From Mesorhizobium temperatum (lineage in GTDB: Bacteria; Pseudomonadota; Alphaproteobacteria; Rhizobiales; Rhizobiaceae), in the NCBI RefSeq assembly GCF_002284575.1, contig NZ_NPKJ01000041.1:124431-188430 (forward strand): a stretch of DNA of 64,000 bases, read 5' to 3'. Below the pieces are notes generated by a model that did not search any database, was not told the DNA's origin, and worked only from the letters and a program-made list of their open reading frames with translations. Below are positions 1 to 64,000 of this stretch, piece after piece. Position numbers and translations under genes: made by a program. The first letter of the stretch is position 1, and the number at the start of each line of letters is the position of its first letter.

Positions 1-141
1 CGGCGGCTGGGTGCGAAGTGCTATGAGCGGCTCCGCCAGCACGCGGTCGGCGGCGTCCATCAGGGCGACGCTTTCAGCCTGCAAGGGCGCAGCATCCTCA
101 AGCAGGCGCTCGAGCGCCTCGGCGACCGGAAGCAGTGCCAT
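1..141 (-). CDS. moeA: MoeA, molybdopterin molybdenumtransferase (N-terminal part, cut by window edge)
   Basis: Only the first 47 codons are present. The reverse-strand reading begins [20 protein letters not shown] and continues into RVLAEPLIALRTQPP, the conserved N-terminal signature of MoeA, which inserts molybdate into adenylated molybdopterin in the last step of molybdenum cofactor synthesis. Its ATG overlaps the moaC stop codon (TAATG), so the two are translationally coupled in the ppiD-trpD-trpC-moaC-moeA operon. The rest lies outside the window, so domain integrity cannot be judged. Confidence 0.85.
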   Translation of the reverse strand, partial: MALLPVAEALERLLEDAAPLQAESVALMDAADRVLAEPLIALRTQPP

Positions 142-638
142 TATTGGCCTGCCTCTTGTGCGCCTACCTTGTAGTCGCCGGATTTGCCGCCGGTCTTTTC
201 CACCAGCCTGATGCCCGAGATCACCATGGCGCGGTCGACCGCCTTGGCCATATCGTAGATGGTCAAGCAGGCGACCGAGACGGCGGTCAGCGCTTCCATC
301 TCGACGCCGGTCCTGGCGGTGACGCGGGCCAGCGCCGTGACCTTCAGGCCGGGCAGCGCCGCGTCCGGTTCGATGTCAACGGATACCTTGGTCAACAGCA
401 GCGGATGGCAGAGCGGGATCAGCTCATGCGTCCTCTTGGCCGCCATGATGCCGGCGATGCGCGCCGTGCCCAGCACGTCGCCTTTCTTGGCATCGCCGTC
501 GAGAATCATCTTCAGCGTTTCGGGCCGCATTGAGACAAGACCTTCGGCGATTGCCGTGCGCGTCGTCTCCGCCTTGTCGCCGACATCGACCATATTGGCT
601 TCGCCTTTCGCGCCAAGATGGGTGAGGGCGGCCGTCAT
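141..638 (-). CDS. moaC: Cyclic pyranopterin monophosphate synthase MoaC
   Basis: 165 residues, the usual MoaC length. MoaC works with the radical SAM enzyme MoaA to turn GTP into cyclic pyranopterin monophosphate, the first step of molybdenum cofactor synthesis in the cytosol. Visible family motifs are [14 protein letters not shown] near the N-terminus, [18 protein letters not shown] around residues 68-85, and [20 protein letters not shown] near 112-131 with the catalytic lysine region (KAVDR). It follows trpC after about 66 bases that carry a palindromic repeat and ends in an overlap with moeA. This trp-moa order is common in rhizobia. Confidence 0.95.
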
Positions 639-651
639 CGTCAGGTCACCT

Positions 652-748
652 TAGAGCGACGTGCGTCCGTCTGGACGCGCAAAGTACGCTCCAATGCATT
701 GAATCTATGCATCGTGCTCTCCGAAAATCGATTCCGATTTTCGGGCCG
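652..748. repeat. Palindromic intergenic repeat overlapping the trpC 3' end
   Basis: Two adjacent dyads are visible. The first is GAGCG...GCGTCC/GGACGC...CGCTC (about 655-691); the second is CCGAAAATCG-ATT-CCGATTTTCGG (about 721-744). The layout resembles short mosaic repeats (RIME-like) scattered in rhizobial genomes. The trpC stop codon at 705 lies inside it, so the last codons of trpC come from repeat DNA. It may also act as an RNA hairpin between trpC and moaC. Confidence 0.6.
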
Positions 749-1556
749 ATGCAATGGCGGGCGCCTTGCCCGTCAAAAGCAGGTGCGTCGCAGTGGCCAC
801 GTCCTGTTGCCGCATCAGGCTCTCGCCGACGAGGAACGTACCGATGTCGCTCCGTTCCAGCCTGCGGCAGTCTTCGTGCGAGAAAATACCGCTCTCGCTG
901 ACCAGCAGGCGGTCGGCCGGCACCATGGTCGCGAGCCGCTCCGAGGTCTCGATGCTGGTTTCGAACGTCCGGAGATTGCGGTTGTTGATGCCGATCAGCC
1001 GTGATGACAGTTTCAGCGCGCGTTCCGTCTCGGCCTCGTCATGCACCTCGACCAGCGCGTCCATGCCGAGCTCGAAAGCCGTCGTTTCGAGTTCGCTGGC
1101 CACGGCGTCATCGACGCTCGCCATGATGATCAGGATGGCGTCCGCGCCCCACGCGCGGGCTTCGAAAACCTGATAAGGCTCGAACAGAAAATCCTTGCGC
1201 AAAGCGGGCAATGTCACAGCATTGCGCGCATCGGTGAGGAATTCAGGCGCGCCCTGGAAGGACGGCGCGTCGGTCAGCACCGAAAGACAGGCGGCCCCCC
1301 CTTTCGCATAGGCTCTGGCCAGCGCTGGCGGATCGAAATCGGCGCGGATCAGGCCCTTGGACGGGCTCGCCTTCTTGATCTCGGCGATCAGCGCGAAGCT
1401 GCCGGATTTGCGCTTGGCTTCAAGAGCCGAGAGAAAGCCGCGCGCTGCATCGGTGTCCTTCGCCCGCGCCTTGATCTCGGCAAGCGGCACGCGCGCCTTC
1501 GCCGCGGCGATCTCGTCGCGCTTGTAGGCTTCAATCTTGCGCAGGATATCAGACAC
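705..1556 (-). CDS. trpC: Indole-3-glycerol phosphate synthase TrpC
   Basis: 283 residues, slightly longer than the usual ~265-275. It closes the ring of carboxyphenylaminodeoxyribulose phosphate to indole-3-glycerol phosphate in tryptophan synthesis. Family motifs: [14 protein letters not shown] at the N-terminus, [16 protein letters not shown] (catalytic lysine, residues ~56-71), [21 protein letters not shown] (~119-139), [12 protein letters not shown] (~188-199) and LLVSESGI (~218-225). It is a TIM barrel. The gene sits 4 bases after trpD. The last ~10 residues (ending [10 protein letters not shown]) come from a palindromic repeat and look like a non-homologous tail. Confidence 0.95.
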
Positions 1557-1560
1557 GGCT

Positions 1561-2571
1561 CTATCCGTTCGAAATCTCGACCAGCCGGTCGAGCACTTTC
1601 AACGCCTGGCCGCTGTCGATGGCTTGCGCCGCCGTCGCCATGCCGTCGGTAAGCGTCGTCGCCTTGCCCGCCACCACCAGTCCGGCGCCGGCGTTCATCA
1701 GCACCGTATCACGAAAGGCGCCGGCAGCGCCGCCCAGCATATCGCGCAGCGCCTGGGCGTTGTAGGCGGCGTCGCCGCCGCGCAACTCGTCCTTGGTGTG
1801 CCGTTTCAGCCCGACCGCTTCCGGGGTCAGCGTAAAGGTGCGGATCTCGCCGCCGACCAGTTCGGCCACTTGGGTTTCACCGGTGGTGGTGATCTCGTCA
1901 TAGCCGTCGCCATGGGCGACCCAGGCGTGGTCGGCGCCCAGTGCCTTCAGCGTTTCGGCCACCGGCATGATCCATTCCGGCAAGAAGACGCCGACCATTT
2001 GCCGGTTCACACTGGCCGGATTAGAGAGCGGGCCAAGCAGGTTGAAGATGGTGCGGGTGCCGAGCTCGACGCGGATCGGACCGACATGCTTCATCGCCGG
2101 ATGATGCGCCGGCGCGAACATGAAGCCGACGCCTGTGTCGTGGATACAGCGGCCGATCGTTTCCGGCGGGATATCGATCTTGACGCCGAGCGCGGTCAGC
2201 ACGTCGGCGGCGCCGGTCTGCGAGGACAGTCCACGATTGCCGTGCTTGGCCACCGGCACGCCGCAGGCGGCGATGACGAAGGCGGATGCAGTCGAGATGT
2301 TGACGCTGTGCGAATTATCGCCGCCAGTGCCGACGATGTCGATCGCGTCAGCGGGCGCATCGACGCGCAGCATCTTGGCGCGCATGGTGGCGACGGCGCC
2401 GGAAATCTCGCTCACCGTCTCGCCGCGCACGCGCAGCGCCATCAGGAAGCCGCCGATCTGGCCGGGCGTAGCGTCGCCCGACATGATGATGTCGAAGGCC
2501 TCGCGCGCTTCCTCGAAGGAAAGGGAATTGCCTGCGGCGACCTTGGCGATATGGGTCTTGAGCGCGCTCAT
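1561..2571 (-). CDS. trpD: Anthranilate phosphoribosyltransferase TrpD
   Basis: 336 residues, normal length. It joins anthranilate and PRPP to make phosphoribosyl anthranilate. The PRPP-binding segment [17 protein letters not shown] (~79-95) and the anthranilate loop [21 protein letters not shown] (~109-129) are intact, as is the acidic pair at [16 protein letters not shown] (~219-234). The ATG overlaps the stop of the upstream ppiD-like gene (ATGA), indicating translational coupling, and trpC follows after 4 bases. Confidence 0.96.
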
Positions 2572-4460
2572 CTGGTCAGGGCTTGGGCAACGGCGGTCTG
2601 GTCGATGCGAATGTCATATTGCGTCTGCAGCTGCGCCACCAGCTGGTCGAGCAGGTCATCGGACATGCCGGCGGTGAACGATTTCTGCGCCTCATCCGGC
2701 ACCGAGCTGGCGTCGGCTCCGGCAGGCTCGAAGACTTCGGCGATCTTGAACAGGATCTGTCCGTCGCCGGTGGGCGAGGGGATCAATCCGGTCCCGCCTT
2801 GGCCTTCACCGAACATCGCAGCCGCCCCTTCCTTGCCGAAATCGACGTCGTCCGCCTCGCGCTTGACGCCGCGCTTGGTCTGCTTCTCGAGCTTGAGCTC
2901 GCTCGCGATCACATCGAGCGTGGCGCCGGCATCGAGACGCTTTTCGAGTTCGCCCGCTTTTGCGGTGAGCCGCTTGGTCGTTTCCGCAGCCGTCCAGTCG
3001 GCCACCACCTTCTGGCGGACTTCATCCAGCGTGCGGTCGCGGGCCGGCGTGATCGACTCCACCTCGTAGAATACGAAGCCGTTGTCGGCGGTGGTGAGGT
3101 CGGGATTCTCGGTGCCGGGTTCGGCGTCGAATACCGCCTTGATGAGTTCCGGCGATTCCGGCAGGTCCTTGACGATGGTGCCGTCCGGCCTCAGGCCGGT
3201 GCGATCGATCGCGTCGATGGTGACGACCTTCAGCTTGAGTTTTTCGGCCGCTTCCTTGAGCGTGCTGCCCGAAGCGCGGATATCTTCGTAATTGTCGTGC
3301 ACGTCCAACAGAATGCGGCTTGCCTCGCCCAGCGCCAGATCCCTGCGGATATCGGCGGACACTTCGGCCAGCGGCTTCACCACTTCGGGCTTGATGTCGG
3401 TGACGCGCAGCAGCACGGGACCGAAGGCGCCCTGAACGACCGGACTGACTTCGTTGACATTGAGCGCAAACGCCGCATCTGCCACCGCCTTGTCGGCGAT
3501 CTTGTCCTTGGACAGCGTGCCGAGCAGCGTGTCGGCTTGCGTCTTGCTCTCGGCGGCGACGATCTTGTCGAAGGTCGCGCCGGTCTTGAGTGAATCGAGC
3601 GCGGCCTTCGCGGCATCAGGCGTTTTGAACACGAGCTGTTCGATGGTGCGCGTTTCCGGCGTGGTGTAGCGCCCCTTGTTCTTGTTGTAGTCGTCGCTGA
3701 CCTGTTGGTCGGTCACGGCACTCAGATCCATGATGTCTTGCGGCTCGAGCCTGACATAGGAGAATTTGCGGTATTCGGGCGCCGCATAGGTCTTCTTGTT
3801 TTCCTCGAAATAAGCTGAAAGCGCAGTGTCGGATGGCGCTTCAATCGGCTCGACCAGCGATTTCGGCAAGGTCAGATAGTCAATGGTGCGATCTTCGCCA
3901 CGATAAAGCGCGACTGCCTTCAAGAAAGTATCCGGAGCCTTGAGGCCGTCCGAAACCGCCTCGACGATCTGCTGGCGCACAGCCACCTGGGCGCGATTCC
4001 TCAGATAGTCTTCCGGCCGCATGCCGACCTGTTGCAGTATGTATTCGAAAGTCCTTCTGTCGAAGGTGCCGCCGGGACCCTTGAAGGCCGGGTCTTCATG
4101 CGTGAGTTGGGCCAGCCGGTCCTTGGACAGCCCCAGCCCGAGCTTGCGCGCCTGCTCATCGAGGACGGCGCCCGACACGAGTTGCGCCAGCACCTGGTTG
4201 TCGAGGCCGAGCGCCGTCGCCTGCTCGCGGCTGATGCGCTGGCCGAATTGCTGCGACATCACGCTGATCTGGCGATCATAGGCGAGGCGATATTCGTTGA
4301 TCGACACTTTGGTGCCTCCGGCCGTGACAACTGCGTCGTGGCCTGCAAAACCACCGACCATCTGCCCGGAAATGCCCCAGACGGCGAAGCTCAACACCAA
4401 CAATATCAACAGCGCCTTCGCGACCCAGGTCCCCGCCGCGCTTCTCAAGATACTAAGCAT
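2568..4460 (-). CDS. ppiD: SurA/PpiD-like periplasmic peptidyl-prolyl isomerase, membrane anchored
   Basis: 630 residues from the ATG at 4460. The open frame runs upstream to 5459, but that part is only the antisense of tpiA. The protein starts [20 protein letters not shown] with one membrane helix (~12-33), followed by a SurA_N-type domain (~40-180: two tyrosine-rich helices and [20 protein letters not shown]) and a parvulin-type rotamase region (~260-380). The family helps outer-membrane proteins fold near the Sec translocon. The position upstream of trpD and divergent from tpiA is standard in Rhizobiales. PpiD is the closest named relative; exact orthology to the E. coli gene is not claimed. 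Confidence 0.85.
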
Positions 4461-4604
4461 GGTCACTTCCGATTTTTGCGCATTTTCGCATGCGTCGAGT
4501 CTGAAACAAGCGCAATAGCGTCCTTCCGGCCCACTGTCGATTGCTTTGTGGGCTGAGTTTGGTAGTGAGGACGCAGCCGAATATTGCCCGGAGAAACAAA
4601 TCCC

Positions 4605-5372
4605 ATGACGCCAGGAATCCGCCCGCTGGTCGCAGGCAACTGGAAAATGAACGGCACCAGCGCCTCGCTCAACGAACTCAGGATGATCGGCAACGGCTTC
4701 ATGAGCGGGCTCGATGCGGAGACCGAAGCGCTGGTCTGCGTTCCGGCGACGCTGCTGGCGCATGCCGCAGAGATTTTGTCGCGCACCCCGGTTCGGGCCG
4801 GGGGCGAGGATTGCCACACCAAGGAGAGCGGCGCCCATACCGGCTGTATTTCGGCCGAGATGCTGAAAGATGCGGGCGCCAGCCACGTCATCGTCGGCCA
4901 TTCCGAACGGCGCGCCGATCACAATGAGGACGACGCCATTGTACAGGCCAAGGCGTCCGCCGCGTGGCGCGCCGGACTGGTAGCCATCATCTGCATCGGT
5001 GAGACGAGAGCCGAACGCGAGGCAGGCGCGACGCTCGACGTGCTGTCGCGCCAGGTCGCCGGCTCGGTGCCGCCCGACGCCACGGCGTCGAATACCGTCA
5101 TCGCCTACGAGCCGGTATGGGCGATCGGCACGGGACTGACGCCGACCGCCGCCGACGTTGCTGAGGCGCATGCGCATATTCGCGAAAAACTGTCGGAAAA
5201 GCTTGGCAGCGCGGCGGCGAAGATGCGCATCCTCTATGGCGGCTCGGTCAAGCCGTCGAACGCGGTCGAACTGCTCTGCGTGAAAAATGTCGATGGCGCG
5301 CTGGTCGGCGGCGCCAGTCTGAAGGCGGCGGACTTTCTCGGCATCGCCGAAGCCTATCGAAATATCTCGTAG
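4605..5372 (+). CDS. tpiA: Triose-phosphate isomerase
   Basis: 255 residues. It interconverts dihydroxyacetone phosphate and glyceraldehyde 3-phosphate in central metabolism. Active-site landmarks are complete: VAGNWKMNG (Lys, ~9-17), IVGHSERR (His, ~96-103), [11 protein letters not shown] (catalytic Glu and the flexible loop, ~167-177) and the phosphate loop [11 protein letters not shown] (~210-220). I chose the ATG at 4605, preceded by GGAGAAA, over the in-frame TTG at 4584. It is divergent from the ppiD-trp operon, with secG downstream. Confidence 0.96.
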
Positions 5373-5550
5373 CATCGAAAGGCTGTCGGGCACTTCGGAT
5401 AGGCTGTGCCGCAGCGGAAATCGTTGCAAAGGGCGCATTGCTTCCCATATTCCGGCCACGGGCTTGGAAATGCCGTCAAAGCATTGTATTGAGCCGCCTC
5501 CAAATCACCGGCCGTATCCGCGGCCGCGCAAGGCTTTGCCAGGGTAAACT

Positions 5551-6036
5551 ATGGAAACCGTACTGATCGTCGTCCACCTCATGGTCGTGCTCGCTCTTGT
5601 CGGCGTGGTGCTGCTGCAGCGCTCCGAAGGCGGCGGCCTCGGCATCGGCGGCGGATCGGGCTTCATGACCGCGCGCGGCGCGGCCAACGCGCTGACGCGG
5701 GCGACGGCGATCCTGGCGGCGGCTTTCTTCGCCACCTCGCTGACGTTGTCGATCGTCGCCCGTTATGGCGAAAAGCCGATCGACATTCTCGATCGTGTGC
5801 CTGCGACGAACGGTGCGGGCGGCGTGCTCAACCAGTTGCCTGGCACCACGGCGCCGACACCACCTTCTGGAAATACGGCGACAACGCCGCCTACCGGCAA
5901 TACGGCGCCAACGCCGCCTTCCGGAAATGATGCCGCAGCCCCGGCGCCGGCTGCGCCGCCTGCGGCGGGTTCGACCACGCCGCCGGCCACAAACGGCGTC
6001 ACCCTGCCAGTAACGCCGCAGGTTCCAAACCAGTAA
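5551..6036 (+). CDS. secG: Preprotein translocase subunit SecG
   Basis: 161 residues. SecG is the small two-helix subunit of the SecYEG channel. The N-terminal half shows helix 1 (VLIVVHLMVVLALVGVVLLQ), the conserved cytosolic linker RSEGGGLGIGGGSGFMTARG (~24-43), and helix 2 (~50-72). The C-terminal half is a low-complexity Thr/Pro/Asn/Gly tail with repeated PPSGNT/PPTGNT-type units and a PAPAAPPAA stretch. Such tails are long and variable in rhizobial SecG and likely lie in the periplasm or cytosol unstructured. An AGGG ribosome site precedes the ATG. Confidence 0.93.
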   Translation: METVLIVVHLMVVLALVGVVLLQRSEGGGLGIGGGSGFMTARGAANALTRATAILAAAFFATSLTLSIVARYGEKPIDILDRVPATNGAGGVLNQLPGTTAPTPPSGNTATTPPTGNTAPTPPSGNDAAAPAPAAPPAAGSTTPPATNGVTLPVTPQVPNQ

Positions 6037-6248
6037 TCAGCAGACGTTCGGCGCCGCGATCTGTTGTTGTTTGAACACAGTCGCGGCAAATGCCGCACGA
6101 TCGCGAGGATTCGACCGGGCACGGCACGACAGGGCGCTTGAGGCGTCTCCGATTAATCGACTATAGATTGCGCGCGGCACTTTCGGGGTCCTTGGGGGAC
6201 GCCGGGCGACGCCGTGGGCAACAAGCATTGAACGATCGGATCTTCGCT

Positions 6249-7361
6249 ATGCAGCTTCGCAGCTTCATTTTAGCCGGCCTTTGTGCCGTGCTCAGCCTTG
6301 GTGCGCCCGCTTACGCGGCCATGCCGGCGGGTAATTCGGCCTCTAAAACCGCAGTAACAACTAACGTCGTCAACGTCGCCGCCAAAAGCGATGCGGCGCA
6401 ACTTAGGCTCCTCAAGAAGAAGAAAAACCCGACCGCGGACGATCTTGCCCAGATCAGCAAGATCGAAGCCAAGATCGCGGCCGACAAGGAGGCCGCTCGA
6501 GCCAAGGCGCTCGAGGCCAGGAAGCTGGCGATGCGCGAGGCAGCCAAAGCCAAGGCCGACGCGGAACGGCAGGCATTTCTTGCCAAGAAGGGCCTTGCCA
6601 GGAAGGATACGTCCGCTGCCCGGCTGGCTAAGAAGACGACCGTCAAGATCATCGAACCGGTTCAACCCATGGCACCGATCCAGTCGGCCGAGCCAGTTTC
6701 CGCCGAGGCCATGAACGTCGCATTGACCGGCAACAACGGGGAATTGCGCAGCGAGCCGGTTGGACAGAAGCCGCAGAGCGTCGGGCTGTTCGCCGGCCTG
6801 TTCGGCGGCACGTCCTCGTCGATGTCGCTGCTCCCCGAGACCCGCGCTCTCGATGCCGCACTCGCCAGGAAGGAAGCCAAGAAGCAGTTCAAGGTGAAGC
6901 CGGAGTTCGTGCCGCAAGAGGTCGAGTTCACCGGCTACAGCCCCGGTACCATCGTCATCGATACCAGCGCGCGCCGCCTCTACCTCGTCGAATCTTCATG
7001 GACCGCCCGCCGTTATGCGATTGCGGTCGGTCGTGACGGCCTGCAGTTCAAGGGCACGGTCGCCGTCGGCGACAAGCAGGAGTGGCCGCGATGGATCCCG
7101 ACGCTCGAGATGCAGAAGCGCGAGCCGAAGAATTACGGCCGGTACAAGGACGGCATGCCCGGCGGCGGCGAAAATCCGCTCGGCGCGCGCGCCATCTATC
7201 TCTACGACGGCAAGAAGGACACACATCTGCGCATTCACGGCACCATCGCGCCGCAGTCGATCGGAACGAGCGCCTCCAACGGCTGCTTCCGCATGATCAA
7301 CGAGCACGTCATGGACCTTTACCGCCGGGTGAAAGTAGGCACCAAGGTCGTCATCATCTGA
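6249..7361 (+). CDS. L,D-transpeptidase (YkuD/ErfK family), secreted
   Basis: 370 residues from the ATG at 6249, which opens a clear signal peptide (MQLRSFILAGLCAVLSLGAPAYA). Residues ~55-130 are a charged Lys/Ala-rich coiled region. The C-terminal YkuD domain (~235-370) contains PGTIVIDTSARRLYLVES and the active-site segment LRIHGTIAPQSIGTSASNGC followed by FRM; the final Cys is the nucleophile in the family S-x-G-C motif. These enzymes make 3-3 cross-links in peptidoglycan or attach proteins to it. A rho-independent terminator follows. Confidence 0.92.
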   Translation: MQLRSFILAGLCAVLSLGAPAYAAMPAGNSASKTAVTTNVVNVAAKSDAAQLRLLKKKKNPTADDLAQISKIEAKIAADKEAARAKALEARKLAMREAAKAKADAERQAFLAKKGLARKDTSAARLAKKTTVKIIEPVQPMAPIQSAEPVSAEAMNVALTGNNGELRSEPVGQKPQSVGLFAGLFGGTSSSMSLLPETRALDAALARKEAKKQFKVKPEFVPQEVEFTGYSPGTIVIDTSARRLYLVESSWTARRYAIAVGRDGLQFKGTVAVGDKQEWPRWIPTLEMQKREPKNYGRYKDGMPGGGENPLGARAIYLYDGKKDTHLRIHGTIAPQSIGTSASNGCFRMINEHVMDLYRRVKVGTKVVII

Positions 7362-7385
7362 CGCCTTAACGGGTCATCCCAAAAC

Positions 7386-7412
7386 GGCCGGTCTCGCCGG
7401 CCCTTTTGTTTT
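7386..7412 (+). terminator. Rho-independent terminator after the L,D-transpeptidase gene
   Basis: GGCCGG-TCTCG-CCGGCC forms a 6-bp GC stem with a 5-base loop, followed by CTTTTGTTTT. It sits 25 bases after the stop codon of the L,D-transpeptidase gene and before pyrG. Confidence 0.75.
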
Positions 7413-7508
7413 GGTTCACGCACCACCAGAGCGCCTTCTTGGGAAAAAGCCTTCGCGGTGGTTTTTTCTCTGGCGGAATCAATTCGGCCGCGTTAAGCGA
7501 TGACTCCC

Positions 7509-9137
7509 ATGGCGCGATATGTATTCATCACAGGCGGCGTGGTTTCCTCACTTGGAAAAGGCATCGCTGCAGCGGCCCTTGGGGCTCTCTTGCAGGCGCG
7601 AGGCTATCGCGCACGCATCAAAAAGCTCGATCCCTATCTCAACGTCGATCCCGGCACGATGTCGCCATACCAGCATGGCGAGGTCTTCGTGACCGACGAC
7701 GGCGCCGAGACCGATCTCGACCTTGGCCACTATGAGCGCTTCACCGGTCGCTCGGCCAACCAGCAGGACAACATCACCACAGGCCGCATCTACAAGAACA
7801 TCATCGAGCGGGAGCGGCGCGGCGACTATCTTGGCGCCACCGTGCAAGTGATTCCGCACGTCACCGACGAGATCAAGAATTTCATTCTCAACGGCAACGA
7901 CGACTATGACTTCGTCCTGTGCGAGATCGGCGGCACCGTCGGCGACATCGAGGCGATGCCGTTCCTGGAGGCGATCCGCCAGCTCGGCAACGACCTGCCG
8001 CGCAACAACGCCGTCTACGTGCACCTGACGCTTATGCCCTACATTCCAACGGCGGGCGAATTGAAGACCAAGCCGACCCAGCATTCGGTCAAGGAATTGC
8101 GCGGCATCGGCATCGCACCCGATATTCTGCTGGTCCGCGCCGACCGCCCCATCCCCAAGGAAGAGCGCCGCAAACTGTCGCTGTTCTGCAATGTCCGCGA
8201 GAGCGCGGTCATCCAGGCGCTCGACGTGCCGCACATCTACGACGTGCCGATGGCCTATCACAATGAAGGGCTGGATTCGGAAGTGCTGGCCGCCTTCGGC
8301 ATCGATCCGGCGCCGAAGCCGCGCATGGAGCCCTGGCAAGCGGTGTCCAACCGCATCCACAATCCGGAAGGCGAGGTGACCATCGCCGTCGTCGGCAAGT
8401 ATACCGGCCTCAAGGACGCGTACAAATCGCTGATCGAGGCGCTGTCGCATGGCGGCCTCGCCAACCACGTCAAGGTCAAGCTCGACTGGATCGAGAGCGA
8501 GATATTCGAGAAGGAAGATCCGGCGCCGTGGCTGGAAAAGGTCCACGGCATTCTGGTCCCCGGCGGTTTTGGCGAGCGCGGCGCGGAAGGCAAGATCCTG
8601 GCAGCGAAGTTTGCCCGCGAGCGAAAAGTGCCGTATTTCGGCATCTGCTTCGGCATGCAGATGGCCTGCATCGAGGCGGCGCGTTCGCTGGCCGGCGTTG
8701 AGCATGCCTCGTCGACCGAGTTCGGCCCGACCGAGGAACCGGTCGTCGGCCTGATGACCGAATGGCTGAAAGGTAACATGCTGGAGAAGCGCAGGGAAAC
8801 CGGCGACCTCGGCGGCACGATGCGGCTCGGTGCCTATCAGGCGGACCTCGCCAAGGGCTCGAAAATCGCCGACATCTACGGTGACACGCAGATTTCCGAG
8901 CGCCACCGCCACCGCTATGAGGTCAATGTCGACTACAAGGAGCGGCTCGAGGGTTGTGGCCTGGTCTTTGCCGGCATGTCGCCGGACGGCGTGCTGCCGG
9001 AAACGGTCGAATACCCCGACCATCCCTGGTTCATCGGCGTGCAGTATCATCCCGAACTGAAAAGCCGGCCGCTCGACCCGCACCCGCTGTTTGCCAGCTT
9101 CATCGAAGCGGCGGTGGAGCAGAGCCGCTTGGTCTAA
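7509..9137 (+). CDS. pyrG: CTP synthase
   Basis: 542 residues from [18 protein letters not shown], the family's typical start. An in-frame ATG nine bases upstream (7500) is possible, but neither start has a clear Shine-Dalgarno site. It converts UTP to CTP using ATP and glutamine. The N-terminal synthetase domain has the P-loop [10 protein letters not shown] (~8-17), and the C-terminal class I glutamine amidotransferase has the nucleophile motif FGICFGMQ (~376-383) and [12 protein letters not shown] (His/Glu of the triad, ~511-522). Length and motifs are complete. Confidence 0.97.
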
Positions 9138-9151
9138 ACCGACAGGCTACC

Positions 9152-9619
9152 ATGCAAACCTACGTCGCTCTGCTTTACAGCATCGTCCTGGGCGAGGGGC
9201 GGCGTGTCGTCATGTCCGATCTCAGGGCCATGACAGAAGGCCTGGGGCTGAACAACCCGCGCACGCTGGTGGCGACCGGCAATCTGGTCTTCGAGACGAA
9301 AGAGACAGAAATTGCCGCGCTGGAGCGCCGATTGGAGACGGCGTTCCAAAAGACCTTCGGCCGCCATGTCGACATCATCGTGCGCCGCGCGGAGGACTGG
9401 TTGAAGCTTGCGGCCGGCAATCCGTTTCCCGCCGAATCGGCTGCCGCCGCCGATCAGGTAGCGGTGCGCGTGATGCGCAAGCCCGTTCCCGCTGAGGCCG
9501 TCGCGGCGCTGGAGGCCTATGTCGGTAAGGATGAGCGGATGCAGGCGGTCGGCGGCGACATCTGGATCGCATTTTCCCACGAGACGCCAAGTTCGCGGTT
9601 GTGCAGCGGCAAGCCATAA
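9152..9619 (+). CDS. DUF1697 family protein, C-terminus frameshifted
   Basis: 155 residues as read, beginning MQTYVALLYSIVLGEGRRVV, with the DUF1697 signature NNPRTLVATGNLVF (~33-46) and GDIWIAFSHETPSSRL near the end. Function of the family is unknown. After PSSRL the frame ends in an odd CSGKP. If one base is skipped near 9602, the +1 frame reads AAASHKRLGVGTSRNWNTVR and stops at 9689, the expected family C-terminus. So the ancestral gene was 9152-9689 with a single-base insertion, or the base is a sequencing error. It lies 14 bases after pyrG. Confidence 0.8.
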   Translation: MQTYVALLYSIVLGEGRRVVMSDLRAMTEGLGLNNPRTLVATGNLVFETKETEIAALERRLETAFQKTFGRHVDIIVRRAEDWLKLAAGNPFPAESAAAADQVAVRVMRKPVPAEAVAALEAYVGKDERMQAVGGDIWIAFSHETPSSRLCSGKP

Positions 9620-9691
9620 ACGGCTCGGGGTCGGCACCTCGCGCAACTGGAATACAGTGCGCAGGCTGGCCGAGATGGTCGGTGGATAGGG

Positions 9692-9728
9692 CTTCCCCTT
9701 CTCCCACAAGCAAGGGGAGAAGGGGGAA
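9692..9728. terminator. Long inverted repeat, possible terminator or repeat element
   Basis: TTCCCCTTCTCCC (9693-9705) pairs with GGGAGAAGGGG and the following GAA (ending at 9728) around an 8-base loop. It begins three bases after the original stop of the DUF1697 gene (9689). There is no T-run, so it may be one of the purine/pyrimidine-rich palindromes common in rhizobia rather than a classical terminator. Confidence 0.5.
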
Positions 9729-9967
9729 ATTATGTCATGCCTTCGCCGCCCCGGCTCCGGCGGAACTCGCCATTTTCCCTGTAGAGAGCCTCGACGCGAG
9801 GGAACCGGCAACCGATTGATTTGCCGGCTTAGGCCTTATAGGCATTCGATGAAACTCGCGCTTATCGGAGCACAACGTTCGTCGCACGTTTGTCACGTTT
9901 GGTGATTCGATTTCGGTCGAACGATATGAGAGACTTCGTCTTGGCCCGGTCTTTTTTAGCGTCGGGC

Positions 9968-10349
9968 CCTGTTTGCCGGAACCAAGTTGTCAGCCGTAGT
10001 TTAACAAGGTTCGATCAGGCACGTAGCGATCGACCGGGAGGAAACGATGGATCGCCTGCAATTCTTTACGCCTGTGCGGATTTCGCGCGGGCAGGAAAGC
10101 TCTGCCGAAGAAATTTATAGCGTAGCCGAAGCGATGGGGTTCTTGCGCAAATGGCCAACGGGCCGGCGTGGGCCAGTCTACCAGTGCGCGGTGAATTGCT
10201 GCTCCGCGGCTCTGGCGGGACGGATGTCGGCAGAGGAAGCAAGGAAGGCTTTTGCCGGCTTCGCCCGCATCACACGCTTGCTCGAAGACGACATGGCACT
10301 TCCGATGGCCGGCCAAAATATTGATAGCGTGCATGCGCTGAGGCGATGA
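9968..10349 (+). repeat. Direct repeat unit A: DUF982 gene with upstream region
   Basis: From about 9968 (TTTGCCGGAACCAA) through the gene end, the DNA aligns with 19117-19494, including the shared GGTTCGATC and GCGATCGACCGGGAGGAAACGATG just before the start codon. The similarity extends about 80 bases upstream of the gene, so this is a duplicated segment and not only a shared protein family. The bases 9729-9967 hold no gene that I can support. Confidence 0.75.
10047..10349 (+). CDS. DUF982 domain protein, copy A
   Basis: 100 residues, preceded by a good GGGAGGAAACG ribosome site. The sequence LQFFTPVRISRGQ at the N-terminus and GRRGPVYQCAVNCCSAALAG (~45-64) followed by EEARKAFAGFAR are typical of DUF982, a small rhizobial family of unknown function, usually present in several copies per genome. 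Most residues are identical to the copy at 19192-19494. No signal peptide or membrane segment is seen. Expression may be stress-linked, but nothing here proves that. Confidence 0.85.
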   Translation: MDRLQFFTPVRISRGQESSAEEIYSVAEAMGFLRKWPTGRRGPVYQCAVNCCSAALAGRMSAEEARKAFAGFARITRLLEDDMALPMAGQNIDSVHALRR

Positions 10350-10372
10350 ACGTTCATATTTGCACCTTGCCG

Positions 10373-10428
10373 CGAGGGGCCCGATCTACCAAGACGCGGT
10401 GAATTGCTGCTGCGCTGCCTGGCGGGCT
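10373..10428 (+). pseudogene. Fragment of a third DUF982 gene
   Basis: CGAGGGGCCCGATCTACCAA and the next ~36 bases encode RGPIYQDAVNCCCAAWRA, matching RGPVYQCAVNCCSAALAG of the intact copy just upstream. There is no start and no rest of the domain. It lies between copy A and the tetR-like gene and looks like a recombination or tandem-duplication relic. Confidence 0.7.
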
Positions 10429-10435
10429 CGGCGGC

Positions 10436-11128
10436 TCACGGGCCTGCTTCGAGGAAAGCCCGGGCAAATCCGGGTTGCGCTGCTTCTATCGTTCCATCGG
10501 GCAGCTTCAAAAGCCGGTCGATTGCGATGCCATAGAGCCGCAGCCGGTCGTCGAGCAGCCGCGCCGCTTCGTCGATATTGCCCTGCTCGGCCTTCAGCAA
10601 GGCGCGGTGCATTACATCCCGAAAGATCAGCCGCAGCTGCAAAAACATCTCGGCGAAAGCTTCCGGGTCGGGCACGTCGAAGATGCCTTCCTCGCTTCCT
10701 TTCCTGAGCAGCTCGGTGATTATTGGCATGGCCAATTCCCTGGCCGCCTGGTCGACCCGATGGAAGAGGGCAAGGTTCTCGGGCCGGAACAGCACGAAAA
10801 ATGTCTTGCGCAATTGCGGGGCCAGCTCGACGTTCAGCCGCCGCGAGCCGGCAAAGAGCGCATTGAGCCGGCCCAGCCCGTCAAGTGATGGATCGTTGAG
10901 CACGGGCTGCAACTCGGTGAAACTGTCACGCGCGAGACGTGCGGCGAGCGCCTCCAGCAGGGCCTCTTTCGATGCGAAATAATGATAGAACGCGCCCTTC
11001 GACAGGCCGGCCTCGCGGATGATGTCGTTCACCGTCGTGTTGTCGTAGCCATGCTCGAAGAAAAGCCGCTGGGCGCAGTCGAGGAGCTCGGCGGATCGTA
11101 TTTCCGGCAGCTTTATCACTCGGGGCAA
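10436..11128 (-). CDS. TetR family transcriptional regulator
   Basis: 230 residues from the TTG at 11128, which has GAGG seven bases upstream; the open frame extends further to 11227 but without a good start. The N-terminal HTH is typical: SAELLDCAQRLFFEHGYDNT then VNDIIREAGLSKGAFYHYF and SKEALLEAL. The larger C-terminal part is the ligand domain. It is divergent from the three-gene exporter operon starting at 11266, with a palindrome between them that would serve as operator, so it most likely represses that exporter. The inducer cannot be read from the sequence. Confidence 0.9.
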   Translation of the reverse strand: MPRVIKLPEIRSAELLDCAQRLFFEHGYDNTTVNDIIREAGLSKGAFYHYFASKEALLEALAARLARDSFTELQPVLNDPSLDGLGRLNALFAGSRRLNVELAPQLRKTFFVLFRPENLALFHRVDQAARELAMPIITELLRKGSEEGIFDVPDPEAFAEMFLQLRLIFRDVMHRALLKAEQGNIDEAARLLDDRLRLYGIAIDRLLKLPDGTIEAAQPGFARAFLEAGP

Positions 11129-11192
11129 AATCGACCTCGTAAGGAACAGGTGGAGCAAGAGGAGCACGAACCGTTTCTTTATGCAACTTTTA

Positions 11193-11209
11193 TAGACCGA
11201 CGGTCGGTC
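11193..11209. promoter_or_regulatory. Probable TetR operator
   Basis: AGACCGAC-G-GTCGGTCT is a perfect 8-bp inverted repeat with a single central base. It lies in the gap between the divergent TetR gene and the HlyD-type gene, the expected place for an autoregulatory operator controlling both. Confidence 0.7.
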
Positions 11210-11265
11210 TGGTGCTATGTCTGCCACCGCTCGACGTTCGGATTCGATGATGAAGGGAGAGTTTC

Positions 11266-12276
11266 TTGCGACGGATACGCTGGAGTGTCGGCATCGTTCT
11301 TATTTCGGCTGCTGCTGCTGTCGGCGGGTGGTATCTGTGGCAGCCGGCCAAGGTTTCGGTCGTGATACCACAACGCGGCGACGCGGCGGAGATCGTTTAC
11401 GCGAGTGGCTCCGTCGAGCCGCGAACCTGGGCCAAGGTGACTCCCGTGGTCCGCGAGAGGATCGTCGAGCAGTGTAACTGCGAGGGGTCGAGGGTTGCAC
11501 AAGGCGACGTGCTCGCCAAGCTCGACGACAGCGAGGCCCGGGCCGTGCTTGGCGAGCTCGAAGCGCGTCAGGCACTTGCCCAGGAAGAGCTCCGGCGGCT
11601 GACCGTGCTTGCCGAAAGGCGTGCGGCGAGCCAGCAGGCGCTCGATCGTGCGCAGAGCGAGCTCGGCCAGATCGAAGCGCTGGTTGCCGGACAGAAAGCG
11701 CGACTCGACACCTACGTGTTACGTGCGCCGAGCGCCGGTGTCGTGCTCAGGCAGGACGGCGAGGTGGGTGAGGTCGCCGAGCTCGGCACGGTGTTGTTCT
11801 GGGTCGGCGAGCCGAAGCCGCTCCTGGTGGTCGCCGAAGTTAACGAGGAGGACATACCCCGGGTCGAGGTCGGCCAGCGCGCGCTGCTTAAATCCGATGC
11901 GTTCCTCAGGCAGAACCTGGAAGCGGTGGTCGACAGCATCACGCCCAAGGGCGATCCGGTGACGAAGACCTATCGCGTTCGTTTCCGCCTGCCGGACGAT
12001 ACGCCGCTCCGTATAGGCATGTCGACCGACGTGAACATCGTCATCCGCGTTTCGAAAAATGCGCTGCTGATCCCGTCCGCTGCGATGGATGGGAACAAGG
12101 TGTTCGTAGTCGAAGGCGACAAGGCCTGGCGACGTGAAATCCGAACGGGCATTCGCGGCACCAATGGCATCGAGGTTCTGTCGGGTGTCGATGAGAAGGC
12201 TCGCGTCATCTCGCCCTATCCCGCCGACCTCGCCGATGGAGGGCGCGTAAGTATCACCGCCGCTCAGGAGAGATAA
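11266..12276 (+). CDS. HlyD/MacA-type periplasmic adaptor of an ABC exporter
   Basis: 336 residues from a TTG start with AAGGGAGAG just upstream. A membrane anchor (~7-25) is followed by a biotinyl-lipoyl-like half (PRTWAKVTPVVRERIVEQ), a short coiled-coil hairpin (~85-145: LGELEARQALAQEELRRLTV) and the second lipoyl half (YVLRAPSAGVVLRQDGEVGE). The C-terminal beta-barrel and proximal domains end at ITAAQER. Such adaptors bridge an inner-membrane ABC exporter to an outer-membrane channel. It is the first gene of a three-gene operon with permease and ATPase; no TolC gene is adjacent. Confidence 0.9.
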   Translation: MRRIRWSVGIVLISAAAAVGGWYLWQPAKVSVVIPQRGDAAEIVYASGSVEPRTWAKVTPVVRERIVEQCNCEGSRVAQGDVLAKLDDSEARAVLGELEARQALAQEELRRLTVLAERRAASQQALDRAQSELGQIEALVAGQKARLDTYVLRAPSAGVVLRQDGEVGEVAELGTVLFWVGEPKPLLVVAEVNEEDIPRVEVGQRALLKSDAFLRQNLEAVVDSITPKGDPVTKTYRVRFRLPDDTPLRIGMSTDVNIVIRVSKNALLIPSAAMDGNKVFVVEGDKAWRREIRTGIRGTNGIEVLSGVDEKARVISPYPADLADGGRVSITAAQER

Positions 12277-12283
12277 AGCAACG

Positions 12284-13525
12284 ATGCCTCTCATCTTCGA
12301 CATCGCCATCACGCATATTGCCGGCCGCGGTCGCCAGACGCTGGTTGCCGTGATCGGCGTTGCGGTCGGTGTCGGATTCTCCATCGCCATGGCGGCGCTG
12401 ATGCAGGGCGGGCAGGACGATTTCGTCAGGCAGCTCGTCGACACGATGCCGCATGTCGACATCACAGACGAGCAGCGCACCGCCCGCCGCCAGCCAGCCG
12501 AGGATGCCTTCGCGACAGTTGCGATCTCCGGGCTCAGGCCGCGTGACGATCGCCGCGGCATCATCAATCCGACCGCCGCGACTTCCTGGCTCGAGAGCTG
12601 GATTCCCGGCCGGTTCGCGACAAGCCTCAAAACGCAGGGTGTGATCCGCTATTCCAGCCGCGAAGTGGGTGCGGCGATCATTGGGATCGAACCGGAGCGC
12701 GAGTCCGGCGTGTCGCCGATCGTAGGAAACTTCGTCGAAGGCAGCTTTTCGGCACTTTCCGCGGGCGGCAATAACGTGCTCATCGGCGACACGATGGCGA
12801 GCCGGCTCGGCGCCGGGTTCGGCGACACGATAACGGCGGTTTCTTCCGAGGGGCTGACACGCAACTTCAAGATCGCTGGTCTGTTCCACACCGGCACCAC
12901 TGCGCGCGACGAAGGTGAGGCCTATGTGCTTCTGAAGAACGCGCAGATCCTCTCCGCGCGTCCGAACGCTATCAACGAGATCCGCATCAAGCTCAACGAT
13001 CCCAACCGCGCGCCGGCGGTGGCGCAGCGTGCCGAGGCCGAACTGGGCTATAAGGCCGTGGCGTGGCAGGAGGCGAATGAATCGATCCTCGAAGCGCTCG
13101 TCGTGCGCAACGTCATCATGTACACGGTTGTCGGCGCGATCATGCTGGTGGCTGGCTTCGGCATCTACAACATCATCTCCACCATCACGCATGAGAAGGC
13201 GCGCGACATCGCCATCATGAAGTCGCTTGGCTTTCCGGAGTCCGACATGCGCCGGCTCTTTCTGCTGGAAGGCGTGGTGATCGGCGCGGCCGGGTCCGTG
13301 CTCGGCGGGCTGCTCGGAGTTTCCATGACCTATGCACTGTCGCTGGTGCGTTTCGAGATCGCCGCGACCGGCCAGGAGATGACCCAGCTGCCGATCGCCT
13401 GGAGCTTGATGCACTACGTCATCGCGTCGGCTTTCGCGCTGGGCTCTGCGGCAGTGGCCGGCTACCTGCCGGCGCGCCGCGCGGCGCGCCTGAACCCCGT
13501 TGAGATCATCAGAGGCGCGTCATGA
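12284..13525 (+). CDS. ABC transporter permease, MacB/LolE (FtsX) type
   Basis: 413 residues. Helix 1 is near residues 10-35 (GRQTLVAVIGVAVGVGFSIA), followed by a periplasmic MacB-like domain (~45-270). Three C-terminal helices follow, the first at VVGAIMLVAGFGIYNIISTI, with the coupling segment THEKARDIAIMKSLGFPESD, a hallmark of FtsX-family permeases. The stop overlaps the ATPase start (ATGA). With the HlyD protein before it, it fits a split MacA-MacB-like efflux or lipoprotein/lipid extraction system. Substrate unknown. Confidence 0.9.
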   Translation: MPLIFDIAITHIAGRGRQTLVAVIGVAVGVGFSIAMAALMQGGQDDFVRQLVDTMPHVDITDEQRTARRQPAEDAFATVAISGLRPRDDRRGIINPTAATSWLESWIPGRFATSLKTQGVIRYSSREVGAAIIGIEPERESGVSPIVGNFVEGSFSALSAGGNNVLIGDTMASRLGAGFGDTITAVSSEGLTRNFKIAGLFHTGTTARDEGEAYVLLKNAQILSARPNAINEIRIKLNDPNRAPAVAQRAEAELGYKAVAWQEANESILEALVVRNVIMYTVVGAIMLVAGFGIYNIISTITHEKARDIAIMKSLGFPESDMRRLFLLEGVVIGAAGSVLGGLLGVSMTYALSLVRFEIAATGQEMTQLPIAWSLMHYVIASAFALGSAAVAGYLPARRAARLNPVEIIRGAS

Positions 13526-14193
13526 GCGCACTCATCGAGACCGAGAAACTGACGCGCGTGCTGCCCGAGACTGTTCCCGTCACGCTGGTCAAGGACATCA
13601 CGCTCGCGATCAACGAGAGAGAATTCGTCGCCGTCACCGGTCCCTCCGGGTCCGGCAAATCCTCATTGCTCTATCTGCTCGGCCTGCTGGACCGGCCGAC
13701 TGCTGGGACGTTGAGAATAGGCGGCCGCGACACCGAGCCGATGAATGAAAGGGAGCGCGCGCGGACCAGGCTTTCGATGCTGGGCTTCGTGTTCCAGTTT
13801 CATTTTCTGCTGCCGGAGTTCACGGCGCGCGAAAATGTCGAAATCCCAATGCGCAAGCTGGGCCGCCTGGCGCGGCCTCAGATGCGCGAACGGGCCGGGG
13901 AGCTGCTTTCATCCCTGGGGCTCGGCGAACATCTCGACAAGCGGCCCGACCAGCTCTCGGGCGGCCAGCGTCAGCGCGTCGCGGTGGCACGCTCGCTCGC
14001 CAACGACCCGCCGCTTATCCTCGCCGATGAGCCGACGGGGAGCCTCGACAGCAAGAGCTCCGAGCAGGTCTTCGCAATCCTGGAGAATCTTGTGCGCGAG
14101 CGCGGCAAGACCGTCGTGGCGGTTACGCATGATCTCGACATGGCGGCGCGCATGGATCGCCGCTTTCACATCGTGGACGGGAAGATCGGCTGA
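13522..14193 (+). CDS. ABC transporter ATP-binding protein, LolD/MacB type
   Basis: 223 residues. Walker A GPSGSGKSS (~40-48), Q-loop LGFVFQFHFLLPEFTARENV (~88-107), signature LSGGQRQRVAVARSLA (~145-160), Walker B LILADEPTGSLD (~166-177) and the switch His in VAVTHDLDMA. It powers the permease encoded just upstream. About 200 bases after the stop (14194-14390) hold no supported gene. Confidence 0.94.
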   Translation: MSALIETEKLTRVLPETVPVTLVKDITLAINEREFVAVTGPSGSGKSSLLYLLGLLDRPTAGTLRIGGRDTEPMNERERARTRLSMLGFVFQFHFLLPEFTARENVEIPMRKLGRLARPQMRERAGELLSSLGLGEHLDKRPDQLSGGQRQRVAVARSLANDPPLILADEPTGSLDSKSSEQVFAILENLVRERGKTVVAVTHDLDMAARMDRRFHIVDGKIG

Positions 14194-14390
14194 TCAGCTT
14201 CTCCAGCGGGCCGAGGCGATGGGCAGGGCGCGTTGATCCGATCGAGGTCACCTTGGCGCCTTCCTTATGGGGTTTCTCAAGCACGCCTGGCGCTTGCAGT
14301 CGAAATACGAACCGTTAACTTAACTCAGAACGTCGAACTGGCGCCGTATCCAGGAGAACTGGAACATGACGCAGCGGCAGCGAATGCTCG

Positions 14391-16166
14391 TCACGACACT
14401 GCCTTTCTTGCCCGCTCGAACATGGGAATCACATTGTTGTTTGATGGCCGCTCGCCGTTGCCCGTCACCCGGTCGAGGTCGCCGCGCTTGCGAAGGCGGG
14501 CCGCATCCAGAAGCATGCTGCCGGCCCAGCGATAGACGTTGTTGTCGCGGACCATCTCGCGCATGGGCCGCATACGCTCGCGCTGTTCCTCCGGCGTCAT
14601 GGTCAGCGCCTGCAGCAGCGCTTCGCTCGTCATGGCCGTATCGTAGGGATTGACTATCAATGCCTCCAGAAGTTCGCGCGAAGCGCCGGCAAAGGTGCTG
14701 AGCAACAGCACGCCCTGTTCGTCGTCGCGCGCCGCGACGAATTCTTTGGCCACCAAGTTCATGCCGTCATGCAGGCTGGTGACCATACATATATCGGCGG
14801 CTCGATAGATCTCGTAGACCTGTTCCTGGTTGTGATGCTTGTCCACCATCAGGACAGGACTGTAGTCCTCGCTGCCGTAGCGTTGGTTGAGCTGTTCGAC
14901 ATAGCGGCGGCATTCATCGTGGAGTTGCTTGTAAGCCGGGAGCGTGCCCCGGCTGGGCGCTGCGATCTGCAGGAGAACTAGTTTCCCGATCCATTCGGGA
15001 TGTCTCGTGAACAATTCTTCCAGCACCTGGAAACGGTCGAGAATACCCTTCGTATAGTCGAGACGCTCGACGCCGACGCACAGTTTGACATCCGCTTTCA
15101 GTCCGATCCTCTCGCGCACGCGGGCGCGGCATTCGCCGACATCGGGCAGTTTCGCCAAAAGTTCGGCCGGCCATTCTATGGAGATGGGGTAGGCGTGCAC
15201 CAGCGTCGTCCGTCCGCCGTAGGAGATCGCCGCATCGGCACGCTCTATACGGCTTTCCAGGAAGCGATCGACGCTTTCAGCGAAATTGTTGGCATGGAAC
15301 TGGGTATGAAAGCCGATGATGGAGCTGCCGAGCAAGCCTTCCAGGATCCGTTCACGCCATGGACAGATGCTGTACACTTCCGAGTTGGGCCACGGGATAT
15401 GCCAGAAAGTGATGACGATTGCCTCGGGCAGGCGCTCGCGGATCATGCGCGGCAAGAGCGCGAAATGGTAGTCCTGGACCAGCACAATCGGCCGCTCGTT
15501 GCGCGCTTCGGCAACCACCGTATCGGCGAACTTCCGGTTGACGGCCTCATAGGCTTCCCAATCCGACGCGCGAAAAATCGGGCGGGTGAAGGCGATATGG
15601 CAAAGCGGCCACAGACCTTCATTGGCGAAGCCCAGATAATAGCCCTGGTATTCTTCCTCCGTCAGCCAGACCCTTCGCAGCGCGTAGGACGGATTGCCAG
15701 GCGGCACTTCAATCCGGTCGTTCTTGTCGACCGTGAGACGGTCCGCTGTTCCGCCGCCATAGGCGATCCAGGTGCCGGCACAGGCTCGGGTGATCGGCTC
15801 AAGCGCCGAAACCAGCCCGCTGGCCGGTACCAAGAGCTCGACGCCGTCATCCTTGACGTTGTGGATGTAGGGCTCTCGGTTGGATACCACGATCACCTGC
15901 GTCTCCGGCAGATCGTCGGCCAGGATCTTGCGCAAGGTGTCCGGTGACCATGTGATCAGCGCTGCATCGGCCGAGTGGCCGTTCTTTTCAAACTCCCGCA
16001 GCACTTTGCGAGCCGCTTCCGAAGCCACGTCCTCGCCGGCGGTGTGTGAGACCGCTGGTGTGTGGCGGTGGCGACGATGGAATATCGAGAACACCACGGC
16101 AACAACGGAAAGGCCCAGGCTTGCAAGGATCAGAAACCATGGTACCTCTAAGCCATAGTCCGACAT
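14391..16166 (-). CDS. Trehalose-6-phosphate synthase family (GT20), membrane anchored
   Basis: 591 residues, over 100 longer than canonical OtsA. Residues ~10-30 are a membrane helix ([19 protein letters not shown]), followed by a His/Arg-rich linker and a ~60-residue helical segment. The GT20 domain starts at [10 protein letters not shown] (~91-100) and includes [45 protein letters not shown] (~240-253), [25 protein letters not shown] (~364-376) and [20 protein letters not shown], the UDP-glucose and glucose-6-phosphate binding regions. No OtsB phosphatase is adjacent. Neighbouring debranching and GT4 genes suggest a role in osmolyte or glucan metabolism; the acceptor is not certain. Confidence 0.85.
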
Positions 16167-16330
16167 CAGAACAACGATTTTCCTCCGGCCGGTCGGCCGT
16201 TTTTCTTGTTTTTTCGAAGCCGGCCACTGGTGACAGGCCGCTGTGCGCCGGCATGGTTTTGCAACGCACGGATGGGGCCATCGGTTCCGGTAGTTGGAGC
16301 GACGCGGTCAATTCGATGCGCAAAGCCAAA

Positions 16331-17869
16331 CTAGGTCCGTACGATGAGCGGCACTAAGCCCTCGTGCCGGTCGGCGAGAAAGGCGACGATCCTGTCGCCG
16401 ACGCGCTGGAAGGTGAGATCCACCGCCTTTGCGCCAACGCCCAGATGCCTCAGCGTGAGCATGTCGATACCAATCGGCAGCCTGGGCCGGGTGACATGGA
16501 TTTCGCCGTCCCAGCCGTCGATCTGCAGGCCGAGGCAGGCCTGCATCAGCATGAAGGCAGACCCAGCCGACCACGCCTGCGGCAAGCAGGCGACGGGATA
16601 GGCGATCGGCGCTTCGCCCGGCGCGCGGGTAAAACCGCAGAACAGTTCGGGCAGCCGCATGTTGAAATGGACCGCCGACGGCCACAGGCTGTCGACGAAG
16701 GCTATGTCGCCGGTGCGGTCCGCATAGGCGCAGGCGAGATGGATGTAGAGCGGCGTCGTATCGACACCGCCATAGTAGCGACCGAACGGGAGTTCCCGCA
16801 GCGCCGCCATTTCGCCTTTGCGGGTCTCGTGCATGATCTTGCCCGGCTGCGAATCGCTGAACGGCGATGTCTCTGTGGCTTGGTGCTGGGCAAGGAAGGC
16901 CGGCACGCCTCGCGCCAGGCCCGGGTTGAGCCACGGCATCTGCAAAGCGGAGATCACGCCGTCGCGGCCGAACGCCGTCGAAAACCAAGGAATGCCAGCA
17001 TAGGGGTAGGGTCCTGTCGAAAGCTCCGTGGTCAGCAGCGCCACATCCGCGCGAGCGCGCTCGACCCAATCGTTGAAGACGCGCCCGGAGCTGTGCACCG
17101 TGGCACCATGGCGGCGCTTGGCCCGCATGCCGAAGCGAGCCCGGGCCGCGGCGGCGCGGAAGCGATCGCGGTTCGGCGCTTCCGCCACTTCGGGACCGAC
17201 TTCGACATACAGCACCTTGCTGCTGCGCCTCGTCACGGCAATCAGGAAATCCGCACGGTCGGCCGTCAGATGGTCCGGCGCCTGCGAGAACGATATCGCC
17301 GACATCCGCGCCAGCCCGTCCAACCCATCGTAGCGAAGCAGGACGGAGCTCGCCTCCATCTCGGCAGTATGGGCCATGCCGCGCTTCAGCCTTGTCGAGC
17401 CGCGCACTTCGAACATGTCGCGGAAATCGGCGGCAAAATGCAGCGAAACGCGGATGGTGGAGTGTTCCTGGCTGTAATTGGAAAGGCTGATGCGTTCAAA
17501 CAGCCGGTCCTGCCAAAGCAGCCTGACGCGTTCGATATCGATCGCGCCCTGCGGAATGTCCCGGCCGCGGACGCTCTGCATCGGCAGATTGGTCAGGTTG
17601 GAGGTGAAGAGCACATTGTCCTGGCTGAGCGATGCACCAAGCAGCGATGTCTGCCGGCCGCCGACGGTCAGCCGGAATTCGGAAAGCACTCGCGTGTCGT
17701 CACGGAAGAAACCGTCGCCGGCGCCGCGGATATCGCCGTAGGCGTCGGCCACGGCGAAGCAATCGCCTTGCTTGAGGGCGAACAGCCGATGCGGCTCTCG
17801 AGGTGCGGTGGCGTCCAGGGACGCAAGTGCTACGGCGGGATCAAGCTTGCGCTCGTCGAGTTGGGCCAT
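16331..17869 (-). CDS. Amylo-alpha-1,6-glucosidase (glycogen debranching) family, internally deleted
   Basis: 512 residues, against roughly 700-740 for full-length relatives. The N-terminal GDE_N-like domain (~25-230) is intact (FAVADAYGDIRGAGDGFF, DDTRVLSEFRLTVGGR). The catalytic alpha/alpha barrel begins normally (AGIPWFSTAFGRDGVISALQ, LPFGRYYGGVDTTPLYIHLA) but jumps from GDIAFVDSLWP straight to SAVHFNMRLPELFCGF, which in relatives stands about 200 residues further on. The junction lies near 16671-16683. The missing part normally holds catalytic residues, so the product is probably inactive although the frame is open. Its start overlaps the GT4 gene by 40 bases. Confidence 0.8.
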   Translation of the reverse strand: MAQLDERKLDPAVALASLDATAPREPHRLFALKQGDCFAVADAYGDIRGAGDGFFRDDTRVLSEFRLTVGGRQTSLLGASLSQDNVLFTSNLTNLPMQSVRGRDIPQGAIDIERVRLLWQDRLFERISLSNYSQEHSTIRVSLHFAADFRDMFEVRGSTRLKRGMAHTAEMEASSVLLRYDGLDGLARMSAISFSQAPDHLTADRADFLIAVTRRSSKVLYVEVGPEVAEAPNRDRFRAAAARARFGMRAKRRHGATVHSSGRVFNDWVERARADVALLTTELSTGPYPYAGIPWFSTAFGRDGVISALQMPWLNPGLARGVPAFLAQHQATETSPFSDSQPGKIMHETRKGEMAALRELPFGRYYGGVDTTPLYIHLACAYADRTGDIAFVDSLWPSAVHFNMRLPELFCGFTRAPGEAPIAYPVACLPQAWSAGSAFMLMQACLGLQIDGWDGEIHVTRPRLPIGIDMLTLRHLGVGAKAVDLTFQRVGDRIVAFLADRHEGLVPLIVRT

Positions 17870-18975
17870 TCGCTACATATCTCTCTCGTTTCGCCCCCCG
17901 AGGTAATGCCGCTCACGACCGCTCTTGCTTCGGCCGAGGCACCAATCAGGCGCGCGTAGGCGGAAACGTAGTCGCGGGTCATTCTTTTGGCGGAAAACCG
18001 CGTTTCGAAAACAGCTCGCACCTTCCTCCTGTCGAGCCGCAGCATGCCCGGCACCGATGCGACGGCGCCTTCCATGGAATCCACGATAAAACCGGTTATG
18101 CCTTGATCGACGATTTCCGGCATGGCGCCGGAATTCCAGGCGATCACCGGCGTGCCGCAGGCCATCGCTTCTATGACGGCAAGACCGAACGGCTCGGGCC
18201 AGTCGATCGGGAATACGAGGCCGGCCGCCTTGCCGAGGAATTCCGCCTTCTTGTCCTCCTCGATCTCGCCGACATAGTCGACACGGTCACCGTCGACCAG
18301 CGGTTCGATCATCTCTCGGAAATAGGCGCGGTCGTCGTCGCCGATCTTTGCCGCAAGCTTCAGTTTCAGCCCCGAGCGCAGCGCGATCTCGATGGCACGA
18401 TCCGGACGCTTATCGCGCGACATCCGGCCAAGGAAGGCGAGGTAGGGCTCCCCTGGGCTCGGCTCGAAAACCGGTTTGTAGAGCTCGATAGGCAGCCCGT
18501 GGTGGATCGTCGTCAGCCAGTTGGCGTTGGCGAGCCCCGTTCTTTGGCTACGGGAAACGGAGATCATCGGAAAGCGCGGAAAACGCTCATAGGCCGGCGC
18601 CAGATCGACATAGTCGAGCCTGCCATGCGGCGTCGTCACCGTCCGCTCGGGCATGTGCTCGAAAAAAGAAAAATGCAGGAAATGGCTGAGGTGAAAATGA
18701 ATGATATCAAATTCTTGAGATCGTTTCCTCACCTCGGAAAGCATCGAAAGGTGCGCGGCTGTCTCGGATTTCAGCGGGCGTGGGTCAAGACGCAGCGCAC
18801 GCTCGCGACACGGCACCAATTTTGCCGACGTTTTTGTATCGCCACTGGCGAACAAGGTTACGTCATGGCCAAGCTCGACCAATCCTTCGGTCAGATAGGA
18901 GACAATGCGCTCCGTACCTCCATAGAGCCGAGGCGGTACGGATTCATGGAGCGGCGCCACATGGGCTATTCTCAT
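17830..18975 (-). CDS. Glycosyltransferase family 4
   Basis: 381 residues, a GT-B fold enzyme. The N-terminal domain begins MRIAHVAPLHESVPPRLYGG then TERIVSYLTEGLVELGHDVT, the acceptor-side glycine loop. The C-terminal domain has YLAFLGRMSRDKRPDRAIEI (~197-216) and the nucleotide-sugar EX7E motif in EPFGLAVIEAMACGTPVIAW (~281-300). It would add a sugar from a nucleotide donor to an unknown acceptor. It is first in a probable operon GT4, debranching enzyme, GT20. The last ~30 residues (VVSGITSGGETREICSEWPN) look unconserved. Confidence 0.9.
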   Translation of the reverse strand: MRIAHVAPLHESVPPRLYGGTERIVSYLTEGLVELGHDVTLFASGDTKTSAKLVPCRERALRLDPRPLKSETAAHLSMLSEVRKRSQEFDIIHFHLSHFLHFSFFEHMPERTVTTPHGRLDYVDLAPAYERFPRFPMISVSRSQRTGLANANWLTTIHHGLPIELYKPVFEPSPGEPYLAFLGRMSRDKRPDRAIEIALRSGLKLKLAAKIGDDDRAYFREMIEPLVDGDRVDYVGEIEEDKKAEFLGKAAGLVFPIDWPEPFGLAVIEAMACGTPVIAWNSGAMPEIVDQGITGFIVDSMEGAVASVPGMLRLDRRKVRAVFETRFSAKRMTRDYVSAYARLIGASAEARAVVSGITSGGETREICSEWPNSTSASLIPP

Positions 18976-19116
18976 AGTCTGGCATTTCCCTCAAAGATCA
19001 TCGCTGAAGTCGAAATGCATCACCCCCCCGAACGTTCCCGCCACGGCAAGAAGTCGGGCGATGACTGGCGATTCACTCAGCCGACCCGTTGCCATTTAGC
19101 AAGGGTGGGCATTTTT

Positions 19117-19494
19117 TGCCGGGAACCAATTGGCTGGCCGTGAATTTAGTTAGGTTCGATCGAACGCATCGCGATCGACCGGGAGGAAACGATGAATCGC
19201 CTGCAGTTCTTTACGCCGGTGCGAATTTCGTGCGGGCAGGGGAAACCTGTCGAAGAAATCGACAGTGTCAACGAAGCGATGACGTTTTTGCGCCATTGGC
19301 CGAAAGGGCGGCGCGGCCCGGTGTACCAATGCGCGCTGAACTGCTGCGCTGCGGCTCTGGCGGGCCAGATGTCTGCCGAGGAAGCAAGAAAGGCTTTTAC
19401 GGGCTTTGCCCGGATCACCCGGCTGCTGGATGACGACATGGCGCTGCCGATGGGCGGCGAAAAGATGGACAGCGTATACGCGCCGAGGCGATAG
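19117..19494 (+). repeat. Direct repeat unit B: second copy of the DUF982 segment
   Basis: Starts near TTTGCCGGGAACCAATTGGC and matches 9968-10349 in the same orientation through the end of the gene. The two units are about 9.1 kb apart and bracket the exporter and glycosyltransferase genes. The 18976-19116 gap carries nothing else I can recognise. Confidence 0.75.
19192..19494 (+). CDS. DUF982 domain protein, copy B
   Basis: 100 residues with the same GGGAGGAAACG ribosome site as copy A. Motifs LQFFTPVRISCGQGKPVEEI, GRRGPVYQCALNCCAAALAG and EEARKAFTGFARITRLLDDD. Function is unknown. Differences from copy A are spread over the whole gene, so the duplication is not very recent. Confidence 0.85.
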   Translation: MNRLQFFTPVRISCGQGKPVEEIDSVNEAMTFLRHWPKGRRGPVYQCALNCCAAALAGQMSAEEARKAFTGFARITRLLDDDMALPMGGEKMDSVYAPRR

Positions 19495-19627
19495 ACGTCG
19501 CGACTGCTGAGGTTGGCCTCTGCTTGTCGGAGCCTGGCTTAGCTGAGCAAGCCGGTGCCCCCGAACCGCGCAACGCGACGCGCGATCTGCAGGGCCGATG
19601 CCCGGGTGCCTGGATCCAAGCCGGCCC

Positions 19628-20338
19628 TTATGGCAAGACCGAAATGCGCCCGAGAAGAGCCACCAGTTCCGCCTGACGTCTCGTTTCGGTCTTGGCGAAC
19701 AGCGAGGCGAGCTGGGAGCGGATCGTGGTGCGGCTGAGGCGCCAACTGCGGGCGATCTCCAACGGCGCATCGCCCTGAGCCAAGCGCAGCGCAAGGTGCG
19801 TTTCTGCGCTCGTCAAGCCAAACATCCTTTGCAGTGTCTGAGGATTTGGCCCCGACCTGTTCTCACGGTCCAACAATGCCACAATGCTCGTTCCGTCAGG
19901 AGCGATAAGGCCGTTCTCTTTCAGTACCACCGGCCTGTCACCTCTGCTGCGGATCACCACCCAAGAGAGGGAGCCCGGCAGGAAATGGGCCGGAACATTC
20001 GCGATCAGCCGTTTTAGGGCTACCGAAAGCTCGCTGGCTGTATCAGCCGGCTCGCCCTGGCGCTCCAGCGTGGTTTGAGCGGCGGCATTCCATTCGATGA
20101 CTTTTCTTTCGCGGTTCAGTACGAGATAGCCACAGCCGATGCGATCAAGCATCCCGGTGACGGATTCCAGGCTGCGTCTCCGCGGTTCGTCGACCCCTGC
20201 GTCCGGTCGATCTGATGCACCAATCGAATGATAAGCATATGCCGGCCGCATCATCTTTGCGCCTGGGTTATACTTGGCTCCTATTGTAACGTTCCGGTTG
20301 CCCGCGACGGCATCACTGTGTCTCTCGATCATAGTCAT
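19628..20338 (-). CDS. LuxR-type transcriptional regulator with a PAS-like sensor region
   Basis: 236 residues from the ATG at 20338, preceded by a strong GGGGAGG. The middle (~65-150) resembles a PAS fold: MLDRIGCGYLVLNRERKVIE followed by WNAAAQTTLE. The C-terminus (~170-230) is a LuxR/GerE helix-turn-helix: FGLTSAETHLALRLAQGDAP, LEIARSWRLSRTTIRSQLAS, then FAKTETRRQAELVALL. It is divergent from the sensor kinase gene at 20593 across a 250-base gap. Its signal and targets are unknown. Confidence 0.85.
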   Translation of the reverse strand: MTMIERHSDAVAGNRNVTIGAKYNPGAKMMRPAYAYHSIGASDRPDAGVDEPRRRSLESVTGMLDRIGCGYLVLNRERKVIEWNAAAQTTLERQGEPADTASELSVALKRLIANVPAHFLPGSLSWVVIRSRGDRPVVLKENGLIAPDGTSIVALLDRENRSGPNPQTLQRMFGLTSAETHLALRLAQGDAPLEIARSWRLSRTTIRSQLASLFAKTETRRQAELVALLGRISVLP

Positions 20339-20592
20339 TTTTAACCTCCCCAAAGGTTCGTCAGCCCGTAGTAAATCGTTCGTGATTTACGAACAGTCTT
20401 CTTGCAAAGGGCTCGTAAAAAAACGGGCCCTACTACCTTGAAATTCGATCTATTCTGAGGAGTTATGACCAAGTCATGCTCCCCCCGCGAGATAAAATGC
20501 GCGCTGTGATAGTGGTATGGCAATCCGGCAGTCGTACTAGGTTGTACGTTTTTTGCTCTAGTCTCGACGGCCTAGTCAAAAGGTTGTAGTCT

Positions 20593-22341
20593 ATGCCCAT
20601 GAACTCGCAGTCGCGCAGGTCGGATTCGAACCCATCAGTCAGACTGCTAACTCACATTGCCTCCGTATTGGTGCTGGCTGCTACACTGATTTTTGAAACA
20701 AGAGCGTCAGTATATATTGGGGAGGGATCGAGTTTTCTGGAGTTTATACCAGCTATTATTATCATTTCCTACCTTGAAGACCGTGGGCCTGCGCTTGCGG
20801 CGACAATCCTGATGGTGGCTGCCGGCCTATGGGCACGAAGCACCCTGCATGGTCAGATATCCAGCGAAGATTGGGCGCGCGCCATTTTGCTTGTGGTTTC
20901 GGGCGGCGTGATTGCCGTGACGTTTCATCGGCTGCGGCAGGACTTGCGTGAGCTGCTGGAAGTAGCAGAAGCCAGACTCGCCGCCGTCGAAGCAACTGAA
21001 AGCCGCTACCGTTGGGCTTTCGAACGCGCCGCCATGGGATTCGCAAACACCAACGAGAAAGGTGAGCTGCTGCAATCCAACAGACGCCTCAGTGAGATGA
21101 CTGGCTACGAGGAGGAGGAGCTTGCCCATTTGCGGCTCGAGACACTCGTTCATCCGGACGACCGTGATGCCTTGGAGCAGTTGCTGGCGGGCCTGGGTAA
21201 CGACTCTGCTTCGTTCGCTTCGGAGGTTCGTCTGTTAAGAAAGAACGGTTCGGCATTCTGGGCGCGGCTAACCCTGTCTTCGTCCGTGCCTGACGGGGTT
21301 CTCTCAGAGAGCATCTTCGTGGTGGTCGACGATATCTCGGAACGACGAGCCGTACACGAAGCGCTTCGGGCTCAGAAGGAGTGGCTGGATCTCGCTTTGT
21401 CTGCCGGACGTTTGGCCACGTGGCGGATCGACCTTAAAGACGGGATCGTCACCGGCTCGGGCACGTTCTGGGACATTCTCGGCCTGCCCCCGGCCGCTAG
21501 CCGCCGTTTGGAGGAACTGTCAGCCGTCGTCCATCCGGTGGACTGGCCAAAGCTGGTAGCATCGAGAAAGCTCGCATCAGTCACGAACTACGACGTCGAG
21601 ATTCGCGTCCGACGACCGGACGGACATATCCGCTGGGTTGCCCTGCGCGGAAGGGAAGAGAAATACGATGATCGTCTACAGCGGCTCGGCGTGGCCGCCG
21701 ACCTGACCGAGCGACGACAAACCACGCTGCTGCGCGCCGCGGCAAAGAAGCGGGAGCGCATTATGCTCGAACAACGCCACAGGTTCAGCAACCTATTTCC
21801 TGTGATCACGGCGCTGGTGAAAATGGTCAATGTTCCGGAGAACAATGTCGCCAAGTACAAGGAGACGCTCATCGACCGGATTCGTTCGCTTGAGGCAACG
21901 CATCTGCTCCTTTCAGGCAACAGTAGCGCGTCGGGAATGCTCCACGATCTCGTTGTTCAGGAGTTGCAACCGTACATGGGGACACGCGATATATCAGTCA
22001 GCGGTCCCTCCGTTGCGATGTCAGGCGGCGCCGCCGAGAGCTTTGCGATGATTGTTCACGAGCTTGCGACCAATTCCCTGAAACATGGAGCGCTTGGCGA
22101 TTCAAAAGGCCGGGTCGAGGTAAATTGGACATTCGCGTCTGAAGACGCACGCAGTGACATCGTGTTCGAGTGGGTGGAATCGGGGCGGCGGCGGACTTCA
22201 AAAGTTGTCCGTCATGGATTCGGTTCCATGATAATCGGAGTGGATGGGGCGCCGCTTGTCGGTTACTCGCCTAAGTTGGAAATGTCGGATCACGGGCTGC
22301 GATATTCGCTGCGGCTGTCGCGCAAGGAAATCGGCCCTTAA
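20593..22341 (+). CDS. HWE-family sensor histidine kinase with N-terminal membrane helices and two PAS domains
   Basis: 582 residues. The N-terminus has about three membrane helices (~17-120). PAS 1 covers ~135-255 (RYRWAFERAAMGFANTNEKG, ending VDDISERRA), PAS 2 ~260-380 (LALSAGRLATWRIDLKDG, ending VAADLTERRQ). The kinase core has the phospho-His box LEQRHRFSNLFPVITALVKM (~390) and the N-box IVHELATNSLKHGALG (~487-502), followed by the HWE-type C-terminal FGSMII and SLRLSRKEIGP. HWE kinases are typical of rhizobia and often sense light or stress. The convergent response regulator at 22435 is a possible partner. Confidence 0.9.
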   Translation: MPMNSQSRRSDSNPSVRLLTHIASVLVLAATLIFETRASVYIGEGSSFLEFIPAIIIISYLEDRGPALAATILMVAAGLWARSTLHGQISSEDWARAILLVVSGGVIAVTFHRLRQDLRELLEVAEARLAAVEATESRYRWAFERAAMGFANTNEKGELLQSNRRLSEMTGYEEEELAHLRLETLVHPDDRDALEQLLAGLGNDSASFASEVRLLRKNGSAFWARLTLSSSVPDGVLSESIFVVVDDISERRAVHEALRAQKEWLDLALSAGRLATWRIDLKDGIVTGSGTFWDILGLPPAASRRLEELSAVVHPVDWPKLVASRKLASVTNYDVEIRVRRPDGHIRWVALRGREEKYDDRLQRLGVAADLTERRQTTLLRAAAKKRERIMLEQRHRFSNLFPVITALVKMVNVPENNVAKYKETLIDRIRSLEATHLLLSGNSSASGMLHDLVVQELQPYMGTRDISVSGPSVAMSGGAAESFAMIVHELATNSLKHGALGDSKGRVEVNWTFASEDARSDIVFEWVESGRRRTSKVVRHGFGSMIIGVDGAPLVGYSPKLEMSDHGLRYSLRLSRKEIGP

Positions 22342-22399
22342 CGCTTTGACGCAAAAATCGGGCTCGTTTCTAGAAGGCATAACGCGCAGGTTCAAAGCT

Positions 22400-22438
22400 T
22401 TAGAGCGTCCCTTGCGCGTCCAGGATGCGGCGCTCTAA
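22400..22438. repeat. Palindrome between convergent kinase and regulator genes
   Basis: TTAGAGCG (22400-22407) and CGCTCTAA (22431-22438) are perfect inverted repeats around GCGTCC/GGATGC-type inner bases. The outer motif is shared with the repeat at 652-691, suggesting the same repeat family. It may also end transcription from both sides. Its right end overlaps the last codon of the response regulator gene. Confidence 0.55.
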
Positions 22439-23109
22439 TTGACATCCCTCGTTAGCCAGGTCTTCAGCATAACGGCAGCCTCTGTTCGATTCCGTACCCC
22501 AAGCTCACGCAGAACCGCAGCGGCATGAATTTTCGTCGTCGCTTCGGCGATTTCCAGATCGCGCGCAATTTCCTTATTCGAGTACCCTTCCGCCATCAGC
22601 TTGAGGACCTCCTTTTGCCTAGAGGTCAGCCTGCCAAGATTGCCACTGGTGGTACGTCGGGGTGGGATATGCTCGGAGGGAGTAGGTACGTGAGTTGCCT
22701 GCGCGGCACCCGGGCGCGACAAAAGTGCAGGCACGTAGATGCGGCCCGAGAGGATTTCGTTGACGGCCATAACGACCTCCTCGTCTCTTTGCGACTTTAC
22801 GATATAGCCGTGAAGTCCGATCGAGAGAGCCGTGAGTATCTCCGAGCGTGAATCGTTTCCGGAAACAATCGCAAATCGCGTATCCGGATAAGCCGACAGA
22901 ATGCCGCTGAGCACTTCCTGATTGAACAATCCCGGCATGTTCAAGTCCAAGATCGCAAGATCAACGGACGCCTGTTCCGCCAACAGATTGAGTACGGCAT
23001 CGAAACACGACGCCTCAAATATTTCCACACCTGGAATGCCTGCGGTCAGTGCCAATCGCAAGCCACGACGATACAAGCCGTGATCGTCGGCGATGACGAT
23101 TCGATACAT
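22435..23109 (-). CDS. NarL/FixJ-type response regulator
   Basis: 224 residues. Receiver domain ~1-118: IVIADDHGLYRRGLRLAL (acidic pair DD), phospho-acceptor Asp in VDLAILDLNMPGLFNQEVLS (~56), Ser in FAIVSGNDS and Lys in HGYIVKSQ. A linker of ~30 residues leads to the LuxR HTH (~157-220): LTSRQKEVLKLMAEGYSNKE then IARDLEIAEATTKIHAAAVL. It is convergent with the HWE kinase. Regulators of HWE kinases are often of other types, so pairing is an inference from position only. Confidence 0.92.
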   Translation of the reverse strand: MYRIVIADDHGLYRRGLRLALTAGIPGVEIFEASCFDAVLNLLAEQASVDLAILDLNMPGLFNQEVLSGILSAYPDTRFAIVSGNDSRSEILTALSIGLHGYIVKSQRDEEVVMAVNEILSGRIYVPALLSRPGAAQATHVPTPSEHIPPRRTTSGNLGRLTSRQKEVLKLMAEGYSNKEIARDLEIAEATTKIHAAAVLRELGVRNRTEAAVMLKTWLTRDVN

Positions 23110-23307
23110 TGAACTACCCCAACCAAACCTAGACGGATGGAACGGTCATGGGCCTTAAAGTCGTGGCCAATCACTCGTCGATTCATCCAGTCAACGCCGC
23201 GGTGCCCCAACACCGCACGCGTCAGATTGTTAATATAATCCTAAATAACAGGTAAGGCTCCTCTTTTTTTTGACCCTGTGAACGAGAGCCGCTGACGTCG
23301 TCGCATG

Positions 23308-23417
23308 TGTCAAACGGCTTGCAAAACTGGCCCCCGATCGGCGTCCAATTTTGACCCCCTTGTGGCGATGGCCAGGTGCGACTTCCCGGTTCCGGTGCCG
23401 CCGATCAGCCCGCGCAT
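23308..23417 (-). pseudogene. IS21-family relic: terminal repeats plus istB P-loop fragment
   Basis: On the minus strand, MRGLIGGTGTGKSHLAIA matches the Walker A region of IstB, the ATPase of IS21 elements; the frame then breaks. Towards 23308 there are two related units, CGGCTTGCAAAACTGGCCCC and CGGCGTCCAATTTTGACCCC, resembling the multiple terminal repeats of IS21 ends, starting at TGTCAAAC. Nothing of IstA remains. Confidence 0.65.
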
Positions 23418-23900
23418 TGAGCCGAACACAGTGGAACGTAGAGCGAGCGCCCTTGCGTTGGCTTCATGATCTGCGATCTTTCGTGCGAAATTGCGGCGCG
23501 AACTTGTTGGTCCTGTCGATGATCGGTAAACCCTCTCGCCTTTGCGGGAAGCGGCTGCTTTCCGTTAGCTACCGAAACATTATGATTTGCTTACGTATAT
23601 GTGCCTTTTGATTAAAATGTAGCAAAATCGTGACGCAGGACCGAGAATTCTGGGATTGCCTTTACAAGGCTGGGATAGCGGAGGTGGGAAAAGCTGATAT
23701 CCCCAATCATGAGGCAATATTCCTAGTCATGCGACAGATGAGAGGCTTGTGATCACCCCTTCCGTTGCATCATGTCTTCAAGCCTATGGCGACGAGTGTT
23801 TTTCGATTGCCCATCGAGAATTTTAATGAATTTGAGATACACTTAATGGGTACGCAATTGTCGGACACCGGGACCGGCAAGTCAGGAAGGGGGTCTGTCA
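23418..23900. other. Gene-poor, AT-richer stretch
   Basis: The bases are visibly richer in A and T than the flanks (for example 23575-23625 and 23800-23860). A 40-codon frame starting with GTG (23630-23752) reads TQDREFWDCLYKAGIAEVGK and ends at MRQMRGL; I cannot assign it and it may be a gene remnant. No complete gene is supported here. Confidence 0.4.
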
Positions 23901-24593
23901 GTGAGCGAAGAGATCAGTGTCGCCGAAGCCTACAGCAAAGGCCGCACCATCTTCATGGGGCTGGAGTTGCTCATCGCGCCCGGTGCGCTCGTTCCCCGGC
24001 CGGAGACGGAGTTGCTCGGCACGACCGCACTTGATGTTCTGAGTCAAATGAACCTGCCGGCGCCGCGCGTTATCGACATGTGCTGCGGGGCCGGCAATCT
24101 GGCCTGCGCCATCGCGCATTACGCCCCCACCGCGCTTGTCTGGGCGAGCGATCTCACCGATGGATGCGTCGAAGTCGCGCGCCGCAACGTCGCCCATCAC
24201 GTCATGGCGGATCGCGTGTCGGTGCTTCAGGGCGACTTGTTCAGTGCTTTCTCGGGCTTGAAGCTAGATGGCACGATGGACGTGATCATCTGCAACCCCC
24301 CTTACATTTCGGAAAAGCGGCTCGAGGGCGACCGCGCGCATCTGACCGAACTCGAGCCGCGGGAAGCGTTTGCGGCCGGTCCCTACGGCCTGAGCATCCA
24401 TATGCGGGTGATCAAGGACGCGCCACGTTACTTGCGGCGCGGAGGCATCCTGCTCTTTGAGGTAGGCCTCGGCCAGGACCGGCAGGTCATCAGTCTGCTG
24501 GAGCGTTCCAAGGCGTACGAAACTATCCGCGTGGTCACGAACGAAGCCGGCGAGGGCAGGGTGGTTATGGGACATACCACGCCGCAAGCGTGA
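23901..24593 (+). CDS. PrmC/HemK-like N5-glutamine methyltransferase family protein
   Basis: 230 residues from a GTG with AGGAAGGGGG upstream. SAM-binding motif I is VIDMCCGAGNLACAIAHYAP (~57-76), the acidic motif is VWASDLTDGCVEVARRN, and the substrate motif is DVIICNPPYISEKRLEG (NPPY, ~132-135). The region PGALVPRPETELLG at ~27-40 matches the conserved PrmC segment. It lacks the full N-terminal helical domain of PrmC, which recognises release factors, so the substrate may be a small molecule or other protein. It is divergent in origin from the core genes and stands beside an acyl carrier gene. Confidence 0.85.
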   Translation: MSEEISVAEAYSKGRTIFMGLELLIAPGALVPRPETELLGTTALDVLSQMNLPAPRVIDMCCGAGNLACAIAHYAPTALVWASDLTDGCVEVARRNVAHHVMADRVSVLQGDLFSAFSGLKLDGTMDVIICNPPYISEKRLEGDRAHLTELEPREAFAAGPYGLSIHMRVIKDAPRYLRRGGILLFEVGLGQDRQVISLLERSKAYETIRVVTNEAGEGRVVMGHTTPQA

Positions 24594-24665
24594 GCGTGGC
24601 GAGACTGCGGCAGGCTCTGTTACGCTGTCGGCGGCGTAGAACAACGCTAGGCAAGATGTCGGCAA

Positions 24666-24932
24666 TCAGTTTTGCTTGCGGAGAATATATTGCGCAATTC
24701 CTTGGATGGAATCGAGATTCTCCGGCAGGAGTTCGCTGTCTTCGACGGTGATACCGAAGGTCTCCTCGATGAAGCCGATAACCTCGAGTACCCCTGCCGA
24801 GTCGACGATGCCTTGGTCGAGAAGGGACGTGTGGCTCTCCAGAGCATCCGCGTCGGCCATGTAGAAATTCGACGCCAGGAAAGCGCGGATCTGATCCTTG
24901 CAGGTTTCGGCTCTATCCTTGGTAGACAACAT
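24666..24932 (-). CDS. Acyl carrier protein
   Basis: 88 residues from the ATG at 24932, with GGAGGAG upstream; the open frame extends further but without support. It has the four-helix carrier layout, with the phosphopantetheine serine in LLDQGIVDSAGVLEVIGFIE (~47-66). The acidic helix 2 and ELLPENLDSIQGIAQYI tail are typical. The DS replaces the usual DSL. It follows the adenylation-enzyme fragment by 57 bases, implying a former amino-acid or acyl loading pathway. Confidence 0.88.
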   Translation of the reverse strand: MLSTKDRAETCKDQIRAFLASNFYMADADALESHTSLLDQGIVDSAGVLEVIGFIEETFGITVEDSELLPENLDSIQGIAQYILRKQN

Positions 24933-24988
24933 TGAATTCTCCTCCGATACAAACGATGAATGCTGATCAATTTCATCCAGAAACCGCC

Positions 24989-25417
24989 TCATGACAGTGC
25001 CGTTTTTTTGAGTTTGCCCGTGTCCGTCATCGTTAGGCTGGGTACGATCACGATGGACTTCGGCACCATGAAGTTTTCCAATCGTCTCTGGCATTCTTTC
25101 TGCAACTGCCTTTCGCCGACGATTCTTCCTTGCTCGATCACGACGAAGGCTTTCACCGCTTGTCCGAACAACTCGTCCGGAACGCCAGGATTCCCACGAA
25201 CTTCACGGATCGCCCCAGCTGTCAGCATTCGTGCCGCAGCTTCGAATGCGACCGCGCCGCCGAGCGAATGGCCGAGAAGTCTTATATGACCCGCAGACTG
25301 AGCGCGGCGGATCTGCTCGACCGCACCATCGCCCCCGGCCGAAATCTTTTCATCGATCATTCTGATGAAGCCGCGATCTTCGCCAAACGGCCGCGCTTGC
25401 TTCCCGTTGGCTGTCAC
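24989..25417 (-). pseudogene. Chimera of thioesterase and adenylation (ANL) enzyme fragments
   Basis: 142 codons. The N-terminal part holds a thioesterase nucleophile elbow, GHIRLLGHSLGGAVAFEAAA (~43-62), but no further thioesterase sequence. It then passes directly into the last ~70 residues of an acyl/aminoacyl adenylating enzyme: GVPDELFGQAVKAFVVIEQG, RRLENFMVPKSIVIVP and the catalytic lysine loop TDTGKLKKTAL. Most of both domains is missing, so this is a deletion product and very likely inactive. It lies upstream of the acyl carrier protein gene on the same strand. Confidence 0.7.
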
Positions 25418-25539
25418 ATCGCGGCGCAGCCGATCGCGCCTGGCGTACCGCCAGCGACGCCGCTATTGGCTTAATTCGTCGCGTTCGCGGTTCTGGGCGA
25501 TATCACGCAGCGAGGGGCAAAAAGATCAGTGGTTTGCGC

Positions 25540-25815
25540 TTACCCGGCCCTCTGATCAGCTTTTTGGCCTTTTCTTGGTTTATTCGGTGCTTTTGTAGGC
25601 CCGCTGGTGTCTGAGTCTTCGGCGGAGACAAAGCAGTATGCAAAGATATGTCCCCGGTTCTCGTCAGTTACGCGAATCCAATCCTTTTCCCACGTTCGGA
25701 GAGTAACATGTCGATCTGTCGACATGGCGGCGGCTCTGAAGGGGCTCGGCGCGTTGATGATACGCGCCGCGATCACATCATCGCCCTCCATTTGTTCGAC
25801 GAGGTATGTCCGCAT
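25540..25815 (-). CDS. Small conserved hypothetical protein
   Basis: 91 residues from the ATG at 25815, preceded by GGGGAGG. It begins MRTYLVEQMEGDDVIAARII and carries WEKDWIRVTDENRGHIFAYC in the middle, then a Lys/Pro-rich tail. No membrane segment, signal peptide or known domain is visible. I have an impression of similar small rhizobial proteins but cannot name a family. The 25816-26070 gap has no supported gene. Confidence 0.55.
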   Translation of the reverse strand: MRTYLVEQMEGDDVIAARIINAPSPFRAAAMSTDRHVTLRTWEKDWIRVTDENRGHIFAYCFVSAEDSDTSGPTKAPNKPRKGQKADQRAG

Positions 25816-26070
25816 AATGCCTCCCCAGGCCCGCTGCAACTTTAACGTCGGTCAAAGCGTTCGGTTGCAGCGTAGCAAAGAGATTTTTGACAAATGTGAC
25901 GAACCGACGAGGCCGCTGCTCGGCCGTTCCGAGAACGGCAGAGATGGCCCAAGCTCTCATCCGTCGGGGTCGGCATTGACGGAAGGCCGCTTACGGATCG
26001 CTTACATCTCGAGATCTTGCCGCCGCGCTTGATGAGAAAAGGAAACCTGCGTCAAGGTGACGGGCGAGGG

Positions 26071-26928
26071 TTAGCGCTGGATGGACCAAGCGGCGCGCAG
26101 GTCGTTGGCCTGGGCGGTCCTGAGGCCGCAAGCAGTCAGGGCGCCTTTGGTCGCCGTTACGAGCGCGGCATTGTCCTTGGCGGTTGTGCCGTCGGCCAGA
26201 GTAAAATTGTTCTCGAACCCGACGCGGGCATGGCCGCCCAGCAGCGCACCGGCCGTAACGCAAGCGGTTTCTTCCCGACCGAAGGCGCAGACCATCCAGT
26301 GCGCGAAGCGTGGGCGGTCATGCGCAAGGAAGGGAAGCAGGTCGGCCGGTCGCGAAACCTGTCCCGGCGTGTAGCGGCCGAGCACATAGAGCACCGGGAT
26401 GTCGTCGAAAGGCACCAGCCCGCGCTGCTGCATGGCGGCTAGGGCCGAAGCCTCTTCGGGCGCGTAGAGGATCATCTGAGGGGCGATCCGCTCGCTCTTC
26501 AGCCACCACAGGAACTCCGCGAAAGCGGTCTCGTGGGCAGCGTCCGGCACCAGTTCGCGCAGCGCCAGCGAAACCGCCTCAGGGCGGGTAGCGCGAACAA
26601 TCGCCATCTGCTCGGCCGGCTGGTATCGGCCGACCGCTTCGCTGGTGATCTGGATGATCAGCCGCTCGCCTACCGCATCGCGTATCGCTTTCGTCGTCTC
26701 GCGATAAGCGTGCGCGTCGAGCAAATGGCCGCCATCGCGATCGCGGACATGCGTATGGATCATAGCGGCACCCGCCTCGAGGCAGGCGGCGGCGGTCCGG
26801 GCCAGTTCCTGGGGGTCGATCGGCAGGGCAGGGTGGTCTTGCTTGCCACGCCGTCCACCATTCGGCGCAACGGCGATCGCCGTCGGTGCGATAAACCCGG
26901 GGCCGGTCACGTCCCTGTCGACGGTCAT
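26071..26928 (-). CDS. BKACE family beta-keto acid cleavage enzyme (DUF849)
   Basis: 285 residues, normal for the family. These zinc TIM-barrel enzymes cleave a beta-keto acid with acetyl-CoA, giving acetoacetate and a CoA ester; Kce of lysine fermentation is the prototype. Metal-binding AAMIHTHVRDRDGGHLLD (HxH, ~53-70) and the C-terminal GGHARVGFENNFTLADGTTA (~229-248) are seen. The substrate is not readable. It is divergent from a class III aminotransferase, which could supply the keto acid, with a palindrome between them. Confidence 0.88.
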   Translation of the reverse strand: MTVDRDVTGPGFIAPTAIAVAPNGGRRGKQDHPALPIDPQELARTAAACLEAGAAMIHTHVRDRDGGHLLDAHAYRETTKAIRDAVGERLIIQITSEAVGRYQPAEQMAIVRATRPEAVSLALRELVPDAAHETAFAEFLWWLKSERIAPQMILYAPEEASALAAMQQRGLVPFDDIPVLYVLGRYTPGQVSRPADLLPFLAHDRPRFAHWMVCAFGREETACVTAGALLGGHARVGFENNFTLADGTTAKDNAALVTATKGALTACGLRTAQANDLRAAWSIQR

Positions 26929-26961
26929 AGGTGCAGTCCAATCGTTTCAGTATTGCGCACT

Positions 26962-26979
26962 ATGTAACATATGTTGCAT
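26962..26979. promoter_or_regulatory. Palindromic operator in the BKACE/aminotransferase intergenic region
   Basis: ATGTAACATATGTTGCAT is an 18-base palindrome with one mismatched pair, centred between divergent genes 95 bases apart. A related half site, TGTAACAAGCAT, occurs at 29231-29242 just upstream of the RpiR gene. The RpiR regulator encoded next door is the likely ligand-controlled binder; this is inference. Confidence 0.55.
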
Positions 26980-27022
26980 GATAGGTTCGCTCCAAATCGC
27001 GCCATCGTCAATCGAGGAAAGC

Positions 27023-28345
27023 ATGACACACATCCTGCATCGCCAGATCCATGCGACCCTGCCCGTCGCGGCTGGCGGCAAGGGTATCGAACTCTTCGAC
27101 CGCGATGGCCGCGCCTATATCGACGCGTCAGGCGGCGCGGCGGTTTCCTGCCTCGGCCACAGCCATCCCGACGTGACGGCCGCGCTCCACGCACAGGCCG
27201 ACAAGCTCGCCTATGCCCACACCAGCTTCTTCACCAACGAGCCGGCCGAGACATTGGCCGACAAGCTCGTCGCTGGCGCACCGCAAGGTATTAGCCACGC
27301 CTATTTCGTGTCCGGCGGCTCCGAAGCGGTGGAGGCGGCGCTCAAGATGGCACGGCAGTTTTTCGTCGAAACTGGCAAACCCGAGCGGCGAAACGTCATC
27401 GCCCGCCGACAAAGCTATCACGGCAACACGCTCGGCGCTCTTGCTGTCGGGGGTAATGAGTGGCGCCGCGCCCAATTCCGCCCGTTGCTGATCGACACGC
27501 ATCACGTCGAGCCATGCTATGCCTACCGCTTCCAGGAAGCCGGTGAGAGCGAGGGGGCCTACGGCCTGCGCGCCGCCAAGGCGCTCGAGGATAAAATTCT
27601 CGAACTCGGTCCGGACACCGTCATGGCCTTCGTCGCGGAACCTGTCGTCGGCGCGACAGCAGGAGCGGTGCCTGCCGTTCCTGGCTATTTCGGGCGCATC
27701 CGGGAAATCTGTGACCGCTACGGTGTGCTCCTCATCCTCGACGAGGTGATGTGCGGCATGGGCCGCACCGGGACGCTGCACGCATGCGAGCAGGACGGTG
27801 TCGCGCCCGACCTGATGACAATCGCCAAAGGCCTCGGCGGAGGCTACCAGCCTATTGGTGCGGTGCTGCTTTCACGCCGCATCTTCGACGCGTTCGCCGA
27901 AGGCTCCGGCTTTTTCCAGCACGGCCACACCTACATATGCCATCCGATGGCCTGCGCAGCAGCCCTTGCCGTCCAGGAGGTGATCGCTCGCGACGATCTG
28001 CTCGCCAATGTTCGGGCGATGGGCGCACACCTTTCGCGGCGACTGGGCGAACGGTTCGGCAACCATGCCCATATCGGCGACATTCGCGGGCGTGGCCTTT
28101 TCATGGGACTTGAGCTGGTCGAAGACCGGTCGTCGAAAGAGCCGTTCGATCCGGACCGCAAACTAAATGGGCGCGTCAAGCGCGAGGCGATGGCGCGCGG
28201 ACTGCTGGTCTATCCCGCGGGGGGCACGATCGACGGCGTCCGCGGCGATCATGTGCTGCTTGCGCCGCCCTTCATCATAGACGCCGCAGCAATCGATGCG
28301 GTTGTCGAACGGCTCGGCGACGCGATAGACGCTGCAGTGGCATAG
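27023..28345 (+). CDS. Class III (omega) aminotransferase, PLP dependent
   Basis: 440 residues from the ATG at 27023 with GAGGAAAGC upstream; the frame is open further back but overlaps the BKACE gene. Fold-type I motifs: DASGGAAVSCLGHSHPDV (~33-50), SGGSEAVEAALKMARQFF (~98-115), LLILDEVMCGMGRTG (the Asp that holds the PLP ring) and TIAKGLGGGYQPIGAVLLS with the Schiff-base Lys at ~269. Its gene context suggests transamination of an imported amino acid or amine into a keto acid that the BKACE enzyme cleaves. Confidence 0.93.
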   Translation: MTHILHRQIHATLPVAAGGKGIELFDRDGRAYIDASGGAAVSCLGHSHPDVTAALHAQADKLAYAHTSFFTNEPAETLADKLVAGAPQGISHAYFVSGGSEAVEAALKMARQFFVETGKPERRNVIARRQSYHGNTLGALAVGGNEWRRAQFRPLLIDTHHVEPCYAYRFQEAGESEGAYGLRAAKALEDKILELGPDTVMAFVAEPVVGATAGAVPAVPGYFGRIREICDRYGVLLILDEVMCGMGRTGTLHACEQDGVAPDLMTIAKGLGGGYQPIGAVLLSRRIFDAFAEGSGFFQHGHTYICHPMACAAALAVQEVIARDDLLANVRAMGAHLSRRLGERFGNHAHIGDIRGRGLFMGLELVEDRSSKEPFDPDRKLNGRVKREAMARGLLVYPAGGTIDGVRGDHVLLAPPFIIDAAAIDAVVERLGDAIDAAVA

Positions 28346-28357
28346 CGCCAGCGCCCT

Positions 28358-29230
28358 TCATTCCGGCAGATAGGCACCGAACGCCTGTAACTCCAATTCC
28401 GTCTCCCTGACACGAGCCGCGGCTGCCGGCCCGCTGCGCGCCAGCATCGTTGCAGCCAGCGCTTCCACGATAGCCATAGCTGCGGCTACCGACGGGAAGA
28501 AAGACGGGCTGTCGGTAGAGAATCGCAATGTAACGTCCGCATGCCGCGCGATCGGAGCAGCCACGCTGTCGACGATCGCGATAATCGGAACGCTGTGTCG
28601 TTGCGCAGCCTCCATCACCGGCCCGAGTTCACGCGAATAGGGCGAAAAGCCGATCGCGACGACCGCTTCCCTCTTTCCAAGCGCTGCGAGTTCCGCCTCG
28701 ATCGCACCGCCGTCGCCGCCGAGCAGCGTGACGTCGCGCCGAAACATCCGGCAGAGATAGACGAGCGCGTGGGCGGGCGCGCGGCAGCTTCGGAACCCGG
28801 CGACGCGTATGCGCTGTGCCTTCTCCAGTATCGCGCAAGCCCTTGCTATTTCTTCGCTGCCGTTGGCCGCTTCGGCCGCCGCCAGATTGGCAACCGTCGT
28901 CCTCAGCGATTCCGCGAAAATCGCCTCCGACCCGCGCTTGACAAGCGCATCGGCCCTTGCCGCGAAAGGCGCCTTGCCGGAGCGCAGCCGGTCCTCGAAC
29001 GGCTTGCGCAGCGCCGCCCAATCACCGAAGCCCAGCCGCCGCGCCAATCGCACGAAGGTCGTCGGTGTCACCTCTGATCGCGCGGCCAGAACCCGCATGG
29101 AAACCAGCGCCACCTCGTCGGGATGATCGACCAGGAATCGCGCCGCCTTGCGCAGTTCTGAGCTCAATTCGGGGAGTTCGGTCAATATGCGCGCCAGAAT
29201 CGCGTCGAAACCCATCTCCCGCGTATTCAT
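28358..29230 (-). CDS. RpiR/MurR family transcriptional regulator
   Basis: 290 residues from MNTREMGFDAILARI; starts further upstream (up to 29281) cannot be excluded. N-terminal HTH_6 domain (~5-80: LSSELRKAARFLVDHPDEVA then LAARSEVTPTTFVRLARRLG) and a SIS sugar-phosphate-binding-like domain (~110-250: ILEKAQRIRVAGFRSCRAPA, VVAIGFSPYSRELGPVMEAA). It lies between the aminotransferase and the divergent TAXI transporter, so it likely controls the whole BKACE-aminotransferase-TAXI locus. Confidence 0.9.
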   Translation of the reverse strand: MNTREMGFDAILARILTELPELSSELRKAARFLVDHPDEVALVSMRVLAARSEVTPTTFVRLARRLGFGDWAALRKPFEDRLRSGKAPFAARADALVKRGSEAIFAESLRTTVANLAAAEAANGSEEIARACAILEKAQRIRVAGFRSCRAPAHALVYLCRMFRRDVTLLGGDGGAIEAELAALGKREAVVAIGFSPYSRELGPVMEAAQRHSVPIIAIVDSVAAPIARHADVTLRFSTDSPSFFPSVAAAMAIVEALAATMLARSGPAAAARVRETELELQAFGAYLPE

Positions 29231-29347
29231 TGTAACAAGCATTTCCCTTGATTGATAAAGCGCAACAATCGTAGCATGCATCGACGTGCCTTGACACTAA
29301 AACACCGGACGGCCGCGACGGCACGCAAAGTACCAAGGGAGAACCAG

Positions 29348-30331
29348 ATGAAACATGCCCGGACTGCACGCCATGGAGCGCAGATCGCCGCCTTGTCGGC
29401 CGCGCTGCTGTTTTCGGCCAGCGCAATGGCGCAGCAGAATTTCGTTACCATCGGGACCGGTGGCGTCACCGGCGTCTACTACGCCGCCGGCGGTGCTATC
29501 TGCCGCCTGCTCAACAAGGATCGTAAGACACACGGCATCCGCTGCTCGGTCGAATCGACCGGCGGATCGGCATTCAACGTGAACACGATCAAGGAAGGCG
29601 AACTCGACTTCGGCATGGCCCAGTCCGACGTCCAGTACAACGCCTACAAGGGGCTGGAATCATTCAAGGACGGTGGCGCCCATACCGACCTGCGCGCGGT
29701 TTTCTCGATCCATCCGGAGCCGTTCACGGTCCTGGCGCATCCGAATGCCGGCGTGACGAAATTCGAGGACTTCAAGGGCAAACGTTTCAACGTCGGCAAT
29801 CCCGGTTCCGGGACACGCGCTTCCATGGAACGTCTGCTCAGTGCGATGGGCTGGACGTTGGCCGACTTTTCGCTCGCATCGGAGTTGAAGGCTGACGAGC
29901 ACGGCCCGGCGCTCTGCGACGGCAAGATCGACGGGTTCTTCTACGGCGTCGGCCATCCTTCCGCGAACATCCAGGATCCGACGACCACCTGCGGTGCCAA
30001 GCTGGTGCCGTTGACTGGAGAAGTCGTGGACAAGCTCGTCGCCGAGAATCCTTACTACGCCAAGGCGATCATCCCAGGCGGCCTTTACGCAAACAATCCC
30101 GACGATACCGGGACTTTCGGCGTGCTCGCCACGCTGGTGACTTCGGCCAAGGTTCCCGATGAGAGCGTCTATCAATTGACCAGGGCGGTGTTCGAGAATT
30201 TCGACGAGTTCAAGTCGCTGCATCCAGCCTTCGCCAATCTCGATCCGGCCAAGATGGTGTCGGAGGGGAATTCCGCGCCGCTGCATCCGGGCGCTGAAAA
30301 ATACTTCAAGGAGAAGGGCTGGCTGAAGTAA
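29348..30331 (+). CDS. TAXI family TRAP transporter solute-binding protein
   Basis: 327 residues from the ATG at 29348 (GGGAGAACC upstream). The signal peptide ends at SASAMA. The mature start [20 protein letters not shown] is the TAXI hallmark, and [15 protein letters not shown] and [18 protein letters not shown] are also typical. It binds the substrate in the periplasm and hands it to the fused permease downstream. TAXI proteins commonly carry dicarboxylic or amino acids such as glutamate; the ligand here is unknown. Confidence 0.94.
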
Positions 30332-30399
30332 GCTTCGTGACCTGACGACAGTCCGGCGGATCCAGCGGACCCGCCGGGCCATCCGCAACAGGAGGCGTC

Positions 30400-33003
30400 A
30401 TGAGCGAAGTGAGGGGACAACCGGCCGGCGTCGATCTCGAAGAGCTCGAACAGCTTGTCGCGGAGGCTGATACGGGTGGCCGGCATCCGAGCGGAATAGT
30501 CGCTCGAATCCTGCTCTGGGTTGCAGTTGCCTGGTCGCTTTTCCAGCTCTGGTACGCTTCGCCTTTGCCGTTCGTGTTCGGCTTCGGCATCCTCAATGAT
30601 ACGGAAGCGCGCGCCATCCATCTCGGCTTCGCGCTGTTTTTGACGTTCCTCGCCTATCCGGCGCTGAGATCCTCTCCCCGCGATCGTGTGCCGCTGCTTG
30701 ACTGGGTGCTGGCCGTGGTCGGCGGGTTTGCCGGCGCCTACCTCTTTCTCTTTTACGTCCAGCTTTCCGGACGGCCGGGGCAGCCGACCACGCTCGATCT
30801 CGTTACCGGCACCGTTGGCATCCTGTTGCTTCTCGAGGCGACGCGCCGCGCGCTCGGCCTTCCGATGGTGGTCGTGGCATGTGTCTTCATCTTCTACACC
30901 TTTGCCGGCCAGTACATGCCGGACGTGATTCAGCATCGCGGCGCATCGCTCAACAAGTTTCTCAACCATCAATGGCTGACCACCGAAGGCGTCTTCGGGA
31001 TTGCACTTGGTGTGTCGACGAGCTTCGTCTTTCTCTTCGTCCTGTTCGGTACGCTTCTGGAAAAGGCAGGCGCAGGCAACTGGATGATGCAGATCTCCAT
31101 CGCGCTGCTCGGCCATCTGCGCGGCGGCCCTGCGAAAGTCGCCGTGGTCTCATCGGCTCTCAACGGCGTCGTGTCCGGCTCGTCCGTCTCCAATGTGGTT
31201 TCAGGCGGCATCTTCACCATCCCGCTGATGAAGCGCACCGGCCTTTCCGGCGTCAAGGCGGGTGCCATCGAGGCTTCAGCCTCGATCAACGGCCAGATCA
31301 TGCCGCCGGTCATGGGTGCGGCCGCCTTCCTGATGGTCGAATATGTTGGCATTCCCTATTCGGAGATCGTCAAGCACGCGCTGTTGCCGGCGGTCTTCTC
31401 CTATATCGCGCTGCTCTATATGGTTCATCTCGAAGCGATAAAGATGGGCCTGAAGACGATCCCGCAGCGTCCGACGCCGGCAAGAGAACGGATGCTGCGG
31501 ATGGGGCTGGGACTGTCCGGCAGCGTTCTCGCCGTCTGTATCGTCTATTACGGCATCGTTGCGATCCAGGCTGTCTTCGGCGGGACCGCGCCGCCGGTGC
31601 TCGCAATCGCCGGCGTCGCTCTCTACGTCACCTCCGTCTGGTATTCCTCCCGCTATCCGGACCTCGCACTCGACGATCCGAACGCGCCAATCCTGGAACT
31701 GCCGCGCGCCTGGGACGTCACGCGGACCGGGCTCGATTTCCTCATCCCGATCGCGGTGCTTCTGTGGTGCCTGATGGTCGAGCAGATGTCGCCCGGCCTC
31801 TCGGCATTCTGGGCGACCCTGTCGATCCTCGGTATCGTCGCCACCCGCAAGCCGCTGATGGCCGTGTTCCGTAAAGAAAACCTCGCCGCCTCAGTGCGGG
31901 CTGCCTGGGACGACCTGATCGACGGGCTGGCGCTCGGCGCCCGCAACATGATCGGCATCGGTATCGCCACGGCCACCGCCGGCATCGTCGTCGGCACGAT
32001 CACGCTGACCGGTCTTGGCCTGATGATGACGGAACTCGTCGAGTTCATCTCCGGCGGCAACGTCATCCTGATGCTGATCCTCATCGCCGCGATCAGCCTT
32101 GTGCTCGGCATGGGTATTCCGACCACCGCAAATTACATCCTGGTCGCGACGCTGATGGCGCCGGTGGTGGTCGATCTCGGCGCGCAGGCCGGACTGCCAA
32201 TCCCGCTGATCGCGGTCCATCTCTTCGTCTTTTACTTCGGCATCATGGCCGACATCACCCCGCCCGTCGGGCTGGCGGCCTTCGCTGCGGCGGCGATTTC
32301 CAAGGAAGACCCGATCGCCACCGGCTTCCAGGGCGCGCTCTATTCGCTGCGCACGGCGATCCTGCCGTTCGTCTTCATCTTCAATCCGGCGATCCTGCTG
32401 ATCGGAGTCGACACCTGGCCCCAGACGATCTGGGTGGCTACCGTGTCGTTGATTGCAATATTGCTGTTTTCGGCCGCGACCATGAACTGGTTCGTGATCA
32501 AAAGCCGTCTGTGGGAAAGTGCGGCGCTGCTGCTCATCTGCTTCACGCTGTTTCGGCCGGACTGGTGGCTCAATCAGGTGTCGCCGCCTTACGAGGAATT
32601 GCCGGCGAGCGAGTTCCTGTCGGCGGTCGCGCAGACGCCGGCCGATGGCCGCATCAATTTCGTCGTCGAGGGCGTCGACCTCATGGGCGAAGATGTACGC
32701 AAAACGGTCAACGTGCCGCTCGGCGAGCCGGGCGAGCCGCTGGAGCGGCTGCGCGGCATCGGTCTTACCATCACGCAAGCGGGCGACGCGCTGATGATCA
32801 GCAATGTCGATTTCGGATCCTACGCCAAACGCATTGGGCTGGATGTCGGATATGACGTCGTGGCCGTGCTCAGAAAGGCCGACCAGCCCTCGAGCCTCAT
32901 TCCGATCGGCCTGGCGCTCGCTGCGGCCACCGGCGTCGCCGGGCTGCAGTTTGCGCGGGCGCGCAAGCAGGCGGACAGGAAGGAAACCGGGCCGGCGCGC
33001 TGA
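30400..33003 (+). CDS. TAXI-type TRAP transporter fused permease (4TM + 12TM)
   Basis: 867 residues with GGAGG just upstream of the ATG. An N-terminal DctQ-like section (~30-130) is fused to the large DctM-like subunit (~135-730), as in all TAXI systems. Typical segments are GVVSGSSVSNVVSGGIFTIP (~262-281), ASASINGQIMPPVMGAAAFL and GMGIPTTANYILVATLMAPV (~569-588). A cytosolic or periplasmic DUF3394-like tail (~730-850) follows, containing VNVPLGEPGEPLERLRGIGL. Transport uses a sodium or proton gradient. The stop at 33003 lies just 28 bases before the left end of the Tn3-type insertion. Confidence 0.94.
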   Translation: MSEVRGQPAGVDLEELEQLVAEADTGGRHPSGIVARILLWVAVAWSLFQLWYASPLPFVFGFGILNDTEARAIHLGFALFLTFLAYPALRSSPRDRVPLLDWVLAVVGGFAGAYLFLFYVQLSGRPGQPTTLDLVTGTVGILLLLEATRRALGLPMVVVACVFIFYTFAGQYMPDVIQHRGASLNKFLNHQWLTTEGVFGIALGVSTSFVFLFVLFGTLLEKAGAGNWMMQISIALLGHLRGGPAKVAVVSSALNGVVSGSSVSNVVSGGIFTIPLMKRTGLSGVKAGAIEASASINGQIMPPVMGAAAFLMVEYVGIPYSEIVKHALLPAVFSYIALLYMVHLEAIKMGLKTIPQRPTPARERMLRMGLGLSGSVLAVCIVYYGIVAIQAVFGGTAPPVLAIAGVALYVTSVWYSSRYPDLALDDPNAPILELPRAWDVTRTGLDFLIPIAVLLWCLMVEQMSPGLSAFWATLSILGIVATRKPLMAVFRKENLAASVRAAWDDLIDGLALGARNMIGIGIATATAGIVVGTITLTGLGLMMTELVEFISGGNVILMLILIAAISLVLGMGIPTTANYILVATLMAPVVVDLGAQAGLPIPLIAVHLFVFYFGIMADITPPVGLAAFAAAAISKEDPIATGFQGALYSLRTAILPFVFIFNPAILLIGVDTWPQTIWVATVSLIAILLFSAATMNWFVIKSRLWESAALLLICFTLFRPDWWLNQVSPPYEELPASEFLSAVAQTPADGRINFVVEGVDLMGEDVRKTVNVPLGEPGEPLERLRGIGLTITQAGDALMISNVDFGSYAKRIGLDVGYDVVAVLRKADQPSSLIPIGLALAAATGVAGLQFARARKQADRKETGPAR

Positions 33004-33031
33004 GTCTGAAGCGGTTGATAACAGATGGTGG

Positions 33032-33071
33032 GGGGTCGATTCCGGTAGGGGGCGAAATGACACCCCAAGCG
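33032..33071. repeat. Left terminal inverted repeat of the Tn3-type element
   Basis: GGGGTCGATTCCGGTAGGGG then GCGAAATGACACCCCAAGCG. It matches the reverse complement of 37850-37889 at 37 of 40 positions. One extra G precedes it here (33031). The next ~230 bases, to the LuxR start, have no gene that I recognise. Confidence 0.85.
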
Positions 33072-33300
33072 CCATGGCAACGTTCCCACGACGGGGATAT
33101 GGCCGGTTTCCGCCATACAACGGTGATTGGACGGGCACCTAGTAGACGGGCATGGTGCGACTCATTGCTGTCGTCCGGGACGTTCCCATTCAGAGCGCTT
33201 TTAAGTGCATTCCGGGTCATTCGCGTTCGTGCATGCTATACTTCACCCTGGCTCCAAAGCAGCCATTGATGGCTAGGATTTCTGTTCGTCTCCGGAACCA

Positions 33301-34980
33301 ATGCCGATGGGCAGGTCAGATCGACAGCAATTCAACAGCGGGTCCTTGGACGAGACGGATCAGCTCGCCCTCGGTCGTGAGGCTTACGAAGAAAGGGCGT
33401 GGGACGACGCCTATCGGTTCCTCTCGCACGCCGATGAAGCGGCTCCGCTCGCAGTGGACGATCTCGAACGGCTTGCGATGTCGGCCTATTTGACCGGGCG
33501 CGACGAGGAGTACCTGCGGGTGCTGGAGCGAACCCATCGTGCATATCTCGACGCTGGCAAGTGTCATCGCGCCGCCCGTTGCGCCTTCTGGCTTGGCCTG
33601 CGCCTTGTCTTTCGCGGGGAGATGGCTCAGGCGGCCGGCTGGTTTGGGCGGGCGCATCGGCTGCTCGAACGCGAGCCAGATGATTGTGCCGAACAGGGTT
33701 ACCTGATGCTGCCCCACGTCGAACAGCATCTTGCTTTGGGCGACCTTGAAGCGGCCTACGCTGCGGCGAGCGGCGCAGTCGAGATTGGCGAGCGCTTTGC
33801 GGACGCGGATCTGGTGGCCTGTGCACGGCACTTGCAGGGCCGTGTTCTGTTGCGACAGCGGCGAACCGCGGAAGGTTTCGCGCTCCTCGACGAGGCGATG
33901 GTTTCGGTCACGGCCGGCGAATTGTCGCCGCTGCTTACCGGCTTGATCTACTGCAGCGTGATCGAAGCGTGTCAGCAAGTCCATGCTCTGGGCCGCGCAC
34001 GCGAATGGACCTCCGCCCTGGGGCGATGGTGCGCCGAACAGTCCCAGCTGATCAGTTTCAGCGGCACCTGCCTGATGCATCGCGCCGAGATCAAGCGGCT
34101 CAGCGGCGCATGGCAGGACGCGGTCGACGAAGCGCAGCAGGCCGTAGAGCGTTTGACGCAGTCGAACAATCGGAAAGATACTGCTGGGGCGTGGTATCAG
34201 CTGGCGGAAGTACACCGCCTTCGCGGAGACTTTGACGCGGCCGAGCAGGCATATCGGAGTGCAAGCCAATATGGCTTCGAACCGCAGCCGGGCCTTGCCC
34301 TGTTGCGGTTGGCCGAAAGGCACATCGATGCGGCTGCGGCCGCAATCCGGCGCGTCATGGCGGCGACGACCGACCAAGTGAAGCGCATTCGGCTGCTGCC
34401 TGCTCACGTCGAGATCATGCTGGCGGCTGACGACATCGAGGAAGCACGGGGTGCCTGCCACGAACTGGCGGACGTTGCAGAAAGCTACGGAACCGAACCG
34501 CTGCGCGCCCTTGCCGCCCACGCGCGGGGGGCGGTGGAAATGGCAGAAGGCGAAGCGCAGGCTGCGGTGGTTTGGCTGCGCCAGGCACTCGAGGGGTGGC
34601 AGCAAGTCGAAGCGCCATACGAAGCAGCGCGCGTAGGCGTCATGATAGGCCAGGCTTGCCGCGCGCTCGGTGACAACGACGGTGCGGCACTGGAGTTGGA
34701 GGCAGCCCGGACAGTGTTCCAGCAGCTCGGTGCCACGCCGGACGTTTCTCGCGTCGATAGCCTGCTTGACGTGCGGCCGGACGAAGCCCGCGGCCTCTCT
34801 GCCCGCGAACTGCAGGTTCTCCGCCTGATCGCTTCCGGTAAAACCAACAAGGAAATCGCCAACGAACTGCATTTGAGCGGGAAGACAGTGGACAGGCACG
34901 TCAGCAATATTTTCAACAAGCTCGATGTCCCCACTCGCACCGCAGCCACCGCCTGGGCTTACGAACACCGCCTCATCTGA
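33301..34980 (+). CDS. LuxR-type regulator with TPR-like repeats
   Basis: 559 residues. Residues ~15-480 are helical repeats of TPR type (for example [20 protein letters not shown] and [20 protein letters not shown]), without the P-loop ATPase of MalT/LAL regulators. The C-terminus (~498-558) is a Lux[24 protein letters not shown] then [20 protein letters not shown] and [20 protein letters not shown]. It is the first passenger of the transposon and may control the three genes downstream. Relatives stand next to methyltransferase or hydrolase genes in other actinobacterial and rhizobial genomes as far as I recall. Confidence 0.88.
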
Positions 34981-35189
34981 TCGCGTCTGGCGTGGGTGGA
35001 ATCACCCACGCATCGCCGGCGCCGATTGGGTGGTTCGCCCGAAGCGCCGCCTCCCTTCCGCCTTAACCTAGCTTGCACCTGAAACTGACCGGTCATGGAC
35101 GCGCGGCGCCTCGGCGCGGGTCGCCCACAGATCGCGGGACGCACTGTGATAGCGCTGCAAACATCCGACCACAACGAAAGGAGCAAGCG

Positions 35190-35870
35190 ATGTCAAATGC
35201 CGATAACGGGATGCGGGTCGCAGGCGCCTGGCTCGCGATCGCATCTGTTCTCCTGGGATTGGTCCTTATCGGCCACGGGCCAATCCATCCCGACCTCGCC
35301 CATCAAATGCAGGTCATCGCCAATGGCGTCACCCTGTGGGTGGTCGTGCATTGGGCCGCCGCGACAGCACTGTCGCTGTTCGTAGTCGCGAGCCTGATCG
35401 TGCTCACCGCGGGCTCTCGCCTGACCGAACGCTGGTGGACCCTATCCGCCTGGGCGGTGGTGCCGGTCGGCGCCCTCTGGACGATGACCACCGCCGTGGT
35501 CGAGGCCACCACCGTCGCCGATGCCGTCGCCGCCAACGATATGGCGCGATTCACGACCTGGTGGGCGTTTGCCGAAGGCAAAGCCAACGGCTTTATGTTC
35601 CTGTGTCTGGCAGTTGCCGTGATCGCCGGCAATGAGGCGCTGAGCCGGCAACAGGTAACGCCGACTTGGGCGTCACTGGTCGGAGTTGTGGCCGGGCTTG
35701 CGGCCTTTGTCGGCTGGCCGTTGGGCATGTGGTTCGGAATCGGGCTGGGCAGCCTCGTCTGGGTTGCGTCGTCCTTCGTGATGGCCCTTTGGACGTTGTG
35801 GTTCGGGTTGGGGCTCGCGCGAGCCGAGAACAGCGCGTCAACCGCTCGCAGCGCGCGCTCCAGCGCGTGA
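35190..35870 (+). CDS. Multi-pass membrane protein, function unknown
   Basis: 226 residues from the ATG at 35190, with AAAGGAGCAAGCG upstream. About six hydrophobic segments are visible (~8-28, 45-72, 85-110, 130-155, 160-185, 187-212), for example WLAIASVLLGLVLIGHGPIH and VVGVVAGLAAFVGWPLGMWF. No catalytic motif is recognised. It lies in the transposon between the regulator and the hydrolase, all on the same strand. Confidence 0.8.
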   Translation: MSNADNGMRVAGAWLAIASVLLGLVLIGHGPIHPDLAHQMQVIANGVTLWVVVHWAAATALSLFVVASLIVLTAGSRLTERWWTLSAWAVVPVGALWTMTTAVVEATTVADAVAANDMARFTTWWAFAEGKANGFMFLCLAVAVIAGNEALSRQQVTPTWASLVGVVAGLAAFVGWPLGMWFGIGLGSLVWVASSFVMALWTLWFGLGLARAENSASTARSARSSA

Positions 35871-35936
35871 GCAACCCAAGAGGCCAGGCGGCACGTGCAA
35901 GACGAAATCGTCCTATCAACATGAGGGAGGCCATTG

Positions 35937-36839
35937 ATGACTCACGTTGAAGACTACACCGCCACTCCGGCGGCATTTGAATCGAACCGCATATCCGGAG
36001 AAGCTGCCCGCAAGCGGTTGCTCGCCGGGCTGTCGATTACCGAACGGCGGCTCGAATTGGCCGGCATCTCGACCGTGCTACTGGAAGGCGGCGCGGGACC
36101 ACCGGTCGTGCTTTTGCACGGCCCAGGAGAATATGCAGCAAAGTGGCTGCGAATTCTTCCGGATCTTGTGAGAACACATCACGTGATCGCGCCGGATCTG
36201 CCGGGCCATGGCACGTCGGGGACCATCGAGGGTCCGGTCCATCCCGATCGTGTTCTCGCGTGGCTTGGCGAACTCATCGAACGCACCTGCCCGACACCGC
36301 CCATTCTTGTCGGCCAAATTCTCGGCGCCGCAATTGCCGCTCGCTTTGCCGCCAAGCACGGTAACCAGCTCCGCTGCCTGGTGCTGTCGGATGCGCTCGG
36401 CCTCGCGCCGTTTCAGCCGGCGCCTGAATTTGGCGCGGCGCTCTCCGCGTTCATCATCGAGCCAAGTCCGGAAAACCATGATCGCCTCTGGCAGCGGTGC
36501 GCCTTCGACCTCGACTCGCTGCGCGATCGGATGGGCGAAAGCTGGGACCATCTGCGGGCCTACAATCTCGATCGCGCGCAGGCGCCGGAGTTGAAGCCGA
36601 CCCAGCAAAGTCTGATGGAGCAATTTGGATTTCCTGCAATCCCATCAGAGGAACTGGCGCGCATCAGAATCCCGACCGTCCTGATCTGGGGGCGGCATGA
36701 CCTTGCCACTCCATCGCCTGTAGCCGAAGCAGCGAGCCTCCGGCTACAGGTGGCCGCTCCACATTATCGACGGCGCAGCCGACGATCCGCCGATCGAGCA
36801 GCCTGCCGCATTTGTCAAGGTGCTACGCGCTGCGCTTAA
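35937..36839 (+). CDS. Alpha/beta hydrolase, C-terminus altered by a frameshift
   Basis: 300 residues from the ATG at 35937, with GGGAGG seven bases upstream. The oxyanion region is PPVVLLHGPGEYAAKWLRIL (~51-70), then HVIAPDLPGHGTSG (~82-95). The nucleophile elbow reads LVGQILGAAIAARFA, with Gln-Ile instead of the usual G-x-S-x-G, so hydrolase activity is doubtful. The acid is likely in LIWGRHDLATPSP. After EAASLRL the frame is wrong: one frame over, WPLHIIDGAADDPPIEQPAA FVK continues straight into the methyltransferase gene. A one-base change near 36740-36760 seems to have broken the end. Confidence 0.8.
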   Translation: MTHVEDYTATPAAFESNRISGEAARKRLLAGLSITERRLELAGISTVLLEGGAGPPVVLLHGPGEYAAKWLRILPDLVRTHHVIAPDLPGHGTSGTIEGPVHPDRVLAWLGELIERTCPTPPILVGQILGAAIAARFAAKHGNQLRCLVLSDALGLAPFQPAPEFGAALSAFIIEPSPENHDRLWQRCAFDLDSLRDRMGESWDHLRAYNLDRAQAPELKPTQQSLMEQFGFPAIPSEELARIRIPTVLIWGRHDLATPSPVAEAASLRLQVAAPHYRRRSRRSADRAACRICQGATRCA

Positions 36840-37686
36840 CGAGGCCGAATCCGCGGCTCCTCAGGCGCTGCCGGACACACGTGAGGCTTGGGACCGAATT
36901 GCCTCGGGTTACGATCGTACGAATACCGAAACACAGATGTGGCTTGGCAATGAGAGTCTGGTCAGGGCAGGGCTCCGCCCGGGTATGCGCCTTCTTGACA
37001 TTGCATCCGGCAGCGGCGCGCTCAGTATCCCGGCAGCTCGGATCGGTGCCGAGGTGGTCGCCGTCGACCAGTCGCCCGTCATGCTCCGCCTGCTGCGAGA
37101 GCGCGTCAGCCGGGAAAGCCTGGAAATCGATACCCGCGTAATGGACGGGCATGCGCTCGCCTTTGACGACGACAGCTTCGAAGTGGCGGGATCTCAGTTT
37201 GGGGTCATGCTCTTTCCCGACATGCCGAGGGGCATTCGGGAGATGGCGCGGGTCGTCAAACCTGGAGGGCGGGTGCTGGTCAATGCCTATGGCGACCCGA
37301 ATCGAATTGACTTCCTCGCTTTCTTGGTTGGGGCTGTTCAATCGGTACGCCCGGAGTTTAATGGTCCGCCAATGGACCCGCCGCCAGTGCCGTTTCAGCT
37401 CAGCGATCCGGAGCGGCTTGCCCGCGAACTGGCGAAGGCCGGACTGAAGGACGTCAATGTCGAGACGATCACCGAGAGCACGGCGTTCAAGTCAGGTGCT
37501 GAGCTATGGGATTGGATCGTGTGGAGCAATCCAATTGTCGAGGAAGTGCTTGGCAGCCTCGCGTTGAGCGAAGGCGAGCGCGGAGTCATTCGCCAGACGC
37601 TCGATCGCATGGTGCGCGACCGGGCCGGCGATGACGGCTCGGCCATCCTGAGAAACCCCGTCAATATTGGCATCGGGACCAAGTGA
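36820..37686 (+). CDS. SAM-dependent methyltransferase
   Basis: 288 residues counted from a GTG at 36820, overlapping the hydrolase frame. Motif I is MRLLDIASGSGALSIPAARI (~56-75), then VVAVDQSPVMLRLLRERVSR, FDDDSFEVAGSQFGVMLFPD (~112-131) and the post-motif GGRVLVNAYGDPNR, as in UbiE/Coq5-like class I enzymes. The true start is unsure, since the frame is open upstream and encodes the lost hydrolase C-terminus; the ancestor may have been a fused hydrolase-methyltransferase. Substrate unknown. Confidence 0.85.
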   Translation: MLRAALNEAESAAPQALPDTREAWDRIASGYDRTNTETQMWLGNESLVRAGLRPGMRLLDIASGSGALSIPAARIGAEVVAVDQSPVMLRLLRERVSRESLEIDTRVMDGHALAFDDDSFEVAGSQFGVMLFPDMPRGIREMARVVKPGGRVLVNAYGDPNRIDFLAFLVGAVQSVRPEFNGPPMDPPPVPFQLSDPERLARELAKAGLKDVNVETITESTAFKSGAELWDWIVWSNPIVEEVLGSLALSEGERGVIRQTLDRMVRDRAGDDGSAILRNPVNIGIGTK

Positions 37687-37700
37687 CCGCGCGGCCATTG

Positions 37701-37856
37701 ATGGCGCGACGCTCGCGCCTCGGCCATGCCGTCGCGGAACGACGGAAAGAAGGATACGATGTACCGCCGGAGCTTCTGGCGCACATCTCGCCGCTGGGCT
37801 GGGCGCACATTTTACTGACTGGCGAGTATCTGTGGCCGAAGGAGCAGAACGCTTAG
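37701..37856 (+). pseudogene. tnpA: Relic of Tn3-family transposase (C-terminal end only)
   Basis: The frame reads RLGHAVAERRKEGYDVPPEL then LAHISPLGWAHILLTGEYLW and stops at 37854-37856. This is the conserved C-terminus of Tn3 transposases. The catalytic DDE core is absent. The stop codon lies inside the right inverted repeat, the normal arrangement for these elements. Confidence 0.82.
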
Positions 37857-37889
37857 AGTGTCATTTCGCCCCCTACCGGAACCGACCCC
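37850..37889. repeat. Right terminal inverted repeat of the Tn3-type element
   Basis: Reverse complement reads GGGGTCGGTTCCGGTAGGGG then GCGAAATGACACTCTAAGCG, pairing with 33032-33071. It is followed directly by TGGTG, the right copy of the target duplication. Confidence 0.85.
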
Positions 37890-37915
37890 TGGTGGGAAGC
37901 GCCGGAAAAAGCTCC

Positions 37916-38965
37916 TCAGTCGGCGGTCAGCACGACTTTGACGCTCTGCGAGCGGTCGGCGGCCAGGCGAAACGCATCATGGGCCGAGGAAAGGGGGCGT
38001 TCGGCGGTCACCAGCTTCAGGACGTCGATATCCCCGCCGACGATGAGATCGACCGCCTGGTTGAATTCCGTGCCGAAGCGGAACGTGCCTTTCAGGTCGA
38101 TTTCCTTGGCCATCACCGCATTGGCCGCCACTGGGATCTGACCACCCGGAAGATTGCCGACCTGAACGACCGTGCCGCCGCGCCGGACGCTGGCGATCGC
38201 CGCCGCGAGGCCCGCTGCGGTGCCTGAAATCTCGAACGCGACATCGATCGCCTTGTCGGCCGCGAGCGCCTTGAGCTCGTCGTCGCCGCCGAACAGGTCG
38301 ATCGTCCTGTTTGCTCCAAGTTTGCTGGCGAAGGCGAGCGGCGCCTCGGCTATGTCGGCGACGGTGAGTTCGCCACATTCCTTGAGCCTGGCGGCGAGCA
38401 TGGTCAGGAGCCCGATGGGGCCGGCGCCGAACAGGATGACGTTGCGGCCGGCAATGTCGCCGGCCCGCGCCAGTGCGTGCAGGCTGACGGCAAGCGGTTC
38501 GGCGAGTGCCGCTGCCTGGTAGGCGATATCATGCGGAACCTTGACGCATTGCGCAGGCGTGGCGTCGAATACGCTGGCAAAACCGCCTTGCATGTGCGGC
38601 GTTTTCGACGCCGAACCCATGAAGTAGATGTTTTCGCAGAGATTGGCGCGGCCCTCCGCGCATCGGGCGCATTGTCCGCACCAGCGCGACGGGTTGACCG
38701 CCACGCGATCACCGACGGCAAGTCCGGGCGCGTCCGCTCTGATTTCCACAATCTCCCCGGCGACCTCGTGGCCAAGCACGAGCGGCGATGTGACGACAAA
38801 ATCGCCGGTCCGCGCATGGCGGAAATAGTGCAGGTCGGAACCGCAGATGCCGCCTGCGCCGAAACGCACGCGCACCATTCCCGGCGCGAGGGGGCCGAGC
38901 CGATGCTCGACGACGCGCAGATCCTCGGGGCCGAACAGCGTCGCGGCGACTGCGCTGTCGATCAT
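37916..38965 (-). CDS. Zinc-dependent medium-chain dehydrogenase, L-idonate 5-dehydrogenase type
   Basis: 349 residues from the ATG at 38965; the longer open frame up to 40981 is antisense of dctM and dctQ. Catalytic zinc ligands: GGICGSDLHYFRHARTGDF (Cys and His) and PLVLGHEVAGEIVE (His-Glu). Structural zinc cysteines: NPSRWCGQCARCAEGRANLC. The NAD(P) fold is NVILFGAGPIGLLTMLAARL (~171-190). It likely oxidises a sugar acid or polyol brought in by the DctPQM proteins encoded upstream; its start overlaps dctM (ATGA). The idonate assignment is by similarity only. Confidence 0.88.
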   Translation of the reverse strand: MIDSAVAATLFGPEDLRVVEHRLGPLAPGMVRVRFGAGGICGSDLHYFRHARTGDFVVTSPLVLGHEVAGEIVEIRADAPGLAVGDRVAVNPSRWCGQCARCAEGRANLCENIYFMGSASKTPHMQGGFASVFDATPAQCVKVPHDIAYQAAALAEPLAVSLHALARAGDIAGRNVILFGAGPIGLLTMLAARLKECGELTVADIAEAPLAFASKLGANRTIDLFGGDDELKALAADKAIDVAFEISGTAAGLAAAIASVRRGGTVVQVGNLPGGQIPVAANAVMAKEIDLKGTFRFGTEFNQAVDLIVGGDIDVLKLVTAERPLSSAHDAFRLAADRSQSVKVVLTAD

Positions 38966-40368
38966 CGGATCAGTCCCATTTGCGTCGGCAGCCACAGCGT
39001 GATGGCGGGGATGAAGGTGATCAGGATCAGCGCGACAATCAACGGGACGAGCCAGGGCAAAATCGCCATGGTCGTACGCTCGACCGATAGCTTGGCGACC
39101 CGCGAGAGGACGAACAGCACCATGCCGAGCGGCGGATGGAGGAGACCAATCATCAGATTGAGCGTCATGATCAGACCGAAATGCACCGGATCGATGCCGT
39201 AGAGGACCACGATCGGCAGGAGGATCGGCACAAGGATCGTGATCGCGGCGATCGTGTCGAGGAAACAGCCGACTACCAGCATCAGGATGTTCACCAGGAT
39301 CAGGAACACCCATTTGTTTTCGGTCAGCGATGTGATGAAGACCGAGAAGAGCTGCGCCGCCTGGCTGACCGTGAGCAACCAGGCGAAGATCGACGCTGCG
39401 GTGACAATGAAGAGGACCGACGCTGTCGTCTCGATCGTATCGAAACTCGCCTTGGCCAGGGCTGAAAGTGTCATCGTGCGATAGCGCACGAGCCCCAGAA
39501 ACAACGACCAGATGACGGCGGCCATGGCCGCTTCGGTCGGCGTGAACCAGCCCATGGTCATGCCGCCGATCAGGATGATCGGTGTCATGAGCGCCATAAC
39601 GGCGGAGAAGTCGAAGTACCAGTCGCAGGCGATCAGGATGACGAGCGCGATGCCGACGGCAATATTGAGCGACAGTCCCATCTCGACAAGGGCATAAACG
39701 GCCAGCGGAAAACAGCATACGACGGCCACCTCGATCGACGCGGCGGCGAGCCGGTTCAATTTGAACGGCGTGTCCGAACCCCAGCCCCGACGGTGGGCGA
39801 AGATCGCGACCGTCACCATCATCAGCACCGTCATGACGACGCCGGGAAGGATGCCGGCCATGAACAGCGCGCCGATCGAGACGTTGGCCATCATGCCGTA
39901 GATAACGAAGGGCAGCGACGGCGGGAAGATCGGGCCGAGCGTCGAGGACGCCGCGGTGACGCCGACGGCCGCCTCCACGGGATAGCCGTGGTCGCGCATG
40001 GCTTTGATCTCGATGGTGCCGATGCCGGCGGCATCGGCAAGGGCTGCGCCCGACATGCCGGCGAAGACCACCGATCCGACTATGTTCACCTGGGCGAGGC
40101 CGCCCTTCATCCAGCCGACAAGCGCCAGCGCGAAGGAATAGATACGCCCGGTGACGCCGGCGATGTTCATGAGATTGCCGGCGAAGATGAAGAACGGCAC
40201 GGCAAGCAGCGGAAAGCTCTCGACACCGGCGATCATGCGCTGCGCGGCAATGATGTCGGGCGCCACGCCATAGAAGACGAGATAGAGCAGCGACGACACC
40301 GCCATCGACACAGCGACGGGCACGCCGACCAGCATCAGGACGAGAAAGGCTCCGATCAGAAGCAGCAT
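38962..40368 (-). CDS. dctM: TRAP transporter large permease DctM
   Basis: 468 residues with about 12 membrane helices. Typical segments: FILVMLVGVPVAVSMA-like start, LLAVPFFIFAGNLMNIAGVT (~55-74), GSVVFAGMSGAALADAAGIG (~97-116) and LLHPPLGMVLFVLSRVAKLS (~410-429). It forms the ion-coupled channel subunit with DctQ. The stop overlaps the dehydrogenase start; dctQ ends 3 bases upstream. Confidence 0.95.
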   Translation of the reverse strand: MLLLIGAFLVLMLVGVPVAVSMAVSSLLYLVFYGVAPDIIAAQRMIAGVESFPLLAVPFFIFAGNLMNIAGVTGRIYSFALALVGWMKGGLAQVNIVGSVVFAGMSGAALADAAGIGTIEIKAMRDHGYPVEAAVGVTAASSTLGPIFPPSLPFVIYGMMANVSIGALFMAGILPGVVMTVLMMVTVAIFAHRRGWGSDTPFKLNRLAAASIEVAVVCCFPLAVYALVEMGLSLNIAVGIALVILIACDWYFDFSAVMALMTPIILIGGMTMGWFTPTEAAMAAVIWSLFLGLVRYRTMTLSALAKASFDTIETTASVLFIVTAASIFAWLLTVSQAAQLFSVFITSLTENKWVFLILVNILMLVVGCFLDTIAAITILVPILLPIVVLYGIDPVHFGLIMTLNLMIGLLHPPLGMVLFVLSRVAKLSVERTTMAILPWLVPLIVALILITFIPAITLWLPTQMGLIR

Positions 40369-40371
40369 GGC

Positions 40372-40944
40372 CTATTCCCCCAGTCCGTCGAACGCGGCGG
40401 GGCGCTCCAGCGCCGAGTAGCCACGGCGGATGTTGCCGATGAATACCTGGATGGCGCGCAGCATCATCAGCACGAAACCGGCGAAGACGGCGTAGAAGAC
40501 GACGTTGCGCGGCAGGTTGATGGTGACCATCCGCTCGCGGTGGACGATCCCGACATAGCGCCAGAGGAGCCAGGACATATAGGCGAAGAAGCAAATGGTA
40601 ATCAGATTGACCGCGAGCGCCAGGTAGCGCCCCACCCCAGCGGGGAGATAGTGATAGAGCACGTCGACGTGGATGTGGCGCGTGGTGCGCGTGCACATGA
40701 CCGAGCCCAGGAAGACCACGACGACGAGGCAGTTGATGGCGATCTCCTCGGTCCAGGCAAAACTGTTGTTCATGACGTAGCGGGTGAAGAACTGCAGGAA
40801 CACGCAGAGCGACATGCCCCAGAACACGGCCAGCGTGACCCAGTCCTCCACCGCGTATCGCGACAGATCGACGGGTGCGGTTTCTTCCTCGAAGGCATGC
40901 GCCAGTTCTTCGGGGGTAACCTGGGTGTGGACCTCTTGGGTCAT
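40372..40944 (-). CDS. dctQ: TRAP transporter small permease DctQ
   Basis: 190 residues from the ATG at 40944, preceded by CGGAG; a TTG two codons earlier is less likely. Four membrane helices, with WVTLAVFWGMSLCVFLQFFT near residues 33-52 and the conserved FAWTEEIAINCLVVVVFLGS (~64-83). It partners with DctM and binds DctP. Same operon as dctP, dctM and the dehydrogenase. Confidence 0.93.
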   Translation of the reverse strand: MTQEVHTQVTPEELAHAFEEETAPVDLSRYAVEDWVTLAVFWGMSLCVFLQFFTRYVMNNSFAWTEEIAINCLVVVVFLGSVMCTRTTRHIHVDVLYHYLPAGVGRYLALAVNLITICFFAYMSWLLWRYVGIVHRERMVTINLPRNVVFYAVFAGFVLMMLRAIQVFIGNIRRGYSALERPAAFDGLGE

Positions 40945-41024
40945 CGGCAAGCTCCGGAAACCGTTGGGACAGCGGGCTCAACAGACCCGACGCGCCTGTC
41001 GCGCCGGGCCCGGATTGATGCGGG

Positions 41025-41999
41025 TTACTTGACGGCGCGGATCGCCTCCCAATCCTCCTTGCGGTAGCCGAACTCCTCGAACGTCACCTTCTCCATCACG
41101 TTCTTTTCGAAATCGGCGCGATCGACTTCGGTGACGGTGAGACCGCGCTCCTTGAAGGTTTCAACCAAGGCTTTCTCGCGATCGACGATGATCTTTGTCG
41201 CTCGCGCGGCGGCTTCCTGCATCACCTCGGTAAAAATCGCCTTGTCCTCGTCCGACAGTTGCGACCAGCGCGATTGCGACACGATCGTATTGAGATGATC
41301 GACGATGTGCCCAGTCAGGACGATGTGCTTTTGCACTTCGTAGAACTTCTTGGCGTCGATCGTCGTCAGCGGGTTTTCCTGCGCTTCCACCGTGCCCTGC
41401 TGCAAGGCGAGATAGACCTCGGCGAAGGCGATCGGCGCGGTGTTGGCACCGCAGGCGCGCGGCATGGCGAGGTAGGCCGGCACATCGGGCACGCGGATCT
41501 TCAGGCCCTGCATGTCGGCGCATTTCTCGATCGGCCGATTGGAGGTCGTGTGACGGGTGCCGTAGTAGGTGGTCGCCGTGATGTGATGGCCGGACGCCTC
41601 TTCGTAGCCGCCGGTCAACTCCTTGTATTTGTCGCTCTTGGTGTAAGCGAGCAGATGATCGGCGTCGCGGAAAGTGAACGGGAAGTAGGTCACGCCGATC
41701 GGCGGGAATTCGCGGGCGGCGAAGCTCGATCCGGAGATGATGATATCAACCGTGCCGAGGGTCAGCCCCTGGTTGATGTCGGCTTCCTTGCCGAGCTGCG
41801 AGGCCGGGAAGACGTCGATCGTATAGCGGCCGTCGGTGCGCTTCTTGATCTCTTCCGCCGCCCACACCGACTCGGTGTGGAAGGGTTCGGACGTTTCGTA
41901 GACGTGAGCCCATTTCAGCGCGGTTTGTGCAGAGGCCGAAGCCATGGGCAGAGCGATTGCGGCGATCGTGCCGAGCAGAACGGCGTATTTTCTCAACAT
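41025..41999 (-). CDS. dctP: TRAP transporter solute-binding protein DctP
   Basis: 324 residues from the ATG at 41999 (a second ATG at 42002 is too near the GGAGG). The signal peptide ends at ASASAQ. Mature features: LKWAHVYETSEPFHTESVWA, GRYTIDVFPASQLGKEADIN, then CADMQGLKIRVPDVPAYLAM (the conserved ligand Arg) and AFAEVYLALQQGTVEAQENP. These fit sugar-acid binders of the DctP family. It heads the operon dctP-dctQ-dctM-dehydrogenase and is followed upstream by the GntR gene on the same strand. Confidence 0.94.
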   Translation of the reverse strand: MLRKYAVLLGTIAAIALPMASASAQTALKWAHVYETSEPFHTESVWAAEEIKKRTDGRYTIDVFPASQLGKEADINQGLTLGTVDIIISGSSFAAREFPPIGVTYFPFTFRDADHLLAYTKSDKYKELTGGYEEASGHHITATTYYGTRHTTSNRPIEKCADMQGLKIRVPDVPAYLAMPRACGANTAPIAFAEVYLALQQGTVEAQENPLTTIDAKKFYEVQKHIVLTGHIVDHLNTIVSQSRWSQLSDEDKAIFTEVMQEAAARATKIIVDREKALVETFKERGLTVTEVDRADFEKNVMEKVTFEEFGYRKEDWEAIRAVK

Positions 42000-42060
42000 C
42001 ATATTCCTCCCTGTGATTGAAATTGACTGTTCCGACAGGATCCTCCCGGTCGGCTGACTC

Positions 42061-42780
42061 CTATTCCGCGACCTCCCTGGCCGCGGATTTCTCACCGAAA
42101 TTGCGTGAGAATCTCAATTGCGACTGACGCAGATGTTCCTGCATGGCGGCCTTGGCCCGTTCGGGCTCGCGCGCCGCGATCGCGTCGCGCACCGCGCGAT
42201 GCTCCTCCGCGGCGGCCCGCCAGGATTCCCTGTTCTCGAAATAGCTCGACAGGCGTTCGAAATATGGGTTCATGCGCTGGTCGAAAAGCTCGCCGATGCA
42301 GCGCACAAGGACGGCGTTTCCGAGAATACCCGCCACCATCGTATGGAACTCGCGGTCGAGCGCGATCGTCGTCTTGGTCGGGTGAGGTATGTCCTCCATC
42401 CGGCGCAGCACGTCGTCCATATGTTCGATGTCGATCGGCCGAACATGGAGGGCGGCTTCGGCGGCGATCGCCCCTTCGATGAACTCGCGTGCCCGCAACA
42501 GCTCGAACGGGCCTTCATCCATCTCTGCCGTCAAAACGTCAGCACGCGGCCGGTCGGTGACGTAGATGCCGGAGCCGACGCGGATGCGTATGCGCCCCTC
42601 GACCTCGAGCGCAATCAGCGCTTCACGGACGGTCGGACGGGAGATGCCAAGCTGATCGGCCAGTTCGCGCTCGGTTGGCAGGCGATCGCCGACTGCGAAC
42701 TCGCCCGCGTCGATCAGCTGCCTGAGCTGATCGGCGATCTGTCGGTAAAGTCGACGCGGTTCAACGGCCTGGATCGGCAT
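42061..42780 (-). CDS. GntR family regulator, FadR subfamily
   Basis: 239 residues from the ATG at 42780 (a GTG two codons upstream is possible; neither has a clear ribosome site). Winged helix ~10-75: LYRQIADQLRQLIDAGEFAV, LPTERELADQLGISRPTVRE and ALIALEVEGRIRIRVGSGIY. FCD ligand domain ~90-230 with metal-binding Asp/His: LDREFHTMVAGILGN and EEHRAVRDAIAARE. It is transcribed toward the TRAP operon with a short gap, and probably senses the sugar acid or a breakdown product. Confidence 0.93.
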   Translation of the reverse strand: MPIQAVEPRRLYRQIADQLRQLIDAGEFAVGDRLPTERELADQLGISRPTVREALIALEVEGRIRIRVGSGIYVTDRPRADVLTAEMDEGPFELLRAREFIEGAIAAEAALHVRPIDIEHMDDVLRRMEDIPHPTKTTIALDREFHTMVAGILGNAVLVRCIGELFDQRMNPYFERLSSYFENRESWRAAAEEHRAVRDAIAAREPERAKAAMQEHLRQSQLRFSRNFGEKSAAREVAE

Positions 42781-42833
42781 TGTCACCCAGTTCTACTTCA
42801 ACAGAATCATCCGGCTGATCCCGGATCGGTAAA

Positions 42834-42846
42834 TTGGTCTGACCTA
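42834..42846. promoter_or_regulatory. Probable FadR-type GntR operator
   Basis: TTGGTCTGACCTA contains the perfect dyad GGTC-T-GACC and fits the FadR-subfamily pattern TGGTNNNACCA loosely. It lies ~55 bases upstream of the GntR gene, suited to autoregulation of the whole operon. Confidence 0.65.
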
Positions 42847-42961
42847 TTGATCGAAAGTGCCGCGAAAAAATCGGAGAGTCAAGCAGCAGAGAACGCCCAT
42901 GGAACTCATTCTCAGTGACTTTCTTGGAAACGACGGATCGGCCATGGCTGGACGGCAACTC

Positions 42962-42992
42962 TTGACCTTCCAGCAACGGGAAGGCTTATCGC
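42962..42992 (+). promoter_or_regulatory. CueR/MerR-type promoter at the head of the copper island
   Basis: TTGACC (-35) is followed by the dyad ACCTTCC-AGCAACG-GGAAGG and, after a 19-base spacer, TATCGC as a weak -10. The long spacer and the CCTTCC/GGAAGG dyad are the hallmark of promoters activated by CueR-type copper sensors. It lies about 130 bases upstream of the multicopper oxidase fusion gene. No MerR-family gene is present in the window. Confidence 0.72.
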
Positions 42993-43120
42993 GTGGTTTC
43001 GCCGCCAACGCCATCTCCGGGAGTTTCTAGGGAGTGGCCTATGACGTGGCGCGTTCAAGGAGGCGGCCGAAAAGTCCGTCGCTCTAGGTCAGTGGAGAGA
43101 AAACCGACAGGAGTTCTGCA

Positions 43121-45127
43121 GTGTTCGTACAGCCCGTCGACTACTTTCTTGCAGTCTGGTTCGTTCTAGCGGCCCTCAGTACGGCTTACGTGGCGTGGGA
43201 TCAGTTCCGCAACAATCCCGAACCCGTGGTGATGAAATGGGGCTTCATCCTGGTCACGCTCTATATGGGACCGCTGGGGCTGTTGATTTACGTGCTGGCC
43301 GACAAGGAGCCGCGACCGGGCGAACACGAGGCGTTCACGAAGCCGCTCTGGAAGCAAGGCGTCGGCTCGACGATCCACTGCGTCGCCGGAGACGCCACCG
43401 GCATCATCCTCGCGGCCGCAATCACCGCCGCGCTTGGGCTGCCGATGTGGATCGATCTCATCGTGGAGTACGTTGCCGGATTCGCCTTCGGCCTGTTCAT
43501 CTTTCAGTCGCTGTTCATGAAATCGATGATGGGCGGCACCTATTGGGAGAACGTCCGCAAGAGCTTCATGCCGGAATTCATCAGCATGAATTTCATGATG
43601 GCGGGCATGGCTCCGGTCATGAGTTTCCTGATGATGGGCAGCGACATGCGGGCCATGGAACCGACCGAGCTCCTGTTCTGGGGCGTGATGTCGTTCGGCG
43701 TGATCGTTGGCTTCATCACTGCATATCCTGCCAACGTGTGGATGGTGGTCCGTGGCCTGAAGCACGGGCTGATGACCGAACGCGAACCGGAGTTCGATAA
43801 GGCGAGGGAAGGCAGGCGCGAGCACGCGCATGGCGGCGCGGAAGCCGGGGTAGCGAGGCACCGTCACGCTCACGCGCGCCTCGACGAGCACGCCAACCCC
43901 GGCCATGGCGGCCCAGGCGGTAACCCCGGTGCCGGCGGCCATTATGGATCCGGCCATGGCTCTTCCCACGGCAATGGGGGAGGCGGGTCGCGTGGTCCGC
44001 ATGGCGGTCACGGGATGGAGCCGGACGCAACTGTCCCGCAACTCGCGGCCTTCGGCGGCGTGTCCGTGCTTGCGCTGGCGCTCGGCATGATCGCTCCGGC
44101 CAATTGGGTGAACCTCACCCTCAGCGCGCGAGACGTCGGCGGCGCCATCATGCCGCCCGGCATGATCATGGACCGCGACACGCCGGCTGCAGCGATGCTG
44201 GACATGGCCGCCGTGCATCCTCGCCTGATCACGGCCAGCCATGGCTTGGAGGTTCGCGGCGACCGGGAACTGCAAGCCAGGATGGAGAACGGGGTGAAGG
44301 TGTTCGATTTGGAAACCTCGGTCATCCGCTGGGCGATCCTGCCGGATGTGAAAGTCGACGCCTATGCGATCAACGGTCAGGTTCCGGGCCCGCGGCTGCA
44401 TATCCGGCAAGGCGACCGGGTGCGCATCAACGTCACGAACCGCCTGCCGGAGAGCACGACCCTGCACTGGCACGGGTTGATCCTGCCGAACGAAATGGAT
44501 GGCCCGGCCGAGATCACGCAGGAGCCCATCCCGCCTGGCGGCAGCTACGTATATGAATTCACGGCGGGCCAATCGGGGACCTACTTCTATCACTCGCATG
44601 ACCATGTCGATCGCCAGCAGGCGCTCGGACTCTACGGCGCACTCATCATCGATCCCGCCAATCCCCAGGACGAGATTGCGGCAGACCACGACTATGTTAT
44701 TCAGCTTCAGGAATGGCTGATGCGGGAGGGCCTGACTTTTCCGTCGATGCCGATGGACGGCGGGCAGCCGAATTATTTCACCATCAACGGCCGCGCCTAT
44801 CCTTCGACGGACACGATCAGGATGAAGGTCGGCGAAACTCTGAAAGTGCGCTTCATCGGCACCAATAACGGGTTTATCCACCCGATGCACATCCATGGCG
44901 GTCCATTCGAAGTTGTCGCCCGGGACGGCGAGACTATCCCGGAGTCGGCGCGTTTCCTTGCCGACACAGTGAACGTCGGACCAGGGCAACGCTACGATGT
45001 CGTCTGGCAGGCACGTCGCCCCGGAAAATGGCTGATCCACTGCCACATCGGGCATCATACGACCAACAACAATGTCGAAGAGAAGGGCGGTGGCGGACTG
45101 ACGGTCGTGATCGATGTGCAACCCTGA
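43121..45127 (+). CDS. DUF4396 membrane domain fused to a multicopper oxidase
   Basis: 668 residues from a GTG with ACAGGAG upstream. Residues 1-215 are a DUF4396-like domain with about five helices and the Met/His-containing HCVAGDATGIILAAAITAAL and PEFISMNFMMAGMAPVMSFL. Residues ~225-310 are a His/Gly-rich linker (HGGAEAGVARHRHAHARLDE), then a hydrophobic segment. The cupredoxin domains follow (~370-668): TTLHWHGLILPNEMDGPA, TYFYHSHDHVDRQQAL, HPMHIHGGPFEVV and WLIHCHIGHHTTNNNVEE. The axial ligand position after HCHIGHH is Asn rather than Met. It likely oxidises Cu(I) at the membrane. Confidence 0.88.
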   Translation: MFVQPVDYFLAVWFVLAALSTAYVAWDQFRNNPEPVVMKWGFILVTLYMGPLGLLIYVLADKEPRPGEHEAFTKPLWKQGVGSTIHCVAGDATGIILAAAITAALGLPMWIDLIVEYVAGFAFGLFIFQSLFMKSMMGGTYWENVRKSFMPEFISMNFMMAGMAPVMSFLMMGSDMRAMEPTELLFWGVMSFGVIVGFITAYPANVWMVVRGLKHGLMTEREPEFDKAREGRREHAHGGAEAGVARHRHAHARLDEHANPGHGGPGGNPGAGGHYGSGHGSSHGNGGGGSRGPHGGHGMEPDATVPQLAAFGGVSVLALALGMIAPANWVNLTLSARDVGGAIMPPGMIMDRDTPAAAMLDMAAVHPRLITASHGLEVRGDRELQARMENGVKVFDLETSVIRWAILPDVKVDAYAINGQVPGPRLHIRQGDRVRINVTNRLPESTTLHWHGLILPNEMDGPAEITQEPIPPGGSYVYEFTAGQSGTYFYHSHDHVDRQQALGLYGALIIDPANPQDEIAADHDYVIQLQEWLMREGLTFPSMPMDGGQPNYFTINGRAYPSTDTIRMKVGETLKVRFIGTNNGFIHPMHIHGGPFEVVARDGETIPESARFLADTVNVGPGQRYDVVWQARRPGKWLIHCHIGHHTTNNNVEEKGGGGLTVVIDVQP

Positions 45128-45153
45128 AGCCCGCTCCGCAAGGCGAAACGTAG

Positions 45154-45591
45154 ATGGATATCTTTGCCATCTACGGCGGCCTGTTTGCTCTTGCCTTCGC
45201 CGCGGCCACCATCCTTCCGGCGCAGTCGGAGGCCGCCCTTGCAGGGCTCCTCGCTACGGGTTCCTTCTCACCCGCAATGCTGGTTCTCGTCGCCAGCATA
45301 GGCAACATCCTGGGCTCGGCGGTGAACTGGGGGCTTGGTCGAGGGATCGAACGCTTCCGGGACAGGCCCTGGTTTCCGCTGCGTCCAGCGAGGCTCAACC
45401 GCGCCACGAACTGGTATCGCCGTTATGGAAGATGGTCGCTCCTGTTAAGCTGGATGCCGATCATCGGCGATCCGCTAACCGTGGTCGCCGGGGTTTTGCG
45501 CGAGCCGCTATGGAGCTTTGTCGCAATCGTCGCCGTCGCGAAGGTTTCGCGTTATCTGGTCGTCGCCGGGGCGGTGCTAAGCCTGACTTAA
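45154..45591 (+). CDS. YqaA/DedA-like small membrane protein
   Basis: 145 residues with four hydrophobic segments. The sequence LPAQSEAALAGLLATGSFSP, VASIGNILGSAVNWGLGRGI and SWMPIIGDPLTVVAGVLREP matches the YqaA branch of the SNARE-associated/DedA superfamily. Role is unknown; such genes often accompany metal-resistance clusters. It lies 26 bases after the oxidase gene and is probably cotranscribed. Confidence 0.85.
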   Translation: MDIFAIYGGLFALAFAAATILPAQSEAALAGLLATGSFSPAMLVLVASIGNILGSAVNWGLGRGIERFRDRPWFPLRPARLNRATNWYRRYGRWSLLLSWMPIIGDPLTVVAGVLREPLWSFVAIVAVAKVSRYLVVAGAVLSLT

Positions 45592-45627
45592 AACCGAATC
45601 GCGGACATCGCAGCAGGCAGTTGCGTT

Positions 45628-45654
45628 CACTTTTGGTTGCACTGCAACAAAGTG
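45628..45654. terminator. Inverted repeat, possible terminator or regulator site
   Basis: CACTTTTGGTTGCA and TGCAACAAAGTG pair around a single C, with two bulged bases. It lies 37 bases after the YqaA gene and before the small His-rich protein gene. There is no T-run; it could be an operator as well. Confidence 0.4.
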
Positions 45655-45702
45655 ACCGCGGCGAGCTTGACAAATCAGACGAACAATTGTCGGAAGGGTG
45701 CG

Positions 45703-46125
45703 ATGAGGACTCTTGGTCGAATTACGATCCTGGAAAACATACCGCTCCGTGCAATGCTGGCGGTCGCGTTCCTGGTCATGTCGGCTCTTCAGCCTGGTCT
45801 GTTTGCCACAGCCAACGCCACGGGTTTTCACGCCGGGGCGGATCTCCAGGCCGGGGTGGATCTGCAGGCCGAAACACCCGCACATGATATGGGCGATCAC
45901 GGCGCCACGGCGGCGAACGACACGGACACGTCGGAGCATCATCACGGCGCCAAGCAATCCTCTGACAAGAGCTGTGAAGTCCATTGCGCGCCGGCAAATG
46001 CGGTGCCGGTCGACTGCCCTGACTTGGAGCATGTTGTCTCCCGCTGCTTTGCGCCCGTCGTTGCTGTCACGTTGCCGCTTGGCGAATACACAGCGCTCAT
46101 AAGGCCTCCCAAACATCTGAACTGA
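45703..46125 (+). CDS. Small secreted His/Cys-rich protein
   Basis: 140 residues from the ATG at 45703 (GGAAGGG upstream). A hydrophobic N-terminal segment (LRAMLAVAFLVMSALQPGLF) is followed by an acidic, His-rich region (TSEHHHGAKQSSDKSCEVHC) and four cysteines in the C-terminal half. No family is recognised with certainty; the layout resembles small periplasmic or leader proteins of copper operons (CopL-like). A similar design occurs at 50998-51387 and 57651-58022. Confidence 0.65.
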   Translation: MRTLGRITILENIPLRAMLAVAFLVMSALQPGLFATANATGFHAGADLQAGVDLQAETPAHDMGDHGATAANDTDTSEHHHGAKQSSDKSCEVHCAPANAVPVDCPDLEHVVSRCFAPVVAVTLPLGEYTALIRPPKHLN

Positions 46126-46207
46126 CGCGCCTTTCGGGGCGTTCGCGCGCAGCGTCGGGAATCCGTTTCCGCGCGGCCAAACGCATACGTCAAGCTTCAG
46201 GTCTACA

Positions 46208-46441
46208 ATGAAAATCGCAAGCTCCGCGATGCTCGCATCGCTGTTAGTTGCTGGATGTGCGGCAACCACGCCGCCGAACATCCTTCCCGCCTTCAATCCG
46301 GCCGATCCCGCAATGGGCGTCCGTGATGTGCACTACCACCCGGCCGTCGTCGACTATCGCCACCGGGAGCCCGTCGATCCGCGGAATTGGCGGCGTCTCA
46401 ATGAAGAACGCTCCTCTGCGAAGCCGGGAGCCGGATCGTGA
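46208..46441 (+). CDS. Small lipoprotein
   Basis: 77 residues. The signal has a lipobox, LLVAGC at ~13-18, so the protein is lipid-anchored at Cys18. The rest includes HYHPAVVDYRHREPVDPRNW RR-type segments. Its stop overlaps the GTG start of the TolC-like gene (GTGA), so the two are likely made together, and it may assist the outer-membrane channel. Family not known to me. Confidence 0.72.
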   Translation: MKIASSAMLASLLVAGCAATTPPNILPAFNPADPAMGVRDVHYHPAVVDYRHREPVDPRNWRRLNEERSSAKPGAGS

Positions 46442-47895
46442 GACGCCGGCCCCTGACGATAGCTGCGGTGATAACCATCCCGCTGATCGCTGCCGGATGC
46501 ACGACCAGTGGGACACTTGATGGCATCTCAGCCCCCATGGCCGGCTTCACGACAGTCGCGGCGCGTGCCGAATCCGTGACCGGCAAGAAAACCGTATGGG
46601 TGCAATCCGCCGATGAAGCGCGGACGGTTTCAGAGCGCGTGAAGAGCCTCGTCCAGAAGAAGACGATCGGCCCGGACACCGCAGTGCAGGTCGCCTTGCT
46701 CAACAACAAGGGCCTGCAGGCCGCCTACGCCGAGATCGGCTTGTCGGCGGCCGACATGTGGCAGGAAACGATGCTCGTCAATCCGACGATCTCTGTCGGC
46801 ATGATCGGTGTCGATCCCGTGCGGACGATTGAAGGGGCGGTGGTCAGCAACATCCTTGCGCTGGCGACCCACAAGCGACGCGTCGCAGTCGCGGATGCAC
46901 GTTTCCGTCAGGCCCAGCTGCGCGCCGCCGAAGAAACGCTACGACTGGCCGCGGACACGCGGCGGGCCTGGATCAATGCCGTCTCGGCCTGGGAGAGCCT
47001 TTCCTATCTGAACAAGGCGCAAGCCGCCGCCGCCGCTGCCTCCGAACTCGCTCAAAAACTTGGGGAGACGGGCGCCTTCACAAAGACCGGCCAAGCCCGC
47101 GAACACGTCTTCTATGCCGAGATCGCCGGTCAGGCGGCGGAGGCGCGGCTCGCCGCCCGGACTGCCAAGGAAAAGCTCACCCGGCTGATGGGTCTATGGG
47201 GGCCGGACGTCGATTACTCAGTCCCCAACATGCTTCCAGCCTTGCCCAAAGGCGCCAAAGCCAAACGCGCAATCGAGGTGGAGGCGCTAAGAAATCGCGT
47301 CGACCTCGAGATCGCGAAACTCGAGTTGGAAGCGCTGGCGAAATCCTACGGTCTCACCGAGGCGACGCGTTACGTCAGCGATCTGGAACTACTTTCCGGC
47401 GTCGAGGTGGAACGCGAGGAGTCGGAGGAGGGCGGAACGGAGACGAGTGTCTCACCCACCCTTGAGCTTGAGTTAATCATTCCGATTTTCGATACCGGCA
47501 AGGCACGCATGCGCAAGGCCGAGCTTGCCTACATGCAAGCTGCAAACCGGTTCGCGGAAAAGGCGGTCAACATCCGGTCTGAGGCCAGGTCTGCCTATGA
47601 TGCCTACCGTTCGACCTACGACATTGCCCGGCACTATCGGAACAATGTTGTGCCGCTGCGAACAAAGATCGAGGCGGAGTCGGTCCTCACCTACAACGGC
47701 ATGATCACCAACACGTTCGAGCTGCTGGCGGACACACGCGCGAAAATCAGCTCGATCATACTTTCCCTCAACGCCAAGCGCAATTTCTGGCTGGCCGACG
47801 TCAACCTCGGAACCGCCATCCACGGTGGCGGCGCAAGCTCGTCCGGGGGCGGCGACGCACCGGCCGCGGCCGAAGCGGGCGCCGAAGGCCACTGA
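46438..47895 (+). CDS. TolC-family outer membrane efflux lipoprotein
   Basis: 485 residues from GTG. The signal ends in a lipobox (PLIAAGCTT). The outer-membrane factor domain spans ~70-460, with long alpha-helical hairpins (ATHKRRVAVADARFRQAQLR, AAEETLRLAADTRRAWINAV) and the second repeat KARMRKAELAYMQAANRFAE. The C-terminus is a Gly/Ala-rich tail. It would form the outer channel for the CusBA pump encoded 4 kb downstream, making a CusCBA-type copper/silver exporter. Genes between them are also copper related. Confidence 0.9.
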   Translation: MRRRPLTIAAVITIPLIAAGCTTSGTLDGISAPMAGFTTVAARAESVTGKKTVWVQSADEARTVSERVKSLVQKKTIGPDTAVQVALLNNKGLQAAYAEIGLSAADMWQETMLVNPTISVGMIGVDPVRTIEGAVVSNILALATHKRRVAVADARFRQAQLRAAEETLRLAADTRRAWINAVSAWESLSYLNKAQAAAAAASELAQKLGETGAFTKTGQAREHVFYAEIAGQAAEARLAARTAKEKLTRLMGLWGPDVDYSVPNMLPALPKGAKAKRAIEVEALRNRVDLEIAKLELEALAKSYGLTEATRYVSDLELLSGVEVEREESEEGGTETSVSPTLELELIIPIFDTGKARMRKAELAYMQAANRFAEKAVNIRSEARSAYDAYRSTYDIARHYRNNVVPLRTKIEAESVLTYNGMITNTFELLADTRAKISSIILSLNAKRNFWLADVNLGTAIHGGGASSSGGGDAPAAAEAGAEGH

Positions 47896-47911
47896 ACTCA
47901 AGGAGAAGAAA

Positions 47912-49270
47912 ATGCTTTCAAGACGTCAATTGCTAGGCGCGGGAGCCCTGCTCGCCGGCGCCACTGCATGGACCAAAACGTCGGCGATGGGGCTGCCCGA
48001 CGCCCCAATCATGGAATCCCCCGACATGCAGCCTCCGATCTTCCCGACGAGCGGACCGGACTACCAGCCGATCGTGACGCTCAACGGCTGGACCCTTCCG
48101 CATCGCATGAACAACGGCGTGAAGGAGTTCCATCTCGTGGCCGAGCCGGTCGAGCGCGAGATGTCGCCCGGCATGACTGCCTATCTCTGGGGCTACAACG
48201 GTCAATCTCCCGGCCCGACCATAGAGGCGGTCGAGGGCGATCGAGTCCGCATCTTCGTAACCAACAAGCTGCCGGAGCATACGACGATCCACTGGCACGG
48301 CATGATCCTGCCCAACGGCATGGACGGCGTGACCGGTCTTACTCAGCCCGGAATCCCGCCCGGCAAGACCTTCGTCTACGAGTTCGACCTCGTGAAGAGC
48401 GGCACATTCATGTACCACCCGCACGCCGACGAAATGGTCCAGATGGCGATGGGCATGATGGGCTTCTTCGTCATTCATCCCAAAGACCCGAAATTCATGC
48501 GAGTGGACCGCGATTTCGTGTTCCTGCTGAACGCCTTCGACATCGAACCGGGGTCGTACGTCCCGCGCATCATGGAGATGACGGATTTCAATCTTTGGGG
48601 CTGGAACAGCCGCGTCTTTCCGGGGATCAGTCATCTTCCAGTGGCGAAAAACGACCGGGTCAGGGTGCGCGTGGGCAACCTGACCATGACCAATCATCCG
48701 ATCCACATGCATGGCTACGATTTCGAGGTAACCTGCACCGATGGTGGCTGGGTGCGGCCGGAGGCGCGATGGCCGGAGGTGTCGATCGACATCCCCGTCG
48801 GCGCCATGCGGGCATATGAGTTCGAAGCCAAATACGAGGGCGACTGGGCGATCCATTGCCATAAGTCACACCACACAATGAACGCCATGGGCCACGACGT
48901 GCCCACGTTCATCGGCGTCGACAACTCGAAGGTCACCGAGAAGATTCGCCGGGTCCAGCCCGAGTACATGGCCATGGGTGACCGCGGCATGGCCGACATG
49001 GGCGAGATGGAGATGCCACTTCCCGACAATACGATCCCGATGATGACCGGCTGGGGCCAATTCGGCGCCATCGAGATGGGCGGCATGTTCTCGGTCGTGA
49101 AGGTTCGCGAGGGCCTGGCCTCGAACGATTACGCCGATCCGGGATGGTACCAGCATCCGGAGGGAACCGTGGCTTACGAGTGGAAGGGGGATGTCCCCGC
49201 TCCGACGAAATCAGGCGACGCAAAAACGATGGCCCCGGCAGCGCACGGCGGTCACGGCAAACAGGGATGA
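47912..49270 (+). CDS. Multicopper oxidase, CopA/CueO-like
   Basis: 452 residues with AAGGAGAAGAA before the ATG. A Tat-type signal (SRRQLLGAGALLAGATAW) fits a folded cuproprotein. All four copper motifs are intact: TIHWHGMILPNGMDG (~128-142), TFMYHPHADEM (~165), NHPIHMHGYDF (~262) and AIHCHKSHHTMNAM (~310, with Met axial ligand). Met-rich stretches such as MADMGEMEMPLPDNTIPMM resemble the Cu(I)-binding loops of CopA. It oxidises Cu(I) to less toxic Cu(II) in the periplasm. Confidence 0.92.
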   Translation: MLSRRQLLGAGALLAGATAWTKTSAMGLPDAPIMESPDMQPPIFPTSGPDYQPIVTLNGWTLPHRMNNGVKEFHLVAEPVEREMSPGMTAYLWGYNGQSPGPTIEAVEGDRVRIFVTNKLPEHTTIHWHGMILPNGMDGVTGLTQPGIPPGKTFVYEFDLVKSGTFMYHPHADEMVQMAMGMMGFFVIHPKDPKFMRVDRDFVFLLNAFDIEPGSYVPRIMEMTDFNLWGWNSRVFPGISHLPVAKNDRVRVRVGNLTMTNHPIHMHGYDFEVTCTDGGWVRPEARWPEVSIDIPVGAMRAYEFEAKYEGDWAIHCHKSHHTMNAMGHDVPTFIGVDNSKVTEKIRRVQPEYMAMGDRGMADMGEMEMPLPDNTIPMMTGWGQFGAIEMGGMFSVVKVREGLASNDYADPGWYQHPEGTVAYEWKGDVPAPTKSGDAKTMAPAAHGGHGKQG

Positions 49271-49313
49271 GAAACCGAAACCCCTCAACCTCAACGATGA
49301 GAGAAAGTGCAGC

Positions 49314-49802
49314 ATGAAACGTATAATCGCAGCGGCCGTTTTGATGGCGGTCAGTTCGGGAGCAGCTTTTGCCGGTGGAACCCATGCCGGAGGCCATGGC
49401 GACAAAGCCGCCACGATGCCGATCGGCAGCCCTGGTGAGGCTGGCAAGGCAAAGCGGACTGTCAACATCTCGATGTCGGAGAAGGACGACGGGACGATGT
49501 CGTTCCAACCGGCCGTGCTCAAGGTGAAGAAGGGCGAGACCGTTCGCCTGAAATTCGTCAACAAGGGCCAAGTCGACCACGAATTCGTCATGGACGTCCA
49601 TGAGGGGATCATGGAGCACAAGGCGCTGATGGAGAAGTTTCCCGAGATGGAGCACGCCGATCCCAACGCGATCCGGCTGGCGCCCGGCGCCAGAGGCGAG
49701 ATCATCTGGACGTTCGCCAATGCCGGCGAATTCGGCTTCGCCTGCCTGGTTCCGGGTCACTACGATTCCGGCATGAAGGGCGACATCACCGTCTCCAACT
49801 GA
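49314..49802 (+). CDS. Periplasmic cupredoxin (plastocyanin/azurin-like)
   Basis: 162 residues from the ATG at 49314. The signal peptide ends at SSGAAFA. The mature start is His/Gly-rich (GGTHAGGHGDK). The cupredoxin core includes LKVKKGETVRLKFVNKGQVD and the ligand His in DHEFVMD; the C-terminal loop FGFACLVPGHYDSGMKGDIT supplies Cys, His and Met. Type 1 copper protein that may carry electrons or copper to the oxidase encoded before it. Confidence 0.9.
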   Translation: MKRIIAAAVLMAVSSGAAFAGGTHAGGHGDKAATMPIGSPGEAGKAKRTVNISMSEKDDGTMSFQPAVLKVKKGETVRLKFVNKGQVDHEFVMDVHEGIMEHKALMEKFPEMEHADPNAIRLAPGARGEIIWTFANAGEFGFACLVPGHYDSGMKGDITVSN

Positions 49803-49828
49803 CCGACAAACCGCAAAGGAAGCAAACC

Positions 49829-50116
49829 ATGACACTATTGGTAAAAAAGACACTCTCGACACTCGCGCTCATGCTCGCCATCGGCGGGAGCGCGCTTGCA
49901 CAGGAATACGTGAAGGGCGAAGTCATCAAGGTCGACGCCAAACAGAAGAAGCTGACGATCAAGCATGAGCCGTTGACCAATCTCGACATGCCCGCGATGA
50001 CGATGGTGTTCGTCGTTGCGGAGCAGGGCATGCTCGATAAAGTCAAAACCGGTCAGGCGATCGAGTTCACAGCCGACCGCGTCAACGGACGCATCACGAT
50101 CACCGGTATCAAGTGA
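49829..50116 (+). CDS. cusF: CusF-like periplasmic copper-binding protein
   Basis: 95 residues with a signal peptide ending at GSALAQ. The OB-like core carries the CusF site: KLTIKHEPLTNLDMPAMTMV (His, Met, Met; Trp of E. coli CusF replaced) followed by FVVAEQGMLDKVKTGQAIEF. CusF hands Cu(I)/Ag(I) to CusB. It lies 26 bases after the cupredoxin gene in the same operon. Confidence 0.9.
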   Translation: MTLLVKKTLSTLALMLAIGGSALAQEYVKGEVIKVDAKQKKLTIKHEPLTNLDMPAMTMVFVVAEQGMLDKVKTGQAIEFTADRVNGRITITGIK

Positions 50117-50189
50117 TCCGGACCAGCGCCGCGGGTTGGAAAAATCAATGCGCGGCGCTGTCCTATCGAGAATGCCATGAGTACGGAAG

Positions 50190-50558
50190 TCAGGATGAAG
50201 GGGCCGCGCAGAAAATCGTCCAGAGTTTTTCTTTCCAGTCGTCATGTGCAGAGCGGCTCAGAGGCATCTCTATAGCGTATTTTCGCGCACCCACGCTCAC
50301 ATATGCCGGATAATTACAGCGAACGCGTGCATGATGCCTGCCGGTATCTTCGTACCTGATGACGCCGTTCGCGCCCGTCTGGACGAGGCCAATAGCGACG
50401 TCAAAGTCGTAATCCCCATATAGCGAGACACTGTTGTCCATGACGCTGAGCTGGACCGAGGTGGCATCTGGAAAATTGGCGGTGTAAAAGACCAGTTGCT
50501 CCGCCGCCATCGAGGGCGTAGCCACCAACACGCCGGCAAATAATGCAATGGCGCGCAT
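50190..50558 (-). CDS. Small secreted hypothetical protein
   Basis: 122 residues from the ATG at 50558, preceded by GGGAGGAGG. The signal peptide is MRAIALFAGVLVATPSMA. The mature part has a beta-rich look (LVFYTANFPDATSVQLSVMD) and two cysteines. No family recognised. It runs opposite to the copper genes around it. Confidence 0.7.
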   Translation of the reverse strand: MRAIALFAGVLVATPSMAAEQLVFYTANFPDATSVQLSVMDNSVSLYGDYDFDVAIGLVQTGANGVIRYEDTGRHHARVRCNYPAYVSVGARKYAIEMPLSRSAHDDWKEKLWTIFCAAPSS

Positions 50559-50696
50559 TTCCTCCTCCCGAGGATCCAAGGCGAGACTATCACCTCTCGT
50601 GTCAACATTCGAATCACTGTTCCAGGCAGTGGGCCGAGGCATTCAGATGCGTATTGCGTTTCTCCTCCCATCCGTTATCTCCAGTCAGGACCATCA

Positions 50697-50963
50697 ATGG
50701 CAAATCCTCCGCGCCGACCGACAAATCCAATGGCTGCCGCCGAAGCCGCCTTCAAGCCAGTCAAGAAGCCGGCCGCACCGGTTCGCGAATCTGCTGCTGC
50801 TCCAAATGTCAGAGAGCTTGTTTCAATCAGGATTGATCGGGCTGTCTTGGATTATTTCCAGGGGGATGGACCGGGCTGGCAGGACCGTATTAACGACGCT
50901 TTGCGGGCCATGGTCGAGAAGCGGATCGCCGCCGAGGACGACCGTTCAGACGACATCACCTGA
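50697..50963 (+). CDS. BrnA-type antitoxin-like protein, no adjacent toxin
   Basis: 88 residues. The C-terminal half (LVSIRIDRAVLDYFQGDGPG then WQDRINDALRAMVEK) is the ribbon-helix-helix domain of BrnA antitoxins (DUF4415). BrnT, the ribonuclease toxin, normally lies directly upstream; there is none on either side. It may have become a stand-alone regulator. It stands between a minus-strand secreted protein and the cus genes. Confidence 0.78.
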   Translation: MANPPRRPTNPMAAAEAAFKPVKKPAAPVRESAAAPNVRELVSIRIDRAVLDYFQGDGPGWQDRINDALRAMVEKRIAAEDDRSDDIT

Positions 50964-50997
50964 CGGAAATGTGAGCGCCTAGCGATCTTTTCTTGGG

Positions 50998-51387
50998 ATG
51001 CAGTATATGCCATGGAAGCCTGTGAAGATCTGGATCGTATTCCCGCGTCTGCTTTCGATTCTGGCCGTCGTGAGCCTTCTCACCGCGCCAATGGTAGCAC
51101 CGTCCGCTGCGCTGACGATGGTTGTCGATCCCGCGGCGGCGATGGCGGATATGGCATCCATGCCGGACGGCATGCCCAACTGTCCCGACGAGAGTCAGCC
51201 GGCACCTGATTGCCAGAAATCCTGTCCCCTCATGGCCTTGTGCGTCGCCAAGTGCTTTCCGAGCGCTTCGACGACCGCAGCAATCATGCTGACCCGGTTA
51301 TCTCAGGCTGACCGGCTCGCGCCTTGCAACAGAGACGGGCGCGATCTCCCGACTTCTCCGCCGCCCCCAAGACCCCCACGAACCTAA
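50998..51387 (+). CDS. Small Cys-rich membrane-anchored protein of the copper cluster
   Basis: 129 residues. A hydrophobic N-terminus (LLSILAVVSLLTAPMVAPSA) precedes a Met/Asp segment (MADMASMPDGMPN) and a cysteine cluster, DCQKSCPLMALCVAKCF. The tail is Pro-rich. It is unlike any domain I can name. Position upstream of the YtkA-like and cusBA genes suggests copper handling or a leader function. Confidence 0.65.
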   Translation: MQYMPWKPVKIWIVFPRLLSILAVVSLLTAPMVAPSAALTMVVDPAAAMADMASMPDGMPNCPDESQPAPDCQKSCPLMALCVAKCFPSASTTAAIMLTRLSQADRLAPCNRDGRDLPTSPPPPRPPRT

Positions 51388-51531
51388 GTTCATCGGCGGC
51401 TCCATCGGGGCCGTTTGCCGCCGCGTGGCTGACAGCCCGTGGCGAGTGCCCCGTGGCTTTGGCATGAGCCTGGCCACGAACTTGCCGTGCATTCCGTGCG
51501 GCCGAAATGACGAACTTGGGAAAATCTGACA

Positions 51532-51939
51532 ATGAATTTTTGCAATGCGAAGCACGTCGCGGCCGCGGCGCTGATCGGTCTTGCTCTCGGCGGTGCCAAT
51601 TCGAAGGCGTGGGCTGGGATCGACGATTACGAGTTTCAGCTCGTTCAAAGCGCGATCAAGACGGGCGATGCTGCGATTGTCGCCGTCCGTCTCGTCGACA
51701 AACGGTCCGGCAAGGTGGTGCCCGATGCGGTGATCTTTACCCAGCGCATCGACATGGCACCGGACGGTATGGAGGCAATGACCGCGCCCGTCGAGGTGTT
51801 GCCGTCCGACGAGCCCGGCATCTATCGGTTCAAGACCAACCTCATCATGGCGGGAGGCTGGCGCCTTTCGATCGCCGCGAAAATCCAGGGCGAGGCCGAA
51901 ACGGTCGAGAGCCGTTTGGAATTCAAGGCTACCCAATGA
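51532..51939 (+). CDS. FixH/YtkA-like periplasmic protein
   Basis: 135 residues with a signal peptide ending at SKAWA. The sequence DDYEFQLVQSAIKTGDAAIV and the Ig-like strands IYRFKTNLIMAGGWRLSIAA are typical of the YtkA/FixH family, often encoded next to heavy-metal RND pumps. It overlaps the cusB start (ATGA), so it is co-translated with the adaptor. Confidence 0.85.
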   Translation: MNFCNAKHVAAAALIGLALGGANSKAWAGIDDYEFQLVQSAIKTGDAAIVAVRLVDKRSGKVVPDAVIFTQRIDMAPDGMEAMTAPVEVLPSDEPGIYRFKTNLIMAGGWRLSIAAKIQGEAETVESRLEFKATQ

Positions 51940-53387
51940 GCAGGCTCAGCTCATTCGTGGCGCTTGCCGCATTGGCGGCGGGCGCGGGCGCGGGCGGATA
52001 CTGGGCGGGCCAGCACGATCTGTCCGTCCCGGCGGTGGTGCAAATGATCAGCGCCAATATCGGGGGCGTGCTCGGGGCGGAACAGACCCCTACGGCCGTC
52101 GGCTCGCCTGCCTCCGGCCCAGTCATCTACTATCGTCATCCTGACGGCGATCCAGCCTATTCGTCGACACCGAAGCAAACCCCGGATGGCCGGGATTTCG
52201 TAGCAGTGCTGGCGAGCGAAGACGTGAGCTTCGAGGCTCGTCTCAAGGACGAGGCGAAGGGGGCCGAAGCGACGGCGCCGGGCGAGCGGAAAATCCTCTA
52301 TTACCGCAATCCGATGGGCCTGTCGGACACATCGCCGACGCCAAAGAAGGATTCTATGGGGATGGCCTACATCCCCGTCTACGAAGGCGAGACGGAAGAC
52401 GGCGCGACCGTCAAGCTATCGACCGGAAAACTGCAGCGAACGGGCGTGAAGACGGTGCCCGCCACCAGAGGCGCAATCGTACGGCCGGTCCGCATTCCCG
52501 GCACCGTCACGTTCGATGAGCGCCGTGTAAGTGTCGTCTCGATTCGCACCGAGGCGTTCCTCGAAGAAGTGGCCGACATCACTACGGGAGAAACAATCGA
52601 AAAAGGGCGACCCCTCGTCAGTTTCTATGCCGAGGAAATAGCTGCCGCGGGCGCGCTCTACGCCGCCGATCTAAAGAACGGCTCGAGCAAGGCAGCCGCC
52701 AGCGGCAGCCTGCAGCGGTTGACGAATCTCGGCGTCCCGATCGAAGCAATCGCCGAAATAGAGAAAACCCGAAAGGTGCCGATCTCGGTAACGCTTGTGG
52801 CGCCACGCAACGGCGTTGTGTTGGAACGCAGAGCTGTTGACGGCATGATGGCCGAAGCTGGGGAAACGCTGTTTCGGATCGCCGACGCCTCGACCGTCTG
52901 GGTGATGGCTGACGTGCCGGAATACGAGCTGAGCTCTGTTCGCGTCGGCGACAAGGCGGCTGTGCGCATCCGCAGCTTGTCGGGCAAGGTATTCGAGGGC
53001 AGGGTTGGCCTGATCTATCCCGAAATCCAGGGCCAGACGCGGACCGCGAGGATTCGCATCGAACTCGCCAATCCCAACGGGCTGTTGCTTGCCAACATGT
53101 ATGCCGATGTGGAGATCGCGACGGGCGGCAACGATCCTGCCGTAACCGTGCCCGACAGCGCAGTCATCGACACGGGAAATCGACAGGTCGTCATCGTCGA
53201 CAAGGGCGAAGGCAGCTTCGAGCCACGCGACGTGAAGGTCGGCATGCGGGGCGAGGGCATGGCCGAGATCACGCAGGGCATTACCGAAGGCGAAAAGGTC
53301 GTCGTATCGGCGAACTTCCTGATCGATGCCGAAAGCAACCTCAAGGCGGCACTCAGCGCGCTGACGCCTGCGGAGGCGCAGCCATGA
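51936..53387 (+). CDS. cusB: CusB-like RND efflux periplasmic adaptor
   Basis: 483 residues from the ATG at 51936. An N-terminal membrane anchor (~5-25) is followed by two repeated heavy-metal-binding-type units, VIYYRHPDGDPAYSSTPKQT and ILYYRNPMGLSDTSPTPKKD, then PVYEGETEDGATVKLSTGKL and the barrel/lipoyl/hairpin domains (SIRTEAFLEEVADITTGETI, ENIYADV-like ends). It bridges CusA and the TolC-like channel. The cusA start overlaps its stop (ATGA). Confidence 0.92.
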   Translation: MSRLSSFVALAALAAGAGAGGYWAGQHDLSVPAVVQMISANIGGVLGAEQTPTAVGSPASGPVIYYRHPDGDPAYSSTPKQTPDGRDFVAVLASEDVSFEARLKDEAKGAEATAPGERKILYYRNPMGLSDTSPTPKKDSMGMAYIPVYEGETEDGATVKLSTGKLQRTGVKTVPATRGAIVRPVRIPGTVTFDERRVSVVSIRTEAFLEEVADITTGETIEKGRPLVSFYAEEIAAAGALYAADLKNGSSKAAASGSLQRLTNLGVPIEAIAEIEKTRKVPISVTLVAPRNGVVLERRAVDGMMAEAGETLFRIADASTVWVMADVPEYELSSVRVGDKAAVRIRSLSGKVFEGRVGLIYPEIQGQTRTARIRIELANPNGLLLANMYADVEIATGGNDPAVTVPDSAVIDTGNRQVVIVDKGEGSFEPRDVKVGMRGEGMAEITQGITEGEKVVVSANFLIDAESNLKAALSALTPAEAQP

Positions 53388-56300
53388 TCGCCAACCTCAT
53401 TGCCTGGTCGACGCGCAACCTGGTTCTTGTCTTCTTCGCCAGCGCGCTCGTGGTCGGGGCAGGCGTCTATGCCGTCAAGATCTTGCCGCTTGACGCCATA
53501 CCCGACCTGTCGGACGTGCAAGTTATCGTCTTCACAGACTATCCGGGCCAGGCTCCGCAAGTTGTCGAGGACCAGGTCACTTATCCACTGACGACTTCGA
53601 TGCTGACCGTGCCGCGCTCGAAGGTGGTCCGCGGTTTCTCGTTCTTCGGAGTGTCCTTCGTCTATGTGATTTTCGAAGACGGCACCGATCTCTACTGGGC
53701 GCGAAGCCGCGTGCTCGAATACCTGAACGCGGCCGCCGGCCGGTTACCAGACGGCGTCGCCCCAACGCTCGGACCCGACGCGACAGGCGTCGGCTGGGTC
53801 TATCAGTATGCCGTCGTCGCCAAGGAACTGTCCCTCGCCGAACTCCGATCCCTTCAGGACTGGGTCGTGCGTTTTGCGGCCTCGAAAGCCGAAGGCGTTT
53901 CGGAGGTCGCGAGCGTCGGAGGCTTCGTCAAGCAGTATTCGATCGTCGTCGATCCGGTGCGGATGCGCGCTCAAGGCGTAACGCTCGCGGAAGTCGGAGA
54001 AGCGGTCCGCACCAGCAACATGGATACCGGCGGGCGCACGGTCGAGATCTCCGAGTTCGAGTTCATGGTGCGCGGGCGCGGCTATCTGAAGAACGTGGTC
54101 GACATAGAGAGCATCGTGCTCAAGACCGTGGGCGGCGTGCCGCTCCGGCTCGGCGACGTGGCCAAGGTCGAGATCGTGCCAGACGAACGCCGAGGCATTG
54201 CCGAACTCAACGGAGAGGGCGAGGTTGCAAGCGGCATCGTGCTGCAACGGGTCGGCGCGAATGCTCTGACCGTCATCGAAAATGCCAAGGAGAGCCTCGC
54301 CGAGATCGAAAAGAGCCTGCCAGGCAATGCCAAGATCGTCCCCGTCTACGACAGGTCGGAACTCATCAACTCTGCGATCGAGACGCTGAGGTCGACGCTG
54401 GTGGAGGAGAGCATCGTGGTCGCTCTCGTCACCATCGTCTTCTTGCTTCACGTCAGAAGCGCGCTGGTGGCGATCATCATGCTGCCGGTCGGCATCCTGA
54501 TGGCCTTCACGGGGATGAAGCTGCTCGGCCTCGGTTCGAACATCATGAGCCTCGGTGGCATTGCCATCGCCATCGGCGCGATGATCGACGCGGCGATCGT
54601 GATGATCGAGAACGCCCACAAGCACCTCGAACGCGCGCCACCGGGCAAGCCCCGCATCGAGGTGCTGGTCAATGCCGCAGCCGAAGTCGGGCCGGCGCTG
54701 TTCTTCAGCCTGCTGATCATCACCGTCTCGTTCCTGCCGATCTTCACGCTTGAAAGCCAGGAAGGCCGGCTGTTCGGGCCGCTGGCGTTCACGAAGACTT
54801 TCGCGATGGCTGCGGCGGCGCTGCTTTCGGTCACGCTCGTGCCCGCTCTGATGGTGGTCTTTGTCCGCGGCCGGATCATCCCCGAACGTCGCAACCCGCT
54901 CAACAGGCTGCTGATCGGTCTCTATCGACCGATCATTGCAGGGGTGTTGAAGGCGAAGACCTTCACTATCCTGCTCGCGATTGCCGCCCTTGCAGTGACC
55001 GTCTGGCCCGCGCGCCAGCTCGGCAGCGAGTTCATGCCGAACCTCGACGAAGGAACGCTGATGTACATGCCGACCACGCTACCAGGCCTGTCCGTCACGA
55101 AAGCCGCCGAACTGATGCAGATGCAGGACCGGATCATCAAGTCATTCCCTGAGGTAGAATCTGTCTTCGGCAAAGCGGGCCGGGCGCAGACCGCGACCGA
55201 CCCCGCGCCGACCGAGATGTTCGAAACGATCATCAATCTCAAGCCGAAATTAGAATGGCGGGCAGGCGTTACGTCCGAGAGCCTGAAGACGGAAATGGAT
55301 GCCGCGCTGCAGTTCCCGGGCGTCTCGAACGCGTGGACTATGCCGATCCGCGCCCGCATCGACATGCTGTCGACGGGCATACGAACTCCGGTAGGCGTCA
55401 AGGTCTACGGGTCTGATCTCGGCGAAATGGAAAATGTCGCGCGCCAGATCGAGGCGGTGCTGCGGGCCGTGCCTGGCACGTCGAGCGCCTATGCCGAGCG
55501 GGTGATTGGCGGCTACTATCTTGACATCCTGCCTAATCGGACCGCCTTGGGTCGCTACGGCCTGTCGGTTGGCGACGTCCAGGACGTGATCGCCGTGGCG
55601 CTCGGCGCAAAGGTCATTACGTCCACTGTCGAGGGCCGTGAACGGTATGGCGTTGCGATCCGCTATCCACGCGCCCTCAGAAGCGATCCTGGCGCGATCG
55701 CTAGGGACGTGCAGATTGCGCTGCCCGGCGGTGGCTCTGTGCCGCTCGGCGAGGTTGCCAAGGTCGAACTCACGCGCGGCGCGACCTCGATCCGCACCGA
55801 GAACGGACAACTTGCCGTCTATATCTTCGTTGACATCGCCGGCCGTGATCTCGGCGGCTATGTCAGCGAGGCGCAACAGGCGGTTGCCGCCGAGATAAAG
55901 CTGCCGCCGGGCTATTCGGTCGCCTGGAGCGGGCAGTTCGAATATCTCGAACGTGCCCAGGCGCGGCTGAAGATCGTCGTGCCGCTAACGCTCGCGCTCA
56001 TCTTCCTGCTGCTCTACCTCAACTTCCGGGCGCTAACCGAGACGCTGATCGTCATGCTGTCGCTGCCCTTCGCTATCGTCGGCGGCATCTGGATGATGTG
56101 GTGGCTGGGCTTCAATATGTCGGTCGCGGTTGCGGTGGGCTTCATTGCGCTCGCGGGCGTGGCTGCCGAAACCGGGGTCATCATGCTTATCTATCTCGAC
56201 AACGCGTGGAGCGAAGTGAGGGCCAGATGTGCGGCCCAGAAGCGAAGTTTGACCAAGACAGATCTCAACGGGGCGATCATGTTCGGTGCCGTCGAGCGCG

Positions 56301-56551
56301 TACGCCCGAAGATGATGACGGTCGTCGCCATCATGGCGGGCTTGCTGCCCATCCTGTGGAGCACCGGAACCGGATCGGAGGTCATGCAGCGAATAGCCGT
56401 GCCGATGATCGGCGGCATGATTTCTTCATCGATCCTGACGCTCGTGGTGATCCCGGCCGTCTACGGGATCGTCAAGGGCTGGCGGTTGCCGAGGCGAAGT
56501 GCAGTCGAAGAGCCAAGCGCAGACGCTCAGCTGAAGTTGGCTGCGGAATAG
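53384..56551 (+). CDS. cusA: CusA-type heavy-metal RND pump
   Basis: 1055 residues, 12 membrane helices. Family features: VTYPLTTSMLTVPRSKVVRG, GVGWVYQYAVV and the HME signature GAMIDAAIVMIENAHKHLE (~395-413). The C-terminal half has GVAAETGVIMLIYLDNAWSE (~925) and RVRPKMMTVVAIMAGLLPIL. Proton-driven export of Cu(I)/Ag(I) from periplasm or cytosol. The clustering with CusF, CusB and copper oxidases supports copper rather than cobalt/zinc/cadmium. Confidence 0.95.
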   Translation: MIANLIAWSTRNLVLVFFASALVVGAGVYAVKILPLDAIPDLSDVQVIVFTDYPGQAPQVVEDQVTYPLTTSMLTVPRSKVVRGFSFFGVSFVYVIFEDGTDLYWARSRVLEYLNAAAGRLPDGVAPTLGPDATGVGWVYQYAVVAKELSLAELRSLQDWVVRFAASKAEGVSEVASVGGFVKQYSIVVDPVRMRAQGVTLAEVGEAVRTSNMDTGGRTVEISEFEFMVRGRGYLKNVVDIESIVLKTVGGVPLRLGDVAKVEIVPDERRGIAELNGEGEVASGIVLQRVGANALTVIENAKESLAEIEKSLPGNAKIVPVYDRSELINSAIETLRSTLVEESIVVALVTIVFLLHVRSALVAIIMLPVGILMAFTGMKLLGLGSNIMSLGGIAIAIGAMIDAAIVMIENAHKHLERAPPGKPRIEVLVNAAAEVGPALFFSLLIITVSFLPIFTLESQEGRLFGPLAFTKTFAMAAAALLSVTLVPALMVVFVRGRIIPERRNPLNRLLIGLYRPIIAGVLKAKTFTILLAIAALAVTVWPARQLGSEFMPNLDEGTLMYMPTTLPGLSVTKAAELMQMQDRIIKSFPEVESVFGKAGRAQTATDPAPTEMFETIINLKPKLEWRAGVTSESLKTEMDAALQFPGVSNAWTMPIRARIDMLSTGIRTPVGVKVYGSDLGEMENVARQIEAVLRAVPGTSSAYAERVIGGYYLDILPNRTALGRYGLSVGDVQDVIAVALGAKVITSTVEGRERYGVAIRYPRALRSDPGAIARDVQIALPGGGSVPLGEVAKVELTRGATSIRTENGQLAVYIFVDIAGRDLGGYVSEAQQAVAAEIKLPPGYSVAWSGQFEYLERAQARLKIVVPLTLALIFLLLYLNFRALTETLIVMLSLPFAIVGGIWMMWWLGFNMSVAVAVGFIALAGVAAETGVIMLIYLDNAWSEVRARCAAQKRSLTKTDLNGAIMFGAVERVRPKMMTVVAIMAGLLPILWSTGTGSEVMQRIAVPMIGGMISSSILTLVVIPAVYGIVKGWRLPRRSAVEEPSADAQLKLAAE

Positions 56552-56559
56552 GCTCCAAA

Positions 56560-56676
56560 ATGATGCATCAGATGATGTCAGGCGGCATGTGGGGCATGGG
56601 CGTAGCAGGCTTCATCCTCCTCGCTCTGGTCGTTCTCGCGATCGCCGCCTTGATCAAGTTCCTGTTTTTCAGATGA
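56560..56676 (+). CDS. 38-residue Met/His-rich single-helix membrane peptide
   Basis: Starts 9 bases after the cusA stop with no strong ribosome site. MMHQMMSGGMWGMG is followed by one membrane helix (VAGFILLALVVLAIAALIKF) and LFFR. The Met/His head facing a membrane helix suggests a small accessory subunit or copper-binding peptide of the pump. Below the length of most gene callers, but it is conserved in style with small proteins of metal operons. Confidence 0.6.
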   Translation: MMHQMMSGGMWGMGVAGFILLALVVLAIAALIKFLFFR

Positions 56677-56690
56677 CAATCACGGTAAAC

Positions 56691-56720
56691 GAGGGCGCGC
56701 GGTCTGAACCGCGCGCCCTC
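56691..56720. terminator. Strong bidirectional terminator hairpin
   Basis: GAGGGCGCGCGGT (56691-56703) and ACCGCGCGCCCTC (56708-56720) form a perfect 13-bp stem with loop CTGA. It lies between the convergent cusA operon and the Csp-like gene, and can end both transcripts. Confidence 0.8.
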
Positions 56721-56731
56721 ACACGAGTCTT

Positions 56732-57064
56732 CTAGGCCGCCATTTCCCGGCAGCTCTCTGCGCAGCGGCGGCAGGCCTCGACGCATTCCTGCATGTCGCC
56801 AATGCGCTCGCAATCATCCGCACATTCGTTGCAGATCTCAGCGCATTCGCCACAGGTATGCTTGTGGTGCTCGGAACCAATGAGCATGAAATGCGCCGAG
56901 GTCCGGCAGATCTCGGCGCACGCCATCATCAACGTGAAGTGCTGCTTTTCGGTGTGTTTTCCACCCAGTTCAAGGCAGTGGCCCATCGCGGTCGAAAGGC
57001 ATACGGAATAGCAGTGCAGGCATTCGTCGATACAGCTTTTCATTTCGGGGCTAAGGTGATGCAT
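56732..57064 (-). CDS. Four-helix copper-storage protein (Csp/DUF326-like)
   Basis: 110 residues, no signal peptide. Regularly spaced Cys along helices: SCIDECLHCYSVC, GHCLELGG, MACAEICRTSAHFM, HTCGECAEICNECADDCERI and ECVEACRRCAESCREMAA, with 14 Cys and several His. This matches cytosolic Csp3-type proteins that store Cu(I) in the core of a helical bundle. AAAGGA precedes the ATG. Confidence 0.92.
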   Translation of the reverse strand: MHHLSPEMKSCIDECLHCYSVCLSTAMGHCLELGGKHTEKQHFTLMMACAEICRTSAHFMLIGSEHHKHTCGECAEICNECADDCERIGDMQECVEACRRCAESCREMAA

Positions 57065-57116
57065 GGAGGGTGTCCTTTCTTCGAGTCTAGGAGCGCCCTA
57101 CGGCGCCTCCTGACGA

Positions 57117-57569
57117 TCACTTTGCGTTCGCCTCAAGCCACTGCTTGAACTCGCCGATTTCCTTGGTCTGGGCGTCGATGATCGTCTGAGCCATCTTCTT
57201 GGCTTCGTCATTGTCGCCGTATTTCAGCTCGATTTGGGCCATGTCGATCGCGCCTTGGTGATGCGCGATCATCCCGCAAGCGAAGGCGACATCAGGGTCT
57301 TTGGCAATCATGCCTTGCATCATGGCAGGATGCATCTTCATCATCGCCGTCATGTTGGCCTTGTGCGCTTCATCCATGCCCGACATGTCAATGCCGGCCA
57401 TTCCTGGCATGGTGTGCCCCGCTGATGCGCCTTCAGCCTGACCGCATTGTTTCGGCAAGGGCGTTGGCGCTACATCCACAGGCTGGTCAGAGGATTGCTG
57501 AGGGAACACTGCCGAGGGGAAACCCGAGAGCAGCAGTGCCGTGGCGACCGTGAGTTTGGTATTGGCCAT
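57117..57569 (-). CDS. DUF305 periplasmic protein
   Basis: 150 residues with a signal peptide (LTVATALLLSGFPSAVFPQ). The DUF305 core has a Met/His-rich front (GHTMPGMAGIDMSGMDEAHK, MMKMHPAMMQGMIAKDPDVA) and the conserved FACGMIAHHQGAIDMAQIEL. Ferritin-like four-helix proteins with a proposed metal-binding role, frequent in copper clusters. AGGAGA precedes the ATG. It follows the reverse-strand gene at 57651 in order. Confidence 0.9.
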   Translation of the reverse strand: MANTKLTVATALLLSGFPSAVFPQQSSDQPVDVAPTPLPKQCGQAEGASAGHTMPGMAGIDMSGMDEAHKANMTAMMKMHPAMMQGMIAKDPDVAFACGMIAHHQGAIDMAQIELKYGDNDEAKKMAQTIIDAQTKEIGEFKQWLEANAK

Positions 57570-57650
57570 AATTCATCTCCTGAAATGCTTGAACTATTGA
57601 CGCGAGGCGCAAAAGTCTCGCCTCGGCGCCGGCTCGTGGCATGAATCCCT

Positions 57651-58022
57651 TTATGGTTTTGGAGGTCGGTCCAATCGGTTAGGGATCCTCGAGCTAGGCA
57701 GACCGGCTGCTTCGATGCGGACAGATGATTTCAGTTCCGGGCTGGGCAGAGTCGCCGCAACAGCCGTGAAACCGGCCATGCAGTGGAGCGCCGAACAGCA
57801 ATGCGCGGCGCGATGGCTGGTATCCGCGCAAGGGTCAGCGGCACCCGCCTCGCTTGCCTGTGCCGCGACCTGCGGCATTTGAAATGCCGCGCTAGGAGAT
57901 AGATGATCGTGGTCCAGCGCGTTGGCGAGCTGCGCTTCAGACAGAAGAAAACCAGCAGCGAAGCAGACGAAAAAAGCTGCCTTCGCCCGACGAAGAACGC
58001 GCAATAGTGCAACCCATGACAT
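57651..58022 (-). CDS. Small Cys/His-containing secreted protein
   Basis: 123 residues. A hydrophobic N-terminus (AAFFVCFAAGFLLSEAQLAN) is followed by a segment with DHDHLSPS and ADPCADTSHRAAHCCSALHC. No domain recognised. Same general design as the proteins at 45703 and 50998: N-terminal helix, then His and Cys. Possibly a copper-sensing leader or periplasmic chelator; inference only. Confidence 0.6.
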   Translation of the reverse strand: MSWVALLRVLRRAKAAFFVCFAAGFLLSEAQLANALDHDHLSPSAAFQMPQVAAQASEAGAADPCADTSHRAAHCCSALHCMAGFTAVAATLPSPELKSSVRIEAAGLPSSRIPNRLDRPPKP

Positions 58023-58091
58023 GCTGCGTAACGGAAGCGCGGAAACTTTGTTCCGATGCGGCGGGCGCCGGTGTAGATGGAGCGGCCGCTT

Positions 58092-58619
58092 CTAACGCTG
58101 CGGAGCCCTCGACCCCTCATGCTGCTTGCGCCACCCGTACGGGGTCAGGCCCCGCGGCTTGTATAGCGACAGCGCCACGGGTACGAGCAACACCAGCAGC
58201 CCTCCCGCGGCGTGGATCACAGGCGATATCCGCAGCTCCCGGAGATCAGCGATGGAAAACGTCGTCTCTGCCGCGATGTCTGCCAAATAACCAATCAGAT
58301 TCAGCTGAAGCAGCAGGACGACGGTGACAAGAATATTCAGCAGAAGCTTCGCCAGGACCCAGTAGTGCCGGAACAGGCCCCAATTGGTGCCCAGCGACTG
58401 GACAAGCCCGGTGACCAATGAGGCGAGAACCAACGGGACGATGACGTACCAGGCGGTCAACTCCATCGCGAGATAGGCGGCGCGCACCATCTGCAGATCC
58501 TTGCTGGCCAAGCCGGCGACGGCGAGAGCCAGGAAGCCGGCGACCGCGCCGAGCGTGCCGACCGAGGACGTGATATGCGCGGTGAGCGCGAACTTTCGAA
58601 GGCCGGGTGTCATGGTCAT
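58092..58619 (-). CDS. Four-helix membrane protein (DUF2269-like)
   Basis: 175 residues from the ATG at 58619, which overlaps the stop of the upstream small gene (ATGA). Four membrane helices, with AHITSSVGTLGAVAGFLALA near the start and ARHYWVLAK-like GLFRHYWVLAKLLLNILVTV in the third. A lone His in the first helix recalls membrane proteins of the DUF2269 type. Likely part of a two-gene unit with the 59-residue protein, and probably under the divergent TetR gene. Confidence 0.75.
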   Translation of the reverse strand: MTMTPGLRKFALTAHITSSVGTLGAVAGFLALAVAGLASKDLQMVRAAYLAMELTAWYVIVPLVLASLVTGLVQSLGTNWGLFRHYWVLAKLLLNILVTVVLLLQLNLIGYLADIAAETTFSIADLRELRISPVIHAAGGLLVLLVPVALSLYKPRGLTPYGWRKQHEGSRAPQR

Positions 58620-58795
58620 CGCTGTTGCATGCCAGGCTCTGTAACGCTGGAGGACGGCAGGTGCCGACCGGGGCCGTGGGGCCCGCCGACGCCCGTGAAG
58701 ACCACAGCGATAATCAGCAGGACCAGGACGATCGCGATGATCCCCGAAACTTTCACCCAGCGGGGTGCGCCGGGATAAGGAGGTGGGTCGGCCAT
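58616..58795 (-). CDS. 59-residue single-helix membrane protein
   Basis: From the ATG at 58795 with AGGAGA upstream. Cytosolic MADPPPYPGAPRWVKVSG, one helix (IIAIVLVLLIIAVVFTGVGG), then GPHGPGRHLPSSSVTEPG. Resembles small Pro/His-tailed proteins seen beside copper genes. It overlaps the DUF2269-like gene. Confidence 0.7.
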   Translation of the reverse strand: MADPPPYPGAPRWVKVSGIIAIVLVLLIIAVVFTGVGGPHGPGRHLPSSSVTEPGMQQR

Positions 58796-58866
58796 GGGCG
58801 TCTCCTGCGTCGTGCGGGGTGGTCGCGTTTTCATGACACGAAGATTTTATCGACACAGTATGTCTC

Positions 58867-58881
58867 CATCAAGTCTTGATG
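58867..58881. promoter_or_regulatory. Probable operator between divergent TetR and membrane-protein genes
   Basis: CATCAAG-T-CTTGATG is a perfect 7-bp inverted repeat with one central base, 44 bases before the TetR start and 72 before the 59-residue gene. A TetR dimer site is the simplest reading. Confidence 0.6.
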
Positions 58882-58924
58882 TCTCGTATCTCGACACGGC
58901 TGCTACGTCACGTATATTGGGACG

Positions 58925-59551
58925 GTGCCGAAGTTATGGAACGAAACAATCGATGCGCACCGCCGCGCGGTGCGCGACGCGACCTTGGACACCACCGCGG
59001 CGCTGGTGGCCAAGCACGGGCTGCTGTCGGTTACGATGGCGAAAATCGCCGAGGAGACCGGAATAGGTCGCGCGACGCTTTACAAGTACTTCCCGGACGT
59101 CGAAGCAATCCTCATCGCCTGGCATGAACGTCAGGTGGCCAGTCACCTTGAACATCTCACTGCAATTCGGGACCAGGCTGGCGACGCCGGTGAGCGGCTA
59201 GAGGCGGTACTTGAGGCCTACGCGTTCATTTCACACGAGCACCATGGCACCGAACTCGCAGCACGCCTGCATCGAGGCGAACACATCGTCAAGGCGCAGC
59301 ATCATCTCCATCAGCTCATCCGCGATCTGCTGGCCGAGGGTGCAGCGACGGGCGATCTCCGGGACGACGTCGCGCCTGACGAGCTTGCGACCTATTGCCT
59401 CCACGCCCTCATGGCAGCCAGCAGCCTGCCATCCAAGGCCGCGGTCCGCCGACTTGTTACGGTCACTCTGGCCGGGTTGAAACCTCCGCGTCGGTCAGAC
59501 GGCGGGCTGGGCTGCGCAGACTTGTCCGATGCACCGCAATCCCGGTCCTGA
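58925..59551 (+). CDS. TetR family transcriptional regulator
   Basis: 208 residues from GTG. HTH ~20-65: LDTTAALVAKHGLLSVTMAK, IAEETGIGRATLYKYFPDVE and AILIAWHERQ. The C-terminal ligand domain has several His (HLEHLTAIR, ISHEHHGTE, AQHHLHQLIR), which could bind metal, although this is only suggestive. Divergent from the DUF2269-like operon. Confidence 0.92.
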   Translation: MPKLWNETIDAHRRAVRDATLDTTAALVAKHGLLSVTMAKIAEETGIGRATLYKYFPDVEAILIAWHERQVASHLEHLTAIRDQAGDAGERLEAVLEAYAFISHEHHGTELAARLHRGEHIVKAQHHLHQLIRDLLAEGAATGDLRDDVAPDELATYCLHALMAASSLPSKAAVRRLVTVTLAGLKPPRRSDGGLGCADLSDAPQSRS

Positions 59552-59596
59552 TATCATGCCCGTCATGATGCTAAGGGCGAAGTTGGAGGCGACGAG

Positions 59597-60457
59597 ATGA
59601 AACAACTACTGGGAATTCTCGTCGCGAGTCTGATTGCGGCGACGTCGACCGGATCGGCTGCAGGTGCCGAGGCCGTCTCGGTTTCGCAACTGAAGGAGCA
59701 TACCCACATCCACGGGCTGGCCGTAGATAGGGAGAATTCCGGCAAGCTCCTGATAGCGACCCACCACGGACTCTTTCGCGCCGGGTCGGACGGAAAGGCA
59801 GAGCTCATTTCGCCGGTGCAGGATTTTATGGGGTTCACGCCGGACCCATCCGACCCGAGGTCGCTCTACGCCAGCGGGCACCCGGCGGGTGGGGGCAATC
59901 TCGGGTTCATCGCCTCAGCCGACAACGGCGTCACCTGGAATCAGGTTTCGCCGGGAGCAGACGGCCCGGTCGACTTTCACCAGATGACGGTCAGCTCGGC
60001 CGATCCTCAGGTTCTCTACGGCGCCTACGGCGCGCTACAGGTAAGCCGCGATGCCGGGAAGACATGGTCGGTGGTTGGACTGCTGCCTGAAAAGCTGATC
60101 GACCTCGCCGCATCGGCAAAGGACGCCGACACGATTTACGCCGCGACTGAAGGAGGCCTGTCGGTCAGCAGGAACGGGGGCTTGACCTGGGAAACGGTCG
60201 TCGATGGCGCGCCCGTCAGTCTCGTTGAGGTGACGGCCGACGGTTCCGTCTACGCGTTCGTGGTGGGACGAGGACTTGTCCGGTCCGCGGAGGCTGCTCT
60301 GAACTTCGCGCCACTTTCCAGCGGCTTGAGTGACCGAATCCTGCTGCATCTCGCGGTCGATCCGGCCGACAAGGATCGGATATTCGTGGCGTCTCACCAA
60401 GGTGACATCCTGGCCAGCACCGACGGCGGCGTCAACTGGACCGAACTCGGTCGTTGA
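59597..60457 (+). CDS. Secreted BNR/beta-propeller repeat protein
   Basis: 286 residues with signal peptide LLGILVASLIAATSTGSAAG. Asp-box (BNR) repeats occur at ASADNGVTWNQV, VSRDAGKTWSVV, VSRNGGLTWETV and ASTDGGVNWTEL, as in sortilin/sialidase-like propellers. These proteins are common next to copper and cytochrome genes, with unknown role. The Asp boxes are structural and do not show enzyme activity. The next gene starts 12 bases later. Confidence 0.85.
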   Translation: MKQLLGILVASLIAATSTGSAAGAEAVSVSQLKEHTHIHGLAVDRENSGKLLIATHHGLFRAGSDGKAELISPVQDFMGFTPDPSDPRSLYASGHPAGGGNLGFIASADNGVTWNQVSPGADGPVDFHQMTVSSADPQVLYGAYGALQVSRDAGKTWSVVGLLPEKLIDLAASAKDADTIYAATEGGLSVSRNGGLTWETVVDGAPVSLVEVTADGSVYAFVVGRGLVRSAEAALNFAPLSSGLSDRILLHLAVDPADKDRIFVASHQGDILASTDGGVNWTELGR

Positions 60458-60469
60458 TGCGGTGACACA

Positions 60470-60961
60470 GTGGATCGTAGGGTGACTGGAAAGCTGGCGC
60501 TGGGGCTTGCTCTTGCCGCCTTGGTGGCGGTCTGCGTGGTTCTTGTTTTCGGCGGCAAGTCGGGCGGGATCCTCAAGCCCGACGATGCCCGTGTCATCGC
60601 GCGCGGCGAGGCCGTTTACGTGGCGCATTGCGCCTCTTGCCATGGCAAGAACCTCGAAGGTCAACCGGGCTGGAAAGCGCAGGACAAGGATGGATTCCTT
60701 CCGGCCCCGCCCCACGACGAAAGCGGTCACACCTGGCACCACCCGGACACACTGCTGTTCAGGATAACGAAACTCGGCGTCGCCGAAGCCGCCAACCTCA
60801 AGGATTATAAAACGCGGATGCCAGCTTTCGGGGGAATCCTGACCGACGCCGATATCATCGCGGCCTTGTCCTACATCAAGTCGCGCTGGCCGGACGACAT
60901 GCGCCGTCGCCACGACGAACTGAACCGCGTCTTCGCGCGGCGGGAATCGTCCGCACGATGA
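60470..60961 (+). CDS. Membrane-anchored c-type cytochrome
   Basis: 163 residues from GTG. N-terminal anchor/signal ([20 protein letters not shown]), heme motif CASCHG (~54-59), and the axial Met likely in [20 protein letters not shown]. One heme. It may be the electron acceptor for a copper oxidase or act with the propeller protein. [17 protein letters not shown] is a charged tail. Confidence 0.9.
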
Positions 60962-60980
60962 GCCGCATGGTGGCGGCACA

Positions 60981-61523
60981 TCATCGCCGGCGGGCAAGCT
61001 CCCGATAAAACGCCTCCGGCGTAACGGCTATTTCCGACGCAACATGATGCCAGCGTCCCTTGGGCGGCAAGACGCCGCCGTTGCATGCGATCCAGGCACT
61101 AACTCTCGCCGCGACGGATTTCAGGGACAATATCTCGGCCCGCGTTCGCGTCCGGTGGACCTCGCCTGCCAAGTGTCGCAGCAGTGCGGAGGCCAGCGCG
61201 CGATCGTTTTCGAGCACCGCCATGGCCCTGGTGATCGGCACGGCGCGCACGATCGATTCCTCACCGGCCAACGCATCGCAATGGTATCGATCCGCAAACA
61301 GCGAAGCCTCGGCCAGGATCGAAGCCGAGCCGGCACGCTGCAACGTCAGCAGGAACCCGTCGGGAAGTGCCCGGACAAGGCGCAGTTCTCCCGCGATGAC
61401 CAGGAAGAGCGATAGCACCGGGTCGTCCATACGAAACAGGGCGCTGCCGGCAGGGAGAGATTGCTCGCGTTCCGCGAGTTCGAGGAATCGCTCGAAGAGG
61501 AGGTCCGACATGATCGCAATCAT
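60981..61523 (-). CDS. Crp/Fnr family regulator
   Basis: 180 residues, shorter than the usual ~230. The cNMP-type domain is present (LPAGSALFRMDDPVLSLFLV, GSASILAEASLFADRYHCDA) and the long helix LENDRALASALLRHLAGEVH. The C-terminal HTH seems compact: HHVASEIAVTPEAFYRELAR ends the protein. The wing is missing, so DNA binding may be altered. Divergent from the Spy-like gene. Confidence 0.82.
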   Translation of the reverse strand: MIAIMSDLLFERFLELAEREQSLPAGSALFRMDDPVLSLFLVIAGELRLVRALPDGFLLTLQRAGSASILAEASLFADRYHCDALAGEESIVRAVPITRAMAVLENDRALASALLRHLAGEVHRTRTRAEILSLKSVAARVSAWIACNGGVLPPKGRWHHVASEIAVTPEAFYRELARRR

Positions 61524-61583
61524 GTTTCAGTTCCTGCGGCTGTGTCAAATGTCGCAAGACAAAGAAACGCCGGAGATCGCTCG

Positions 61584-62150
61584 ATGAACCGCATTGCCGT
61601 GCTGTCCCTCATGCTGGCTTTACTTGCCGTCCCTCACGGGCTGGCGCAGCAGCATGGCGGCATCAATCACAAGGCCACTGAAGGAAGGGACAAAACCGCT
61701 TCGTCTTATTCCGGGATGGAGACACGCCGCGTGAAGGCGCTCTCGGGCGAGCAGATTGCTGATCTTTTGGCCGGGCGAGGGATGGGTCTGGCGCTGGCGG
61801 CCGAACTCAATTCCTATCCGGGTCCGTCACATGTCCTCGAACTCCGGCATGCTCTTGGCCTCACCGATGAACAGGCGTCGCGGACCAAGGCCCTGCTGGA
61901 TCAGATGAAGGCAGAAACGATCCCGCTCGGAAGACTGGTCATCGAGAAAGAGACCGAACTGGACCGCTTGTTTTCCGAACGAAAGATGACGTCGGCGCAC
62001 CTCGCTGAAATGACAAAAACCATCGCCGACGTGCAAGGCGCGCTACGGACAGCGCACCTGCGCTATCATCTCGAGATGGCCGAATTGCTTACCCCTGAGC
62101 AGATCCGCCGGTACTCACAGCTTCGCGGATACTCTGGGCAGGTCGATTGA
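61584..62150 (+). CDS. Periplasmic Spy/CpxP-like protein
   Basis: 188 residues from the ATG at 61584. The signal peptide ends at HGLAQQHGG. Core helices: LRHALGLTDEQASRTKALLD then QMKAETIPLGRLVIEKETEL and LAEMTKTIADVQGALRTAHL. The LTPEQ near the end (ELLTPEQIRRYSQLRGY) matches the LTxxQ motif of Spy/CpxP/ZraP. Likely a periplasmic chaperone or metal-stress sensor. Confidence 0.85.
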   Translation: MNRIAVLSLMLALLAVPHGLAQQHGGINHKATEGRDKTASSYSGMETRRVKALSGEQIADLLAGRGMGLALAAELNSYPGPSHVLELRHALGLTDEQASRTKALLDQMKAETIPLGRLVIEKETELDRLFSERKMTSAHLAEMTKTIADVQGALRTAHLRYHLEMAELLTPEQIRRYSQLRGYSGQVD

Positions 62151-62221
62151 ACAGGCCTGTTGACGGCCCGCGGCCGTGATCCTGATGGAAATACGCACGC
62201 ACCTGGTTTCATCAGCGGACA

Positions 62222-62677
62222 CTATTGCGCGACCGCACCTTCCAGATGGCCGATGATCGCGGCGCGCTGGGCGGCGTTGGGAACGCCCACTGTCATCGAC
62301 GTGCCCGGAACCATCTGGCGTGGCGCCGCGAGGAAGGTATCGAGGGTACCGCCGTCCCAGACGATATCCGACTCTCGCAGCGCGGCCGAATAGCGGGCGC
62401 TCTCGACGCTGCCGGCCGTGCGGCCGATGATGCCCGACAGATGCGGACCGGCTCTGTTCTGGCCGGGCTCCAGGCTGTGGCAGGCGCCGCAGCGCTGCCG
62501 GAACAGCCGCTCGCCGTCCGACTGCTGCGCGGAAGCGGCGTCCGGCAACAGCAGGCCGGCGGCGGCCAAGAGCGCAGCCAGGAACGCACGCGCTCGCGTG
62601 ATGGACATCGCCGGGGATGCGGTCGCAACTCCAGCGGAAATAACATGGTCACGTGTCGTGGCTTGTGAATGGTTCAT
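62222..62677 (-). CDS. Secreted class I cytochrome c
   Basis: 151 residues from the ATG at 62677, with AGAGG upstream; the ATG at 62608 is an alternative placing the signal peptide (RAFLAALLAAAGLLLPDAAS) at the N-terminus. Heme motif CGACHSLEPGQN (~60), then RAGPHLSGIIGRTAGSVESA and the axial Met in VPGTSMTVGVPNAAQRAAII. This is the cytochrome c2/c550 pattern. Confidence 0.9.
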   Translation of the reverse strand: MNHSQATTRDHVISAGVATASPAMSITRARAFLAALLAAAGLLLPDAASAQQSDGERLFRQRCGACHSLEPGQNRAGPHLSGIIGRTAGSVESARYSAALRESDIVWDGGTLDTFLAAPRQMVPGTSMTVGVPNAAQRAAIIGHLEGAVAQ

Positions 62678-62883
62678 CGGATGACCTCTGCGGAGCTTAA
62701 GGGAAGGAGCTTTGCTGGTGGCCGGAAGCTTCTGGCAGGACCAGCCGCTCAGCAGCGAGGGCGGCGGCTGGGTCGGGGAAGGCGCTGGGGATGATGGGGG
62801 TGGCGACTTGTCCTTCGTTGCGACGACTTTGATCGAATCGTGGCGCGACAGCGCCGGAGTTCCGATCGCGGGACGGGTTTCGG

Positions 62884-64000
62884 TCAAACCGGCAAGGATT
62901 GCAGTCCGGTCGGAGGGTGCGTCTCAGGCACAGGCGCCGGGGCAAGCTGCTTGGCCATGTCGATCAGCGGCAGCCGGATGACCGCACGAAGGCCGCTGCT
63001 CCGGTTTTCCAGCACGATGTCGCCGCCGTGGTGACGGGCGATGGCGCGGGCGATTGACAGGCCGAGCCCGACGCCACCGGTCTCCCGGTTGCGCGACTGC
63101 TCCAGGCGGAAGAAGGGGGCGAACACCTGTTCCATTTCGCCTGGCGGAATGCCGGGCCCGGCGTCCTCGACCATGATGTCCAGGCTGTCGGCACGCCTGA
63201 CCAGGCTCACCTTGGCCTGCTCGCCGTAGCGGACGGCATTTTCGACGAGGTTGCGGATCGCCCGACGCAGGGAGTCCGGCCGGCAGCGATACAGCACCTT
63301 TGGCCCGTCGCTGACGGTGATGTTTTGGCCCAGCTCTGCGAGATCGTCGCAGAGGCTGCCGACCAGCGCCGAAAGATCGACGGTTCGCGTCTCCTCCACC
63401 GCGGCGTCCTCGCGCGCGAAGGCGAGCGCCGCTTCCGTCATCGTCTGGATTTCCTCGATGGTCTTCAGCATCTTTTCCTGGAGATCGTGATCCTGGACGA
63501 ACTCCGCGCGCAGCCGGAGCGAGGTCAGCGGCGTGCGCAGGTCATGGCTGATCGCCGCCAGCATGCGCGTGCGGTCCTCGACGAAGCGCTGCAGGCGCTC
63601 CTGCATGCGGTTGAACGCCTCGGCGGTCTGGCGGATGTCGTCCGGCCCTGATTCCGGCAGCCGCGGCACGGCCTCGCCGCGGCCAAACAGTTCGGCGGCA
63701 TTGGCGAGCCGTCGCAGCGGACGTGCGATTGCCTGCGCCCCGAAAATCGCTATGGCGGACAGGATGAGTGCGGTGAGCGCCAGCGATATCGCCGATTGCG
63801 CCGTCCAGAAGGCGTTCGGCATCGCCTTGGCGTAGGCGGCATTCAGCCAGGTGCTATCCTCGAGGCGGACGGAAAGGCCCATGCCGTTTGGGGCGGCGTC
63901 CATATAGAGAAACTTGGCCGGCCGCGAGAATGGCATGCCATTGCCGGACAAATCCAGCATGCGCGGCGGCACGGAAGGGTCGGCGGCATCGACTGCGGTC
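62884..64000 (-). CDS. Sensor histidine kinase, incomplete at the window end
   Basis: The frame is open at the window edge, so the N-terminus (sensor and first helix) is missing. Seen here: a membrane helix (ISLALTALILSAIAIFGAQA), a HAMP domain (ARPLRRLANAAELFGRGEAV), HisKA MLAAISHDLRTPLTSLRLRA with the phospho-His, N-box AIRNLVENAVRYGE, and G-boxes VEDAGPGIPPGEMEQVFAPF and TGGVGLGLSIARAIARHHGG. EnvZ/CusS-like type. A response regulator gene probably lies beyond the edge. Its final ~20 residues are Pro-rich. Confidence 0.9.
   Translation of the reverse strand, partial: TAVDAADPSVPPRMLDLSGNGMPFSRPAKFLYMDAAPNGMGLSVRLEDSTWLNAAYAKAMPNAFWTAQSAISLALTALILSAIAIFGAQAIARPLRRLANAAELFGRGEAVPRLPESGPDDIRQTAEAFNRMQERLQRFVEDRTRMLAAISHDLRTPLTSLRLRAEFVQDHDLQEKMLKTIEEIQTMTEAALAFAREDAAVEETRTVDLSALVGSLCDDLAELGQNITVSDGPKVLYRCRPDSLRRAIRNLVENAVRYGEQAKVSLVRRADSLDIMVEDAGPGIPPGEMEQVFAPFFRLEQSRNRETGGVGLGLSIARAIARHHGGDIVLENRSSGLRAVIRLPLIDMAKQLAPAPVPETHPPTGLQSLPV

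Follow-up and report, generated by a model that had tools for sequence, protein, structure and literature searches.

An RpiR-linked gene cassette with an altered DUF849 enzyme in Mesorhizobium temperatum, a candidate route for breakdown of a glutamate-like beta-amino acid

To our knowledge, the TAXI transporters and the DUF849 enzymes are both large families with few known substrates. Among the BKACE enzymes of the DUF849 family, E171 of PdKce serves as the catalytic Glu and its E171L variant is inactive (excerpt of PMC11961710), and Tyr145 of Kce is the catalytic Tyr (excerpt of PMC12871164). A survey of the BKACEs also describes a DUF849 group, 'G6', with beta-ketoglutarate decarboxylation (excerpt of PMC4922564). 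For the TAXI family, the ligand-contacting roles of individual residues have been described in VcGluP, the glutamate TAXI protein of Vibrio cholerae (excerpt of PMC11574862). Here, a locus of M. temperatum was compared with these systems; the window, meaning the whole stretch of DNA analysed, comprises 64,000 nucleotides (contig NZ_NPKJ01000041.1, positions 124,431 to 188,430).

Gene content, recurrence and operators

The region 26071-33003 of the window contains five genes. The set given in the original prediction, BKACE, class III aminotransferase, RpiR and TAXI, was present at the positions given earlier, and the families were confirmed by profile scores. The features were as follows.

26071..26928, minus strand: DUF849/BKACE-family protein of 285 aa with a non-canonical active site (PF05853, 211.6 bits; cut-off 24.8)
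26962..26979 (core 26963-26978), unstranded: palindrome separating the BKACE gene from the aminotransferase gene, a predicted operator whose motif recurs at RpiR-linked relatives
27023..28345, plus strand: class III PLP aminotransferase (AT) of 440 aa (PF00202 Aminotran_3, 324.6 bits; NCBIfam PRK07483, 801.9, cut-off 485)
28358..29230, minus strand: RpiR-type regulator with SIS domain and N-terminal HTH (SIS, 44.5 bits; cut-off 25)
29261..29276, unstranded: a further predicted operator, weaker than the first and located in the rpiR/TAXI gap (12.6 bits)
29348..30331, plus strand: TAXI-family TRAP solute-binding protein of 327 aa with a glutamate-type pocket (TRAP_TAXI TIGR02122, 341.1 bits)
30400..33003, plus strand: fused TRAP QM permease with C-terminal DUF3394, 867 aa (TRAP_fused TIGR02123, 713.9 bits; PF11874, 196.7 bits)

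The permease partner of the TAXI protein, a fused QM with DUF3394, is as found in glutamate-type TAXI-TRAP systems.

The BKACE type turned up in 56 genomes, the own one counted, out of an alphaproteobacterial sample of 385; not all 56 have the whole cassette. The sample of related loci took in 48 of 55 foreign class hits and 13 of 132 plasmid records, and 127 loci were kept after two of 129 were dropped by the BKACE coverage filter. An AT gene was located within 8 kb of the BKACE gene in 98 of the 127 loci at 50% coverage, including S. meliloti L086 with an interrupted AT, and in 97 loci at 70%. In raw counts, the glutamate-type TAXI importer accompanied 68 of the 98 loci with AT but only 1 of the 29 without it, and RpiR was found in 71 of the former and none of the latter. 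A glutamine-type ABC importer, GlnHPQ, occurred at 11 of the 98 loci with AT and was likewise absent from the 29. The two importers were never found together (0 of 127 loci), and a C45 amide hydrolase was present at all 11 GlnHPQ loci and at none of the 68 TAXI loci. Within 8 kb, neither importer was detected at 19 of the 98 AT loci, one of which has C45, and RpiR was absent from 27; contig ends may be the reason for some of these cases. When near-duplicates were clustered at 85% identity, the 127 loci gave 106 clusters, 79 with AT, 51 with AT and TAXI, and nine with AT and GlnH.

Clustering of neighbour genes and Pfam scanning of 30 proteins for acetoacetate or malonyl-CoA handling yielded none that was decisive. 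Among the scanned neighbours were mla-type transport genes, an amidase, LysR, EAL/GGDEF, a gamma-glutamyltransferase and a molybdopterin oxidase.

An 18-base palindrome previously noticed between the divergent BKACE and AT genes was indeed found at 26962-26979, symmetric in eight of nine base pairs. Its 16-base core had no other match at zero or one mismatch in the 7.17-Mb genome, and the motif recurred alongside RpiR in distant loci; we regard it as very probably a genuine operator site. The half site reported at the rpiR start was also present and is conserved in close relatives. The best matrix match in the rpiR/TAXI gap lay at 29261-29276, approximately 30 bases farther from rpiR than the half site; it was the second best in the window, compared with a maximum of 9.2 bits in the reversed window, and two other loci (L074 and L078) carry a 15.4-bit operator match in the same gap. 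As this second operator would fall inside the longer open reading frame from 29281, the ATG at 29230 is preferred as the probable start of rpiR. The N-terminal HTH_6 domain of the RpiR protein scored 26.9 bits against a cut-off of 28.3. RpiR would act from the palindromes ahead of BKACE/AT and ahead of the rpiR and TAXI genes, with repression assumed as its mode and a putative inducer. The recurring linkage, the swapping of importers and the recurring operator all back the shared regulon and common pathway that had been suggested for these genes, and shared regulation of the cassette is well supported.

Importer pockets and the DUF849 active site

The TAXI protein of the window aligned without gaps to VcGluP (8s4j) and kept ten of its 13 ligand-contacting residues, the changes being S40G, D157T and M201G. 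Residues V44, Y45, S75, Q93, H123, E125, G156 and G203 of VcGluP were kept in all 67 cassette TAXIs compared. The same set showed S40G in 67 of 67 and replacement of D157 by T, Q, A or S in 67 of 67, and M201 was kept in one. These three changes were considered as a mark of beta-glutamate and dropped, since they are shared by non-cassette TAXIs: the pocket letters of five similar TAXIs not known to belong to a cassette (L180, L183, L187, L189 and L190) also occur in cassette TAXIs. The TAXI pocket is thus not cassette-specific and cannot separate beta- from alpha-glutamate. The one GlnH scanned scored 418 bits (cut-off 303) and aligned closely with alpha-glutamine binding proteins; it presumably retains the classical binding site, and no beta-glutamine signature was seen in it. 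Import of an amino compound, as originally proposed, was supported and could be narrowed to a glutamate- or glutamine-like ligand, an assignment that is well supported.

The predicted structure of the window BKACE was a TIM barrel (pLDDT 87.7), with 2y7f as the nearest structure (Z 31.1, rmsd 2.8, 265 aligned residues). Its active-site positions are R26, H58, H60, E97, R124, E125, Q151, I153, Y155, R235, E239 and N240. The zinc ligands H58, H60 and E239 were found in all of 128 sequences and the equivalent of the catalytic Tyr, Y155, in 124. The position of the catalytic Glu, placed by alignment two residues before this Tyr, was occupied by Ile153 in 127 sequences and by Leu in the remaining one. 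By comparison, the six BKACE paralogues of the own genome kept this Glu in five cases and the Asp after the zinc Glu in all six, and three of them had Phe at the Tyr position.

Arg26, Glu97, Arg124 and Glu125 are conserved in this BKACE set, Arg26 in 121 of the 128 sequences. Arg26 aligns opposite a Glu of Kce, which we take to be Glu14, binding the substrate amine; judged from sequence, a pocket with Arg26 may fit an anionic side group rather than a cationic substrate. The loss of the catalytic Glu together with the conserved Arg26, Glu97 and Glu125 means that cleavage with acetyl-CoA is not assured, and this step of the original prediction became doubtful. Outside the AT set, six of 30 BKACEs lacked Arg26, including L153 and L156 (both Tyr26). 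At four loci outside the cassette-AT set (L055, L093, L158 and L159), a same-pocket BKACE lies beside a carnitine/3-hydroxyacyl-type dehydrogenase, which points to a 3-oxo acid as the type of substrate; three of the four carry a more distant AT. L153 and L156 also have a dehydrogenase of the same cluster beside the BKACE, but its best model is not the carnitine one. The AT itself gave no usable specificity signal in its residues across the 98 loci compared; K269, the PLP lysine of this enzyme family, and D240 were invariant (98 of 98).

Proposed pathway and competing explanations

Computation showed the families of the genes, their recurring linkage, the swapping of importers, the operator and the changes in the active site. 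We tentatively propose a catabolic cassette under RpiR control whose substrate would be a glutamate-like beta-amino acid, beta-glutamate (3-aminoglutarate) being the likeliest; the beta position, the exact ligand, each reaction and the inducer are what we infer. The TAXI-TRAP system would import beta-glutamate; in other species, GlnHPQ would import beta-glutamine and the C45 hydrolase would take off the amide. The AT would convert beta-glutamate into 3-oxoglutarate, from which the DUF849 enzyme would form acetoacetate by decarboxylation or, less likely, acetoacetate and malonyl-CoA by cleavage with acetyl-CoA. Against this proposal stand the TAXI pocket shared with non-cassette proteins, the likeness of GlnH to alpha-glutamine binding proteins, the AT loci lacking an importer or RpiR, and the BKACEs lacking Arg26. 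Of the pathway first suggested, the shared regulon and amino-compound import held, and transamination to a beta-keto acid is plausible, on the basis of the dehydrogenase beside the same-pocket BKACE in the four loci; the acetyl-CoA cleavage is the part that did not stand firmly.

The ligand might instead be a substituted alpha-glutamate or alpha-glutamine, such as a hydroxy or methyl derivative, which the AT would turn into an alpha-keto acid for the altered DUF849 enzyme to split or hydrolyse. This is rather unlikely in our estimation. In its favour, the TAXI and GlnH pockets resemble alpha-glutamate and alpha-glutamine sites, the DUF849 active site differs from that of usual BKACEs, and the nearest structures include other chemistries on the same fold (cis-epoxysuccinate hydrolase and ObcA). 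Against it, the enzyme retains features of those acting on beta-keto acids, namely the zinc ligands, R235 and, in 124 of 128 sequences, Y155, and same-pocket relatives adjoin a dehydrogenase of the 3-hydroxy-acid type. Lower still we place a different beta-amino acid that bears two acidic groups, for example 3-aminoadipate, with classical BKACE cleavage of 3-oxoadipate to acetoacetate and succinyl-CoA. Some BKACE subgroups use negatively charged substrates and beta-ketoadipate (excerpt of PMC4922564), and Arg26 is present; but the window BKACE reached 80.9 bits with the 3-oxoadipate model, under its cut-off of 350, the catalytic Glu is lost, and a C5 ligand is suggested by the glutamate-type pocket of the TAXI protein, as VcGluP gave no shift with adipate or aspartate (excerpt of PMC11574862).

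Import of ordinary L-glutamate or L-glutamine, with AT and DUF849 acting on another, cell-made compound and only the regulator in common, would agree with importer pockets that show no visible difference from the ordinary types; it appears improbable, as the enzymes are accompanied by either of two unrelated importers, which are never found side by side and are both nearly absent where AT is absent. A grouping of chance neighbours without functional meaning found no support, is contradicted by the linkage and the operator recurring in many loci and can be practically dismissed.

Under the beta-glutamate proposal, many Alphaproteobacteria and some other proteobacteria might, as we cautiously suggest, consume both beta-glutamate and beta-glutamine: importers dedicated to them would take them up, a transaminase for beta-amino acids would act next, and a DUF849 enzyme with a rebuilt active site would turn the 3-oxoglutarate into acetoacetate. 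No published description of such a route of beta-glutamate breakdown was found in the literature among the matches listed. Beta-glutamate and beta-glutamine are osmolytes of ammonia-oxidising archaea and methanogens. Beta-glutamate is given at 730 mM in Nitrosopumilus maritimus (excerpt of PMC8269262), and the osmolytes of methanogens include both compounds (PMC1224877). The cassette would link the TAXI and DUF849 families to a single compound that can be tested, defines a subclass of DUF849 in which the known catalytic base is missing, and offers a marker for potential consumers of beta-glutamate; if true, the link could bear on the turnover of organic nitrogen in the sea and in soils.

Comparison with known systems

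The window BKACE shares with Kce and BKACE15/PdKce the fold, the His-His-Glu zinc site, the Arg that precedes its Glu, and the equivalent of Tyr145. Unlike in those enzymes, the catalytic Glu (E171 of PdKce) is replaced by Ile153 and the Asp after the zinc Glu by Asn240, and Glu97, Arg124, Glu125 and Arg26 are conserved in its group. The importer resembles VcGluPQM in the ungapped TAXI alignment, most of the ligand-contacting residues and the fused QM with DUF3394, whereas the cassette TAXIs differ at S40, D157 and M201, as their non-cassette relatives do. The likeness to the DUF849 G6 group rests on the proposed substrate, 3-oxoglutarate being beta-ketoglutarate. As in the pathways of carnitine dehydrogenase and BKACE, the BKACE here is paired with an enzyme expected to yield a 3-oxo acid; the carnitine BKACE island, as it appears in an excerpt of PMC12421898, is distinct from this cassette, in which the partner is an aminotransferase and the pocket, by its Arg26, is probably one for an anionic substrate.

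Gene set of the cassette and its recurrence

The five genes placed by the original prediction in this 7.17 Mb genome were present at the stated positions, and Pfam and NCBIfam models bore out their family names, as follows.

26071-26928, minus strand, DUF849/BKACE-family enzyme (P0001)
27023-28345, plus strand, class III aminotransferase
28358-29230, minus strand, RpiR regulator (HTH part slightly below the cut-off)
29348-30331, plus strand, TAXI binding protein
30400-33003, plus strand, fused permease

A second TRAP system in the window (37916-42095), putatively DctP-like and accompanied by a putative alcohol-dehydrogenase-like gene, was apparently unrelated to the cassette.

Loci with related BKACE genes (129; best BKACE match 38-98% identity) were gathered, 24 of them in relatives, 19 in named contigs, 13 in plasmid records and 73 in samples of the class and phylum, and a coverage filter removed two of the 129. 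The closest named loci were those of Mesorhizobium (92-98% identity of the BKACE protein). Among 385 genomes sampled from the class, 56 had the BKACE type, as did 32 among 398 sampled from the phylum, with the own genome included in both. The cassette aminotransferase lay within 8 kb of BKACE in 98 of the 127 retained loci, including L086 with its interrupted gene, and the aligned parts of the two overlapped or were at most 60 bases apart in 48 loci. The 98 loci contained TAXI (68), the glutamine-type importer GlnHPQ with the amide hydrolase C45 (11), C45 alone (1) or none of these (18), and RpiR was present in 71, while the 29 loci without the aminotransferase had one TAXI and neither GlnHPQ nor RpiR; short contigs and limited flanks may conceal neighbours in these counts. 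TAXI and GlnHPQ never occurred together in the 127 loci. These loci include near-duplicates, corresponding to 106 clusters at 85% identity (79 with the aminotransferase, 51 with aminotransferase and TAXI, and 9 with aminotransferase and GlnH). By annotation, RpiR, aminotransferase, BKACE, TAXI and permease genes are consecutive in Thalassospira marina, and beyond Alphaproteobacteria a Photobacterium plasmid (L097) carries consecutive aminotransferase, BKACE and TAXI genes.

Several loci had other arrangements. On Sinorhizobium meliloti pSymB (CP073680; L086:11668-12990), the aminotransferase matched as four pieces, BKACE and RpiR had open frames, no cassette importer was found within the stretch, and a trans-3-hydroxy-L-proline dehydratase gene was annotated a few kb off. 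In a congener, a truncated BKACE fragment (G009:C1:6257646-6258002; L030, L061) without the other cassette genes nearby looks as if it were a remnant of cassette loss. In L102, L104, L108, L112 and L123 (representatives scanned), the aminotransferase-BKACE-TAXI genes lay immediately downstream of a MlaE-ATPase-MlaD-lipoprotein transport operon, and an amidase gene lay further upstream; a LysR gene separates the operon from the cassette genes in L104 and L112. A gamma-glutamyltransferase of one cluster was located within 7 kb of BKACE in L052, L054, L130, L134, L164 and L170 (L170 and L134 members scanned).

Probable operator and its association with RpiR

Two predicted operator sites were located in the cassette.

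26962-26979, palindrome ATGTAACATATGTTGCAT
29261-29276, second predicted operator in the rpiR/TAXI gap (matrix 12.6 bits)

The 18-base palindrome noticed in the original prediction was among the best conserved intergenic stretches, with a mean identity of 0.98 against 0.91 over 16 aligned intergenic regions, which placed it fifth among 77 windows. In distant loci, a motif resembling it, roughly TGNAACANNTGTTNCA, precedes BKACE, the aminotransferase gene or rpiR. The matrix derived from 22 words of this kind gave 80 matches in the 129 loci against 6 on reversed sequences, a count that is partly circular because the training words were drawn from the same loci. The predicted operator was found in 37 of 38 loci with aminotransferase and RpiR in the training range. 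Among loci below 58% BKACE identity, which supplied no training word, it preceded a core gene in 18 of 32 loci with aminotransferase and RpiR, 1 of 26 with the aminotransferase without RpiR and 0 of 27 with neither (reversed controls: 1, 0 and 0), RpiR loci being somewhat favoured as they offer more upstream regions to search. This concentration indicated that the predicted motif follows RpiR. The gene set and the regulon are conserved, in agreement with the shared regulation originally proposed.

Importers and the imported ligand

The TAXI protein of the window aligned without gaps to the glutamate TAXI of V. cholerae (8s4j). The latter is reported to bind L-glutamate, and L-glutamine and pyroglutamate more weakly, with no shift by aspartate, lysine, 2-oxoglutarate or adipate, through contacts at S40, V44, Y45, Y46, S75, Q93, H123, E125, G156, D157, Y200, M201 and G203 (PMC11574862). 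Of these contacts, V44, Y45, S75, Q93, H123, E125, G156 and G203 were unchanged in all 67 cassette TAXIs, whereas S40 was Gly in all, D157 was replaced by Thr, Gln, Ala or Ser, and M201 was kept in one. The changes at S40, D157 and M201 were ruled out as a marker of the pathway, because similar TAXIs not known as cassette members had the same pocket in a control set of 30 additional TAXI loci, made up of a class sample and the second TAXI of the own genome and including four cassette loci.

By annotation, GlnHPQ and C45 replace TAXI in Shinella, R. leguminosarum and Paracoccus. In Shinella, the binding protein scored 418 bits on the NCBI model for GlnH (cut-off 303), and the hydrolase accompanying it 248 bits for C45 (cut-off 85). 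The pairing was strict, the amide-type importer occurring with the amide hydrolase and the acid-type importer without it, which fits one shared intracellular acid. Both importer types are indicative of a ligand resembling glutamate.

Substrate and the DUF849 active site

It is very probable that the cassette imports and breaks down a glutamate- or glutamine-like amino compound. Three lines of evidence converge on the substrate, namely a glutamate- or glutamine-like import ligand, an aminotransferase and a DUF849 pocket with extra positive charge. Among 128 aligned sequences (127 loci and P0001), H58, H60, R62, Q93, T95, E97, E125, C214, F216, R235, G237, E239 and N240 were invariant, position 155 was Tyr in 124, and Arg26 was present in 121, including P0001 and 97 of the 98 sequences of the aminotransferase set (the remaining one with an unread letter). 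The predicted structure of P0001 (pLDDT 87.7) was nearest to DUF849 proteins (2y7f, Z 31.1, rmsd 2.8, 265 aligned), followed by cis-epoxysuccinate hydrolase and ObcA/Obc1. The active site of such barrels sits at the C-terminal strand ends; in the model, Thr95, Ile153 and Arg235 lay at or within one residue of these ends, and Glu97, Glu125 and Tyr155 at most three residues past them.

A dehydrogenase of one sequence cluster adjoins BKACEs whose pocket matches that of the cassette enzymes in L055, L093, L158 and L159. The one in L055 is of the carnitine-dehydrogenase type (277 bits on the model for carnitine 3-dehydrogenase, under its cut-off), and the one in L093 carries the annotation 3-hydroxyacyl-CoA dehydrogenase. 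Such a pairing is suggestive of a 3-oxo acid. The pairing is not confined to Arg26 enzymes, since the BKACEs of L153 and L156 beside the same cluster have Tyr26, their dehydrogenases scoring best on other models. L055 (4390-11909), L158 and L159 represent a different operon, with another, more distant class III aminotransferase and FAD/ferredoxin reductase-like genes. On a Microvirga ossetica plasmid (L093:5292-9837), an IlvD-type dehydratase, a tricarboxylate-type binding protein, the dehydrogenase and BKACE are consecutive, a possible 3-hydroxy di-acid pathway. In L127 (6747-8730) and L128, BKACE lies immediately downstream of a D-serine-dehydratase/BhcC-like PLP enzyme (467 bits in L127, cut-off 690), perhaps an alternative source of an acidic keto acid.

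By chemical inference, beta-glutamate is the glutamate isomer whose transamination would yield an acidic 3-oxo acid, 3-oxoglutarate, which the DUF849 enzyme might decarboxylate to acetoacetate. We only tentatively regard beta-glutamate as the substrate with this intermediate. Beta-glutamate and beta-glutamine are described as methanogen osmolytes (PMC1224877). Among the matches listed in the open-access literature, no paper described a route of beta-glutamate breakdown, and a search joining the cassette gene names gave a single paper, which by its title concerns neuraminic acid sensing.

When compared with Kce, the BKACE of lysine fermentation, and six own-genome paralogues, the catalytic Glu was replaced by Ile153 in 127 of the 128 sequences, while five of the six paralogues kept it. 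Because this Glu is missing, decarboxylation to acetoacetate was rated above cleavage with acetyl-CoA. The originally predicted order of import and transamination, followed by a possible cleavage, is right in outline. Our guess is that the cassette clade belongs to the beta-ketoglutarate-decarboxylating group of the BKACE survey. The E171L variant of the characterised BKACE15 is reported to be inactive (PMC11961710), and a preprint names Tyr145/Tyr173 and the zinc ligands (PMC12871164). The catalytic-Tyr position was Phe in three of the six paralogues. Arg26 of P0001 aligned opposite a Glu of Kce, which we take to be Glu14, holding the substrate amine. The Asp following the zinc Glu in Kce and all six paralogues was Asn240 in the cassette enzymes, whose new residues were Glu97, Glu125 and, in 118 of 128, Arg124. 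Judged by its residues, the cassette DUF849 enzyme differs from a standard BKACE.
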